NCBI GenBank assembly: GCA_015146655.1
Contig: VKHL01000019.1
Location: 186,001-250,000, forward strand
DNA: 64,000 nucleotides
DNA from: Ochromonas danica
Taxonomy: Eukaryota; Sar; Chrysophyceae; Chromulinales; Chromulinaceae
Direction: 5' to 3'
Shown here: piece by piece, positions 1-64,000 of the stretch
Layout of the letters: the number at the start of each line of letters is the position of its first letter
Numbering within the stretch: the first letter of the stretch is position 1
Program-made: the position numbers and the translations under genes
Notes under the pieces: generated by a model
Seen by the model: the letters and a program-made list of their open reading frames with translations, nothing else
Told to the model about the DNA's origin: nothing
Databases searched by the model: none

Positions 1-2603
1 TCTTGCTGCACGGGACCAGAGATGGAGGGGCGAAGAGACTCTTGGTACAGCGAGGAGGGCCGCGACAAGTCCACGTCCACCACCAACTCTAACGCTACAG
101 GCTTCTCAGCGTGCAAAGGGCTCAACGAAGGCAACTCTACAGCCTTACCCACTTCATTGACTTCATTCACGTCACGAGTTTCTGCCTTTCCAGACTGACC
201 GTCGCAGTCGTCGAGGAAGGGAATGTGGAGATACTGAGGAACCTCTCGCTCCACCCTCTCCATCCAAAGATCAGATACGGGAGGTAACATGAGCAGCCAG
301 TCAATAAGAAGAGGACAACCAACTTCTATAGCCAAACCCACCACCAGCAGAAGCGAAACAAGACCGTTAGATAAAGCATAATACAGTCGGAATCCACGAG
401 GGTGTTTATCCATGAAGAAGGTGTACAGCACGGAGCGCGCTGATGGAATTAGCGCGACAACAAATCCAAACGCTCGGAAAGGACCCGAAAGGCAGTATAA
501 GAAGGCATTTGTAGCGGTGCCAGCGACTGATATCCCGCTAGGCAAATGCCGGCGATGCCAAGGTAACAACAACGCTGGCAAAATATTAAACGGTGGCATT
601 AGCATACAGAAAGGGTGTTTCTCCTTGAGAAGTAGCATTTCTTGCACCGTCTGAGCTTTGGCGAAGCTCCACTCTTGCAGAGCCTTCTCATCAATACGTT
701 GGTAGGCATTGGACATCTTGGCGATCAACATGTTAATCAAAAGGATAGCTGTGAAAACGAGATAGACCGCAAGCACTACCTGTCCCAGCCCATTCATAAG
801 GGCATTCGGACTGTCAAAGATGGTGAAGTCGAAGTCGCTGAGTGTGAACTGGAAGAGTGAAAGCGCCGTGTTGCCCACGCCGTGGAAGTCCGGAGAAGAA
901 AAGAAGAGGCTTTGAAAGAATATGCCAAAGCCTAGCACACAAAGCAGATAAACTGCGAGAAAGGCCAGCAAGTCGAGCGCCATGGCTCTGGCGATGGAGA
1001 CCATCACTCCCAACGATCGATTGACTGCAAAGTAACGCAACAGGCCAAGGGACAGAGGAATGGCAGCCAAAGCCAGGAATAACCTGCCCAGCGAGATTGC
1101 ATCACCTCTTACAAACGACCACATTAGAAGCAACAGAAGACCCGACACATCACAGAACTTCCACTCATCTCGCAGGTATTTAGAGATCTGACTACCTCGC
1201 TCGAAGAACTCGCCCACTTCATAGAGTATTGATGAAGACATTAACACAATTAGCACGATTTCCCAGTGAGAAGGAGATTCTGAATAACAAGCCGAAGTGG
1301 AAGAGGAGGAGTAGATAGTTCCACAGGAGGGAGCGTATTGGAAGACCGAGACGATCGAGAGCCAGGCCACCACAGCCCACTTGCTCACAGCTTCACTGTG
1401 GAACCGCAAGGCTGGACAGGTCCGTGCCCCATAGCTTAGCCGGACTATATCATTTGAGAATATGTCGACCTGCTTAACGCGACGGGCGAGATCAGCATCC
1501 TTCAGCCAACTCAGTCCTGCTAACCCCAGGCAGTCGATAGGGTTGACCTTCTTCTTCTTCGCAAAGGGACCCAACTCCACAGAAGCACTATACCAGAAGA
1601 TATCGTTGACGAATGCAGAGACTTGGGGCTTTTCAACGAGCAGTCTGCTGCCCAATCGCAGGGAAAGATCGAGCAGCTCGCCAGTTTGAAATGCTTGGAT
1701 TTGGTATTGCAACAGGTTGCCGGTGTGAACTATTCTCTTATTCGATTGCAGCATCTTCTGCAAGTTAACAGGATCATCGAGAGCATCACAATTGAATACC
1801 TCTGCCACCATCAGTTCCACTTTATCGGCGAATGCAATCAAGTCTCCCTCTTCGCTGGGATGCTGTTTCGCAGCTCTGAGGAGAGAAACATGCCATGAAA
1901 CAAGAATTCTCAAAACCGAGCGGTCTTGGTTGGTGAGGAGTGTGTGGAGGCTGAGGGCGAAGTCGGACATGGCGCAAGGATTGCTGCGCTTCCCTTTCCA
2001 CAAGCGATTCACAAAGACGATGGGAGACTTGATGGACGCCAAAAAGCAAGCTTTGCGATCAAAGCTAACTATCTCGCACCAGAATGAGTCATCATGCGAA
2101 GAAGGGTGAGCCAGCATAAGCGCCATTGCCGTGAGCCCGTCGCCGCGGCGGATCCAGGCGTTGGCCCCGCGGCGGAGAAGGAAGATGAAGAATGCGCGGT
2201 TGCAGTGAGTGGACGCGACCTTCAAGATAGGACTCTCCTTCTTCTTGTCGAGCAGATCGACGACGGCGCCATAGCGGTCCACGAGGAGGCGAGCCAGTGA
2301 CAAGTTCTCACTCAGCGCTGCCCAGTGAAGGGCCGCGAGTCCTTCTTGGTCTTGAAAGCCGACATCGGCTCCACTCTGTAGGAGGAGAGTCACCACATTG
2401 ACATTGCCCCTCTTTACGGCAGACAGCAGCAACTGGTTCCTCTCTTCGTCGGCAAGAGAGGACACTGAGGGGAGCGAATGCTCGTCGTCCCCATCCAGCC
2501 ACGCCCTCTGCAAACAGACGAAGCGGTCATCACCTGGCGCTACACCACTCGACAATACCTGCTCTTTACTAGTCGAGCCACAAGCGTCATCATCTGACCT
2601 CAT
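1..2603 (-). CDS. Ankyrin-repeat TRP-like cation channel, 3' end beyond the window
   Basis: An open frame of 867 codons runs from an ATG at 2603 off the left edge without a stop. After an acidic N-terminus come ankyrin repeats at about residues 50-150 (GLAALHWAALSENLSLARLL is one). Residues about 405-640 form a six-segment ion-transport domain: hydrophobic S1-S4, S5 (LLAFLAVYLLCVLGFGIFF), a pore stretch, and S6 reading LLINMLIAKMSNAYQRI, very close to the S6 signature of TRP channels. More hydrophobic segments follow. Ankyrin plus six transmembrane segments is the layout of TRPA/TRPV/TRPC-like channels, so a plasma-membrane or vacuolar calcium-permeable channel is likely; ion selectivity cannot be read from this. 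The start is the first ATG of a frame that stays open upstream, so an extra 5' exon is possible. Confidence 0.85.
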   Translation of the reverse strand, partial: MRSDDDACGSTSKEQVLSSGVAPGDDRFVCLQRAWLDGDDEHSLPSVSSLADEERNQLLLSAVKRGNVNVVTLLLQSGADVGFQDQEGLAALHWAALSENLSLARLLVDRYGAVVDLLDKKKESPILKVASTHCNRAFFIFLLRRGANAWIRRGDGLTAMALMLAHPSSHDDSFWCEIVSFDRKACFLASIKSPIVFVNRLWKGKRSNPCAMSDFALSLHTLLTNQDRSVLRILVSWHVSLLRAAKQHPSEEGDLIAFADKVELMVAEVFNCDALDDPVNLQKMLQSNKRIVHTGNLLQYQIQAFQTGELLDLSLRLGSRLLVEKPQVSAFVNDIFWYSASVELGPFAKKKKVNPIDCLGLAGLSWLKDADLARRVKQVDIFSNDIVRLSYGARTCPALRFHSEAVSKWAVVAWLSIVSVFQYAPSCGTIYSSSSTSACYSESPSHWEIVLIVLMSSSILYEVGEFFERGSQISKYLRDEWKFCDVSGLLLLLMWSFVRGDAISLGRLFLALAAIPLSLGLLRYFAVNRSLGVMVSIARAMALDLLAFLAVYLLCVLGFGIFFQSLFFSSPDFHGVGNTALSLFQFTLSDFDFTIFDSPNALMNGLGQVVLAVYLVFTAILLINMLIAKMSNAYQRIDEKALQEWSFAKAQTVQEMLLLKEKHPFCMLMPPFNILPALLLPWHRRHLPSGISVAGTATNAFLYCLSGPFRAFGFVVALIPSARSVLYTFFMDKHPRGFRLYYALSNGLVSLLLVVGLAIEVGCPLLIDWLLMLPPVSDLWMERVEREVPQYLHIPFLDDCDGQSGKAETRDVNEVNEVGKAVELPSLSPLHAEKPVALELVVDVDLSRPSSLYQESLRPSISGPVQQ

Positions 2604-2873
2604 CCACCTCCAAGAAGAGCAAATCACACAAGACAAGATGAAATCCGAACTTCCAACTGCGCAGCAAAAGTCTTAATTTTCGAGATTTTCCTCGACCTCG
2701 AGATCTTGCACGACTTGTTCTGAGTGCGAAGCCCGCGCAACTAGTAAGTCTGTGGCGGCTGCAGGAGTGGGCAGGCAGCAAGAGAAGAGGCAGCAGGCTG
2801 GCAGCTCTGATCTATCCTCTGCCTTTCCATCCTCCTCTACGACCTGACTAAGGTCAAAGAAACGATCTTGACC

Positions 2874-4122
2874 ATGTTAGATAAGTGGATTGAGCAATTA
2901 GAGAATGGAGATTGTATATCAGAGCCGGAACTGAAGCGGTTATGTATTCAGGTGAGAACCCACTCGTCCCCTGCCAGCCGCCACTCTCTTCTCACGCCCA
3001 TGACACATCTTGCAGGTGAAAAACCTCTTAATGGAAGAGCCCAACGTGCGGTTTGTGTCTTCTCCTGTGACTATATGCGGAGACATCCATGGCCAATTCT
3101 ACGATTTCCTGCGGTTGCTCAAAATCGGCGGATCGCCTCCGCAGACGAAGTACATCTTCATGGTACGACATGCCAGCCAAGAGTGAAAGTGGTGGATAAC
3201 AAGATGTTTGTGGTTGTATAGGGCGACTTTGTCGATCGCGGGCACAACAGCGTGGAGACCTTCCAGCTGCTGCTCTGTCTCAAGGCCAAGTATCCCGACT
3301 CCATCACTTTGCTTCGAGGCAACCACGAGTCTAGACAGATCACACAAGTGTATGGGTTCTATGAAGAGTGTGTGCGGAAGTATGGCAATGCCAATCCCTG
3401 GAAGTATTGCGTGGAGGTCTTCGATTACCTCAACCTCGCCGCGGTGAGTTTGGAACATTCATTCCCCCAAGCGGTCATCTTCCTCTCACCTGGGTCTATT
3501 TGTTTTGTGGGTGGATATAGCTTGTGGATAATAGAATCTTTTGCGTACATGGTGGATTATCGCCGATAATGCGGACAATCGACCAGATTCAGGTCATCGA
3601 GCGCTTGCAGGAGATTCCTCATCAGGTCAGCTGCTTCTTGCCCTCCTCTTGCTCTGTATGAAGTGTCTAACTTAATGTGAGATTTTTTGAACAGGGCGCC
3701 TATTGTGACCTGATGTGGTCGGATCCTGACGACATCGCAGGCTGGGCAGTCTCTCCTCGAGGCGCTGGCTATCTCTTCGGTCACGCCGTCACCGATGAGG
3801 TGGGTTATCTTCTCGTTTTATTATGTCAACCTTCTATCTTTAATTATGCTTTCTCTTCGCATGCATTGAGTAGTTTGTGTATAACAATGGCATTGAGCTG
3901 ATCTGTCGTGCCCATCAGCTGGTTATGGAGGGTTTCAAATTCCATTTTCCCAATAAGAACCTGGTCACAGTTTGGTCCGCACCGAACTACTGCTATCGGT
4001 GTGGAAATGTTGCTTCTATCTTGTCTCTTAACGAGTCTCTAGATCGAGAGTTTAAAATCTTCAAACCTGTGCCAGAGCCACCGGAGGCGACGAGGAGGAC
4101 GGCGGTGCCCTATTTCCTCTAG
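2874..4122 (+). CDS. PPP6C: Serine/threonine phosphatase catalytic subunit, PP6/Sit4 type
   Basis: Six exons (2874-2951, 3016-3162, 3222-3443, 3521-3625, 3695-3799, 3874-4122) join into 301 residues, the normal size of the family. All metal and catalytic motifs of PPP phosphatases are present: GDIHGQ (48-53), GDFVDRG (76-82), RGNHE (107-111), and later [12 protein letters not shown]. The C-terminus is PYFL, the methylated tail of PP2A/PP4/PP6. GNANPWKYC and VTDEFVYNN match PP6 better than PP4 or PP2A, so PP6/Sit4 is favoured; PP4 is the alternative. In other eukaryotes the enzyme works with SAPS and ankyrin subunits in cell-cycle control. It is convergent with the B56-kinase gene, leaving 259 bases between the stops. 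Introns are 59-77 bases. Confidence 0.93.
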
Positions 4123-4381
4123 AAACAGTCGTCACTCGCACTGCTTCCCTCTTCTAGCTAGAGTCCCTCAACGCACGACCACATATCTTGTACAGAGTTT
4201 TGCCTACCTCTTCTTTGCTGTAAGCTTAGTTTGACGTCTTCTGAAGGAAGGCTGGCAATTGCACATGCTTTCCTTTATCGCTTTTTACCATATGCTATGG
4301 AAGCGACGGATTGATGCCGAAGTTTGATCAACAAGGAAGCGCACCAATATTCTTATATGCAAACACATTGAATTCATTCAG

Positions 4382-7300
4382 TTAATCTTGATCTTCAGAG
4401 GACATATTGTCTGATTCGTCTCCTCGCAGGATTGGCAGAGAACGAGAAACAAGAGCCATGAGCTGACCATCCTCAATGACCTCAGCTCCTGAATCACTTG
4501 AACCTGCTCGGCCCCCAGACAATCCTCGAAAAGGCGAAGGGTTATTCAGATCGTATTCACCTGGCATGGGTGCCCAGAGCGAAGAGAATTGTCTGCGGGC
4601 CCACCGCTCCTCTGATCGAGCTCCTCCTGCTGAAGTCTCTGGCCAATCTGGCGGACTTGTCGCATACAGTTGAGAAGGACTGAAGACAGGAGGGAGTGGA
4701 AGAGGAGGTGTCTGTACAGAAGGGTAGTAACCACGCAGCAGGAAGTCATCTGCTAGCAGTTGATTGGCAGTCGGTCTTTCTCGAGGATCTGGTCACATTC
4801 AGAAAGAAACATAAACGTCACAAATAGCTCCTGTCAGGCAATAAGAGGAACGAAGAACTAACCCAAGCTTAGCAATCTGCTGACCAAAGTCTCACAAGCT
4901 TCGTCGAGCACACGATCGGCCTGCATCGAGGGAGATGCTGTAAAGTGGACCGACTTGGCCAACGCAGGCATTTGTTGCGCAACTTCAGTTGCGAAGACGT
5001 CCCACTGCTCTCGCAATTGGTCTAGAGCGCCATAGAAGCGAGGCTTTCCCTTGGAGCAGAAGTAAGCAAGACAACCTAAAGCCCAGCTATCCGAGGCGGT
5101 ATCCATTGCTCCACGATGCACACAAACTCTCTGCTGGTGCTCTTCTCCTTCCTTTTCAAGCCCAGCATGGTCATACGGGAACAGCTCTGGCGGCATGTAA
5201 GCGGCAGTTCCTTCGACTCGACCATCTTCAACCTGTGTCTCAGCTTGCGCAACTAATTCGGTTACTGCATGATGGTACTTTTCATCCTCTTCACGAGCTT
5301 TCCAATCACCAGAGCGCATGCCCTCCTGCTGCAGAGCTGCTAATGATTGTAATAAGAGATTACGCCCATCTGCATTGCGAGGACGCACAGCACCGAAGTC
5401 TGCCAACTGCAATGGAAAGTGAATAACCCGGCAAACTAAATGCCAGGCAATAAAGAGCTTACCTTTATGTGCCCCAACTCTGTGATAAGGACATTCTCAG
5501 GTTTGAGATCATTGAAGACGCAGCCCAGCTGGTCGTGAATGTATGCCAACGCGCTGCAAATCTCTCCCAATACGAAGCGCACAAGATTGATAGACAGCGC
5601 TCCGGACTGTACCAAGACACTGTGCAGATCTCCTCTTTTGGCGTACTCAAGCACCATATAGATCCCGTCACGGTAACGGAAGGCAGAAATGAGTCGCGCA
5701 GTGTTCGGGTGACTGCACTGTCTCAACACCGCCACCTCGCGCATCGCTAAAGATCCGTACTGGTGGCGCTCTAGTTGTTCCCCGGAGACTATCTTCACAG
5801 CAAACTCCGGCCAGCTGGTTTGTGAGGAGCTGCGCTCAATGAGGCGCGCATAGCGGACAGTGCTAAAGGCGCCTTCTCCGAGAGTGGGGCCAAAAACCAA
5901 GTCATGGAATTTGAGGCCAGGCAATAGTGTAGGGCTGGCCGCGGCTTGAGACAAATTCCAGACTTTGTTGTGGGCATGAGAAGGATCTTCTTGAGGCGAA
6001 AACACAGAGGGATAGCACTTTTCCATATACTGCTCCAGTACTTTAACAGGGTCGTCGAATGCCAACACGTTTTGTTCGAATTTAGCATCTAAATCTTGTT
6101 GCTGGCGAAGTTTGGCATCTTCTTGGACAGTATGACGAATAGCATTAGGAGGGAGATGATTCCCTGATTGTTGCTGTGCCAAGGCGATTGTTGACGTGGT
6201 CAAACGACCTCCAGGCACTTTATTAATCGAAACTGCGCACAAGCCTCGAGAGGAAGGAAGAGCAGCCGATCCGGAAGGCAAACCAGGTGCGGGCGCGGCT
6301 ACAGCCCAAGGAGCCACTCCTGTGATGGTTACGGGGGGAGGCCGATCTCGAGAAAAGCCACTCACTGCTCACCATCAAGTCAATGAGAATGAGCAAGACT
6401 GTCTTTGCGAAAAGGACATCCAACTTACTCGAAGAAGAGAGGGAAGCGACTGACGAGGGACGAAGTTTTGGCTGCATAGTCGGAGGCTTCATGGGCAAGG
6501 GTGCTGCTCCTCGCGAAGCAGACATTCCTTCTCCACTACCACCTCTGGGAGAAGTGGAGGCTGAGGATGCAGAGGAAAGGCTCCTGTGGCTGGTTGTTAT
6601 CACGGTCGTCGCTGCTTCACGATAGAGACCTTCGTCACCGTCTTTTATCGCTTTCAAGGCCAAAGCAGTCATCTGGAGGCCAGCAGCAAGTCAAGGACAA
6701 ATAGGACAATGGGAATGGAAGAGAGCATCGAAGTAGTAGTACCTTGTTCACCGTGGGGTTCCACGACAATGCCCCTGAGCGATAATAGAGTGCTTCAACC
6801 ATCTGCGATATGATATTTCGCTCTCTGTATTGCTTGTGGTAGTCGATAAAGAGCTGCAAAATGGCGGGGACTTTGAAAAACTGCAATGCGCGTTGTGCAG
6901 GGCGAATATTCTCCGCCTCTCCTCCAATGCACTTCAGAAATCGCCTCTAAAGCACACCAACAAAACCTCAACAAAATAGTCACAGAAACAATATCCACAC
7001 AGCAGTAGTACCATGAAGAGATCTTCAATGGCGGCAAACTCTTGCACACTACAACGAGCTAAGAGAAGTTCCACTTCATGCAACAGCAACACCTGCTTGG
7101 GAGTGTTGGTGCTGAAACCTTCCGGCCACGAAGAGATTACTCCGCGCAAGACTTCGCTGAACGTCAAGTCGCGACTTCCATTCTCCAAGCATGCAAAGGT
7201 GCAACGGACTAAATCCTCATGGTAGGACTGCAAAATAGGCACCTGGTCCCTCCAAGCAATCATCTCATTAGGGCTGTGCAAGGGAAGCAAGACACGATGC

Positions 7301-8206
7301 CAAATATTAGCCAAAATGTGCGACTGCTGACAAGCACTGCCTCGTAGAAGGCAATGCAAGATCTGCAGCAGTGCCGAGACATGGATGCGCTCATGGCCCC
7401 CATCCTGTGCCGCTACTTTTCCACCTTTTGATATGGCCAACAGGGATTTGGCGAGATGCGATTCGGCTGCGGGGCGTAGCGATGGCAAGGCATTGTAAAG
7501 GGAAATGAAGAGGTGCTGCAAGATCCCCACAGCTGTATCTGGCGCAAGAACACCACCAGACTTTGACAGTTGAGTCAAGTGAACCAGCCGATCGATCACT
7601 ACCCACACACAATTGTAAGTCGCACACTCACAACATCCACAGGTAGTTCTTACCCAGAGAAATGAAAGCATCATCTAAGTCCTTCTCCATTTGTTGGCTG
7701 GTTATTATTGGGCTGTACTCAGGTAGAACTGAGAGCTTCATCCAAGCAGACAAAGCCCAAGCCTCCTCTGCGCCGATTGAGGCAGAGGAAGGGAAGGACC
7801 ATAGCAGCTGCAGGGAGTGGAAGAGCCCGCCAATGACTGTTCTTCCACCATCGCTCTCCCAAGAATAGTCTCGAATCTAGTGACAGCAACCCAAGACAAG
7901 ACAAGACAAGCTGCTCGCTGAGATGCTGTTGGGCATGGCGACTGACCGAAGTTAAAGCTCACCTCTCCAGATGTGGCAAGCACGTTAAGAGCACGGAGTG
8001 AAGCCAGCACAGCTTCTTCGCCTCCCCTAGTTTCACGCAAACACACCATACCATATCGAATATCACATTAGACCATATCATATCATATCGCATAACATTT
8101 GACAAACATCGCAAAGAAAGCAAACAACTTGAGACTTTCAACAATAGAGGTAAGTCTATCCTCACCTGCGATCATACAGAGTCGAGATGTGAGACTCCAC
8201 ACTCAT
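4382..8206 (-). CDS. PP2A B56-type regulatory subunit fused to a PDK1-like kinase
   Basis: Nine exons in minus-strand order: 8206-8166, 8026-7963, 7876-7654, 7598-7012, 6946-6743, 6672-6429, 6364-5463, 5406-4863, 4788-4382, giving 1071 residues. Residues about 70-395 follow the B56 (B') HEAT fold: HRVLLPLHSPN matches the LLKVLLPLHK block, then STNTPKQVLLLHEVELLL, RRFLKCIGG, AQRALQFF and LSWNPTVNKMTALAL, in the order seen in B56 proteins. A Ser/Pro-rich linker leads to a kinase domain at about 605-955: glycine loop LGEGAFSTV, FAVKIV, YAKRGDL, catalytic loop FNDLKPENVLI, DFG in LADFGAV, GTAAYMPPEL, SDSWALGCLAY. These resemble PDK1. The HRD Arg is replaced by Asn. Fusion rests on the 64-base intron 6365-6428, whose splice joins both frames and creates an ATG codon; unspliced, the B56 frame ends at 6223. 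The kinase frame has a stop just upstream of that intron's acceptor, so no simple separate start exists. The first 35 residues lie in the duplicated module. Confidence 0.75.
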
Positions 8207-8297
8207 TCACCGATCTGATCAATTGAATTTCAACGAGAACGGACAAGACCAAAGAGCCCAAAAAACACCATCGAGTGCCAATCCAAAAAGACCGTTT
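7948..8297 (-). repeat. 350-base 5' gene module, copy 1
   Basis: This segment is identical, base for base and without gaps, to 14093-14442. Read on the minus strand it holds the upstream region, exon 1 (MSVESHISTLYDR), an A/T-rich intron with a CATAT microrepeat, exon 2 (RGGEEAVLASLRALNVLATSGE) and the following donor site. It forms the 5' end of the B56-kinase gene. Sequence similarity stops abruptly at both ends. Confidence 0.95.
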
Positions 8298-9155
8298 CTA
8301 ACAAACTGCAAGAAAAAGTCCCGCAATCGGGACCACACCACTTGGGGAGTTTGTTTCTGGTATGAATGACTTCAGACAGGCTGGGCGTTTACCTTTGGTG
8401 TGTATGGCTCGGCAGTTTGGACGACGAATGCTGTGTTGTGGGATGGCACCTCTTCTATCGTTTCTGAAGGAGGTGGCAGTGGCGATGTGTATGGAACATT
8501 GTACAGCGACACATATTGGGATGCTTCATCTACATTTAACCTGGTAATCTCCTTCAGTCTTTCATTTCCTCGGCGAACTGCTGAATTCGTGCAATAAGAA
8601 ACCCTTGAAGACGTGTGTGGCTTACTCATTTACAGTTAAGCAGCGTATGTCCATTGACGTGTCCATTGGTATGCTGACGGCGATCGAGACTAATATATAT
8701 TATGACGACGATCTGCTTTCGGCTATATCTGCAGGGTGGAACTATGGTGGGTTTCATGGCAATGGAGTTGATTTCATTCGCCGTCTACCCTGTGCAGCTT
8801 ATTTGTTCACAGGCATTGATGCAGTGGGCACTTGTGCAAACGATCGGGTGAGTGAGTGTTTCAGAAAGTGCACATATATGTGACATGTGGAATTGTTAGG
8901 GTTATGTGATAAGCTTTGCTGTTTGCTGTGTTTCTTGCTTCTCTCTCATCTTAGTAAGAGTGGTTGGAATATGCTAACCGTCTGTCTGTCTGTCTTTTAG
9001 TTGCGAGAGTTTATTTCATTTGACTATTATAGGCATAGGATAGTTTCCTTTACTTTACTAATGTTTCCTCTGGTTGCTTCTCTTATCTAAACTTAGTCTA
9101 ATGGATACCAACCAGAAAATCTCTCTTTTTGCTAAAGTCGACTTAAATCAAGGAA
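8298..9155 (+). other. Accessory spacer with exon-like fragments of an unknown gene
   Basis: Two plus-strand stretches look coding but do not form a complete gene. About 8361-8541 reads, after a TTCAG acceptor, GWAFTFGVYGSAVWTTNAVL and on to SDTYWDASSTFNL, rich in beta-prone and aromatic residues, and ends at a GTAATC donor. About 8643-8848 reads QRMSIDVSIGMLTAIE, then GWNYGGFHGNGVDFIRRLPC, ending at a GTGAGT donor. The two can be joined in phase. No start codon or stop was found that would complete them, and their left side lies against the border of the 350-base module at 8297, as if cut there. I do not recognise the family. The rest, about 8850-9155, shows no gene. Confidence 0.3.
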
Positions 9156-9204
9156 ATGGGTGAAATTGGGTGGGATTTTTACCTTTTGGGTCTTTTGTGT
9201 TGTT

Positions 9205-11090
9205 ATGTGTCGGGGGATTGAGGGGCTGCGGAAGTGGAGCCAAACCAACAGAGAAAGGGAAAGCAAAGAGAGAAGAAGAACTGCTCAGCCCTCACCGAAG
9301 AAGAAGAAGAAGAAGAAGATGGACGAATTGGAACAAGTAAAGAGGGACATCGCCGAGGTCAAAGAGGACTTAAGGCCCGCGAAAGGTGCAGGAGATAGAG
9401 AGTTAGTAAGAATCAGAGAAAGTCTGGTCAAGAAAGAATCAAGAAAGCGTTTATCTTCATCATCAGGTAATTAATAATTTACATTTTGCATTTGTTTGCT
9501 AAGGATTTGTTTGATAGTCCAGTCTGTATGATCAATATTCTATTCACGTGTATCTCCTCATTCTCTCTCACTCTCTCTCTCTCTCTCTGAATTAATTGCT
9601 TGCTTTTGTCTGAGCTAGAATTAAAAGAGTTGGATTTTGCCTCCTCCTTGGAGAAGGAAGACTTTCCTCCTTCGAATGGAGGAGCTGTTCTATTCCAGCG
9701 GTCTCATCTTGTGAACCGAATGGTGGATACCTTCACCAGCCGATTCAAGGATAGTACCAAGTATTCCAACTTCTACTTCCGCCACTCTGCTTGTACTGGC
9801 AAGACAGTCCTACTGAAGCTGTTTGGCAAGGAGTTGCAACAGCGAGGCTTTGTCGTGTTCTTGTTGACCGCTCTTGAGATGGATGAATTTCCAACTGGTT
9901 ACTTTCAGGACCTGGCTGACAGGATGGCACGAGAAGGGAAGCAAGTGGCAGTGTTGGTCGACGAGGTACAAAGGAACGTCAACTCCAAACACTGGGACTA
10001 CCTGCTCAAGAAAGCAGCAAGTAATCTGCTTGTGATTGGTACTGGCATCTATGACCAGGTCAATAAGTCTCCTCAGTTTCTGGACAAGTACCCCAGCACG
10101 GACAACCCCACCATTGGCCAGCTGACCGAAGAGGACATGCCAGAGGTGCTGAGTCACTTCATACCACAGGGCAGAGCTGATTCGCTGTGGGACTTGAAGA
10201 CCAAGGCCCTGAGAGAGCTCCTGGTGGCCACTGACGGCCAGCTTTACCCCTTCGTCGTCCTCGCCAAGCATCTGCTGGCGCCTGAGCGAGTGGAGTGTCT
10301 ATCCAACGTGAGCGCATACATGACTAGCAAGACATTTTATTTCAGTGATGACTATATCCGAGTGCGTAAGCGGTGCTATGACTTGAGCCAGGCTAAGGTG
10401 GAGTTGCTGTCTCGCTTCCTCCTAGGCTTGCGGACCAGAACCAGCTTTATCTCTCCTCTCTTGGTACAGGAGGTCTTTCGCCGCCTGTTGAAGACCTTTC
10501 CTTCGAACGAGATCGAGTTGGACCTCTCTGGAAAGTCCTCTTCTGTGGTGGAGCAGATAATTGTGGCAGGGCTGACCGATATGCTACCCTTGGACTTCGA
10601 GGAGTGCAATTTCTCCACCCTGGAAGACGACGAGAGAGGTCTGGCCTTCAGATGGGGCGTCTGTGGAGGCTCTGCTCTGGAGAATCAGGTGTGGCTTACG
10701 TCTGAGGTGGTGACTGAGGAGAGAAATGGAAAAGCTGGAGCTAAGCCCACCATTGACTTCGTTGTGAATGGAGATCTCAATCTAGGCCTGGAATTGGCTA
10801 AGGACCGAACAGACGAGGCGATGCTGGACAAGCTGAAGAAGATTGGGAAGGGAGGAGTGTACAGTCGACACAACTCGTATCTCTTCCACTTCGTCTTCAA
10901 AGGTACCTTGGAGGATGCAGTGCGACAGGTGAACGGGTTTCCAATCGATTTGCAGACTCGCGTGTACACTTATATGAGGGACTACAACACTCTGCTGTGT
11001 GGCACCAAAGTAGTGCGGGAGGGAGTTGTTCACAGGCTCCTTCACCTCGATCCATGCATCCAACTGGTACCAGACAGTTTGGTACATTGA
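9205..11090 (+). CDS. CRN-type protein: P-loop NTPase and nuclease-like domain
   Basis: Two exons are inferred, 9205-9472 and 9595-11090 (donor TCAG/GTAATT, acceptor GAGCTAG), keeping frame. The N-terminus is basic with seven lysines in a row, a likely nuclear signal, then a short charged coiled coil (MDELEQVKRDIAEVKEDL). The large exon starts with ELKELDFASS and carries a Walker A-like ACTGKTVLLKLF, Walker B VAVLVDEVQ, and near the end PTIDFVVNGDLNLGLELAKD. The last resembles the D...GIELLR.G motif of the PD-(D/E)xK-like domain in Crinkler (CRN) C-termini. In this family an NTPase regulates a nuclease-like module, and some members act in host nuclei. The usual ubiquitin-like header was not found; ATG at 9205 is only the first ATG in an upstream-open frame, so a 5' exon may be missing. 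It sits between the two 350-base modules. Confidence 0.7.
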
Positions 11091-11564
11091 GCCTTGGTGC
11101 TCTGAGACGTCTGGGCAGTTTTGTGTGAGGACCCATAACCAATGTCATTAACTGCTGAAAGTTCATGATTGGTGTGTTTATTGTGTAATAATGTACTCTA
11201 AGTGTTAATTGTTCGCTCTATTCTCTTTTTCCTTCTTGTGTTGAAAGAAGTGATATTGATGCATGGTATTGACGCGTGATATTATTGCTTTATTCCAACA
11301 ATAGTTGCATCTATGATTAGTGGGTGAGAGCAGGATAGTTGGCAGCAGCAGGCGGGATGTAAAAAAGATAGCCTGCTGGACTTCGTCAACCGCACGTTCA
11401 ATACATTTACAGTATCTTGTTTGTGAGTCTTTAATGTGACAGCGAGAAGCACCAATAGAAAGAACATCAAAGAGTTTATTATTCAATGTTAATCTTCTAT
11501 TTTATGTTTTTCATTTCTGCCTCTGAACAAGGAAAACATTGATAACAATAATATGTTTATATTC
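11091..11564. other. Spacer between convergent genes, no gene seen
   Basis: This 474-base A/T-rich stretch separates the ends of the CRN-type gene and the helical-repeat gene. A short minus-strand open frame (11205-11486) has no recognisable motif and biased composition. I see no RNA gene or repeat here. Confidence 0.6.
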
Positions 11565-14351
11565 CTATAATAATATACTCCTATTGTATATATCCTGTAG
11601 ATCATTCAACAAAGCTCTTCCAGAGGAGTCCAATTGCAAGAATACCCGCTCCTTCTCCTTGACACTCAATCGATCCAACAGGGGAAAGAATGCCGCTGCC
11701 AGATTCTCTTGTGAAAATCGAGCAAAAGAATCCTCAGCTCTGTTCTTCTTGGGAGCCGATGGCGCTCCATCCGCTTGTATGGCAGTGGAGAGAGCTGCAA
11801 GCATTGCGAGCAGCAACGCAGATCTCTGAGACTGTAGATCTGTCAACAACGACAGGAGTCCCACCACTCTCACAACAAGTTGTGCAGCCTTGGTCACAGC
11901 CCCGCGACCGCCATTCAAGAATCCTTGATGCAGCAGAGCAACCGCGCGCGAGAGACAAAGGGTGAAGAGGGGTAGAAGTTGTACAGAGTGGGGCAGCAAA
12001 CCTCTCACTAGACACTGTCCCAGATCATAGAATAGCAGGAGCCACTGCAGTACAGCGTCCACGAGTAGATCACTTTGACGAGGACATTCAACGAGAAGGT
12101 CAAAAAGCGATTGGAAGCTACTTAAGAGGAATGGTAGCAAGGTCTGGCTGAACCTTCTTGCAGCAGCCAGAACTCGACCATGCCTCTGCCCGGGAACCCT
12201 CTCTCCGAGAAGCTCTTGAACCTGGTTACTGACTCCTCTCAGCTGTTCCAGTCCACCCACAATAACAAGGAGAGTGGCTTTGCGCGAGGGATTATTGTTG
12301 CATTCTTCTGAAAGGATTTGCTCCACAACTCTCTTTTTCCCCGTAATGTTGGTCAGGGCAGTTACTGCAGAAGAGGTGAGAACTTGAGGTTGACGACCGA
12401 GCGCGGTAAACAGAGCGTCGAACACTTCAATCAATTCTTCTTCGCATCTTCCTTGAGTCAGACATTTCTTGGCCAGGAAGGCACAAGTGGAAACCTCCGT
12501 GGATATCAGCATAGCCTGGTTAAGCATGTCGCCTTCGACCTGAGTGGCCGTAGAGATAGAATGAAGCAAGGACATGGCAAAGTTCCGATCAATCTGCCAG
12601 AATGCCCACAAGACCCTCGACATTAAAATCCATCCTTCTTCTGCAAGTTCGTGAGCTTTGTATACACCAACCTGGACTTGATGGCGCATCAAAAGGAGGA
12701 AAAACGACCTGGCAGTTTCAAGGGTAGATGTGGGTATCTCGTTTCCACCTTCACCTTCAATGCTGAAAGTAGCCAAAATATCAATTGATACCGCCAAAAG
12801 TGCTAAAGGTCCCAGAGAAAAGCTACGAGATGTGATGTCGGATAGCTTTGCCAAGACATGCTTGGCAATATCGACTAGGAAGACAGATATTTCTTTCGGG
12901 ACTAATAGACGAGTATAAAAGATGCTCAAGGTCTCAAGGCGTTGCGCTATAGCTGCTGTGCAACTCTCTTTCTGAGCAGTGTCAGCACTATTGAAGAATT
13001 CCAGGAGATCACGCAACTCAATTTTTGCAATGCGTAAGACTCTCATTACTACGATGCTCGAGAAGCGATCCCCATCGAGAGCTGCTTTCTCTCGGGTGGC
13101 CCCGCAACGCCGAGTAAGTTCTAGCTCAAGAAGTTCTCGAAGGCAATGTTGACAACGACTTAGACTTTTCTGAAGGAGCGAAAAGCTCTGAGCGCATTCG
13201 TTGTTGCCACTGAAGCATGCTATTAGTCTAAGATCTTGGCGATAAAGTAACTGATACAGCTTCATCACCCAACGACGAACTCTTGCTCCGTGACGAGCTA
13301 GGCGGCAAATGTTAGCCATAATATGACTGAGCAGATGCACAATAGTGTCTTCGATTGCTTGATATACTTTCTCTGGTAGGAGAGATGAATGTAATGCAGA
13401 GAAGAGACTATTAAGCATAGAGAATAATAGCTGGTGCTTAGGAATAATCAATCGATGCAATGCTGAAGAGCTATTTTGTGCAATAGGAAAACGTAGCACA
13501 AGTAATTCTAAAGCTGTCAGCAATCCCGTGACGGATATTGAGTGGTTGATAAGCTCTTCTGAAGAGAGCACTTTACTCGCAAATGTAGCGACTGCCTCGA
13601 CATCGATAGCGCATTCCAACCACTCTTTTGGAAATACTTTCGCAACACAACAATAAAGAGCACCTTCAGAGAGTATCGCAAGCCCTTCGTCGCTCTCTCC
13701 TTCATCAGAGCAAGGGGGTGCCCTAACCGATAATCTATCCATCAGCCGGCAGGCCACCCTTTGAAGGACTTTGTTGTCAACAACCAAGACACTGTATCTG
13801 TCTGCAAAAGTGGACACATCTCCGGAAGAAGTTGGCAGCGATAAAGCCATACTTCGTTTTGAAGACTTCTTGAGTCGTATCGTTGCTTTTGCACAGAATA
13901 AAGTCAATAGAAATGTTGTAAAGCAATGCATGGAAGTTGATATTCCTGTTAAAAGGCGCGATAGAATAAGTTCATGAAGACTGACAGAATTCTCCACAGC
14001 GCGATCTTGGACATGTAATGAGAACGGTGAGAGCAAGGTCTGCATGGATGCTGAATAGTGCTGGATAAGATATAGCAAGAGATGGTCGATCAGAAGTTAA
14101 AGCTCACCTCTCCAGATGTGGCAAGCACGTTAAGAGCACGGAGTGAAGCCAGCACAGCTTCTTCGCCTCCCCTAGTTTCACGCAAACACACCATACCATA
14201 TCGAATATCACATTAGACCATATCATATCATATCGCATAACATTTGACAAACATCGCAAAGAAAGCAAACAACTTGAGACTTTCAACAATAGAGGTAAGT
14301 CTATCCTCACCTGCGATCATACAGAGTCGAGATGTGAGACTCCACACTCAT
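11565..14351 (-). CDS. Helical-repeat (HEAT/ARM-like) protein of unknown function
   Basis: Three exons are proposed: 14351-14311, 14171-14108 and 14060-11565, giving 866 residues; the second intron is only 47 bases. The first 35 residues are encoded by the duplicated module and are identical to those of the B56-kinase protein, and exon 2 enters the long exon in phase (LATSGE then HYSASMQTLL). The body is almost wholly alpha-helical with regular amphipathic pairs (QLVVRVVGLLSLLTDLQSQR, QSLFDLLVECPRQSDLLVDA), as in exportins and other HEAT-solenoid proteins. No family-defining motif was found, and no catalytic signature is visible. Exportin-like is a guess. The 832-codon open exon itself is firm; the choice of 5' exons depends on the repeat. 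Confidence 0.7.
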
Positions 14352-14442
14352 TCACCGATCTGATCAATTGAATTTCAACGAGAACGGACAAGACCAAAGA
14401 GCCCAAAAAACACCATCGAGTGCCAATCCAAAAAGACCGTTT
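14093..14442 (-). repeat. 350-base 5' gene module, copy 2
   Basis: It matches 7948-8297 exactly at a constant offset of 6145 bases. It supplies the presumed upstream region and first two coding exons of the helical-repeat gene. Sequence on either side is unrelated between the copies. Confidence 0.95.
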
Positions 14443-15213
14443 ATACAACTAGTCCAAACACTTTCGTGTTCGTGTCCCTCCGAAAACGAAAATGTGTGCC
14501 ATGATGGCACGGGACTGTACAAATGATAACGTTATTCCCCTTTAACTCATTCTTCTAGGTCTCCTTCTTCACTTCTCTTATCTCCTCCTCAAGTGCAACC
14601 AATGACGACATAGCTAAACGCAAAGCTATTGTAAGCATAAACTATCAAAACGCCAGATGACTCACAACAGAAAGGGATGATCGGGATTTTCAATCATTTG
14701 GATCACTAGCAGTACAAGCAGACAAAATCTTCTCGTGGGACCCACCAACACTTTTCAAAGAACTCATTGTTGCGAATGTGGATTGATGCTGAGGTCATTT
14801 GGGTTGGTGGGGACCACGTCGTGAGAACGCGGCGCCACTTGCTTCTTGTTGGACACTTGTGATTTGGTAAGTTGCATCAGAAGAAGCAAGTAGTGAGTAA
14901 ATCAGCATTGTATTATTGGACATTTCCATGATCGAAAACAGCAGGGGTACCACAAGACAGCTGCCATTAAACCTGTTGATCTTGCCCTGAGTCGAGATAT
15001 GAGACTCAACACTCACTTCTTATCCGATCTGATCAATTGAATTTCAACGAGAAGATCCCAAAAAACAGAACAACAACTATTATTCCGTTGCTTCGTTCCA
15101 TGGAATAGATCTCCTTGGCTGGAATCCAAATCTCGAGACTATAGCTAACAATTAAGACTTCGACTTATCTTACAACTGCAATCATCAACGACTTTTCTTC
15201 CAACCGCACTCTT
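14443..15213. other. Spacer with a decayed partial module copy
   Basis: No gene is supported here. A third partial copy of the 5' module lies at about 14989-15066. An imperfect inverted pair (CCCACCAAC near 14742, GTTGGTGGG near 14812) is too short and imperfect to name as an element. The part next to 15213 should hold the 3' end of the minus-strand gene that stops there. Confidence 0.55.
14989..15066 (-). repeat. Degenerate third copy of the 5' module (partial)
   Basis: About 78 bases match the part of the module around exon 1 (compare 8180-8263), including the shared block GATCAATTGAATTTCAACGA and, on the minus strand, codons for SVESHIST. Several substitutions and a small insertion are present, and the ATG of the intact copies is not kept. 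The match ends before intron 1. It has the same orientation as the two intact copies. Confidence 0.75.
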
Positions 15214-17180
15214 CTAATACATGTCCATGTCCATGAAATCTTGATAAGGAGAGGCGTCGATTACATCTGCGGGCTCTTCCGCGATCACCAAGGGGTCTTC
15301 CTCTAGTCGATCCCCAATATCTGCCATGGCCTTCCTGCGCCTCTTGTTCGACTTGCGCATGGCGAAGATAGCATTGTGATCCAGAATCTGTCCCTCCTTT
15401 TTGATGTAGTTCATCGTTTCGATGGTGTACTGCACTAACTGTTTCTTGCTTCGAGTGCGGCCAGCCAAAGCAGCGACTCGCTCTTCTCGGTGATCGATAT
15501 GTTTGCGCACCTTGTTGGCCATCTTGCGCACCAGACGAGAAGTTAGCGCTTCATAGGAATCCAGCTCTATCGACTCTTGCGCTGTGCCCGGCGAGCGCAT
15601 GTAAATCAAGTTCTTCTCCTTGGAGTCGGCTATCTTTTCATCCAACAAGCTCTCCACGTCGAGTTCTTCCTCCTCACCGTCAGACTGTTTGCGAGGGGGT
15701 AGGCGGGAAAGGTAAGAGGAAACACGTTGCTTGACCTCATTTTCGATCTGGGCTTCAGCTTCCTCCTGCAAGCGCATCCAAGCAGGTTTCTCCTCGTTCT
15801 GCCTCAAAACAGCATTTCTTCGCGCTCTCCAGGCGTCTTCTAGCTCTTCTTCCCGCAGCTCTTCTCCAGTGGCCATCTGGTTGAGCTCCAAGAACCCGGA
15901 ATGCCCATCAATGCCGAAGAAAGGATCCAGCCATGGCTCTGTGTAGGGAATCAACTTCTCGGGGATGGGCGGCCGAGCTTCATCTGCAGGTACCGTAGGG
16001 CCGTGATCTGGGTTGTAGTTGGGGATCTTGATGCCATGGAAGAGCATGCCACCATGTTCCAACTGCTCGCTCAGGTCGTAGCACTCGCCTATCTCACCGA
16101 ACTTAGCGATCTGAACAGCATGGCGTGGACGCAACTGAAAACCACCTCTGATGACATTTCGTTCGTTCGTAGCGGCTTGATTGAGCAGCGTGGCCGTGTA
16201 GTTCTCGGTGTACATGTCATTCAGAGCGATCCACAGAGGAGCAGGAGGGATCATAGGGTGGGTAACAGGAGCGCGAATATGGAAAGGGAATTCCTGGAAA
16301 GCAGGCCAAGGGTGGATAATGTGGTTTGGCAGAGTCTCGATGGGAAAAGCTTCCTCGAAGCCCTCGCCAGGAGCCAGCGTGCCCACATAGCCTGGGCTTG
16401 GCCGATAGCCCTTCCCCTTCCCACCTACATCTCCTATTGTGTAGCCTTGATTGTGGTACTCTAGCAAGATGTTGGTCAGAGTCGCCACGCCGTATTCGAC
16501 GGTCTTGTTGTTCCAGACCTTCCACTGAGAGGCATGGCGCGGATAGTGACGATCCAGCAGCTGAGGAATACGATCTGCTCGCTTCAGGATTCTTTGTCTT
16601 TCTAGCAGCAGAGAGATGTTCTGGAAGGCTTGCCCCCTCTCGACCAGGCTCTGCACCCCTTCATAGAGCGCTTCCTCTCTGGCCTCCGCGTGGACCAGCA
16701 CCTCACTGCCAGTGACCTCGTCCTTCACGGGGACGAAGGCATCCACAGCCATGGGGCGCCTCTTTCTCTCCGCGCGATGTCGCTTGATCCTCGTCTGTCG
16801 CTCCTGCTTCTCAAGCAGCGCAATGCCCTCCGCGCTGTTGGGGAAGGCCGCGCCGTCGGCAGCCCATTCGCTCAAGACGGACACGTCCACTGAGGGAGAG
16901 GACAGCGCCACATTCTCCTTCACTATTGCCTTGCGAGTCCTACAGCAACATGCAAAAAGACCACCTGCAGTCAGCTCACAGCAAGACAAGATGCAGCAGG
17001 CCAGGGCAGCAATTGTTGGTCAAATCTCACTCACTTCTGAGAGTCAGAAAGCTTGAATTTAACTTCGCGATAACGAAAGGGCGGTGGAACAAAACTTCCT
17101 TCCTTCAGTCCCCTTGCAACCAGGCAGGACAAAAGGCAACATATCAATAGGAGATTATCCTTCATCATCCAGCGAAACAT
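15214..17180 (-). CDS. Signal-peptide-bearing protein of unknown function, possibly plastidial
   Basis: Two exons (17180-17035, 16939-15214) give 623 residues. The N-terminus MFRWMMKDNLLLICCLLSCL is a clear signal peptide or membrane anchor. The rest is hydrophilic. A basic cluster (RQTRIKRHRAERKRR) precedes a conserved-looking Pro/Gly-rich core (GYTIGDVGGKGKGYRPSPGY; HIIHPWPAFQEFPFHIRAP), then a charged helical tail with KKQLVQYTIETMNYIKKEG and KSNKRRRKAMADIGDRL. I do not recognise the family. The leader could start a bipartite plastid-targeting sequence, as in two other genes of the window, but the region after it lacks an obvious Phe at the cleavage site. Start chosen as the first ATG just before the hydrophobic segment. 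Confidence 0.75.
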
Positions 17181-17420
17181 GACAAACTCCTGCTGACTGC
17201 ATGCCGTCGTGTTAACTATTGCTGTGTTGCGTGCGAATAAGTGTGGTTGGTGGTGGTTGGGAAAGAAAGAAACGCGTTGTTTGTCGCCGTGCAGTTTATT
17301 TTGTGGTAGACATTGTTTGATAGACTGCTGTATAGTGTAGTGTAATGTGTATAGTGTAGTCAATGTAATAGTACCCGTATAGTGTAAGAATGAGTAGTTA
17401 TGCACTGTTGAATTTAGCCC

Positions 17421-19942
17421 TTATTCATCATCACTCTCATCATTATCATCGCTACCTTCATCACTATCTCCCTCCTCTTCGGTCTCCTCTTCCTCGTCTT
17501 GCTTCACCCAAGCCACGAACTCTTGAGTCTTGGGGTCTGCAAAGAGAGCCGCACGGCCATCATCCACGACTTCTGAACCATGGAGACCAGCTGCGCGCTC
17601 GCCAGACCACAGGCAAATACCCTCATCAGAGACGATCTCTGCATCGTAGAGCACTTGCAGGAAGAAGCGAAAGAGGGGACGCAAAATGGTCGACTGGGTA
17701 TGGGTTAGAACGAACTGCTCGAGACTATCAACCACTGCCACTTCATCTGCAGGAGACTGCACAAGAGCATCCAGAAGTACACCAGCCCAATCATCGGGGG
17801 TGAAGACTTCTTTTAACTTGCGCAGCACGGAGGGTGCATGCAACGTCTCGGCGTCCATCGGAGCTGCACAGGCAAGTAACGCAGGGAGTGCTCCACGTAA
17901 ACAGTCAGCGAATGTCTAAACGGCCATGTCACACATGAGCAGCTGTTCGAGGGAGAGAGAGAGTAACAAGGCTGACCTTATTCTGCGCGAATTTCATGCC
18001 CTTGATCTCCATGAGAACGGCGTCGGTGTCATGGTTCTCACTATGGGCAGCAGCAACTAACTCCTCCACCGCTTTGACGAAGTCTCCAGCAGCGCCTCCC
18101 GACGCGTGTAGACCTGCTCCGAGGTCCATGGCGGCATCCTGTGAGAGCAGCTCGTCGTCGCTGTCTACCTCTTCCTCGGGGCGACGAACAGCTCGCCAGA
18201 GGCGCCGCTTCCAGTCCTCCTCCTCCACACAGCCGATGGCACTCATGCGCAACGCTCGTGCACTATCTACCGCGGAAAGTTCCTCTGGCATGTCCTCGAA
18301 GCAAGCATCTGGGTCGTAGTTAACTGGCCAAACTGAGTCGTCCGCCTGCCAAACTACCGCCTCGGTACCGGGCAGCTCTTGCCAAGTAGACAATCCTTCC
18401 GATACGGCGACCTCTTTGCGAAAGACTCTCGAGTACTCTGGTAAGACCGTGTTAGGAGGAAGAACGACTCCAAAGGAGACCACACAGCCGCGAGGCACGA
18501 CGGAGTTAGCGCCGACCACGCAGTCATCGCAGACCATTGCTTGCTCAATGTGCGCTCCAGCTTCAATCTTAGCTCCCTTCCAGACATGCGCTTCTTTGAT
18601 CACAGCACCGGGTCCGATAGACACACCGCGGCCAATAGTGCAACGAGACAAGACGACGTCTTCCGCAACGGTACTCCCAGCGCCAATCACAACGGACTCC
18701 ACCAACTTCGCGGTGCGAGAGACCTTCACGGCATTCTCACGATAGACATAGCGCCCTCCCTATCGAGACAAGTCATAAAATTAATATGAAGGCGTTGAAA
18801 GGAGAGAATGAAGCTCACCTGTACATAAGACGAATCCTGCAATAACTGAACATCTGGAACGAGAGGATAAACCCAACGGGTGACTAAGTCTCTCGAGATA
18901 GTGTGATAGGTACGACAATCCTGCACTCGCGCCGCATACTCCTCTTGCAGCACATAGCCATAGATGTGTTTGCCCAGCGAGTAGTTACAGACCTCATTCT
19001 GAATGAAATCTCGGCGGATGTCCTGATAGTCGAAGTTGTCAGAAAACTGCAAAATGAGTTCTGGAGAGCAGATGTCCACGTTGCAATCGAGTAGATTGGG
19101 ACACAGGACGAGGTCGGGGCAGTCAGCCAGCAGTTCCGTGGACAGACTGACTGACGGGTTTTGAAACGAATCCTCAAAAAGAACTATTTGACCGCTGCGA
19201 CGATTCATCCCGACGACAAGATCGTCTAAGATGGGACGCGCAGGAGCACATCGTCTTGGCGCTTGTTTCAGCACGACGGTCAAAATGGCGTTGGCGTCTT
19301 CCTTCCTGCGCGCCTGATGGTAAGATATGGCGCGCTTCAAGTCAAGATTGCTCACCACATCGCCGGAGATGAGGATGAATGGATCTGAACGGATGATGTT
19401 CATGGCGTCCAGTTCACGCAAGGCATCTCCCGCGGACTGGCAATTGGGCGAGGAGATGCAGCGGATAGTCACCGTGTGGTTCCAGCGACGCTCCTTCACG
19501 TACTTCTCCACCTTATCGGCGTGAGAAGCACAGAAGACAAAGATCTAGACGACAAAGAAGGCAGAGATGAGATGGTTAGAGCAGAGCGCATTTCGAGAGT
19601 CCACACCTCTTCCACTCCATTCTGAGCCAAAAACTCGACCGTGTACTCCAACATGGGCACATTGACCAGAGGCAGCAGCACCTTGGGGCACTCCAAAGTG
19701 ATAGGTCGAAAAGTCTTGCTGAAGCTGTCAGCGAGTAAAATGGCTTGCAATTTCTGGTCTCGCTTGACATCGTCGTTGAGGTCGGGGCTGGGCTTGGCTT
19801 TGCCTTGCTGCCTACCTGCCTTGCCACCTGCTCCACCTCCACCTCCGCTTGACTTCTCCGCGCCACTGGGCTTTGTTTGAGGCTTTTTCACCGACTTTTC
19901 TTTCTTTGCTGAGCTCATTTCGCCCACAAATGTTTTCATCAT
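17421..19942 (-). CDS. EIF2B5: Translation initiation factor eIF2B subunit epsilon
   Basis: Four exons (19942-19607, 19544-18819, 18759-17977, 17915-17421) give 779 residues, close to the roughly 720 of animal eIF2B epsilon. The order of domains is that of the family: a nucleotidyltransferase-like domain (ILADSFSKTFRPITLECPKV, then FILISGDVVSNLDL), left-handed beta-helix hexapeptide repeats (VIGAGSTVAEDVVLSRCTIG onward), and a C-terminal W2/eIF5C HEAT domain (ADCLRGALPALLACAAP, RFFLQVLYDAEIVSDEGI). The W2 domain holds the guanine-nucleotide-exchange activity on eIF2 and ends in a long acidic tail. An added Gly/Lys-rich N-terminal extension precedes the first domain. The gene is divergent from the TFIIA-like gene, with starts 91 bases apart. 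Confidence 0.95.
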
Positions 19943-20032
19943 CCCGTCATCCACAACAAAAACACAAAGCCTTTCCCACGCACCACAACAATAGTTAACA
20001 CATCTCCACCTGGGGTGAAATAATGAAATAGA

Positions 20033-21376
20033 ATGCTGCGAGGCATTGATGAAGAGTTGAGCCTTCGAACTGGCCTCTTTTCACACGATCTGATCAATCG
20101 AGTGATTGGATACAGTAAGGACGCGAGCTGTTTGGATAACAAGGAAGAGTTATATGGGAAATTGAGAGAGCGGTGGTGGCTGGCGTTGGGTCGTGCTGGG
20201 GGTGTACCCACGCCATACGACGACCTCCTGGCACTTCCCCAACTTGCTAATGAGGTACGCGACCCTCGATTGACCGCCCAGCTGCCTCCTCTTCCCCGGA
20301 AGAGAGGAGCAGGAGGTCGTCCTCCACCTTTTCTCTCCCTCGTGAGGCGCAGACATCGTGACGATGCAGTCGCTGCTCAGCTCACGAAAACATATTCAAT
20401 CACAGAGGGCCCAGCTGCTTCTTCGACCATGAGAGAGGAGGAGGAAGAGGCTGTTCTCGAGCCTATCGGAAGAAAGCGCGCGAAAGTTTCGGCAGAGAAA
20501 TCTGCTCGTGAGGCTCCACCCACACCCACAGGATGCGACTTGGTGGTTGGCGCATTAGTCCTGCTGGAAGGTCGACCTGGACGTGTGGCTCAAATCTTTC
20601 GTCCCAGGAGCGGTCCCCTGCTCATCACTGTGCGCTTCTGTCGAGTGCACACTTCTCTCAGTCGCCACTACCTCCTGGCAGGAAATCATCAAGACGACCT
20701 CAGAGAAGAAGCTGATAGTGCCGATGGAAAAGCTGAGAAGGAAGTGGTACTGCCTTGGGGACATCATGAACTGGTCTCGCCTTTCTCTTCCTCGACACAC
20801 TCCTCCCTGCCTGTCGAGATGGCGATGGCAACTGACGCCACCACCATTGGCCCCTCTCCTCCCCAGTCTACTCTCGTCCCCGACTCAATGGAGGCTTTGC
20901 TCGACGATCTGTTGGGAGGGGAGGACTTGCTCACCTCGCTGCCAACGGATCTCGCCTCAGTCTTTCTGCCTGACGATCTGCTGGGCACGGGACTCGGCAT
21001 GGGCCTGGGAGCATCTGAAGAACATCCTGCTGGAGAAGTCTTGCTGGCCACAGGCGAGCAAGTATCGGCGCGCTGTCTCGAGGATTTGGAGGAATACTTC
21101 TCGCTGCTGAGACAGACACGCAAGAAAGTTGTTGTCAATCCCATTCAGAATGGGGAAGCTGATGATGACGTGCAGCTGCTGCCAGAGGAGGATCCTGATG
21201 TTCCACCGCCACCTGCGCAAGCCATCTTTGTAGGGCATTTGCGCAAGATGCAAAGAAAGGGTGAGGAATGGGTGGTGACATTGGAAGATCTCTATTGTCG
21301 CCCCCAAATTAAAGGGCTGAAGGACTATTTGCTTCCAGTGATGAGACTCCGCGTGGCTTCCACTTTTCAAGCTTAG
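20033..21376 (+). CDS. TFIIA large-subunit-like protein (tentative)
   Basis: A single-exon frame of 447 residues. The N-terminus (HDLINRVIGYSKDASCLDNK, then EELYGKLRERWWLAL) resembles the four-helix region of TFIIA alpha, where DVINDV...LKTLWE is typical. The middle is low-complexity with acidic and Leu/Gly stretches. The C-terminus has an acidic run followed by AIFVGHLRKMQRKGEEWVVT and GLKDYLLP, similar in spacing to the TFIIA beta-barrel segment (KV.R.KNKW...LKDG...GKDY.F). The likeness is weak and read by eye; an unrelated transcription-associated protein is possible. Residues about 105-160 contain basic clusters (RKRAKVSAEK). It shares a short divergent promoter region with eIF2B epsilon. 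Confidence 0.5.
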   Translation: MLRGIDEELSLRTGLFSHDLINRVIGYSKDASCLDNKEELYGKLRERWWLALGRAGGVPTPYDDLLALPQLANEVRDPRLTAQLPPLPRKRGAGGRPPPFLSLVRRRHRDDAVAAQLTKTYSITEGPAASSTMREEEEEAVLEPIGRKRAKVSAEKSAREAPPTPTGCDLVVGALVLLEGRPGRVAQIFRPRSGPLLITVRFCRVHTSLSRHYLLAGNHQDDLREEADSADGKAEKEVVLPWGHHELVSPFSSSTHSSLPVEMAMATDATTIGPSPPQSTLVPDSMEALLDDLLGGEDLLTSLPTDLASVFLPDDLLGTGLGMGLGASEEHPAGEVLLATGEQVSARCLEDLEEYFSLLRQTRKKVVVNPIQNGEADDDVQLLPEEDPDVPPPPAQAIFVGHLRKMQRKGEEWVVTLEDLYCRPQIKGLKDYLLPVMRLRVASTFQA

Positions 21377-21460
21377 ACGAGGGTTATGATAATGTTATGA
21401 AGAAGAGATATCAAGGATATACAATAGAAGCACAAAGCAATAGAAGAGCTCTAGTGCTCT

Positions 21461-24400
21461 TCAAAGGACGCGCTGCAGCTTGAGAGGTCCCGGCTCGAGC
21501 ACGATGGCATCCACAGTCGCACTTAGAGTCTTCACAGGCAGCGGCTTGAAAGCCTTCGATGAGGTTTCAAACTTGAGGAAAGACTTTACATTCGTGCCTC
21601 CCTCTCCAAGCTGTAAAGTGTCAGGGCCGCGGCCATAGATGCGCAGAAGGACTAGAGGTTGTTGTGGGTGCAGGACATAAAGGGCGCGAAAAGCTAATGC
21701 CTGTGCTTGTACGAAAAGACAAACGAACTGCCAAACACGCCCTTGCCATTCTGGATGGACTACGCAGTCCGTTCCCAGACGTAATTCACTACGAGGAGGA
21801 GAAGCACTGCTGGTGTAATAGTCCACAAGATCCAGTACCTCGCGGCGTCGATCTGCGGAGTGGCTGCCAGCCAGGCAAACATGAGTCAGTGCATTTTTTG
21901 TTTGAGCAGCGTTGGTCAGCTTGCTATTCCGACTTCCTTCGCCACCCCGCAAGGCAGAGCGAGAGGCTGGGCGAGCACTCGTGGTAGAACTTTCGTTGCC
22001 ATTGCTGCGAGGTATGCGGGCAGCGCTTTTGCTGCGAGAACGACTTGCGGTAGAATTATCTGAAGTAATTTCCCAGGCCATGGGTGTTTGTAGCTTCTCC
22101 TTCACCACCAGCTCATTCGGCGGCACTGCCGCACTAGCAGGCAAAGAGGCGATTCGTTGAGGAGAAGGTCGGTCAGCTTGCACAGGAGCGATGGGGACCG
22201 CTGCTGGGACAGCAACAGGAGAAAGCGAGGAAGATGCTGATGATGGAATAACACCTTGCTGCTGCTGCAATATTTGCAATGCTCGCTTGCCTATACGGAG
22301 ACGATATTGGTTTCTCCGATGAACGATTGATAGCGCATCTTGCTCGATTTGGTCTTGTAAACAATACAATTCATCAAGCAACGATTGATTATTAAAACCT
22401 GTCCCTGTTCTCGTCAAGCTATTGCCAAACGACGGCGCAGGTGGAGGTGGAAGCCCAAGGGATGCGATCGATCCAGAGGCATTGAGCTGGTTCGAAGATA
22501 ATGACATTCTCAAGCCTGAATGGTTAGGTGGAGGAGGAAATGAATCCTGCACAGGGCCAGAAACAGCCAGTAAGTCATCCAATAACGCTGCTGCTTCGCC
22601 ACCCATCCCTCGCACAGACTGTCTAGCCGCAGACTTGACAACACTCTCGTCAACAGACCGATACACACCAGCGGAACTCAAGGAGCGGACACTGGAGGAA
22701 GGCGGACGTGCTGCAGTGCTTTGGCCATCTTGAGCAGAACCCACGTTCTTCCCTCGTGGCGGGGAAGACTGCCAGCCATAAGTATCTTCCTCTTTATTCT
22801 CCACCCAATGCTGCGAAGAAGCTGTGGGATCCACGCGACCTGCTGAGGCTGCTGTCAGAGGTCTCGAAGTGCTTCCACTCGAGGAAGGCGGACGTGCAGC
22901 AATGCTTTGGCCTGTCCTCACGAAGCCCTCGCTCTCCATGGAGGCATTCTTATGGTCTGCTCCAACGTCTTCTCTTTCTTCGTCATTCACAGCTCCATAG
23001 TCCTTCCTCCCAACAACCTTCTCTGCTGTCTGATCCATATATCCCCAAGCCGAGCTCGAGCCCACCGCGCTCCTCGCCGTCGAAGGACGACTGCCTGCCC
23101 TCGTTAAATCCAAACCTACTGCGCCACCCAAATTGTCAATCTCTCTGCTCATGCTCATGCCAAGCAGGTTTCCTTCTCCGGCGGATTGGGGTCTCAACAC
23201 ATTTCTGTCAGCTGTGCGGCGCAAATCACTCGATCCAGACCCCGGGCCTTCCCTTCGCATCTCCATTTCAACCATGTCCTCAACTCCATCATGAGCAGAA
23301 CCCACGTTCTTCCCTCGTGGCGGGGAAGACTGCCAGCCATAAGTATCTTCCTCTTTATTCTCCACCCAATGCTGCGAAGAAGCTGTGGGATCCACGCGAC
23401 CTGCTGAGGCTGCTGTCAGAGGTCTCGAAGTGCTTCCACTCGAGGAAGGCGGACGTGCAGCAATGCTTTGGCCTGTCCTCACGAAGCCCTCGCTCTCCAT
23501 GGAGGCATTCTTATGGTCTGCTCCAACGTCTTCTCTTTCTTCGTCATTCACAGCTCCATAGTCCTTCCTCCCAACAACCTTCTCTGCTGTCTGATCCATA
23601 TATCCCCAAGCCGAGCTCGAGCCCACCGCGCTCCTCGCCGTCGAAGGACGACTGCCTGCCCTCGTTAAATCCAAACCTACTGCGCCACCCAAATTGTCAA
23701 TCTCTCTGCTCATGCTCATGCCAAGCAGGTTTCCTTCTCCGGCGGATTGGGGTCTCAACACATTTCTGTCAGCTGTGCGGCGCAAATCACTCGATCCAGA
23801 CCCCGGGCCTTCCCTTCGCATCTCCATTTCAACCATGTCCTCAACTCCATCATGAGCAGAACCCACGTTCTTCCCTCGTGGCGGGGAAGACTGCCAGCCA
23901 TAAGTATCTTCCTCTTTATTCTCCACCCAATGCTGCGAAGAAGCTGTGGGATCCACGCGACCTGCTGAGGCTGCTGTCAGAGGTCTCGAAGTGCTTCCAC
24001 TCGAGGAAGGCGGACGTGCAGCAATGCTTTGGCCTGTCCTCACGAAGCCCTCGCTCTCCATGGAGGCATTCTTATGGTCTGCTCCAACGTCTTCTCTTTC
24101 TTCGTCATTCACAGCTCCATAGTCCTTCCTCCCAACAACCTTCTCTGCTGTCTGATCCATATATCCCCAAGCCGAGCTCGAGCCCACCGCGCTCCTCGCC
24201 GTCGAAGGACGACTGCCTGCCCTCGTTAAATCCAAACCTACTGCGCCACCCAAATTGTCAATCTCTCTGCTCATGCTCATGCCAAGCAGGTTTCCTTCTC
24301 CGGCGGATTGGGGTCTCAACACATTTCTGTCAGCTGTGCGGCGCAAATCACTCGATCCAGACCCCGGCCTACTGGACCCCGGGCCTTCCCTTCGCATCTC

Positions 24401-27400
24401 CATTTCAACCATGTCCTCAACTCCATCATGAGCAGAACCCACGTTCTTCCCTCGTGGCGGGGAAGACTGCCAGCCATAAGTATCTTCCTCTTTATTCTCC
24501 ACCCAATGCTGCGAAGAAGCTGTGGGATCCACGCGACCTGCTGAGGCTGCTGTCAGAGGTCTCGAAGTGCTTCCACTCGAGGAAGGCGGACGTGCAGCAA
24601 TGCTTTGGCCTGTCCTCACGAAGCCCTCGCTCTCCATGGAGGCATTCTTATGGTCTGCTCCAACGTCTTCTCTTTCTTCGTCATTCACAGCTCCATAGTC
24701 CTTCCTCCCAACAACCTTCTCTGCTGTCTGATCCATATATCCCCAAGCCGAGCTCGAGCCCACCGCGCTCCTCGCCGTCGAAGGACGACTGCCTGCCCTC
24801 GTTAAATCCAAACCTACTGCGCCACCCAAATTGTCAATCTCTCTGCTCATGCTCATGCCAAGCAGGTTTCCTTCTCCGGCGGATTGGGGTCTCAACACAT
24901 TTCTGTCAGCTGTGCGGCGCAAATCACTCGATCCAGACCCCGGCCTACTGGACCCCGGGCCTTCCCTTCGCATCTCCATTTCAACCATGTCCTCAACTCC
25001 ATCATGAGCAGAACCCACGTTCTTCCCTCGTGGCGGGGAAGACTGCCAGCCATAAGTATCTTCCTCTTTATTCTCCACCCAATGCTGCGAAGAAGCTGTG
25101 GGATCCACGCGACCTGCTGAGGCTGCTGTCAGAGGTCTCGAAGTGCTTCCACTCGAGGAAGGCGGACGTGCAGCAATGCTTTGGCCTGTCCTCACGAAGC
25201 CCTCGCTCTCCATGGAGGCATTCTTATGGTCTGCTCCAACGTCTTCTCTTTCTTCGTCATTCACAGCTCCATAGTCCTTCCTCCCAACAACCTTCTCTGC
25301 TGTCTGATCCATATATCCCCAAGCCGAGCTCGAGCCCACCGCGCTCCTCGCCGTCGAAGGACGACTGCCTGCCCTCGTTAAATCCAAACCTACTGCGCCA
25401 CCCAAATTGTCAATCTCTCTGCTCATGCTCATGCCAAGCAGGTTTCCTTCTCCGGCGGATTGGGGTCTCAACACATTTCTGTCAGCTGTGCGGCGCAAAT
25501 CACTCGATCCAGACCCCGGCCTACTGGACCCCGGGCCTTCCCTTCGCATCTCCATTTCAACCATGTCCTCAACTCCATCATGAGCAGAACCCACGTTCTT
25601 CCCTCGTGGCGGGGAAGACTGCCAGCCATAAGTATCTTCCTCTTTATTCTCCACCCAATGCTGCGAAGAAGCTGTGGGATCCACGCGACCTGCTGAGGCT
25701 GCTGTCAGAGGTCTCGAAGTGCTTCCACTCGAGGAAGGCGGACGTGCAGCAATGCTTTGGCCTGTCCTCACGAAGCCCTCGCTCTCCATGGAGGCATTCT
25801 TATGGTCTGCTCCAACGTCTTCTCTTTCTTCGTCATTCACAGCTCCATAGTCCTTCCTCCCAACAACCTTCTCTGCTGTCTGATCCATATATCCCCAAGC
25901 CGAGCTCGAGCCCACCGCGCTCCTCGCCGTCGAAGGACGACTGCCTGCCCTCGTTAAATCCAAACCTACTGCGCCACCCAAATTGTCAATCTCTCTGCTC
26001 ATGCTCATGCCAAGCAGGTTTCCTTCTCCGGCGGATTGGGGTCTCAACACATTTCTGTCAGCTGTGCGGCGCAAATCACTCGATCCAGACCCCGGGCCTT
26101 CCCTTCGCATCTCCATTTCAACCATGTCCTCAACTCCATCATGAGCAGAACCCACGTTCTTCCCTCGTGGCGGGGAAGACTGCCAGCCATAAGTATCTTC
26201 CTCTTTATTCTCCACCCAATGCTGCGAAGAAGCTGTGGGATCCACGCGACCTGCTGAGGCTGCTGTCAGAGGTCTCGAAGTGCTTCCACTCGAGGAAGGC
26301 GGACGTGCAGCAATGCTTTGGCCTGTCCTCACGAAGCCCTCGCTCTCCATGGAGGCATTCTTATGGTCTGCTCCAACGTCTTCTCTTTCTTCGTCATTCA
26401 CAGCTCCATAGTCCTTCCTCCCAACAACCTTCTCTGCTGTCTGATCCATATATCCCCAAGCCGAGCTCGAGCCCACCGCGCTCCTCGCCGTCGAAGGACG
26501 ACTGCCTGCCCTCGTTAAATCCAAACCTACTGCGCCACCCAAATTGTCAATCTCTCTGCTCATGCTCATGCCAAGCAGGTTTCCTTCTTCTTTGTATTGA
26601 TATTGGCGGGTTTCCTGGGTAATTAGCTGATAGTGTTTGTTATCGTCTTTGTGTTGGGCTACCGTGGAGGATGAGACCGATGTGGACAAATTCATGTTTT
26701 CAAGAGCCTTTGTTACAGTCTTCGATTGAATTGCCTGCGAAAGATCGATTAAAATGATAAGGAACATGAAATATTGGAAAACATACCTTGTACGCACGCT
26801 GAACATATGCTAAGATATCTTCCTCTTCTTCGCGAGATGACATTAAGTCTGCCAGTAGGGACTTCGACAGCCCGCCAGTCGTTGCTCTCAGCACTGATTG
26901 CGATGGAAATCGTTGCTCGTCTCCCATTATAGAGTTTCGTAGTGTGGCTTCATCTCGAGCATCTGGGCCTCCCCGCAGCAGTAACTGGGAATCAACGCCC
27001 AGTGGACCATTCAGTTTTGATTGAGCTTGACGAGTGAGAGGAGCCCCAGGCGAAGCTACCACAGATGGCACAAGACGAACTCTGAGTGGGGAAGAAGGAG
27101 CAACAGCTAGTACCTTAGCCTCCATAAGAATGTCACTCAGTCGCCTTCTGATGGCTTGGATATTGCCCAAACTTTCTTCTTCTTGGGCAGCCTGCAAGAA
27201 GAAGATATGAGGCAACATCAAGGAGATAAACAAGACAATAGCAGGACTCTTACCGCCATAGCGCCTTGCAGCAAATCGACTTCCTCTCCGAACTCTTGCA
27301 ACAAGCACATGATGCTCGCGCCCTGAATACCTTTTGAGTCGCCATCGTCGCTCTTGTTGACCAAACTGGTTAACAGCTCCGCCAAAATAACAGAAAGCTG

Positions 27401-28049
27401 CGCAAAGGAGCTCTTCAGAGGCAGCTGATAGATGGTGGCGCTATTGCTGCGAGAAAACACAATGTTTCGAATGAGCATGGCAGTCATCGCTATTCACTAC
27501 TCAAAGTGACTCGTACCTCAAGACAATAGCAGTCATGTGGTCTCCATCTTCTTCGCGTTGCCGGTGAAATATGCAGTAGACACTTTTGATCTTGAGGAAG
27601 ACGAAGACGCGCAGTGTCGACAGGCTATTCAAAGAGGCTCGCTTTAGCTACTGTAGAAGGTTCTTGTTGGGTGAGGCAGGGAGCAGTGCAGATGAGATGT
27701 ACCTGGCAAGCACCTCTTCAAAGAGGCGCCCTATCCTGGCTAGCGCCGCGGATAAGAGATCTTCTAGAGTGAGACGACTGATACTGACCTCCACATCCAC
27801 GATGTGCAGTCTGTCTCCAAACTCGGAGAACTTTTGCAGGACGTAGAAGATTTGGTCGACAGACGCTAGGTCGTCCATCTTCAGCAGCGCCTTGTAGAGC
27901 ACGCCTTTGCTGACCAGCCCGGCGACGAATTCTTCCCGCCGCACAGCCTGCGGACTATTCGGAAGGAAAGAAGCGTACTGTAAGCATCCTATCAGACGCT
28001 CGCAAACGTCAGGAGGTCCAGTGAAGACGTTTGGAACTTCATAGAGCAT
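21461..28049 (-). CDS. Large protein with a homogenised 187/192-residue tandem repeat
   Basis: Five exons (28049-27652, 27582-27517, 27446-27254, 27191-26787, 26734-21461) give about 2111 residues. Residues 1-350 are a helical, non-repetitive region without a family I know. Then come six full and one partial repeat of 187 or 192 residues. Each unit begins GNLLGMSMSREIDNLGG and contains SRPSTARSAVGSSSAWGYMD, SRPLTAAS and RPQSAGE, Ser/Pro/Thr motifs common in ciliary and microtubule-associated proteins of protists. Longer units carry an additional SRPGS. The C-terminal roughly 400 residues have a coiled stretch (LLDELYCLQDQIEQDALSIV), poly-Gln, and a compact last domain (VWQFVCLFVQAQALAFRALY ... 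LVLLRIYGRGPDTLQLGEGG). Function unknown. The exon 1 to exon 2 junction (GTAGCT donor) is the least certain. Confidence 0.75.
22732..26588. repeat. Tandem array, units of 561 or 576 bases, about 6.9 copies
   Basis: Matching points recur at 22907, 23468, 24029, 24605, 25181, 25757 and 26318, so successive spacings are 561, 561, 576, 576, 576 and 561. The 15-base difference is a tandem copy of CCCCGGCCTACTGGA within the unit (for example near 24362). By eye the units are otherwise essentially identical. All spacings are multiples of three, and the array lies wholly in the last exon of the 2111-residue protein. Confidence 0.97.
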
Positions 28050-28230
28050 GGCACTTTTCCTCTCAGCAAGGCAAAATCAAATACCACTAGACTATGGACT
28101 ACCAAATCAAACATCATTAGCTAACCCCAACATGCCGCCCAAACCGCCAAACCGCCAAATCTGGGTGGTAACTTAACTGTCAGTCAAACGAAACCTCCAC
28201 CTGCCCAATTGACTGCCCAATTGAAAGAAG

Positions 28231-31200
28231 ATGATTGCGTTGCTTATTTGGTTGAGCTATTATCTGCTCGTGGAGGCTAGTGGCAAGAATAAAGAATACA
28301 AGTATTGCAATGGTAGAGGGTATCGCGATGCCTATGGCCTTTGTCGATGTTCGGCGAACTATTTCGGCCAAGCCTGTGAATACAGTGAGCGGCCCATACC
28401 TCGGCCTGTCTTCCTACTCCTCTCACAGTCTTACTGGTATTTCATAGAGAGCTGTCCATTTGGAAAGTCCTGGCTGTCTGCGCCTGTGGAGGATGGCGTG
28501 CGAAACTCTCCCCTCGTGCCCTGCAGTAACATGGTGAGTGAGCACATCTAGTCCACACTGCTGTAGTGAAGGAGGTGGTTAACGCTCTGTGAAGGGGTTT
28601 TGTAATATTCATACTGGTTTGTGCGAGTGCCGCAATGGCTTCGAGGGTCGAGCTTGTGAGCGCATGGCCTGTCCCTCCACTGCCGTGAACAATCTCACTC
28701 TGCCGTGCTCGGGCCACGGCACCTGCTTGACCATGCGCGATGCTGGCCGATCCTTTAACGGGCTGTAAGAAGCATATCTAGTTCCTGTGCGGCCAGCAAG
28801 GAACTAACTTTGTGTGGTGGTCTATTAGGAATCTTGTGCGAGCTCCTCTGGAGTACGGCAACTGGGAAGCAGATCGAGTCCAAGGGTGTTATTGCGACTA
28901 TGGCTACGAAGGATATGATTGTTCGAGGTTATCGTGCCCCAAAGGCCGTGATCCCAGCGTCGTGTCCACCCCATATGATACAGGTAAAGCCAACGTTTTC
29001 ATCCAGTCAAGCGCCAACTGTTGTAAAGTGGTTGTCAATTTGAATGTAGAGGAGGTTTTTGTATTGCAATGCCAAGGTTCAGAAGGCTATTTCGCCCTCC
29101 AGTTTCTTGGCGAGTACACTGATCCCATCCCCTTCGATGCGGATCCTGCCTATTTGATTCTCACACTACAGACCATCCTTCACTCTCGCTTGCTCGACAA
29201 TGCGGTCAACATTCGCATGCCCATTAATCCAGTCACTGGATTACCTCAACTTTGTATTTCGGACGCTGTTGTTAGCACAAAGATAAGCTTCGATGGCGCA
29301 GACTTCGGCGACTGGCCGCCTATTCGAGTGTTGCGCAACACTTCCTCCTCCCTTCTATGGGGAACTGACAGCGAACGACAACTCGCGCTGTTTGGTAGCA
29401 CTTCTCAGGCAGTTTTGCGAATGTCGACTCAGCACTTCTTGAGATGCCCACAGTGTTCGCATTGCTCGGGCAAGGTCTACTTCTCCTACGAGGGCGTCGA
29501 TGTCTCTGGCGGCGTCAACATTTCGTCTAGTGGAGCGACTAGCGCTATCAGAAATGCTATTCTTGATGTTTATGCTCTTCAACAAGCACAGTGGGCGTCT
29601 CTCAATGTGAGTGTTTCGTATAGTTTGGAAGATCGAATCTGCAGTAGCACGGGAAGCAATTTGATCACCATCGAAGTGGTTAGCGACTTCGGGAATCTTC
29701 CCTTCCTTTCCCTTATTGACGGTTCGGATGGTTCGGCCAATTTATCGTTTACAACTAATGGTGGTAATTCTTCGGTGTATGAATGCTCCCGACAAGGAAG
29801 CTGTGATTACACTACTGGTCTCTGCACGTGTGCCTCTTCCTTCGTGGCTAGCGGATTGACTCTAAAAAATCCCGATCTACAAGGCATCAGTAACGCTGGT
29901 GGAGGATTCCTTTACCGTTCACTCTCAGGGGATGGTCGTGGTGACATAGGCAGTCGTGGTGACTGCGGCTATATAGACACTTCCGTGCGAGCTTGCTTCG
30001 ACACACAAGACCTGCCAGTTTGCTCTGGGCATGGCATCTGTGCTAATCGCACTTCTGGCTCAGGCTATGAATGTCAATGCTTTGACGGCTGGTATGGGCT
30101 TACTTGTGCTGTAGGAGACTGCCCCAAAGGCCGCGCCTGGTTTGACGAGCCATTCTCCTCTAAAGCTGCGCATCGTCCTGTGGAATGCAGTAACGCTGGT
30201 GTTTGTAATCGCGATACGGGGCTTTGCTCTTGTCAAACGGGATTCGCTGGAGCTGCTTGTGAAATTTTCGACTGTCCACGCTCTGGGGCTTCACCTTGCA
30301 GCGGTCATGGCAACTGCCTCAGTATTCGCAGCTTCTTTGCCCAATATGATTACTCATACGGCAATGCCAGCACCGACGCTTGGACATGGGACATTGATAG
30401 CAGCACCTGGGATGCTGAGAGATGGTTTGTCTGTTCTTGCTCCGCGCAAGTTGGCATACTGGACAGTGCAGATCTTCTCCATCCTTCCTCGGGACCTAGG
30501 TGAGCTTCCGCTTTGCCCCAACTCATCATATGACCATCTCACCTTTATTGCATCATAGAGGGACTGTGAGTGGGTTTGCATCACCTTCGGCGCCACTTCC
30601 TGGCTTCTTTAATTATGATTGCGCTGGCAGGAACTGTCCATTGGGACACGACACTCGTCCCTACCATCCTGACACTCAATTCGAAGAGCAACGTGTGGTG
30701 TGCGCCAAGAGTCAGTTCAATCACACCGACGGATTCTATTTTGAGCTTTTCGGAAGCTTTTCCTTACCCATTCCCACATGGGCGCCAATTGGATGGATCA
30801 AACGAGCCTTGGAGCACAATGGGCACATCGGCAATGTGACGATTTACTTGCCGAATGCGGATATCGACAACATTCACACCGCTTGTAGCTTAGATGTGAA
30901 TCAGACCCACGGAGGCTTCGTCGTGAGATTCGTGACAGAACTTGGTACATTGCCCATGCTCCGCGCGGTTCCGTTGACCTTTGATACTTTCTCCATGGCT
31001 GGAAAACGCGGTAAATCGGTGCATGCAGGTGCAGACCGCTTGGTATATACAGGCACGTCGTCACTCCCCGAGGCAGAAGATGTATCCATATTCTCTCTGC
31101 AGCGCGGATATGCTGTTTTGAGCGAGTGTAGTGGGGCTGCTCTGGGATACTGTGATCGTATACACGGTTACTGTCTCTGCAATCACCCGCGAATCTCTTC

Positions 31201-31300
31201 GGACGGAGAGACAGGTCCTGGGGGTCGCGGAGATTGCAGCTACTTCCCTCCTAACCCTCCCCACAATGATACCATGCATATTTTTGGTCTATACAAATAG
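28231..31300 (+). CDS. Secreted EGF-like/tenascin-type cysteine-rich protein
   Basis: Five exons (28231-28384, 28448-28533, 28595-28764, 28829-30499, 30559-31300) give 940 residues in one frame. A signal peptide (MIALLIWLSYYLLVEASG) is followed by EGF-like modules rich in paired cysteines: NGRGYRDAYGLCRCSANYFG, GFCNIHTGLCECRNGFEG, VCNRDTGLCSCQTGFAGAAC, GHGICANRTSGSGYECQCF. Between them are two long beta-rich segments with N-glycosylation sequons (NVSVSY, NHTDG, NVTIY). This is the layout of tenascin-like surface proteins found widely in oomycetes and algae; no transmembrane segment is obvious at the C-terminus, so it is probably secreted or wall-associated. It is divergent from the repeat protein, whose start lies 181 bases away. 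Confidence 0.85.
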
Positions 31301-31373
31301 CGGTAGAAAGTGAAGATGACCAGGAGGAGGCTTAACAAGTTGTAATTGCGAAAGTGTAAAATGTTCTCACCTC

Positions 31374-33935
31374 TCACTGACAAAGAGGCATACCAAAGCA
31401 ACGCCGAAAGTGCTGCAATTCCTCTTTACGCTGCGCAAGGAAGGACGGACTAAGGAGATTGCGTAATGAACTGTGGTTGCTGAGGAAAGAGAGCAAGATC
31501 TCATGCTCCGCAGGTTGAATTGGATCACTGTCGATCTCGTTTAGTTCCATAAGATGCGTACTCTCTGAAGCGAGCGGATCATCATCGATCGGATGGAGAG
31601 GCTGGACAGAGAAGTAGCTTGTGACACAATTATTTCGATCAAGCAGGAGTAGAGAGTGTTGCGGGCATGTAGCAGTCAACGCATAAATCTGTCTGGTCTC
31701 TTCGCTATCGTTTTTCTTCTTCAGCACAATACTGTGTCTGCCATAACGAAGGAACAGATCTTGGCCCAGTGACAATATAGTGTGAACCTCTTGTTTCTTT
31801 AATTGCACAGCCTGCAATGCTTTCACACAGGGCGGCCAGCTGGAAAGAGAAGGAGATGCAGGCACCACGAGTGGCTCCCATCGAACGTAGGGTTCCCAGC
31901 TAATCGAGGAGGCAAAGCAACCGCGAGGCTGAAAGACGCGGCGCACAGCTCGTTGTGATTGGGACTGCCTCGGAAAGGCAAAGATTCCTCCTTCGCTACT
32001 TTGTTGTGAGCTGTAATTAAAGGTCTGTTTACTTACCAAATCACGTCCCAAAAGCTCGGAAAGGTGGGTCCAGTAGCTTGAAGGGTCTGACCCAGGAGAT
32101 GGAGGAGGAGTCACAGATCTACTGCTTGGACTGAGAGCTGCACTTTCCATGGAGGACTCAAGGCAGGCACTTGAGGCCTCAGGATGACAAGGACGACAAA
32201 ACAATCCTTCTTCTTCTTCAGGATCCTTCTCTTTGGGCGGAGACGTCATCCAGGCTGGAAGCGTGAGATTTCTCCCTCTCCCTCTCCCTCTACCAGCAAC
32301 TGGCTGCCCAACTTCTTCACCATTTCTTTCTCCAAACATCTGTGAACTTGTGTAAGGCTCAACCAAACCTTCACCATAACCAGATATACGAGAAGATGTT
32401 GAATGTTCATATTGGTTGTCTCTAAGTTGCTTCTCCTCTACTCTTTCAGATTCTGTCAACCACGCAGGAAGCGTTCGTAGCTTCCCTCGCCCGCGGCCCA
32501 GAGAACTGGATCCGCTCACGTTGACATTGTCTCGAATAGGTGAGTCCAAACGGTGAAGCGAGCTATCATAGTCATATGGATCGCTATCATACCACTGCGT
32601 TCCATTTGCAAGACATTCATCAAACTCAGCACGATGACCTTCAGATGTAAAACTGGGTTCCTCGTATTCGAGGGAATGTTCATATGATGGATCAATCTGT
32701 GCGACCTCTGCACTAACTACTTCCCTTTCCTCCTCCTCTGCTCCCCCAGAAACACCGCCTTTGTCGCTAATTTCTCTGTCGTTCTCTTTGCAACAATTGT
32801 TTTGATTCGTCAGACTCTCAATCGAGTTCGTCGGGGCAGTATCCGCGGCTTTCATCGTATCGGGAAGGCGCTTGGATCGGAATCGCGCCAGAAATTCTCT
32901 TGTGCTAATGCGTTCTTTCGATCCAGATAGCACCTTATCTCCTCCTCCTCCACTTCTTACTCCTCCCATTCCTAGTGAAGTGCTATTTCCAATGGAACCT
33001 GATCCATCCATACCACCCATCTCATCCCGTAGTTGCGGTTGCTGATTGTCTGTGCTGAATGTCGGAGTATCATTTGAAATGATCACGAGTTCTTCCTTTC
33101 TGTGCAACTCATCTTGCACAACATCTCCACCGTCTTCGATCGTTGTTCCATCGAAGCATTTGTCAGGAAGACATTCACCGTTTGTTCCTCTTATCTCTTC
33201 ATTTAACCCCCGCTGTGGACTCTCAGCTGATGGAAGAGGAACGTCTAAGTCCATTGGATAAGTGTCTTCTGCAGACAATTGGACCTCCTCAGACAGTTGT
33301 GGAGAAGCCAAAGGCACAGCTGGAGCAGTTGTTGTGGTTGTGTTATCTATGGCAGTAGAAGTGACAGCTAAATCAAGCTCACCAACACAGTCAACACCCT
33401 CATTACCATGGTCTGCCTCTTTATCTAGGGAGAGACTCCGATGTCTCCTACTGCTGTGCTCGCCGTTGTGCTTCTTGTGCTTCTTCTTGGAGGGCTTTGC
33501 CAGCTGCACCTCCTTCTCCATTGCTGGCTCCTCCTCCTCCTCCTGCTGCTGCCCGCCTTGCACAGCATTGGGACGTTCGTTTCCATCTGAATAATACGAT
33601 GCATCGATCTCCCAATATGGCTCCAAGCTGCGATCTCGTCGTATGGTGTAGATTAGGTCGATGTCGTCCACATGGAAGAAGAACTGCCCATGAGCCTGAG
33701 CCCCCGCGACACGTTCCACTAAGATTGTCTTACAAGACCGCAAAGGGACATGCAGAGATCCATCCTGGAAGTAGCTCTCACCCACTCGTTCCACCACATT
33801 TTGTTCCCTCTCCTCTAGCTGAGACTCAAAATTGACCAGGAAACCTTCTGATGTGGAACTGTCTGTTTCTGGGCAAAACCCTGTAGAAGCAGCTGCTTGT
33901 TCAAGTAGCCTACGATACCGTTTACGAAGAAGCAT
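31374..33935 (-). CDS. Low-complexity protein with two RG-rich LPAW motifs
   Basis: One uninterrupted frame of 853 residues. The first 110 residues and the last 250 look ordered (ESYFQDGSLHVPLRSCKTIL; DLFLRYGRHSIVLKKK), while the middle is acidic and Ser-rich with a Lys/His patch (KPSKKKHKKHNGEHSSRRHR). Two short blocks repeat: GRGRGKLRTLPAWLTESE and GRGRGRGRNLTLPAWMTSPP. Arg-Gly stretches next to a Pro-Ala-Trp core suggest a linear docking motif for RNA-binding or splicing factors, but that is inference. No catalytic signature is seen. The gene is convergent with the EGF protein, 73 bases between the stops. Confidence 0.7.
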   Translation of the reverse strand: MLLRKRYRRLLEQAAASTGFCPETDSSTSEGFLVNFESQLEEREQNVVERVGESYFQDGSLHVPLRSCKTILVERVAGAQAHGQFFFHVDDIDLIYTIRRDRSLEPYWEIDASYYSDGNERPNAVQGGQQQEEEEEPAMEKEVQLAKPSKKKHKKHNGEHSSRRHRSLSLDKEADHGNEGVDCVGELDLAVTSTAIDNTTTTTAPAVPLASPQLSEEVQLSAEDTYPMDLDVPLPSAESPQRGLNEEIRGTNGECLPDKCFDGTTIEDGGDVVQDELHRKEELVIISNDTPTFSTDNQQPQLRDEMGGMDGSGSIGNSTSLGMGGVRSGGGGDKVLSGSKERISTREFLARFRSKRLPDTMKAADTAPTNSIESLTNQNNCCKENDREISDKGGVSGGAEEEEREVVSAEVAQIDPSYEHSLEYEEPSFTSEGHRAEFDECLANGTQWYDSDPYDYDSSLHRLDSPIRDNVNVSGSSSLGRGRGKLRTLPAWLTESERVEEKQLRDNQYEHSTSSRISGYGEGLVEPYTSSQMFGERNGEEVGQPVAGRGRGRGRNLTLPAWMTSPPKEKDPEEEEGLFCRPCHPEASSACLESSMESAALSPSSRSVTPPPSPGSDPSSYWTHLSELLGRDLVSKQTFNYSSQQSSEGGIFAFPRQSQSQRAVRRVFQPRGCFASSISWEPYVRWEPLVVPASPSLSSWPPCVKALQAVQLKKQEVHTILSLGQDLFLRYGRHSIVLKKKNDSEETRQIYALTATCPQHSLLLLDRNNCVTSYFSVQPLHPIDDDPLASESTHLMELNEIDSDPIQPAEHEILLSFLSNHSSLRNLLSPSFLAQRKEELQHFRRCFGMPLCQ

Positions 33936-34345
33936 GAGCCATCAACGTGACGATGGAAAGTTGGCGATGTGGTGATTCCCATTATAGCGATGCGTGGGAT
34001 GACCCTCACTAAGCCTAGACTACAAGTACAGTATACTACGTAGATCTAGTATACACGTACTGAATCATTGTGTCATGTCTGCCTTACGAAACCACAACAT
34101 TTTGTGGTGAATACAGAAATCACATTCGCGTTTGGTTGCAAAGCTGGGAGTGCTAGTGTTGAGTTGATTTGGTTTAGTCATGCAATTAGACACGTTTTAG
34201 CCACAACATAGACTAATGTACAAAAACCTTGCTTAGTAAGTATTACCTTCACCGCTCTTATCCTCCCATCAAAATATACACAATAGAGCCAGCATTCAGC
34301 AGGGAAGGACAGAGCGAGGAATTGCTATCCATCATCATTAAACTC
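33936..34345. other. Spacer, no gene seen
   Basis: The 410 bases lie between the start of the low-complexity gene and the stop of the HugZ-like gene, so they should include the promoter of the first. Around 34014-34065 there are overlapping near-palindromic TAGACTAC, GTATACTACGTAGATC and CTAGTATACACGTA blocks that belong to the TAGTCTA-like motif family found in other spacers. Confidence 0.5.
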
Positions 34346-35445
34346 TCAACGAGGCTGCTGAGAAGGGGCCTCGCGGTCTCTAGCCATGAAGCGGTCATAT
34401 CGGAGAATGTCCTCGGCATACTTCGTCACTGGAGGCAATTCACGACTGTAATGTTCTCCCTGCTCTCGCTCCCAAACTTCCTGGAAGAGTTTCATGAGTT
34501 CACTTTTGGCATCTTCTCCTGAACGGACAGAGTTGCGGAAGCCGACGCGATACTCGTCCGTGAAGTCGCCCTGTTTAACACGCAGATCTACTCCTAGCTG
34601 GTCAATAGCTTGAATGCGCACGACCTCGACGTTGGTCAAACCAAGGAAGTGCTTGCACATGAGCAGCAGCTCGCCCTCCTTCTCGGTGTTGACACGGGAG
34701 AGAACTGTGGGCACTTCTTGGGCAAGGACGTCAGGTCGCGCCTTCTCATAGTCCGCAACATCAACCCACGTTGCCTGAACGCCAAAACCACCAGAGAAAT
34801 AGATCTTTTCAGGCTTGATGCGATAGAAGGAAAAGCGAGGAGAGTCAGCGATCTGCTCGGCATAAGGATGAACAATGATGAAGGCCATCTTCGTCGCTAA
34901 AAGATCCTCTTCAGGGACAGGATGCACCGTGCCCATGATGGTAACTCGACTAAGGGCGGCAGTGGTCTGGCTCTGGCGCGAACGGGGCAGTTGACAGAAC
35001 AGGGAGACTGCAGGGTTGTGTTTGACGTTCTGGGTGTGCAGCGATTGGCCACCAAGCAGGAGAATGGGCCAGCCCTGCTCATCGATAATGTAGTCCACAT
35101 AGGAACCAAACGGCACACCCTGCACACCCTCCATAACCGAGCTCGTGCATAGCGTGCCAGAGGTGCAGATGTAAGTCACCGTTCGCGCTTTGTCGGTGAT
35201 GCTGGGGCGGATGAGGAAGGAGGGGTCAACAGAATTCTCCACGGAAGTCCCCAAGGGCGAGGCGACTCCATTGCTAAGGGCATTTCTTGCTGCAATAATG
35301 GGTGATATTTGCCAATGTTAGTTGAGCAATGTCCCATAAGGAAGAGAGAGCACTTACCAACGACATTCGCTTGCCTGTGTAATGGCGAAGAGAATAGAAA
35401 AGAAGAGGCAAGAGGAAATAAGCAAAGCAAAGAGGCCCACTTCAT
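34346..35445 (-). CDS. Plastid-type HugZ/PNPOx-like protein with DUF2470-like tail
   Basis: Two exons (35445-35358, 35289-34346) give 343 residues. The leader MKWASLLCLFPLASSFLFSS is a signal peptide ending in the Ala-Ser-Ser-Phe type of site that marks plastid import in algae with red secondary plastids. The middle is a split-barrel flavin-binding fold of the pyridoxamine-phosphate-oxidase/HugZ superfamily (GVPFGSYVDYIIDEQGWPIL; LHTQNVKHNPAVSLFCQL; PVPEEDLLATKMAFIIVHPY). The C-terminal part (ELLLMCKHFLGLTNVEVVRI ... QGDFTDEYRVGFRNSVRSGE) resembles the DUF2470 domain attached to plant chloroplast members. Related plant proteins bind glutamyl-tRNA reductase or oxidise haem; which applies here cannot be told. 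Gene symbol left empty for that reason. Confidence 0.85.
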
Positions 35446-35666
35446 GGTGATTTGAGTGGTTAGTACTTTAGTACTGCAGATAAGGCGAGCAAAGGAGCAG
35501 AAGGCCAAGAAGAAGCTGAAGACAACAAGAAGCAGCCAAGCCCGCCCCCCCCCTTCAACCTTTGGCCTTAACTTCCCCAAACTCCTCTTTTCCAAAAGTT
35601 GGTTTTCGTTCCGACTGCCCTTCTGATTTGGAAAAGCACAAAACAAATCACTAGGAGCCTAACGTT

Positions 35667-36782
35667 ATGGAGCTGCCAAGTCCAACAAGAGAAGTTGAGA
35701 AAATCCCTCCTTTTCCTCCTGGAGATGACAAGGAGGTGGGAAGTCAAGTGGGATTTTGTGCTCCCTGTGTGGCCGATGATTCCTCCTCTCTCCCTCCCGT
35801 ATCCCGAGTCATTCTCCCCGCAGATGTGGCAGACTTCACCGAGGAGGACGATAGTGTCTATATTATTGGCACCAGAGAGGGAAAGGTGACGAAAATCGCT
35901 GGCCTGGAGAAGATGACGAAACTCAAGGTTTGTTAATCCCTCCCCACACACCCTCTGGCTGACTTCACTGACCGGACTCTCGCACAGACTTTGGTTCTCC
36001 GCTCCTGCCTTGTAAGTGTAATGGAAGGCATGGAGACCCTCTCGAGTCTTGAGAAACTCGAGCTCTATGACAATCAGATCGAGTACCTGACTGGCTTGCA
36101 GAACCTCCGCCTGTTGCGCGTCTTGGACATCTCATTCAATGCGATTCGACAACTCGTCAACCTGGGTCAATATGTGCCTCTTCTCGAAGAGCTCTACGTC
36201 GCACAGAACAAGCTGCGCCGCATCGAAGGCCTGGAGGGACTGCCGCGGTTGCGCATTCTCGACCTCGGCGCCAACCGCATTCGCTGCATAGAGGGCCTAC
36301 AGAACTGCATCAATCTGCGTTCTCTTTGGTTAGGAAAGAACAAGATCGAGCAAATAGAAGGCTTGGAGAATCTTACCCTGCTGGAACAGCTGGATATCCA
36401 GAACAATCGCCTCACGTCTCTTGGAGAGGGTTTGCGCTCTTTGGTCAACCTGCGCGAACTATACCTTGCCTGCAACAAGATTCCAAATGTCACCGGGCTG
36501 CCTCTCTCCCCTTTCTTGAACACGGTAGATCTCTCGACGAATAATGTGCAGAGCGTGGAGGGAATTGAGTCGCTGCCCAGCTTGGAGGAAGTCTGGCTCA
36601 CTGCCTCCGCACTCTCGTCGTTCGATTCGTTGCAACCATTTTCCAAGCTTCCCAAGCTCCGTTGTCTCTATCTAGAGCACAGCCCCATTGCGAAGGATTT
36701 CGAATACCGCATGACACTCACTCGCATGCTGCCATCGCTCGAGCAGCTTGATGCGACTCTTGTCAACCGGAGTCTTCTCTGA
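35667..36782 (+). CDS. SDS22: Leucine-rich repeat PP1 regulator, Sds22 type
   Basis: Two exons (35667-35927, 35988-36782) give 351 residues, like the 360 of human PPP1R7. From residue about 75 there is an unbroken run of 22-residue Sds22-type leucine-rich repeats (LEKLELYDNQIEYLTGLQNL, LRILDLGANRIRCIEGLQNC, LRSLWLGKNKIEQIEGLENL). The chain ends in an LRR-cap-like segment (YLEHSPIAKDFEYRMTLTRM). Sds22 binds protein phosphatase 1 and controls its maturation and mitotic activity. It is transcribed away from the HugZ-like gene; the ATGs are about 220 bases apart. Confidence 0.92.
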
Positions 36783-37142
36783 TTTGCATTGAAGATAAAA
36801 TAAGAGTGCTGCAATTGCAGTTCATATATGATGTACTTCTGAGTTAAGCTTATGATGGCAGATGAGATTAACTATAAATGTCACTATTGATTCATCATCA
36901 TCTCATACTGAAGTCTTTGTATGGCAAGGAAGTGAGGCAACCAACAGACAGCGGGAGGTACACAGTAGACTATCATTTATCATCATTATTAGTGGCAACC
37001 AACAGACAGCAGGAGGGAGAAGTGCAGATCATTATTATTAGGTTGCGTAGGGCTGCCCTTGTCACTTGTCCTCCTCCAGTTGTTAATTGTCATCGAGTTA
37101 GTCTACAGTATTAGAATCACTTTCACCACTCGGTCTGTAACT
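36783..37142. other. Spacer with a short direct repeat
   Basis: The 360 bases hold two copies of GGCAACCAACAGACAGC followed by GGAGG, about 60 bases apart (near 36933 and 36992), with ATCATTATTATTAG-like stretches between and after. No gene is seen. It should contain the promoter of the DIS3 gene. Confidence 0.6.
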
Positions 37143-40100
37143 ATGATAGCTAGCTGTGACAGTAGTTGCACAGCATTTTTTAAGAAAACACGGAAAGGCA
37201 AAGTGGTTCGATTTGTTCGCGAGAAATATCAGCGCACAGATATTGGGCTGGGCTCTCTGCGTGGTTCGGTGCTTGACGCAGCCGCGCTGCAGGACCTCGT
37301 GGAGGAGTGTCCCAATCAGACACTTGTGGTCATCGACACCAACATAGCACTGCACGAGATCGATCTCCTGGAACAAGAGTCTCCTCTGACTGCCCTGCTG
37401 GTCGTGACGCAGACTGTCCTCCAAGAACTGCGTCATCGAAACTTCGCCGCTTTCAAACGCGTGCGCGCGTTAATGGATGATGGATCACGTTCGATTATCT
37501 TCTACCCTAATGAAGTTTCCTCTGAGACACTGCACCTCAGGTGAGCCAATAGTGTAGCCGCTGCCCTCCACCTGACATTTTCTAATTTACTGTGGAGTAG
37601 AGCTGCGAATGAGTCTGTCAATGATGCGAATGATCAGGCTATTGTCAATGCTGCGCTTGTCTTCCAAAAGTCTCTCAAGAGTCCCGCCAAAGTCGTCTTC
37701 GTCACCAACGATGCGCTCAACAAGAAGCGCGCAGAGGCCCTGGGGCTGTCCAGCTATGACATGAGACAGTATCTGACAGCCGCTGGTGCGAACGAATTGG
37801 TTGAGCTAGCTTCTTCCTCCTCTGCTGCGGCCTTGCGCTCCGCAAGTGAAGTAGAGGAGAGCTATCGCGCCTCCTACCCTGACCACCTCTCTGCCAGCGA
37901 GATCCAGGAGGGCTTGCGTGCAGGCCGTTTTGTAAGAGGGGTCTTGCATGTTCAAAAGGACGCATGGACAGGTAGGTATCGCGATCCTTTTCTGTTCTGC
38001 TCCATCTGATCGTCCGATTGTCTTTGCGAGCAGATGCCTACGTTGTGGTTCATGAGGGCACAGAGCGAAGAAGTATTCAGTTAGTTGGCGCAGAGAATAT
38101 TAACAGAGGTCTAGAAGGAGATCTCGTAGCTGTAGCTCTTTTACGTTCTTCATCTTCATCATCTTCGTCCATCACGCCGATTCTTCCACCATCCGCCCAG
38201 GATGAGGTGACTATGGCTCTGACCGAGGCCGAGCCTTCTTATCAAGATCTCGAAGCTCTTCCGCCTGACGAATCAGCACAAGTAGCACATGGTAGAGTAG
38301 TTGGTATCATTCGCCGCTCACTGAGACAGTACGCTGGATCTGTTGATGCCAACAGCGCCATTGCTCTCTCCTCGGGAGAGCACCTCGTGCGATTCCTCGC
38401 TGTCGATCGCCGTCTGCCACCTGTGCTTGTTAGTACGCGGCGATTGGATGAGATCGTGGGACAGCGCCTGCTGGTTGGTCTGGATGGATGGCCTTCCACT
38501 TCTGCTCTTCCTTGTGGCCATTGCCTGCGCGTTCTTGGTGCCCAAGGAGATCGCGCGGTGGAGACTGAAGTGTTACTCTTTGAGTTGGGAGTGTCACAAG
38601 AAGCTTTCTCTCCCGCCGTTCTCGCTTGTCTGCCACCTGCAGACTGGACAATCACCCCGGAGGAGATTGCGTTGCGCAGCGACTTGCGCCATCTGCCCAT
38701 TGCGTCTGTGGACCCTCCTGGGTGCAAAGATATCGATGATGCACTGCATTGCATTCCGTTGCCCAATGGTAATTTCCAGGTGGGTGTCCACATTGCCGAT
38801 GTGGGCCACTTTGTGCTGCCCGACACGCCTCTGGACCGTGAGGCCTCGCAGCGCTGCACCTCCACCTACCTTGTCGAAAAGCGTCTGGATATGTTGCCTG
38901 AGGCGCTAACGACTCGATTGTGCTCTTTGCGCGCGGCGGAAGACCATTTGACCTTCTCTGTTCTGTGGGAGATAGACGGAGAAGGCAATATTGTAGATGC
39001 ATCCTTCTGCAAGTCAGTCATCCACTCCCGCGCTGCCATGTCTTATGCTGAGGCACAGGAAGTATTAGATCGACCGCCAGGTCCTAATGAGCCTGACACT
39101 CATTTATCTCTGCGTCTACTTGCTCGTTTTGCGCGTATACTCCGTGCACGACGCATCGCCGCGGGAGCGCTCACTCTCGCCTCGCCTGAGGTGCGCTTCC
39201 AGCTCGATGAGGCGCGTAATCCATTGGATGTAGCTCTCTATACCTTGCGCGAAGCCAATGCCATGGTGGAGGAGTGGATGTTATTGGCTAACATCACGGT
39301 GGCGAAGAAGACATTGCAGCACTTCCCCACTCTCGCCTTGCTGCGTCGTCACCAGCCGCCATCGAGAGAGCAATTCGCCCCTCTTGTCCAAGCAGCAGCT
39401 CTGAAGGGTGTATCGCTGGATATCTCCTCCTCTTTGGCGCTTTCTCGATCTTTGGATGCCGCCCAGAGGTCTGAGGATCCTTTTTTCAACAAATTGCTTC
39501 GCATTCTGTCAACACGTTGTATGATGCCCGCGGCCTATTTCTGTTCCGGAGAGCTGCCCAAGGCCTCCTGGCATCATTATGGCTTAGCTGCGCCGGTGTA
39601 CACGCACTTCACCTCTCCCATTCGTCGGTATGCTGATATTGTTGTCCATCGTCTACTCGCCGCGGCGATTGGCGTCAGTCCGTTGCCTTCTTCCTGCGCC
39701 GATCGCCGTCGTCTGGCAGAGCAGAGCACTCAAATGAACCGGCGTCATCGCGCTGCCCAGCAGGCACAGCGAGCTTCCGTGCAGCTCTATACCGTTATTT
39801 TCTTCCGTGATCGTGCTAGTTCGGGTAAGCAACAAGCGGCGCAGGAGGAGGAGGCATATGTGCTTCAAGTCAGCCCCCAGCGATTGGATGTCCTTGTGCC
39901 GCACTTTGGCTTTGAGGGTCCTCTATGGGTTAGTGAAATCTCTGAACAGCTACAGGCTCAGTCGTTCTTCGACGAGGATCGCGGCGCGGTGGTGTGGCAA
40001 ATGTCCAAAGCAGCGCCTGGGAACAAGCGGGAGAGCGAGATTCGAGTGTCCGTGTTAGATCGACTGGTTGTGGCCATCAGCACGGTGCTCACTCCCAGCA

Positions 40101-40150
40101 ACGATCGCGTGCTCAAACTCTCTCTCGTTCCTAATAGTGTGCAGCATTAG
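37143..40150 (+). CDS. DIS3: Exosome exonuclease DIS3/RRP44
   Basis: Three exons (37143-37540, 37601-37971, 38034-40150) give 961 residues, as in human DIS3 (958). The N-terminal PIN endonuclease domain keeps its acidic active-site residues: Asp65 (VVIDTN), Glu95 (TVLQEL), the Asp pair in NDANDQAI, and VTND. Cold-shock-like barrels follow (VVGIIRRSLRQYAGSVD). The RNB domain has its metal-binding Asp cluster in SVDPPGCKDIDDALHCIPL and the FTSPIRRYADIVVHRLL block. A C-terminal S1-like barrel completes it. The protein should be the processive 3'-5' and endonucleolytic subunit of the RNA exosome. The intact PIN site argues for DIS3 rather than DIS3L or DIS3L2. ATG chosen just before the conserved FFKKTRKGKVVRFVREKY. 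Confidence 0.96.
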
Positions 40151-40559
40151 TTGTTGTAAGTTAAATAGCAAGTTTACTTAATTGTTAACCATGCTAGCAG
40201 AAAGGCAGACAGGTAGAAAGGTAGTCAGTCTACTACGGCGGGGGCCCTAAACGAGGCTACATCAAGGCCACTGAAAGTTTGACCATATATTTGAATGGAT
40301 ATAGAATTTGAAGGCACGAAAAGACACGAAATTAATAACCCCAGACTAGACTAGACTAGACTAGACTAGACTAGACTAGACTAGACTAGACTAGACTAGA
40401 CTTGACTAGACTAGACTAGCTAACTCATTCCCAGCAGTTTTTCATCGTAAAATACAAACGCGTTTATCGTTTAGTGGTCACTGTTTGTTGTTGCTTTGGT
40501 TTCATCAGGCCGAGCAGTGCTGATGAGATGGACCACTGCCATCTGCTACAAGAACTTGT
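40151..40559. other. Spacer carrying a pentanucleotide microsatellite
   Basis: Apart from the CTAGA array listed separately, this 409-base stretch shows no coding or RNA feature. It should hold the 3' end of DIS3 and the promoter of the vWA gene. Confidence 0.6.
40343..40419. repeat. CTAGA pentanucleotide microsatellite
   Basis: About fifteen tandem copies of CTAGA, broken once by CTTGA. Because the unit resembles TAGTCTA read on the other strand (TAGACTA), it may have grown from the spacer motif that recurs in this genome. Confidence 0.95.
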
Positions 40560-42132
40560 ATGGCCATGAGAAAATCCAAGCATAACCGGCAAAAGATCTC
40601 TCCATTTAACGCAGAGGAGGAGGAGTTAGAGGAGGAGGAGATGGCAGACGCTGCAATCCCTCTGACAACAGCCACTCTCGTCCCCACCACGCCAACAGCC
40701 AAAGAAGCCTCGCTGACGAAGGCTCCCAGCAAGGCCTTCCTGTCCCGCAATCCCAGCCGCAGCCGCTCTGTCGCCTTGGATACTCGCGTGCGCGAGAAGT
40801 CTTCGACTTTCCTCTTCGAGCCCGCGCCTGAAGACACTTTGCCTCCGCCTGTCAATCCCTGGTCTGACGCCTTGCGGGAGAAGATCATGCTCAAGCTAGG
40901 CGCCAAGCCACGAGCAGAGAACGGACAGGCCTTCCTCCGGCGCTATCAGTGGCCGGAAGGTCTTCAGATGGAGTTGCTGCACAGCTGCCGGAGGATTCCG
41001 TTGCGCTTCTACGTGGTGGACGACTCGGGCTCGATGATCTCCGACGACGGCCGACGCGTCATCAGCCAAGGCGCACAGCATAAGTAAGCACTTCCTCGCC
41101 TCTTCTCTTCTCTTCCCTTCGCAGTGTTGCTGACGTGAGGTCACACAGAATGATCAAATGCACGCGATGGGCCGAGCTGTCAGAGTCGGTGCTCTTCCTC
41201 GCAGAACTGGCCGAGGCACTGCAGGTGCCCACAGAATTCCGACTCGTCAACGGTGCTGATCCAATCCTAGTGGGTCTTGACGAGCCCGAGCAGGAGATAG
41301 AGGAGGGCGGCCAAAGCAGCCTCGCTTTTCTGCGCGAAGTGATGCGCGAGAGTCCCGCGGGGCCCACGCCACTCTGCGCGCACATCCGAGCCATCGTAGC
41401 GAACATTGAAAGCATCGCTCCCTCTCTGAGAGAACGCGGACAAAAGGCTGTGGTGGTAATTGCCACTGACGGGGAGAGCACCGATGGCGATGTGGCCTTG
41501 GCATTGAAACCACTGACTCATGTTAGCTGCGCTGTCTCTTTGTCTTGTCTTTTATTGTGCTCATATCTATATTGTATTGCTCTAGCTGCCTGTGTTAGTG
41601 GTGGTGCGGCTGTGCACGGAGGAAAACTCTGTGCTTGACTACTGGAACAACATCGACCAGCAGCTGGAGTTGGACATCGATGTGCTAGACGATCAACTAG
41701 GTGATGCGCGCCAAGTGGCTGCAGTCAATGGCTGGCTGACCTATGCTGAGCCTCTGCATCGCATCCGCGAGTTTGGCGTGGTGATGAAAGAAATGGACAT
41801 CATTGACGAGAAGACCATCACGATGGAGCAAATGCGAGCTTTCTGTGCATTCTTGTAAGTTGCTCCTCTTGTTCTCTTTTCACTTCTAATGGGATGCATT
41901 GCATTGCGTTGTTGCTGAAAGGTTGTGCAAGGGCGATATTGAGGCGCTGCCACATCCTGCGCTCAATTGGAATCTATTCGCTGCGGCGTTGAAGGAAGCG
42001 CTGCGGCAGCACGAGAAGGTCTTCTGCCCCGTCTCGCAGACCGTCAAGCCTTGGATAGATGTGCCTGCGCTCTACCGCACCTATGCCAAGGAAATCAAAA
42101 GCAACCAGCCTGGCAGTTGTTCTCTTAGCTGA
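40560..42132 (+). CDS. von Willebrand factor A-domain protein
   Basis: Four exons (40560-41083, 41149-41521, 41586-41854, 41922-42132) give 458 residues. After a disordered, acidic then basic N-terminus of about 140 residues, a vWA domain begins with [20 protein letters not shown], whose Asp-x-Ser-x-Ser is a metal-ion-dependent adhesion site. It continues through [20 protein letters not shown] and [15 protein letters not shown], which provide the Thr and Asp of the same site, and [13 protein letters not shown]. The C-terminal helical segment ([20 protein letters not shown]) has no family I know. No signal peptide, so it is probably intracellular. Two nearby ATGs, MAM, could each start it. Confidence 0.85.
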
Positions 42133-42484
42133 TCACCAATCGTGCTCTTTGTTACTTCTCGCCTTCTCGTTTCTTGTTCTCAGTTTGTCTGTCTGTTGGA
42201 TTTGTTTCTTTGTTGTCTCTTCCGTATTTCGTGATTGGCTTTGTATTTTGATGTTTCGGTGATTACCTAATGATAGTGATGATACTTGGAGGTGATGATT
42301 GTCCATTGCGTCTTATTGTCTTATTGTAAATTGCAGTGTTTAGTTGTCTATGGAGTGTGAGAGACTTGGCAAAGAGTGAAAATGGGTTTTGTGTTTCGCG
42401 ATTAGCTAATCATCCTGCCAACCACAAGTGAAATAAAACATGTTGTGGACAGTAAACAAATGTCTTGTCTTGTCTTTCTTGTCT
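42133..42484. other. Spacer between convergent genes, no gene seen
   Basis: The stretch is T-rich and includes several TCTTGTC copies near 42463-42485. No gene, RNA or longer repeat is visible. Confidence 0.6.
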
Positions 42485-43614
42485 TCAGAGAACCTCAAGC
42501 TGGGCCTCGGGACAGCCTGAGACAGCTTTGTACCTCTCGAAGAGCTCCTGGATCTGCTTGAGGAACTCTGCATGCAGTAAATCGTTGGCCTTGGAATTCC
42601 TCTCATCATCGTTCTCTACACGAGGGACGGGGATGGGCTTGCCAATAATCATCGAGACTCGCGGCGTGAAAGGCAAAGGGAGGCCGAAGTGGCCGAAGAA
42701 GATCGTCATTCCTGCTCGCAAGCGCCTCGATAGTTTGGAGAACAAGCCATCATCTGTGGCGAGGTTATGAAAGAAATCCGTCCCTCCAAACACATAACAA
42801 GGCACCAGTTCCGCGCCGGTCTCGATGGAAAGCTTGACGAGCCCGCGCCTCTTCAGGAAGACGATGGCATGCCTTTTGGGCGTGGAAGTGAACACCTCGG
42901 CTACGCCACCGGGTAAGATGAACAAGTGACACGGTTTTCGCCCTGCAGCATTCACCGAAGGAGCCTTCCCGTGGACTAATCCGTCGTACAAGGCTTTGTA
43001 CGAGGCCGAGCCCGCCCCCAGCCAGGCAAGCACATTGCGCAGGAAGGGAACGTGCTGCACGACGTCAGCAGCTGCCCCGAAGCCATACAGGGAGATGCCC
43101 TTCTCTGTATCTTGGAAGTACTGGTCGCAATAGGCGGACCACAAAACTGCTTGGAATGGCACGATGCCATGCGGATGCATCGCTAGGATGAGCTGATGGC
43201 TCTGTGAGTAAGTCAACGTCTCGCTCAGCTCTTCAGGCGACAAGTTACAAGAGAAGCCCAAGATCTCGTACCAAAGCTGCCCCACTTTGCGCATCGCGAT
43301 CCTATTCCACGGCAGCAGCACGTCAACACTTTGTTGTGTCATGCAAGACAGGTCGGTGGCACTCACCATTCTCGCAAAGGAATGAGAAAGGAGAGGCCCA
43401 ATAGAGTCCCTTGAAGTGCTGTGAAGAGAGGAAAGTGTCTCCACATGTAGGGGATCACCAGCAGAACAATCATGAGCGGCGAGAAGAACGTCCAGGCGAA
43501 GAGCACCATCGTGAGGTAGCCCAGGCCCTTGCGCAGAGGCTTCGGCATCCAGAGCCAGTCCACAGGGACGGCAGGATAAAGATGGGGGACTGGTGGAGAA
43601 GCAGCAGAGGCCAT
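42485..43614 (-). CDS. DGAT2: Diacylglycerol O-acyltransferase, DGAT2 type
   Basis: Two exons (43614-43367, 43328-42485) give 363 residues. Two hydrophobic segments near the N-terminus (YLTMVLFAWTFFSPLMIVLL; PLFTALQGTLLGLSFLIP) form the membrane hairpin of the family. The catalytic HPHG motif is at 134-137 (LAMHPHGIVPFQ), followed by GAGSASYKALYD, the PGG block FILPGGVAEVF, and KRRGLVKLSIETGAELVPCY. DGAT2 makes triacylglycerol from diacylglycerol and acyl-CoA at the ER and lipid droplet; algae often carry several copies. The intron, 43329-43366, is only 38 bases, shorter than most here, but the frame needs it to link the hairpin to the catalytic part. Confidence 0.93.
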
Positions 43615-43773
43615 CGTTGTGTCTCTTCTCAGTCTTCTTTCCGTCTTGTTGTCGTCCAAACGAGGTGGAAGATCAGCTGGGAAGTGTTGCACAGAACTGC
43701 AATAACTCGACTTTTATCTCACACTTTGACGTTAAACTGTGTTGTCATAGAGATTTACAACTTGTGCGCTGGT

Positions 43774-45573
43774 CTAAGCGCGGTAGTTCATTACAAAATG
43801 TTCTCGGAGACCATTATCACCTTTGGCAGCGCCGATCTCTTCGTATTCCTTCAACTCCTGATCAGTCAGCAAGCAGGAATCCAGCGTGGCCTCCAAGGCC
43901 TTACGAGTTGCTTCTCCTTCGCCTCCGAACTGCCCGATGAACACTATTTCTTGCCGCTTATCGCCAAATGGCCCTTCAAAGTCCGTGCTGATCTCATCCT
44001 CTAAGCCAGCAGGCCACTGGCTCTTGGGGATGTCAGCCCACCATCTGCCCAGAACGTTCAGCTCCAAGTACTGCCCCGCATGGGAGATGAAATACGCCGC
44101 CAGCTTGGACGAGCCCATCCACACGAACCCTTTACTGCGCAAGAGAGCCTTTCTAGCCACTAACAAGGCCTCGTTATCGTTGATTTGAGGGAGAGACTGG
44201 TTGGCAGTATCGCCCACTTGCTGCAGATCCTGCATGGAGACCTTCCCCAGGCCCTGCAGGAACAAAGTGAAGCGCACGGGATGGAAAGGGCGTCTTCGGC
44301 GATAGACAAACGAAGTGATGCCAAACCTCTTCTGTGCAGTTGTAATGTCACCATGATCGTGATCATGACTGTGCGAAGGATGGTCGCATTGGCTGCCATG
44401 GCAATCGTGATCGTGACTGTGGCTGTGGGAAGGATGATCACACTCGCCCTTATGGTCATGGTCATGACTATGAGAAGGATGATCACACTCGCCCTTATGG
44501 TCATGGTCATGACTGTGAGAAGGATGATCACACTCACTCTTATGGCAATCATGATCATGGCTGTGACTGTGACTGTGGGCGAGATCTTCGTCGAGTTTAG
44601 CCGCCGCCTTGACCAGGTTGCGATGTTCATCCAGCACACCAAGATCTGCTGCACCTTTACCACCGAAACTTCCAACCAACGAGAGAGCATTAGCAACAGC
44701 TCCTCTAACGCAAGTCGAGACCTGCGCTGTGGGGTTGATCGAGGCCACCACATTTCTCACCAACTCGACCTGCTCCTCGCCCTTCAGCAGGTCGATCTTG
44801 TTCACCAAGACTATATCAGCGCACTCCACCTGCTCGAGGAGCAGCTCAGTCACCATTCTCCGACTGTTTCCGTCGTTCTCGACGTCGACTCCGCTGTTCT
44901 CGCCGTAGGCCAGCTGGCTGTTGAAGGCGAAGTTCTGGTCGGTGCCGAAGAGCTCAAAGAACGCCTCGGCATCGATCAACGTGATCAAAGTGTCAAGCTT
45001 GACTTGGTCCAGCAGGGCCACTTTGTAGTCTTCCGCCTGCTGGAAGAGCTCGCGCACTCTCCGCGGCTCTGCGATGCCCGAGCACTCCACGACGATGTGG
45101 TCGTAGCGCTGGCCCTTGAGGTCGCTCAGGGAGACCAACTTGGACACCGAAGCGATCAAGTCCTCTGCTAGACTGCAGCACACACAGCCGTTCTGCAGCT
45201 CCATGGTGTCGATGCCGTCGTCGCCGTTCTGCTGCGAGCGAATCTGCTTGGCGTCCACGTTGACTGCCGCCATGTCGTTCACCACGAGGCCGAAGCGCAG
45301 GCCTTTCTTGTTGTTTAAGAGATGATTCAAAAAGGTCGTCTTCCCAGCACCCAGGAAGCCGGAGAGCACAGTGACGGGCATGGGCTTCTTGCCGCGTGCG
45401 AAGCCTTTGCTTTCTGCTGTTGAGGACATCAACAATGTTTGCATTAGCGATGGCCTGCGAAGCGCGTTCTTGCTCAGCTTCAACCCAAAGGTGGGGGACA
45501 TCATAGCAGAAGAGAAGAGGAGGCAGAAGAGAAGGCAAGCGGTGTAGTGCAACACTGACGCTAACACTGACAT
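43774..45573 (-). CDS. COG0523/CobW zinc-GTPase metallochaperone with His-rich insert
   Basis: A single exon of 599 residues. The leader MSVLASVLHYTACLLFCLLF plus SPTFG and a basic stretch looks like a bipartite plastid-targeting sequence. The GTPase part has Walker A SGFLGAGKTTF (72-80 core), the metal-binding CxCC motif in ELQNGCVCCSL (Cys130, 132, 133), a GxxEP block (CSGIAEPRRV) and NKID (258-261). Residues 333-409 are an insert of HSHDHD and GECDHPS units repeated about five times, a probable zinc store or loading loop. The C-terminal CobW_C domain follows (GKVSMQDLQQVGDTANQSLP). The family delivers Zn or other metals to client enzymes. Start is the only ATG before the leader. Confidence 0.9.
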   Translation of the reverse strand: MSVLASVLHYTACLLFCLLFSSAMMSPTFGLKLSKNALRRPSLMQTLLMSSTAESKGFARGKKPMPVTVLSGFLGAGKTTFLNHLLNNKKGLRFGLVVNDMAAVNVDAKQIRSQQNGDDGIDTMELQNGCVCCSLAEDLIASVSKLVSLSDLKGQRYDHIVVECSGIAEPRRVRELFQQAEDYKVALLDQVKLDTLITLIDAEAFFELFGTDQNFAFNSQLAYGENSGVDVENDGNSRRMVTELLLEQVECADIVLVNKIDLLKGEEQVELVRNVVASINPTAQVSTCVRGAVANALSLVGSFGGKGAADLGVLDEHRNLVKAAAKLDEDLAHSHSHSHDHDCHKSECDHPSHSHDHDHKGECDHPSHSHDHDHKGECDHPSHSHSHDHDCHGSQCDHPSHSHDHDHGDITTAQKRFGITSFVYRRRRPFHPVRFTLFLQGLGKVSMQDLQQVGDTANQSLPQINDNEALLVARKALLRSKGFVWMGSSKLAAYFISHAGQYLELNVLGRWWADIPKSQWPAGLEDEISTDFEGPFGDKRQEIVFIGQFGGEGEATRKALEATLDSCLLTDQELKEYEEIGAAKGDNGLREHFVMNYRA

Positions 45574-45734
45574 CTGACTCTCGAGCTGTTCTCAAAGCAA
45601 TTCCACAGAATGACTTGTTGCCTTGCGAGGGAAGAAAAACCCGTTCTTTCTCCTTCTGCTCGATCAGACAAACTGTTTTTCATTCCCTTCCCTCATCACT
45701 CATCACTCACTCATCAAATCAGTGTATTATAACA

Positions 45735-45800
45735 CAGTCTACTGTACGTAGTCTACTATACATAGTCTACTATACTGTACTATAGACTAGTCTAGTGTGC
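45735..45800. repeat. Cluster of TAGTCTA-type spacer motifs
   Basis: The spacer between the zinc-GTPase gene and the acidic protein gene contains, in 66 bases, CAGTCTACTGTA, GTAGTCTACTATA, ATAGTCTACTATA and TATAGACTAGTCTAG. Repeats of TAGTCTA and its reverse TAGACTA also fill 46915-47115. The position just upstream of two divergent starts would suit a promoter element, but the motif also occurs downstream of genes. Confidence 0.7.
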
Positions 45801-45820
45801 AGTGACCAGCTATAGAAGAG

Positions 45821-46906
45821 ATGACACCTGAAGATCTGGCGTGTTATTATGGAGGAGATGAGAGCAAAGTGCCCTTCGAATATCTGGATCCCTGCTGTCA
45901 GCGAGAGATCCTTTCCCAGCGCGCCTATCGCGAGGTCGGGCAGCAGCTGCGACGGACTGATCGCTCGCAGCAGCGCCTCGACGCCACGCGGAAGGTCTTC
46001 TCGGGGCAGGGCAGGCCTGCTGATGTCGATTGGCAGTGCGGCTGCTGTGCGATGAGTGAGGACTATCCGTCTCTGCGGAAGATGAAGGCAGAGCTGTCTG
46101 CTGCGTCTCCCCCTGCCGCACTGCTGGAGGAGCAGGAGGAGGAGGAGGAGGACTCAGACCTGGACCTCCTCGATCTCATGATTCCTCTGACTGAAGAAGA
46201 ACAAGCGCGGCTGGATCGCGCGGCGCGAGAAGAGGAACGCCTCCGCTGGGCTCGTGACAGTTTTCTGCGGCTGGGCAGTCAGCTGGACGACTCGCTGCCG
46301 CACCTGCTGGTCCTCTGCCAGAGACTGCCAGACCTGCCGCTGCTCGTCCACGTCTACCAAGACGATCGCCTCAATGCCTTGGTGGACTGCGCGCTGGAGC
46401 GACTGGCTGTGCGCTGCCTGGGCACTCTCTTCCGCCGCCTCTCCTCCTCCTCCTCCTGCCTGACCACTGAGACCTCTGAGAGCTGTCCAGTGGAAATTGT
46501 TGAGGCGTTTAATCGCGCTCTGTTGGAGGACAGAAGCTGTCTTGTCGCTCTCCGCGGCGGGCAAGTGCGGGCAGTGCTCAGCAGAGACGAGCTGCGGGCA
46601 CTGGGCGACAGTGTGCCTCTCCTCGTGACTCATCTTGAGCGATGGATGGAGCGCGCACACGTCTTGGAAGTAGAATTACCGCAAGCGGTGCTGAACCCGA
46701 GAGTTCTCTTGGCCGCTGGTCTACAGCAAGAGGCTAAGGAGGAGGAGGAGGAGCGGTTCTGTGACGACCCAGACTGTATCAAGCGCTACCCACACGAACA
46801 CGTGGGAGATCGATCGCGGACAACCGCTGGTGCTGCTCCTTCTTTCTTATTGTCTCGACAGGCTGGAGACGAGGTCTTCATGAGTGGATTCAGACAGCGG
46901 ATCTAG
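45821..46906 (+). CDS. Acidic protein of unknown function with CDDPDC...HEH tail motif
   Basis: One exon of 361 residues. The first 130 residues are polar with a Cys pair (WQCGCC) and a Glu run. Residues about 150-200 form a helix with a block of hydrophobic residues (LLVLCQRLPDLPLLVHVYQD). Residues about 205-270 could be a thioredoxin-like fold (LALERLAVRCL-like helix, VALRGGQVRAVLS, LVTHLERWM), but the likeness is weak. Near the C-terminus CDDPDCIKRYPHEHVG has a spacing that could bind zinc. I do not recognise the family. The upstream spacer is full of TAGTCTA repeats, as is the downstream one. Confidence 0.7.
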   Translation: MTPEDLACYYGGDESKVPFEYLDPCCQREILSQRAYREVGQQLRRTDRSQQRLDATRKVFSGQGRPADVDWQCGCCAMSEDYPSLRKMKAELSAASPPAALLEEQEEEEEDSDLDLLDLMIPLTEEEQARLDRAAREEERLRWARDSFLRLGSQLDDSLPHLLVLCQRLPDLPLLVHVYQDDRLNALVDCALERLAVRCLGTLFRRLSSSSSCLTTETSESCPVEIVEAFNRALLEDRSCLVALRGGQVRAVLSRDELRALGDSVPLLVTHLERWMERAHVLEVELPQAVLNPRVLLAAGLQQEAKEEEEERFCDDPDCIKRYPHEHVGDRSRTTAGAAPSFLLSRQAGDEVFMSGFRQRI

Positions 46907-47140
46907 CTGACATCAACTGTAGTGTAATACATTAACTGACTGTAGTCTAATTGTGTAATTGTCTAATTGTAGTCTAGCGGTAATAGTCTAATGACTAATT
47001 GTGGTTATAGTCTACAGTAATAGTCTAGTGGTGGTAGTGGTAGTGATAATGGGGGAGGAGGAGGTACTTTATATACAGTAGTCTATCTCATTCATTTCTA
47101 TTAGTGTGTGTAGTCTAATAGCGATGACCTCAATTTATCT
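46907..47140. repeat. Spacer rich in TAGTCTA motifs
   Basis: Between two convergent genes, this A/T-rich stretch holds at least six TAGTCTA or GTCTAAT copies (near 46943, 46972, 46988, 47010, 47026, 47081) and a GGTGGTAGT run. No gene is seen. Confidence 0.7.
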
Positions 47141-49261
47141 TTAACCGAACCAATAGCTGAAACAATTGTCAGACGAAGAGGCGAGAGGACTGCAGCAAGG
47201 GAAGGTGGAGGAGGAGGAGGAGGGCAGCAGCGCTACCTCTTCTGCCTCCAACGCAGCCGCAGCCTCGCTATCGATGAGAGTTGTGCCATTGTAAACCCAA
47301 CTCCTCCCATTCGACTGGCTCAGAGGGAATGGGCAAGTCTGACAGTCCAACACTCGGAGAAGATATCCACGCATTCGATCCTCTTCATGTACCTCCTCCT
47401 CCTCCTCCTCCTCCTCCTCCTCCTCTCCTCGCAACAGATACATCTCGTGGCCTGCATTGGTTATGGTGAGACCAGGCGGGGTCTTTACGATCAGATGATG
47501 GCCGTTAGGTGCTGACAGTTTGAGGAAGCCATCGAGAGCGAGGCGCTGCACGACCACGTCGCCGTCCATGACGAGCGAAGACCTCCGCGACAGCCGCACC
47601 TCCGAGGCAGTTGGAAACCTTCTCCGCATTTCACAAAGAAACAGAGCGCATGATGGATGTATAACGATGCGCGGAGATAGTCGATTGGAAATGCCCAGTA
47701 CTGTCACTACCTCTTCTTCATCATCACTATCATTGTCATTGTCATTGTCACTATCATCGGGTATTTCAGCGCCAAGGCTGCGCAACATTCGCGCGAAAAC
47801 TCGATATTGGTCGCTTTCAGCCGTGTAAGGCGATGCCGCGGGGACTCCTGAAGCTATGGAGGCTGCTGCATCCTTGGCATTGTTCTTGCAAGGACTGTAG
47901 CACAGCCAGGCAGGCACTGCGGTGTACCCCACCAACTCCTCCTCCTTCTCCTTCGACTCACCACACAACACCTTCGCGAAGTCCTGCATCATGCACTCTA
48001 GGCGTGTTGGCTTCTTGAACTCTTGGCGCTGGCTATCTTTATATTTCGGGTTGACGAACTCGGGCATGAGGCCTTGGCAGCGATCCAACGCTGCGAGGTA
48101 GTCAGCCAGACGAAAGAGCAGGTGATTCGTGTTTCCTGGGAAGGTTGATCTCCCTGTCACAGGATCATTTACATCGCCTTCTGGTGAAACCGTGGCTCTT
48201 AAAAGAGGGTCTAGTTGATTGTACTCGACGTTGACTGTGACGTGGCGACCATCTGAGTGAGTCAGTTTGGCCAGCGCGCCCATGGCCTGCTTGGCCACTC
48301 TGGGGACAGCCAACGAATTCATTGCCCACCCTCGATCAACAGAGACACCCAGCATAGCTGGAAGAGTGAAGAAGCACAGGCCGTTGGTGTCTTGGAAGAA
48401 GACGATGTGAGTGATGCCAGCCGCCTGCCAGCCGCGCGCAAGGCCCGAGGCGTGAAGCAAAGCGTGAACATCTCCATGCCCATGTGGCTTGACCTCGACC
48501 TCATACGGACTTGAAAGAGCAATGCGGGCATCGTTGGAAGATAAGGCGGGCACCAGGCCTTGCTTGAGCAAAGTAACTTGGTCAGGGTGAAGGCCGAAGA
48601 AATGGTTTTGTCGAAGCAGTTCTTCAGTCTTCAAATGGGTGTCTGCAGAAACCATGATCGCTAAAGGCAAGCGCTTGCCAGGAAGGGCATATCGCTTCTC
48701 CATGGCGAGGATTTGGCTGGCATAGAGCTGCAGGTAAGAGGTGTGCGTCACAGTCTCGACGGGCAGCCCGATCTTGACGCCCGAGTAACCCAACCGCTCT
48801 CCTAGCCCTCCAGCGACAAGCACAAAGCCACAAGTACCTACGTAGGGCAGGCCGCACAGCTCGAAGCGGTCGAACTCGTCAGAGAAGGGCGTCAGAGTCA
48901 CTCCCGCAGGAACCTCCGGCCGCCACCCAGCCAGAGGGTTGACACCTTCGCTAGACGCTTGAAGGAGACTACGAGCTCGATTCAGGTAACCATCAATGCC
49001 GCCTATTACGGAGTTGTCGAGGTCTCGCAGCTGCTGCAAGAGCGCGGCCTTGCGGTGGTTGTTCACGCCCGGCGCATCCCAGCCGTCGAAGAGGTGGCGC
49101 TGACCCATTTCGCACAGTCGACCAGCTAAACACCGATCCTCTTCGCTGAGTAAGCTCCAATTCCACTGTAGCAGCTCGGGCATCTGGGAAGTGGGAGAGT
49201 CTGCTGGCGTGGCGACCTCGTCCACAGCGAGTGCTGCAGCCACTGACCCCTGCGTGTCCAT
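47141..49261 (-). CDS. USP: UDP-sugar pyrophosphorylase
   Basis: A single exon of 706 residues from an ATG at 49261. The nucleotide-binding signature FVLVAGGLGERLGYSGVKIG is present, then KVEV-type substrate residues in SSPYEVEVKPHGHGDVHALL, and FQDTNGLCFF. VNVEYNQLDPLLRATV and STFPGNTNHLLFRLADYLAA match UDP-sugar pyrophosphorylases of plants and protists more closely than UDP-glucose pyrophosphorylases. The enzyme converts many sugar-1-phosphates with UTP to UDP-sugars. Insertions typical of this genome are a DNDNDNDS run and a string of glutamates near 47400. A beta-helix-like C-terminal domain holds RIVIHPSCALFLCEMRRRF and SSLVMDGDVVVQRLALDG. Confidence 0.93.
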   Translation of the reverse strand: MDTQGSVAAALAVDEVATPADSPTSQMPELLQWNWSLLSEEDRCLAGRLCEMGQRHLFDGWDAPGVNNHRKAALLQQLRDLDNSVIGGIDGYLNRARSLLQASSEGVNPLAGWRPEVPAGVTLTPFSDEFDRFELCGLPYVGTCGFVLVAGGLGERLGYSGVKIGLPVETVTHTSYLQLYASQILAMEKRYALPGKRLPLAIMVSADTHLKTEELLRQNHFFGLHPDQVTLLKQGLVPALSSNDARIALSSPYEVEVKPHGHGDVHALLHASGLARGWQAAGITHIVFFQDTNGLCFFTLPAMLGVSVDRGWAMNSLAVPRVAKQAMGALAKLTHSDGRHVTVNVEYNQLDPLLRATVSPEGDVNDPVTGRSTFPGNTNHLLFRLADYLAALDRCQGLMPEFVNPKYKDSQRQEFKKPTRLECMMQDFAKVLCGESKEKEEELVGYTAVPAWLCYSPCKNNAKDAAASIASGVPAASPYTAESDQYRVFARMLRSLGAEIPDDSDNDNDNDSDDEEEVVTVLGISNRLSPRIVIHPSCALFLCEMRRRFPTASEVRLSRRSSLVMDGDVVVQRLALDGFLKLSAPNGHHLIVKTPPGLTITNAGHEMYLLRGEEEEEEEEEEEVHEEDRMRGYLLRVLDCQTCPFPLSQSNGRSWVYNGTTLIDSEAAAALEAEEVALLPSSSSSTFPCCSPLASSSDNCFSYWFG

Positions 49262-49604
49262 CAGCACTGATCATCCAAGGGCAAGCAGTGAAATATCTGG
49301 GGAGACAGATTGCTTACTTTAAGTGACTGAAATGTTCCACTCGCCGTTCTCAGAAGATCATGAATCCCCATCATTTTGATCGTTCGCAAATTCACTGATT
49401 GACATGAACTATTATTGTGTTGCGCAGAGTGAGCTACTGTTCGCTATTATTGTTGTGTTGCGTAGTATCATTCTAGCGCAGGGAAGGCGCTGGAAAGAAA
49501 CGGTGTTGTTTCGCTATTATCATCAATTACATCATTCGCATTGCATTATTCTACTACAGCTCAACTCTTTCATACGACTAGTCTAGCTAGATAACTTGTT
49601 ATCA
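49262..49604. other. Divergent spacer, no gene seen
   Basis: It lies between the starts of two divergent genes and must contain both promoters. TTGTGTTGCG occurs twice (near 49415 and 49451) within a CTATTATTGTGTTGCG-like pair. GACTAGTCTAGCTAG is next to the coiled-coil gene start. Confidence 0.5.
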
Positions 49605-52522
49605 ATGGCGAGGAGAGGAGTAGGGACGGAGATCTACGTCGAGGAGATGACTAAAGTGGAGCAGGAGATTTTACTAATTCAGCACGAGCTGTCCGATGCG
49701 CAGAAACTCAACGACGAACTGACCAAGAAGATCGAGCGAAAGGTCAGCCTCTCGCTGCTTCTTGTAATCGCTTATGACCTGAAAGAGTTGTCGCGGTTGA
49801 TAGGATCACGATTTGCTGGCGAAGGACGAGAAGCTGCGCGTCTTGAAGGAAAAGAATGCCGCCGAGCTGGAGCAGCTCACCTTGGTAGGCTCCCAACCTC
49901 TCGCTCTTCTCGTCTCGCCTCTGATCGACCGCGGTCATATGTAGGAGAGCCGGGCGGAGAAGGAGAAGAGTGCTCATGAGGTGGCTGTGCGAGAGGGAGA
50001 AGTGCGGCTGCTCACTGTAGCTCGCCAGCGCCTTCACGACCTCTGCGAGGAGAACGACCACCTCGTGGAGGCTATTGCGTGTCTTGAGGAGGAAATAAGA
50101 AAAGACAGTGAAAAGCATGGTGAGATTTGATACTGTTTAATCCCTGCCAGAGACATGTTGATGTGGTGACTGTGTATGACTATGTATGACTGTGTCTGAC
50201 TGTGTCTGACGTGTGAATGTGTCTATTAGCTCTCGCCATGCACGAGATGAACAAAAGCATGCTCAGTCTGCGACATCAGATGGAAATCAAGCTTCGGAGG
50301 GAACTGGTCAGTTGAATGGACCCTAACCTAACCTAACCCTAACCTAACCCTAACCTGTCTGACTACAGACTGGCCTAGATATTTCCTTCCAAAAGGAAGC
50401 TTTCAGTGCTCTCCACGAGAGACAGAAGAAGGCGATGTTTGAGAACGCCAAGCTCAAGGATGAAGTGGCTCTACAAGGAGTTGGTAATGAGGAATATCTC
50501 TGTACTTGACTTGCCGACTGGCTGCTGACTTGCTATGGAATGGAAATTGTGCTTATTAGGCATTGCAAACCTCTCTGCGCGACTAGCGAAGCAGAAGATC
50601 CTCTACGACAAGTGCCATCACCATCTGCAATATCTCAATAACAAGGTAACTCTAACTCTGCCGCTGTGCTGTCCCCTCTGTTAGCTTTGACACAGTTAGT
50701 GGTGGCTGTGTGATAGTCACGAGATCTCCGCGAGACGTTAGCGGGAATAGCGATCGAGAAAAATGCTTTGATAAAGCAGAAAGAGTGAGTGTTGATCTAT
50801 TCGCAGCTGCTGTGTGGTGATTTAACGTCTCTTGCGATGTCAACCTGTCCAGGCAATACGAAGAAGAGATGGAGGACATGAGAAAGAGGAAGGAGGAGAT
50901 CGTTAAGATGCTCCTGGAGCAGCAATTCGAGCAACAAGAGAGTGAGCAGCAGGGAAGAAAGCGGTCGTTGCAGCAGGAGCGATCGCTCTTCTCACATCGA
51001 ATTCTGCCGGACGACAGCTTGGCGATATCGCAGCGTATTTCTGCTCTATACGAGACGACCACTGGGCGCATCGAGGAGATTCGGAGCTCCCTTATCGATT
51101 CAACTTGCAATTTCCATGGCGTGTCTGAGAGGCAGCGCAGGTCTCATCAGGACTTGCTATCCCAGAGCATCTCTGCGAGCACTGAGCGACTAATGGAACA
51201 AGCTAGCCGCTATTGCGAGTTGCTGGACAATTTACACCGCGCGCAAGCCGTGCATCGGCTTTGGAGGAGAAGATTTCGCTTTTTACAAGATGCGCTGTTA
51301 GAGTTGCGCCCGACCAACGAAGAGGAAGGAAAAGGCAGGTTTGATCCTGGCTTGTTCGCTCTCTATGATATGGTCAAGAGCTTGCACGACCGAATCAATG
51401 ATGCTCGTCAAGACGAAGCAGTCATGGCTAATAGAGAGGGAGGAGAGGACGAAAGCGCTGGGACTGGAAGAGATTGGGATGACATAAGCTTGGACTCCAA
51501 TAAGAGTGAGTTAATGAACAATCTCGACCACAAAGTGCCTGTATTGCATTGGGACGATCTGGTGGGTCAAGATGAAGACCTGCAACACCTTCTAGATGGG
51601 ATGCGAGGCACAGAATCGAATCTCACATCGACTATGCACAGCATCGCTGCGAAAGAGTTTGTGAACAAATTCTTTCTTGCTCGGAGAGGAAATCTCCCTC
51701 GAAGGGCTCCCAGCGCTGGGGGGCGCGGAGAAGAAGAGAAAGACCAAAACATGCTGGTATGGGCGTTGCTCAAGGTAAACGAATGCTTCATTTATTCTTA
51801 TCGATAACTCTAACTCTGCGTTGTGGTAATCTCAACAGATTTTTGTTGCTTGGCACTGTCCGCCGGATTTGTCCAAGCCAGAAGAAGAGCTGGATGAGGC
51901 AGAATTTCAGAGTGGCCACATGTCACTGAACGAGCAAGCCGAAGAGTGGGCTCATCAGCATGGAGATGAAGCTATATGGAATTCGGATGTCTTTTCATTG
52001 AGTGGGGAAATGGACAAAGAAGCCGAACTCCAAGGAACAGGAGAAAGTAAGCCATGGCTGCAGCGCCAATCTTCGCATCAACCTAATGTGTTCGCAGACC
52101 AATTAAAGCAGCTGCAGTTGACAGCTCCTGTCCATGCTGCTACAAAGTATAAAGTGAGCGAGAATGATCGGGTTTTGGAGAAGATGAAGAATAACTCTGA
52201 CAGTCGAAGGCATTTGCAAGATGAAATAGGTCCTCCGCTTGTCATCCGCGCAACAAATCGCCATTTCTTACCTTCTCTCTCTTTGGAGGCAATTCCTCAG
52301 AAAGCCATTGGGAAAAGCTATAGTGAAGCACATCTCCAACTGGGCTTTCCTCTTAGTGCTAAAGCTGCTGCTTCTCCCGGGAAACTGTCTGCGGTGGCGA
52401 GCGACCCGCTTTTTCGGAAGGGCAAAACATTGCGTAAATCCTCGAGTAACATGACTATGAAGCCATTGACAGCACCAAACATGCTCCGTTCTCTACAGAT
52501 CCGTAACAACAAGCTAAAATAA
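49605..52522 (+). CDS. Coiled-coil ciliary protein, BBOF1/DUF4515-like (tentative)
   Basis: Nine exons (49605-49742, 49804-49884, 49945-50119, 50230-50306, 50369-50483, 50560-50645, 50716 to about 50784, 50853-51774, 51839-52522) give roughly 780 residues. The first 300 are a long coiled coil (VEQEILLIQHELSDAQKLND; HERQKKAMFENAKLKDEVAL; ANLSARLAKQKILYDKCHHH). The last two resemble the DUF4515 coiled coil of basal-body orientation factor 1 and kin. The C-terminal half is polar and mostly disordered, with a conserved-looking KEFVNKFFLARRGNLP patch. A ciliary role is supported only by family likeness and by the nearby IFT27 gene. One intron contains telomere-like repeats. Confidence 0.65.
50321..50357 (+). 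repeat. Telomere-like CCTAA/CCCTAA repeats inside an intron
   Basis: Intron 50307-50368 is largely made of ACCCTAACCTAACCTAACCC and further CTAACC units, about six in all, alternating CCTAA and CCCTAA. CCCTAA is the C-strand of the TTAGGG telomere repeat. It leaves only short unique ends for splicing signals. Confidence 0.9.
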
Positions 52523-53048
52523 TATAATAATAACCGTAATTGTATGAGGGTATTTTGTGTGGTAGGAAAAGGCCAAGAAGTATATCACCAATTAGATTGA
52601 GATGTCCGGTTAATGCATATAGACCAGGCTTCCTATCTTCCCAGGTATCCTGCGCACAACAGATCCTGCAGGTCCTGCTGTGTGCAAGCAGTTTGGGTGA
52701 GAGGGAAGACTTTCAAACCCTGTTTTTGCACTTTTTGCCCATGGTTGCACTTGCAGCTGCGAAGTGCGTTCCTAGGTGACGCAAGAGGGCGTTGCAGCCG
52801 CGATCTTCAGTCTCCTGTGCAACGGCCACCCCCGCTGCCGCTGTCGTCACCCTCTCTCGCTCTCTCTTTGCCACTCTCTCTGTCTCTCTCACTCACCCAG
52901 CACTCATCGCTCTCTCTCTCTCTCTCGCTGCTGACTCACCCCGCTGGGCTGACATCTGACATCCCAACAACAGAATCAATCATTCAAGCACGGCTGACCA
53001 TTGACATAAACAGAAAGGAGATTAATTGTCTCCCTATTCAATTCTGCT
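52523..53048. other. Spacer with a CT-rich tract
   Basis: The region 52848-52935 is a degenerate CTCTCT tract with CACTCAC interruptions. Upstream of it are two CTGCAG/CCTGCA-rich blocks. Nothing coding is supported. It should carry the promoter of the tail-anchored protein gene. Confidence 0.6.
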
Positions 53049-53738
53049 ATGAGACAACGACCTTTAAGGTACTTTTATCAAATGACCAGTAATATCTCTG
53101 ACGACAAACTTCTCCAAGACCGAAGAGACCAAATTTCGACAAATTCAGATGCAAGACCCCAAGAATCTGCTTGGAATAGTTCATCCATAAAGCCAGATGG
53201 CTCTGCTCGGGTCTCCTTCAAGGACTCTGTAGAGGTGGTATTGGCACCTACTCGGGAAGAGTTCCGAAAAGCGAACTGTGACTTGTGGTGGTCGCGAAAT
53301 GACTACCTCACTTTTCAAAATACTTCTCATTATGAAATTCGCCTCTACGCTTTATTTCATAGCCTTCCTCTTCGAGAGGCGAGACGGAAGCTCTACCAAG
53401 ACAGGGAGGACCCTGGATTGGAGTGCGCGTTCATGAGTTTGATAAAGGTCTCGCACTCGATGGAAGTGGACTGTGATGAAGGGGCAGATCAGCTTTTCCC
53501 CTTCCCTGCCAAACAAGAGGAATCTCTTAGTTACGATTCCTTAACTCTTTATGTTCCCTCCTCTATGCACGAAGAATTAAAAAGTGATGAACACAGTAGA
53601 ATGGAGTATCACCGAAAGTACAATACGTTAGTTTCTGAACTTTACTGGAACTCGGCAGGAGGTCTGCTCGCCGTAATTGGTATGGCCTCTGTCGCTGTTC
53701 CTGTGGTTGGACTTTATTTTATGCATATGTATCGTTGA
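53049..53738 (+). CDS. Conserved tail-anchored protein of unknown function
   Basis: One exon of 229 residues. A polar N-terminus leads to VSFKDSVEVVLAPTREEFRK, then CDLWWSRNDYLTFQNTSHYE and IRLYALFHSLPLREARRKLY. The block V.F...V.V...P.R.E......LWW...DY..F is widespread in algae and oomycetes in proteins without known function; this is recalled, not searched. One hydrophobic segment at the very C-terminus (LLAVIGMASVAVPVVGLYFM) followed by HMYR makes it a likely tail-anchored membrane protein facing the cytosol. Confidence 0.75.
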   Translation: MRQRPLRYFYQMTSNISDDKLLQDRRDQISTNSDARPQESAWNSSSIKPDGSARVSFKDSVEVVLAPTREEFRKANCDLWWSRNDYLTFQNTSHYEIRLYALFHSLPLREARRKLYQDREDPGLECAFMSLIKVSHSMEVDCDEGADQLFPFPAKQEESLSYDSLTLYVPSSMHEELKSDEHSRMEYHRKYNTLVSELYWNSAGGLLAVIGMASVAVPVVGLYFMHMYR

Positions 53739-54069
53739 TTTCTGTGGCCTGGCCCAACCTTCCAAGTTTAGATGTATTGACTCTGGGCTCCTGCCCTCTG
53801 TCCGTTCCGCGTATTGTCCTCTTTACAGAATCACTGTTTTATGTGATGTGATTCGATCCATTTTCGTGCTAGTCATCTATATGTCTCGATTGTGTAGCTT
53901 AGTGTGTGACCGTCTTAGTTCTTTTGATAGTGCGTTGGTGCAATAGCTAGACTTGTTACCTCCCAGTAGATCAGTTCAGCTCCCTGGTAGGCTAGTGATA
54001 GGATAGTAGTAATCTAAATGAATTCCATCCTAATTTGTTTGCTTTAATTTGAACTGATCAAGCGGTGGA
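53739..54069. other. Spacer between convergent genes, no gene seen
   Basis: This T-rich 331-base stretch has no coding or RNA feature that I can support. Confidence 0.6.
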
Positions 54070-55147
54070 TCAAATGGGACGCATCGCATATTTACTATCA
54101 ACCTCCTGCTGGTATCGCCTCACAAATTCTTCAGCAATATACTTAAATGGTTCTTCCACGCCGGTGTTATTCGCCTGTTAATTACGAACTGCCGCTGAGA
54201 TGCAATGACAGAGATGACGCGAGAAAGATAGCTTACCGCCGAGACGTCGAAATGGTTCAGAGCCATGTTTGCGGCGAAGGAGCTTGCCTCGTATGTCGCC
54301 ACCTTTATGATATAAGGCATAAATCAGCTAGACGCATTAATTTTGCGCGAAGATGAACGACAGCGAAATCAAACCTCAGCTCTTGAGTCGAGCGTTCCGT
54401 CACGCAGATCGGTCTTGTTGCCCACAATTATAGAAATGGGGTTTGAATTGGAAGGCAAAGCTGCCTTTACAGCTGTGCACAGAAGAGTCAAGTTGTTAGA
54501 GAGGAAATTGTCCAGGGTGTGTGAGTGTGTGTGGATGGATGGGCACTCACTCGCGAACCACTTGGAAGTCGATTGCAGTGACTCGCGGCTAGCCACGCTG
54601 TAGACCAGAACCACAGCCGCAGCTCCTTCATACTAAAGTCCAAGAGTTCATCAATATTAACAAATGTGGATAAGCTACGTACGCTCTCTCAACTGTCTGT
54701 CACTCACATATTTAGAGTTCATATCCAGTTGATTGAAAATTGACTGTCCGGCGCAGTCGTAGATGAACAACTCCACGATGTAGTTGCTGTCCGGGATAGG
54801 GACTTGCTTCACACTTAATTCAGCTCCGATAGTCTGTCAGAAGAGAGAGTCAAGGCAAAGCAAAGCACAGCGCGGCGCAGAGTCATCACTCACCATGATG
54901 TAGTTTTTGGGGTAAGTGGAGCCTCCGCTTTGGAAGACCTGCGTTAGCGCTGTTTTGCCAACACAAGCATCACCTGGAGAAACATGAGGGCAGAGAAGGG
55001 TGAGCGGCGATTTGATTTCAGAGATCGCGGCGCACGAGGCGTACCGACGATGACGACCTTGCAGCGCAGCATGACAATGCTCTTGTGAGAGCTCTCCATG
55101 CTTCTCAACCCACTCCCTCCATTGTTATTAACGACCGCTGACTGCAT
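54070..55147 (-). CDS. IFT27: Intraflagellar transport GTPase IFT27 (RABL4)
   Basis: Seven short exons can be read on the minus strand between 55147 and the stop at 54070-54072. They carry MLRCKVVIVG, then GDACVGKTALTQVFQSGG (P-loop), TIGAELSVKQVPIPDSNYIV, ELFIYDCAGQSIFNQL (switch II, D-x-A-G-Q), YEGAAAVVLVYSVASRESLQ, ISIIVGNKTDLRDG (NKxD) and VEEPFKYIAEEFVRRYQQEV. VPIPD, VELFI.D.AG and the Cys-free C-terminus without a prenylation motif match IFT27 rather than a membrane Rab. IFT27 pairs with IFT25 in the IFT-B complex and handles BBSome exit from cilia. The last exon begins ANNTGVEEPF after a TTAACAG acceptor. ATG at 55147 adds a short extension before the usual start. Confidence 0.9.
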
Positions 55148-55336
55148 GTTTCTAGAACACTATCTGAGTCCAAGTCTCATACAATCCCACCAAACTTCCA
55201 CGCGATTGTTTGAGTTTGATTGACGAGCAGGTGGGCGTTTCCTTCGATAGAAACGCGTTCTTTGACTTGGAGAAGCAAACAACAGCTTGGAGAAACGCGT
55301 CAAGACTGAGAGCGTGAAGTGTCAAATTCTAATTCA

Positions 55337-56406
55337 ATGCTGTTCGGCCTGCTCTTGTTTGTTATTTTGGTGGAGATCTGGGCTCGCTTCACGGAAGATG
55401 AACGTGTGGCCTATTGGAGAGCGCATCACACTTGGCCGCCGCAGTGGCAGCCCGAGACGGAAGGATACCGCGAGCTGATGGAGCAGAGGGAGCGCGAGAT
55501 CATGCAGCTCACAGGCGCTGACGAACGCTGGGAGAATTGGATGCAGTACGTCACTGCTCGACTCGTGCCCAACTTCACGGAGTTGGGATTCAAAATCATC
55601 CAGACGCCGGAACACATTCAAGCCAAACTGCACCGCGCCGTGATGGACGGTGTAGCCCAATGGGACGACCTTCCCTTCGAGCTGGGCGTAGAGGACTCAA
55701 TATACGCTGATGAGCCCCCGAAGTTCGTTCATCTTCGAGGGCTGGACAGGGAGGTCTTGCAGGAGCTGCAGGCGCTGCACGAGGACTGGGCGGGAGGCGT
55801 CAAACTCAAACCTTCCAATGCTTACGGGGTTCGCCTCTACCAAAATGGCTCCACCATAGTGATGCACAATGACAAGGTGAGATATTTGTCTTCATGTTAC
55901 TGTGTGTTTGCGATAATTATCTCCCGCCACAGACAGAGACCCACGTCATCTCCTCCATAGTACACATCGCCCATTCCTACGATGACGACAATGAGCCGTG
56001 GCCTCTGTTCATCGAAGATCACCACGGAAATCTCGTTGCAGTCAACTTAGAGGAGGGACAGATGCTCTTCTACGAAAGCGCGAAGTGCCTGCATGGGCGC
56101 ATGCGTCAGCTGCGAGGCAAGTATTACGGCTCAATCTTCGTTCACTACCAGCCTGTGGATAAGGAAATCTGGAACTACACGATAGAGGATGTCATAAATG
56201 CTGTGCCTCCGCATTGGAAAGATGGGGTATTGGAGGACCATGGTAGCCGTTGGGCTGGGCAAGCCATCACGACGGATAGTCGAATAGTCGATAATGCACC
56301 GCCTCGACTTATTGGAAATGGCTTGCCAGCTTCGAATGACCCTGAGAACGATGAAGAGGTGGTAATTGAGGATACATTAAGCAACTGGCCTCTAGAGGAT
56401 CTATGA
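55337..56406 (+). CDS. 2-oxoglutarate/Fe(II) oxygenase, prolyl-hydroxylase-like
   Basis: Two exons (55337-55876, 55933-56406) give 337 residues. The N-terminus MLFGLLLFVILVEIWARF is a signal peptide or membrane anchor. The double-stranded beta-helix core holds the iron ligands: His177 and Asp179 in STIVMHNDK and His234 in KCLHGRMRQLRGKYYGS, with Arg241 suited to bind 2-oxoglutarate. Between them are HVISSIVHIAHSYDDDNEPW and LVAVNLEEGQMLFYESA. The layout is that of P4H-like secretory-pathway hydroxylases of algae. Substrate unknown. The C-terminal 70 residues are polar. Confidence 0.85.
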
Positions 56407-57096
56407 CCGAGGAGGTTGCAACTTATTAATGACAGTTGTTTCTATGTTTGAGGCTTGTAATTGAAATCTTATATGTAGCGATCTATCTGTTTTTCAAGTC
56501 GTACTGTTGTATCGTCTACTACGTAATTGTGATTGCTACAGTAGTCTAGGACGGTACAGTTAGTAGATTGTGCGCTGCCAACACTGGTAGGTTAATGTAG
56601 TTAAGGTTGGCGGTTGGCAATGATTGTGTTGCGCGGGGAGGAGTCTCCCACCCCTTTGGTTGCTGTTGCCCTCCGCAGCAGTGGAGCACAGGAGTGTGCC
56701 TGTCACAGTGCGGCCACAGTCACAGTCACAGCAGCCAGCCAACCCCTCGCCAGTCACTGTGTGCTCACTCACACTGCACACAGCCAGCACTCAGCACCGC
56801 CTCTGTCACTGTGTGTGAGTGTGTGTGCAGCAGAGACAGAGAAGAGCAAACAAACCAAAACCAACCACAACTAGTCTAGCAACTAGTTATCCACGGCTAC
56901 AGTAGAGCAGAGTCAAACCTCTTCACTGCCCATCTCTCCCTTCACTGGCCCTTTCTTCCTCTTTTGGACCTCTCATCTCACGCTCTGACCTCCAACTTCC
57001 TTGTTGTCTCCGGAGAAGTACTTTTTGATACATCTTCCAGAAACTTCCCATATCTCAACTATCCGCGACACATCCACACCTTGAGAGCAATATACC
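56407..57096. other. Long spacer with low-complexity CAGTCACAG tract
   Basis: 690 bases without a supported gene. TAGTCTA-type motifs occur near 56515-56560, a CACAGTCACAGTCACAGCAG tract near 56710-56735, and CACTGTGTGTGAGTGTGTGT near 56805-56825. Open frames in several phases here are products of low complexity. The end should hold the promoter and leader of the carrier gene. Confidence 0.55.
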
Positions 57097-58191
57097 ATGG
57101 TTGCAGTAGATGAAAGCAAAGTCACTTTAAAGGCCACAGAGAAGAACATCATCGCTGGTGGCGTGGCAGGCTGTGTGGCCAAAACCATCACAGCGCCGCT
57201 CTCGCGCTTGACTGTCTTGTATCAAGTCGGTCCTTTGGTCAACCTGCACAGCCCCAACTCATCTGCGGTCACCCAAGTGGGTGTATCCGACTCTCTTTTG
57301 AAGACGAGCATGGAAATTGTGCGCAAGGAAGGCTTCTTGTCTCTGTGGCGCGGCAACTTTACCTCCGCCGTCATCCACCGTCTGCCTTATTCTGCCATTC
57401 AGTTTTCCACTTATGAGGCTCTTAAAACTGCGATCACTCATCATTCAGATAGCAGTCATGACAATTCCCGCGTGCGCTTTCTTTGTGGCGCTACATCTGG
57501 AGCCGTGGCGTGTATTTCATGCTATCCGCTGGACATAATCCGCACGCGACTTATCGTATCAGCTGATCCCATGTCAACAAATCTAGCAAGTAATAGTCAC
57601 CGCAGGCTGCGATCAGTTAGTCGTATTTTAGGTTTGATGGCTGATATCGTTTCTCGTGAGGGGTTGCGAGGTCTTTATCGTGGTTTGGGAGCCACTCTGG
57701 CTGTTACCGTTCCTACCATGGGAATCAACTTCACGGTTTATGGCCATTTTAAGCAAGCGCTCTTGGATTTTGGTGGCTGCTTTGTGAATAAAAATACTGG
57801 TAATCTTAGTCCATACGGTTCGTTGCTGGCGGGGTCGATGTCGGGCGTGTTCTCTGCTTGCGCGACTTTTCCTGGCGATGTTATTCGCAAGAGAATGCAG
57901 GTCATGGGGGCAGTCTTGCCAGCTACCCCTCCGCCCACCATGCTGACCTACGAGAGCTCTTCTGTTTCTTCGAGTCATATGCTGGCCGAAGGAAAGGCCT
58001 TGCACACCGTCATCGACCGCCCTCTCCCTCCTCAAGGTTACTTAGGACATGTCCGACACATTGTGCAGCGTGAAGGTCTCCGTGGCTTTTATCGTGGAAT
58101 TACTCCTGAGATACTGAAAGTTTGTCCCACTGTGGCGATTATGTTCTGTACCTATGAGGCGGTTAAGGATGTCCTGGACGAACGATGGTGA
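57097..58191 (+). CDS. Mitochondrial carrier family protein (SLC25)
   Basis: A single exon of 364 residues with three tandem carrier repeats. Each begins with the PX[D/E]XX[K/R]-type signature: APLSRLTVL near residue 34 (a Ser in place of the acid, as in CoA and ADP carriers), YPLDIIRTRL, and FPGDVIRKRM. The matching GL.GLYRG blocks are EGFLSLWRGN, EGLRGLYRGLGA and EGLRGFYRGITP. The first-repeat APLSR with Leu-x-Val-Leu-Tyr-Gln-Val favours the CoA/ADP-phosphate branch (SLC25A16/A42, Leu5), but the substrate cannot be fixed by eye. A 40-residue Pro/Ser insert lies in repeat three. It is convergent with NAA25. Confidence 0.9.
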   Translation: MVAVDESKVTLKATEKNIIAGGVAGCVAKTITAPLSRLTVLYQVGPLVNLHSPNSSAVTQVGVSDSLLKTSMEIVRKEGFLSLWRGNFTSAVIHRLPYSAIQFSTYEALKTAITHHSDSSHDNSRVRFLCGATSGAVACISCYPLDIIRTRLIVSADPMSTNLASNSHRRLRSVSRILGLMADIVSREGLRGLYRGLGATLAVTVPTMGINFTVYGHFKQALLDFGGCFVNKNTGNLSPYGSLLAGSMSGVFSACATFPGDVIRKRMQVMGAVLPATPPPTMLTYESSSVSSSHMLAEGKALHTVIDRPLPPQGYLGHVRHIVQREGLRGFYRGITPEILKVCPTVAIMFCTYEAVKDVLDERW

Positions 58192-58433
58192 AGATGATGA
58201 TGCCGCAGTAGTCAACACTGCTCTGAACTGTACAAAATGTGCCTTCTTTTTTGGTAAATGTGGTGGAAGTCGCGTCATGTATCATTATGACCGGCCTGGT
58301 TGTAATATAATGTTGGTTAGAGATCAAGCAGCTAATTTATTAGATCATCATGCATGGCTTTTGAAAGAAAGCATTTGGTCTGCTCAATCTAGACTAAAGC
58401 TAATGGAGGCATTAGACAGTCGAGGTTGGTTGG

Positions 58434-61400
58434 TCAAGTCTTTTTTGATTTCTTGCCATCTAATCCATTCTTCAACTGCTCGCCAATATGATCTAAGAAG
58501 CCCTTCAACAGCGAAGCCGATGAATCCACAGATTGCTTCAAATCCTCTTCAACTTTCACTAAATGCTGTCTTTTCCCACCTTCGGTCAAGAACTGGATGT
58601 AAGAGAGATCGTCAGGGGTCTCCATCGCGGGAGTGTTGTGCGAGGTGGCCGTCGTAGCGGCGATTGTATTTCGCATCTTGCTGACGAGCAGGTTGAGACT
58701 CGCCCTGACCACAGCAATCGCAGAGCCATCAGCCATCACATGTTTGCTGGGAGTCATCGTAACGAACAGGAAATCTAATAAAAGCGAAAGTGGCCCAACA
58801 GCATAAAAGAGGACAGAGGAAGCATCCACAAGATCTTCAACTTCAAGACCTTGAAGCCTTTCGAAGACAATATTCACAGAATTTATTTGAACGGCTGGAT
58901 CAAGCTCAAGGCCGACGTTTCTCGCAACATCTTCCTCTGCCAAGGCTGTGATAATAACCTTTCCACAGCATACAATGACTTCACGCAAGCACAACATAAG
59001 ATCTTCCTTCCTGAGCAATGCTCTTTGCTGGAATGCACAGTAGGAATTAGCTTCAAATCCAGGTCCCAAGCCAGAAACACAGCTCAACATTTGATTAGCT
59101 TCAGCCCAGCGCTTCAAGAAAGCATTCTGGACAAATAAGAAGATAGTCTGAGCCCAAGAGAGGCGCAGCTTTAACTGCTGATTGCGCAACAACGCTTCGT
59201 CATCACAGAGGGGAGCCGACTGTAGCCTTGCGAGAAGGCGATAGTCATTATGACTGATCAATTGATCAATTTGTTCATCTGAAAGATAGACCACCTGCTC
59301 CATGTAACGATCTTCTGATTGAACATCGTGTAAGTAGGTAAGCACAGCGGAGGAGTTGTAGTTGCGCTCTGCCAACTCAATCAATCCGAGCTCAGCGCGG
59401 GCCACAGCGAGACTGAGCGACTGCCTGGACGACATCAAGAAGTCGCTCAATTCCAGTATCTTGTTGAAGTTCCCGAAATCAAAGGCATGATGGAGCGCGT
59501 CAGCCGTCTCCCTTTGCGCAGCTTTCTGGCAAGCGAGGACAGCGCGGCATTGGGTGCGCGCCTCGGAGAACATTGTCCCGCACAACAGCGGCGGCAAGCA
59601 CAGATAAGCCATGGAATCATTCTAATCACAAAACAACAACAGTCACGATAATCATAAAACTCTGCCAAGCATTAACAGTCAACAACAAGTTGCTCACTTG
59701 GATGTTCTTCACTCCTAACGACAGGAAAGCAGCACGGGCCGCAGTGAATATATTCAACGTGTTGGAGGCTTCGATCAAATCGATCTTCAACGGGAAGTTG
59801 AAAGTTGAGGAATGAACTGCATAGTTGAGCAGCTCATTCCATCGAACAGCCCAGCTTCTCGCGGCATCGCCATCGCCGGCTTGTTTGAAGGCGATGTACT
59901 GGGAGCGAAAGAAGGCAGAAGCAGTGAGAAGAATGTCGTCGGCGGGCTGCAATGTGCGTTTCTCTCCGCCAACACCGTCTTTGAAGACTTTCAAACTCTC
60001 GCAGAAGATGGCCATTCGCTTGTTCAACGTGCCGAGATCGTATACAGCACAGCACAACAGAAGGTTGGCATATATGACAAGCATATCGAGCTGACAGAAT
60101 GAGCAAAGAGACACGACAAGATCAGAATTCTGTCCTGCCAAACTCTGCAGCTTCGGCGCATCGATTGGCTTCAACTGCCCTACGCCGTCCAAATCATCGC
60201 CTTTCTGGCCAGACTTCTTGCCTTTCTTATTCTTCCTTTTGTTTCGTTTCTTATTGCCTGAGACATCTTTGCTAACGTCTTCATTGCCATCTTCCTCTTT
60301 ACATTCCTCTCCGTCTTCCGCATTTGTCGAGGAGTGACAGCGACAAAGTCGTTCCTCGAGGATCTTCTCGTGATCGTTTCTTTGCAAATCCGCGAAGACT
60401 GCCACGCGGTGTATTATCGACCTGCTACGCTCTTCATATAATAGTTGTAACGCATAGAGTATCGGCTTTAGATCCGTGAAACAACAGTACTTTGAATGAA
60501 ACTTGTTGATGTAGCTGGTCAACAGGTCGCCGAGGAGAGCTTCCAAATCATTGCTTCCAAGTGACAACGAGTCTAGACTATTCTGGGAGCCCCATTTAAC
60601 GATCAGCCATATCTCTGCTAAGCGAGGGCCGCGCAGCTTTGGGAATCGCTCTTGTTGGCTTCTTAGAAAGGCAATGTGCTTAGCGATGACCTCGCCAGAA
60701 GAGAAACCTGCAGGCTGCAACTGAGACGAGGTCTGCAACCACTTGGGAAAGTCATTGTGCAGGCAAGCAAGATCTGACAACGCATCTTGAAAATAGAACT
60801 TCTCCAGCGATCCCTCTTTGCCCAGCACGCCTGCGCTCTGCAGCAAAGTGTCCAATAGAACAGAATGCACATTCCATTGGTCGGGATAGCCCTCCAAGAA
60901 AGCGTAACAAGCAGACAACACTTCATCGCTTCGGCCCAATATGCGGAGAAGGTCAATGTTAATGAGATCGAGTTGGAAGGGCTGCATGGCCACGAGGTTT
61001 GTGTGTTCCTGGAAGAAGGCATTGTCGTGCAGCTTCTCGCCAACAGGACGCTGGCGGAGCTCTTTCAGAGCAAGCAAAGCTTCAGAGACTTTCTTCTGGT
61101 TGAGAAGCACAGTGAGGTAAAGATGCAATTCCTCTGCGCCAGGCGCTTTGGCTGCGGGCACAGCGGGAGCGATCTGAAGCACTTTCTCGAGCATCTTCTC
61201 TGCGACCACCAGCATGGCTGGAGGAAGATCGGATTGCAAAAGCATGCTACTCACAGACCAAAAGAGGTACTTGGAGTTGTTCGATGCCTTATAGATGCGC
61301 TGTGCCAGCTGTTGCATTTTCTTGGGCTGGCTCAGCCGGGCGTAGCAGTGGAAGAGCTCCTCCATGTTGTGCACGCCAGTCATGCTGCCCACGCTCATCG

Positions 61401-61750
61401 CGTTCTCATAGCAAGCAGCGAAGTCCACATCAGCTTTACAAAGTTTGAAAGTGCATCCAACAGCGTTTACGGTCGCTTCGTCAAGGGGTTGGGATTTCGA
61501 TACAGTTCTCGCCATCTGAAGAGCTTTGTCATACTGCCGCTGACTGGCCAAAGTATAGGCAAGCAAGGCTTGAGCAAGGCTGTACTTGGACATTTCTGGC
61601 TTTTGACATAGTTGTTGAGCGAGAGCATAGTCCCCTGGCATGAGGTTTGGTCAGAGTGCCTGCTCGTCAAATCATCCAGCAGCAACAACAAAAGAGTGTC
61701 TTACCTGACTCCAGGGCACTGTAGATACGATCAAAAGCGATTCTGGACAT
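58434..61750 (-). CDS. NAA25: N-terminal acetyltransferase B auxiliary subunit NAA25
   Basis: Three exons (61750-61705, 61634-59698, 59621-58434) give 1056 residues. The start MSRIAFDRIYSALESG leads into TPR-like helical pairs (LAQALLAYTLASQRQYDKAL; NMEELFHCYARLSQPKKMQQ; KYLFWSVSSMLLQSDLPPAM). The family hallmarks are present: LRGPRLAEIWLIVKW and FHSKYCCFTDLKPIL, matching LRGPHLAKLEL and FGDKPCCFTDLK in animal NAA25. A Lys-rich insert (KRNKRKNKKGKKSG) sits in the middle. With the catalytic subunit NAA20 it acetylates proteins starting Met-Asp, Met-Glu, Met-Asn or Met-Gln on the ribosome. Confidence 0.93.
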
Positions 61751-62434
61751 GATCTACGAGGAGAGATGGCGATCGACGGCTTTGTTCGCTCTGACTGGCC
61801 GCCTTCCCATTGCCGGTCAATTGCTATTATTATTGTCCCCCGCATGGAACAACCTCTCACAGAGACACCCGCAGTGGTCACTCTACATTGTAGGCCAGGC
61901 ATTGCTATCATCATAAGAGACGACCTGCGTCAATGGTTGGTAAAAAGAATTGCTAATATAGTAGCGATGTGCAGATCAGAAGAGAAATCTAAAATCATAA
62001 TATTGTGAATTTATAGACTAAATATAGATATCCCTTCCCCAGTTTAGATTGCTGTCCCAAATGGTAAATTCGATTTTAATGTTAGATGTGTTACACCATA
62101 TTGTACGACGTAAATAACTATAGAGTTACAGGATTACGCCATATAAAGCTGATCTCACTTTGGGCATTCCACACAAAATCACGCCACGCAGCCACACAAC
62201 CACATCTTAGCTTTAAAAGTCGCACTTGTCGCTGTTCAAAGTCGCACAAGTCTGTATGATGGCGCTCTGCAGTGAGCGCTGTGGCTTGGCGGTGGCATCG
62301 CTGGCTTGCCTTGGCAGAGAGAAAGTCCTGTTGATCGACTTGTCTCCTCCATGAAGCTGTCCAGCTTCTCCCTTTGAAGCCTTGCGCATCCTACCGAATA
62401 GAAACGTTAGGGCGGGCCTCTTGATCGCGAAAGA
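61751..62434. other. Divergent spacer, no gene seen
   Basis: 684 bases between NAA25 and the FYVE gene, A/T-rich in the middle (61960-62150). AAAGTCGCACTTGTCGCTGT and CAAAGTCGCACAAGTC form a short direct repeat near 62216-62252 upstream of the FYVE gene, a possible regulatory pair. Open frames here are not supported. Confidence 0.5.
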
Positions 62435-63719
62435 ATGTCTAGCATGTTTACTAAGGTCTCACAGGGCATTCAGAAGCTGTCCAATCAAACCACTGAGGCC
62501 GTCAAAATCCTTTCCGATCCCAATAAGGTGAAGGAAAAAATTTTAGATGGGCAAACCGCGAATGAAGTTGCCACATTTTCATCTCTTTGGGAGATACCGG
62601 AGCCTGTCGAATATTGCCGTGGCTGCGAAAACAAGTTCTCCACCCGCAAGCATCACTGCCGATCTTGCGCTGGAGTCTTTTGCGACGATTGCTGTCCCAG
62701 CATCGTCCCCAATTCTTCCTTTGAGCAAGCTCTCATTCCATCTACTCTACAAATCGCACAAGGTCAACCCGTGCGAATCTGTCAAGGTTGCCGCAGGGGA
62801 GAGTGTCCCTCGCGCAACCTGATCGACCTCGTCAGGTAGGACTGTGTGGACTGTGTCCTGTGTTTTATTCAGCAATGTGCTAACCCCGTTTGTTCTGTGA
62901 CTGAGTAGGAAGCGTCTGGACGATGAACTTCAGGCCGCCGCTGCCCAATCGAGTACCTCCTCTCTGACCACGCTGGAGAAGTTACAGCACAAGGTTTGTC
63001 GCTCTTATCTTAGCTCGCTTCTCTCCCAAGAAGCTCATTTTCCTGATTCTTTTCTTTAGATGGCCCTGAAGGTCTCTGAAATCATCGGCAAGCTAGGAGA
63101 TGATGAAGGTCCTGGATCGCGACATCTCGGCCTCTACCAAATCAAATTGCATCGCGGCTCATTCTATGGCGAGAATGGCCTTGTCCGCAAGGCAGGGACT
63201 GCGCGAGCCGTTGCCATGAGTGGCTATTTTGAGTTTTACAACAAATCGAAAGAAGTGGTGGCGTTGAAGTTAATTCAAAGCACGGAGAACGCCCTCTTCG
63301 AACTGCCAAGACCTTCTTACATCGCTGTTGCTCCTGGCGACGCGGTCTATGCCTTTTTTGAACCTGCCAGTGTGGAGTCACTAGATCTTATCGTCTTATG
63401 TGACAACCCTAACCCCATCCCTCGGGATAGGGCTATTTTGTATGATACCCGAGCCCATGGCGCCCATCCAGAGCGCATTTCGCCGTGTGCGCGAATTAAT
63501 GAGAATTGTCGTGCATTAGCATATCATATTGATTGTCGCGGCAAGAACGTAGTACTGAAATACAAGGGAAATGGCGCTGTCTTACCGCGTGAAGGCAATG
63601 CTGCGCAACGCGTGGGCGTGCTCGGATGGATTCAGAACCGCCGCTATGCCGAAAACTTGCTGGACCTCTCGACGAACATCGGTCTCTCTTGTTGCACTGT
63701 AAGCTTCGTTGTTAAATGA
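62435..63719 (+). CDS. FYVE zinc-finger protein
   Basis: Three exons (62435-62835, 62909-62993, 63060-63719) give 381 residues. The FYVE finger starts near residue 58 with EYCRGCENKFSTRKHHCRSC and continues AGVFCDDCCPS; the R(K/R)HHCR motif at 71-76 binds phosphatidylinositol 3-phosphate, so the protein should go to endosomes. A short coiled coil (RLDDELQAAAAQSSTSSLTT) follows. The C-terminal 220 residues are beta-rich (YQIKLHRGSFYGENGLVRKA; YFEFYNKSKEVVALKLIQST) and not assigned to a family; they may be a C2-like or lipid-binding domain. Confidence 0.88.
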
Positions 63720-64000
63720 CCAGCTAAAGAGGGCGCAATGTTACAATAGAAAATTTAGCTGAAATAGTTGGCTTCTCTAGCCGAGAAGCGAAAACGGTAT
63801 ACATATTGTAGTATCTTAACGCCTCAAGCATCGCCATACCATTGAATATAGTCATTGAAACAGTAAACTAAAGCCATTTTAATCAGGACCCATCAACTTA
63901 AATTAAAGAGTCTAAGTGATTTAGATTGTATGATTGTCTTAAAGCGAATTTATCTTCTGATTGTGGTCTAAACAAGACACTTCAAACATGGGACGTCTGC
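63720..64000. other. Right-edge spacer, no gene seen
   Basis: The last 281 bases are A/T-rich and show no coding, RNA or repeat feature that I can support. Confidence 0.6.

Follow-up and report, generated by a model that had tools for sequence, protein, structure and literature searches.

This locus raises the question of whether a B56-type PP2A regulatory subunit and a protein kinase are encoded by one gene, and what such a protein might do. PP2A targets are chosen by B subunits, and B56 meets kinases via separate docking partners. If diatoms and their algal relatives keep such a fusion, the kinase/B56 pairing would be hard-wired there. The fusion would also be a compact system for studying opposing enzymes that share one docking groove, and a testable role would be at hand for a gene that lacks annotation in major primary producers.

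Gene structure and relatives with both domains

The predicted gene lies on the minus strand of the window (the whole 64,000-nucleotide stretch analysed here), with its ATG at 8206 and its stop codon ending at 4382. Its nine exons form one frame of 1,071 aa. The eight introns are all GT-AG and span 55–139 nt (139, 86, 55, 65, 70, 64, 56, and 74 nt). In the spliced protein, a divergent PP2A B56 comes first and a PDK1-like kinase last, with a disordered linker between them. Exon 1 (8166..8206) carries the start codon and gives the N-terminus HEIRDF, which resembles GEIRDY of the relative P0002 (alignment A1). Exons 2 (7963..8026) and 3 (7654..7876) were taken from the spliced frame. Exon 4 (7012..7598) holds the B56 core, and the unspliced frame containing it reached 50.5 bits for Pfam B56. 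The spliced frame also gave exon 5 (6743..6946), where B56 ends, and exon 6 (6429..6672), with the last B56 helix and the start of the linker. Exon 7 (5463..6364) encodes the linker with PPVTITGVAPWA and the kinase N-lobe up to the catalytic loop, and exon 8 (4863..5406) encodes the DFG motif, the activation-segment insert, and the kinase C-lobe; both appear in spliced and unspliced frames. Exon 9 (4382..4788), again from the spliced frame, encodes the end of the kinase, the tail motif WARRQFSSLWAP, the C-terminus, and the stop codon.

Pfam B56 matched the spliced protein at residues 137–397 (6601..7518, across introns) with 83.9 bits (cut-off 25). Pfam Pkinase matched residues 614–764 and a second stretch with 148.8 bits (cut-off 31.7). 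The kinase domain was set at residues 607 to about 952 (4742..5909, across introns), its end being placed by inspection. The unspliced frames alone already score for B56 or kinase. A preliminary description had proposed one spliced frame with B56, a linker, and a complete kinase, and these scores bear it out.

The B56 and kinase parts are joined by a 64-nt GT-AG intron (6365..6428). The reconstructed frame agrees with the splice given earlier, whose coordinates and frame joining proved exact. Directly downstream lies the conserved linker motif TITGVAPWA (residues 467–475; 6303..6329; motif table), whose DNA pattern has a single exact match in the genome, at the fusion locus. In an 11-sequence alignment, PPVTITGVAPWA, just downstream of the junction intron, sits between B56 and kinase, and the full domain order is present in one protein in P0002, P0004, P0008, and others. 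Because these relatives share the flanking order with PPVTITGVAPWA between the domains, the junction is supported on both sides. The preliminary description also stated that the kinase frame had no start nearby. This was incorrect: an in-frame ATG (Met568) is located at 6026–6024, 39 residues ahead of FHDLVFG, so absence of a start cannot argue for the fusion. The frame remains open across the junction intron as far as 6223, and retention of this intron would, from the sequence, yield a B56-only protein ending there.

The protein searches each scored about 8,000 candidates, those sharing most words, and the distribution obtained is a lower bound. A query with the B56 part gave 10 proteins, and 7 of these were precomputed as B56 plus kinase. 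The profile-search listing comprised 117 proteins; 80 of them, the kinases P0039–P0118, had no B56 label and were left out. Among P0001–P0038, precomputed labels placed both Pfam domains in 29 of 38 proteins, and 33 of 38 reached kinase sequence. The kinase part added at least 14 proteins with both domains among 118 new proteins (120 of 236 matches listed). The same domain order, which the preliminary description had suggested looking for in related algae, was thus found by precomputed labels in at least 43 of 156 listed relatives. The totals of 38, 156, and 157 still include P0038, a canonical B56 that does not belong to the family. Linker, kinase, and tail motifs also recur across the relatives (motif table). 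A gene-model chimera was rejected in view of this recurring architecture. The fusion of B56 and kinase in one gene is almost certainly real.

The relatives carry database names such as hypothetical protein, serine/threonine protein kinase, IPL1-related protein kinase 2 (Seminavis), and 3-phosphoinositide-dependent protein kinase (Skeletonema). Full-text searches of open-licence papers listed no description of a B56-kinase fusion, in agreement with what had been said before. The domains themselves are known; as far as found, their union and the self-ligand proposed below are undescribed.

The kinase and B56 halves

PDK1, of the AGC group, was the nearest solved kinase by sequence (93.6 bits against PDB sequences), and the next family was Aurora (Aurora C, 77.8 bits). 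PDK1 also topped the lists in the fold comparison, where VIA-align tied it with Akt1, MST3, and others. The VAxK lysine, the catalytic Asp, and DFG are all present in the window sequence. The Asp was found in 127/127 readable members and the Lys in 138/138. Judged from its sequence, the kinase is very probably catalytically active. The arginine of the RD pair was found in none of the 127 readable members, and the window has FND at the HRD site. Pfam gave no PH domain match in the window fusion protein, and the genome has another frame that combines a PDK1-like C-lobe with a PH_3 domain. The fusion kinase differs from PDK1 further in its WxRRQxSxxWAP tail and in a long activation-segment insert, with a median of 75 residues from DFG to PPE (100 readable). 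Since it lacks the HRD arginine and a PH domain, has this insert and its own tail, and the genome holds another PDK1-type frame, the fusion kinase is not PDK1. Orthology to PDK1 was rejected on the non-RD catalytic loop, the missing PH domain, and the separate PH_3 frame. The earlier label of a PDK1-like kinase holds in the sense that, by sequence, no solved kinase is closer than PDK1.

The nearest solved relatives of the B56 part were human B56 delta (49.8 bits) and gamma (47.2 bits) among PDB sequences. A canonical B56 (476.7 bits) is encoded on C1 of the same genome. Mean identity to this canonical B56 was 11% in the N-terminal columns and 25–26% elsewhere, and Pfam B56 model positions 1–158 had no match in the window copy. 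Nine relatives scored 58.2–171 bits for Pfam PF01603, the highest being P0028. An AF2 model of P0012 consists almost entirely of helices over residues 5–421, most of them at high pLDDT; the fold lists contained kinases only.

Residue numbers below are those of human B56 gamma, placed on the alignment by a stretch of the human sequence. They follow the papers cited, and the placement agrees with the acidic-patch numbers in PMC7108865. The groove table covered the window copy and 29 of the 38 relatives; nine were omitted, seven for an absent N-terminus, plus P0024 and P0038. R197 was conserved in 30/30 sequences, Y190 in 29/30, G234 in 28/30, R201 in 27/30, and I231 in 25/30. These five are among the 11 best-conserved of the 180 columns before the PLH motif, and among the remaining proteins, all of which were then looked at, the three additional members spanning the groove (P0024, P0028, and P0214) retain all five. 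R197A or H187A of human B56 abolishes BubR1 binding (PMC4930772), as do R222E and Y215Q of B56 alpha, equivalent to R197 and Y190 (PMC9974998), and R201 of human B56 binds a further Glu (PMC7108865).

Other groove positions were less well kept. H187 was retained in 9/30 and R188 was mostly changed; the genome's canonical B56 retains H187, R188, and R197. K240 was rarely retained, in a loop (240–243) whose alignment is uncertain. The acidic patch was mostly lost: position 310 is mainly T/A/I, and position 313 is G in 11/30 and E in 5/30. In the window copy, E310 and D313 are replaced by L and A, and the groove changes are H187 to I, R201 to E, I231 to L, K240 to S, and H243 to L, the last two within the uncertainly aligned loop. 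In the C-terminal half, the W and N of HWN were conserved in 30/30, and K300 and E307 in 29/30. Across the family, the fused domain resembles PP2A B56 (B', PR61, PPP2R5) in its Pfam match and groove core (Y190, R197, R201, G234, and I231). It differs from known B56 in the diverged N-terminal part, a WRDQ insert after PLH, the lost acidic patch, the mostly changed H187 and R188, and the kinase attached downstream.

The preliminary description held that a built-in kinase would place opposing activities on one scaffold. In such a reading, the protein would be a genuine subunit of the PP2A holoenzyme, with A and C assembled on its B56 domain and with kinase and phosphatase acting on shared clients. 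The B56 homology and the conservation of the groove and of some C-terminal residues are consistent with this, and we give this reading not quite an even chance. The position of K202, a residue of human B56 in contact with PP2A-A (PMC9974998), is poorly retained, being K or R in 10/30 and S in the window copy. Binding of the fused B56 to the PP2A core itself is likewise slightly doubtful. Another reading, a little less probable, is a kinase with a B56-derived solenoid that no longer binds PP2A and docks substrates or its own tail, with no phosphatase involved. The missing match to the first 158 model positions, the low identity to canonical B56, the changes at K202, and the loss of the acidic patch fit this reading, and the genome's canonical B56 is available for the usual work. 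The near-invariant canonical residues of the C-terminal half speak against it, as do the B56 scores of P0027 and P0028 (143.9 and 171 bits).

The C-terminal tail and a possible mechanism

Behind the kinase, the window protein carries the tail motif WARRQFSSLWAP (residues 999–1010; 4568..4603), a loose form of which was matched in 85 of 157 proteins. In 81 of these, 25 or more residues follow the motif, and dereplication left 63 tails. The strict pattern L..I.E occurred in 28 of the 63 (shuffles: mean 0.91, maximum 4 in 1,000), and [LMFI]..[IV].E in 42 (shuffles: mean 3.97, maximum 12). The tails are homologous and shuffles overstate their independence, so these counts show conservation in a fast-changing segment and not 63 inventions. 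The PQP-type tails number 39 and cover the named diatoms; 26 of them have the strict motif, for the most part close to the C-end, and permuted patterns occur in 0–1. The 24 non-PQP tails gave 2 strict and 12 relaxed matches, with 1–3 for permuted relaxed patterns. Examples are LTKIRE, LGKISE, LAQIEE, LTPIAE, and LTAVEE. The window's own tail had no consensus LxxIxE match; its degenerate counterpart, SLPILRGD (residues 1053–1060; 4418..4441), lacks the glutamate and was matched by eye to PLPIVEE of P0149. Tails with such a match resemble BubR1 and other LxxIxE recruiters of PP2A-B56 in having a motif of the B56-docking type in a disordered segment, and differ from them in that the fusion has a B56 domain in the same chain.

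With 81 search matches aligned, the P0012 model from AF2 had a mean pLDDT of 80.2 and a pTM of 0.71. Its B56 and kinase parts were mostly above 90 and its linker mostly below 50. Residues 1001–1020 form no helix or strand and averaged 90 and 94 in pLDDT, as if this predicted segment were a docked peptide. An earlier AF2 model built from eight sequences (A2; mean pLDDT 52) was not used.

We lean towards the view that the locus encodes a conserved algal signalling protein in which a flexible linker tethers a catalytically competent, non-RD, PDK1-like kinase to an N-terminal B56-type solenoid, and the kinase's own tail serves as a ligand of the B56 groove. Either cis or trans docking of the tail on such a groove seems somewhat probable from the motif counts, the conserved groove core, and the model. 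The changes in both groove and tail of the window copy, the infrequent H187, the mostly lost acidic patch, and the scarcity of strict matches among non-PQP tails count against it. The tail would then be a built-in ligand for this groove. In cis, it could latch the kinase onto the solenoid and close the groove until it is displaced, perhaps by tail phosphorylation or by a client whose motif is better. The released kinase could act on clients held by B56. In trans, the tail would hook the kinase to canonical PP2A-B56. Competition between tail and client for the groove may couple client arrival to kinase release. If the fused B56 also carried the PP2A A and C subunits, both activities would be placed in one molecule. 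We think it rather unlikely that the protein is an ancient ochrophyte kinase-phosphatase switch, a PP2A B56 subunit with a kinase and a B56 ligand of its own, in which a client would be exposed to one enzyme or the other depending on groove occupancy by tail or client.

A weaker candidate than groove docking is that the LxxIxE-like motifs of the tail dock other proteins, or are conserved acidic residues without a role at B56. I-x-E is common to other short motifs, the strict motif is present in only 2 of the 24 non-PQP tails, and H187 of the groove is mostly lost. Shuffled tails and permuted patterns yield far fewer matches, which argues against this alternative. Co-variation of groove and tail was also considered as a guide and was set aside for too few cases: P0029 lost R201 and kept its tail matches, so that groove and tail do not co-vary cleanly, and the window copy lost both. 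One may speculate that the window copy has undergone a charge swap, with R201E in the groove and R in the tail.

Distribution, partial forms, and the neighbouring gene

Among the matches listed, the named proteins with both Pfam domains came from four diatoms: Mayamaea, Seminavis, Thalassiosira, and Stephanodiscus. Kinase-side relatives were found in further diatoms, Triparma (Bolidophyceae), Phaeothamnion, Ochromonadaceae CCMP2298, Ectocarpus fasciculatus, and the dinoflagellate Durusdinium, and some of them carry a linker or a piece of B56. P0027, whose B56 score is given above, matches the Durusdinium protein at 85.5% identity across 545 aa, which indicates that the fusion is present in a close relative of this dinoflagellate. 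In the kinase tree, rooted on five other kinases and with support of 0 at the family node, the window protein grouped with P0129, P0149, P0010, and P0148. Placement of the window in an ochrophyte rests on this tree and on where the family occurs.

Scoring with a B56 HMM gave "both" in 67 of 157 proteins; this count is looser than the 43 from Pfam, because the HMM was built from 30 of the proteins later scored and included the linker. The kinase side only was seen in 85/157. Of these 85, 17 have more than 150 residues before the kinase, 15 of the 17 with the linker motif, and most of the kinase-side proteins therefore start too late to judge. P0005, P0006, P0034, and P0035 stop within or ahead of the linker. 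P0005 and P0217 have the same longest contig (5,466), as do P0006 and P0209 (4,505), which suggests that each pair is one gene cut at a linker intron. P0001 diverges from the family directly after GHVK, at a site where the window gene has an intron. P0189, 96% identical to P0001, diverges directly after GHIK, at the same site. In P0147 (Cyclotella), P0150, and P0192, the first residue is precisely the Met of the last B56 helix. P0192, of MMETSP origin and labelled a complete transcript ORF, aligns with Mayamaea P0008 from this helix through the kinase. These starts leave room for shorter kinase forms beginning inside B56 beside the full fusion.

Two adjacent genes misjoined by the predicted splice, or a gene that also produces a separate kinase, could draw on Met568, the frame open to 6223, the 85 kinase-side proteins, and the three starts at the last B56 helix, and are nevertheless highly improbable against the recurrence of both Pfam domains in one protein, the few kinase-side proteins with a long N-terminal part, nearly all of them with the linker motif, and the two pairs that look like single genes cut at a linker intron.

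Plant PP2C-AGC kinase proteins are kinase-phosphatase fusions. Like the present protein, they combine a kinase with a phosphatase-side module on a single chain; their module is a catalytic phosphatase, and the one here is a PP2A targeting subunit. A phosphatase gene of the PP2A/PP4/PP6 group (2874–4122, plus strand) adjoins the fusion gene tail to tail with a gap of about 260 bp. By its signatures it is presumably PP6-like, since C93 and C126 appear to be PP2A-C-like and PP4-like, respectively. We treat its position beside the fusion as a coincidence.

Linker motif and intron of the fusion

The linker between the B56 and kinase parts of the fusion (8206-4382, -) carries a TGVAPWA motif at 6303-6329 (-). 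The genome pattern search found the DNA pattern of this motif once, and tandem repeats of the motif were found in relatives such as P0008 (from Mayamaea), P0178, and P0181. With the linker intron (6365-6428, 64 nt) retained, the frame is open over 6428-6223 (-) and stops at 6223. Such retention would yield a protein with the B56 part alone and might serve as an isoform switch.

Other genes and frames in the window

A phosphatase catalytic subunit gene of the PP2A/PP4/PP6 group (2874-4122, +) lies tail to tail with the fusion, approximately 260 bp away. By its features, it is probably PP6. Other frames were a 499 aa frame (9591-11090, +) with a sub-threshold nSTAND NTPase match, a Dis3-like RNB ribonuclease (37976-40150, +; 340.8 bits), and a NatB MDM20 subunit (59626-61650, -; 63.9 bits). 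A 1,782-codon frame (21461-26809, -) has a CAMSAP CKK domain close to its end, and a 1,327-codon open frame (22639-26622, +) is antisense to it.

Paired kinase frames in the same genome

Paired kinase frames with identical scores were located on three contigs (C6:317060-321998, C25:143858-149807, and C46:120393-126192). The pairs are inverted or tandem, with a few kb between members, as if recently duplicated.
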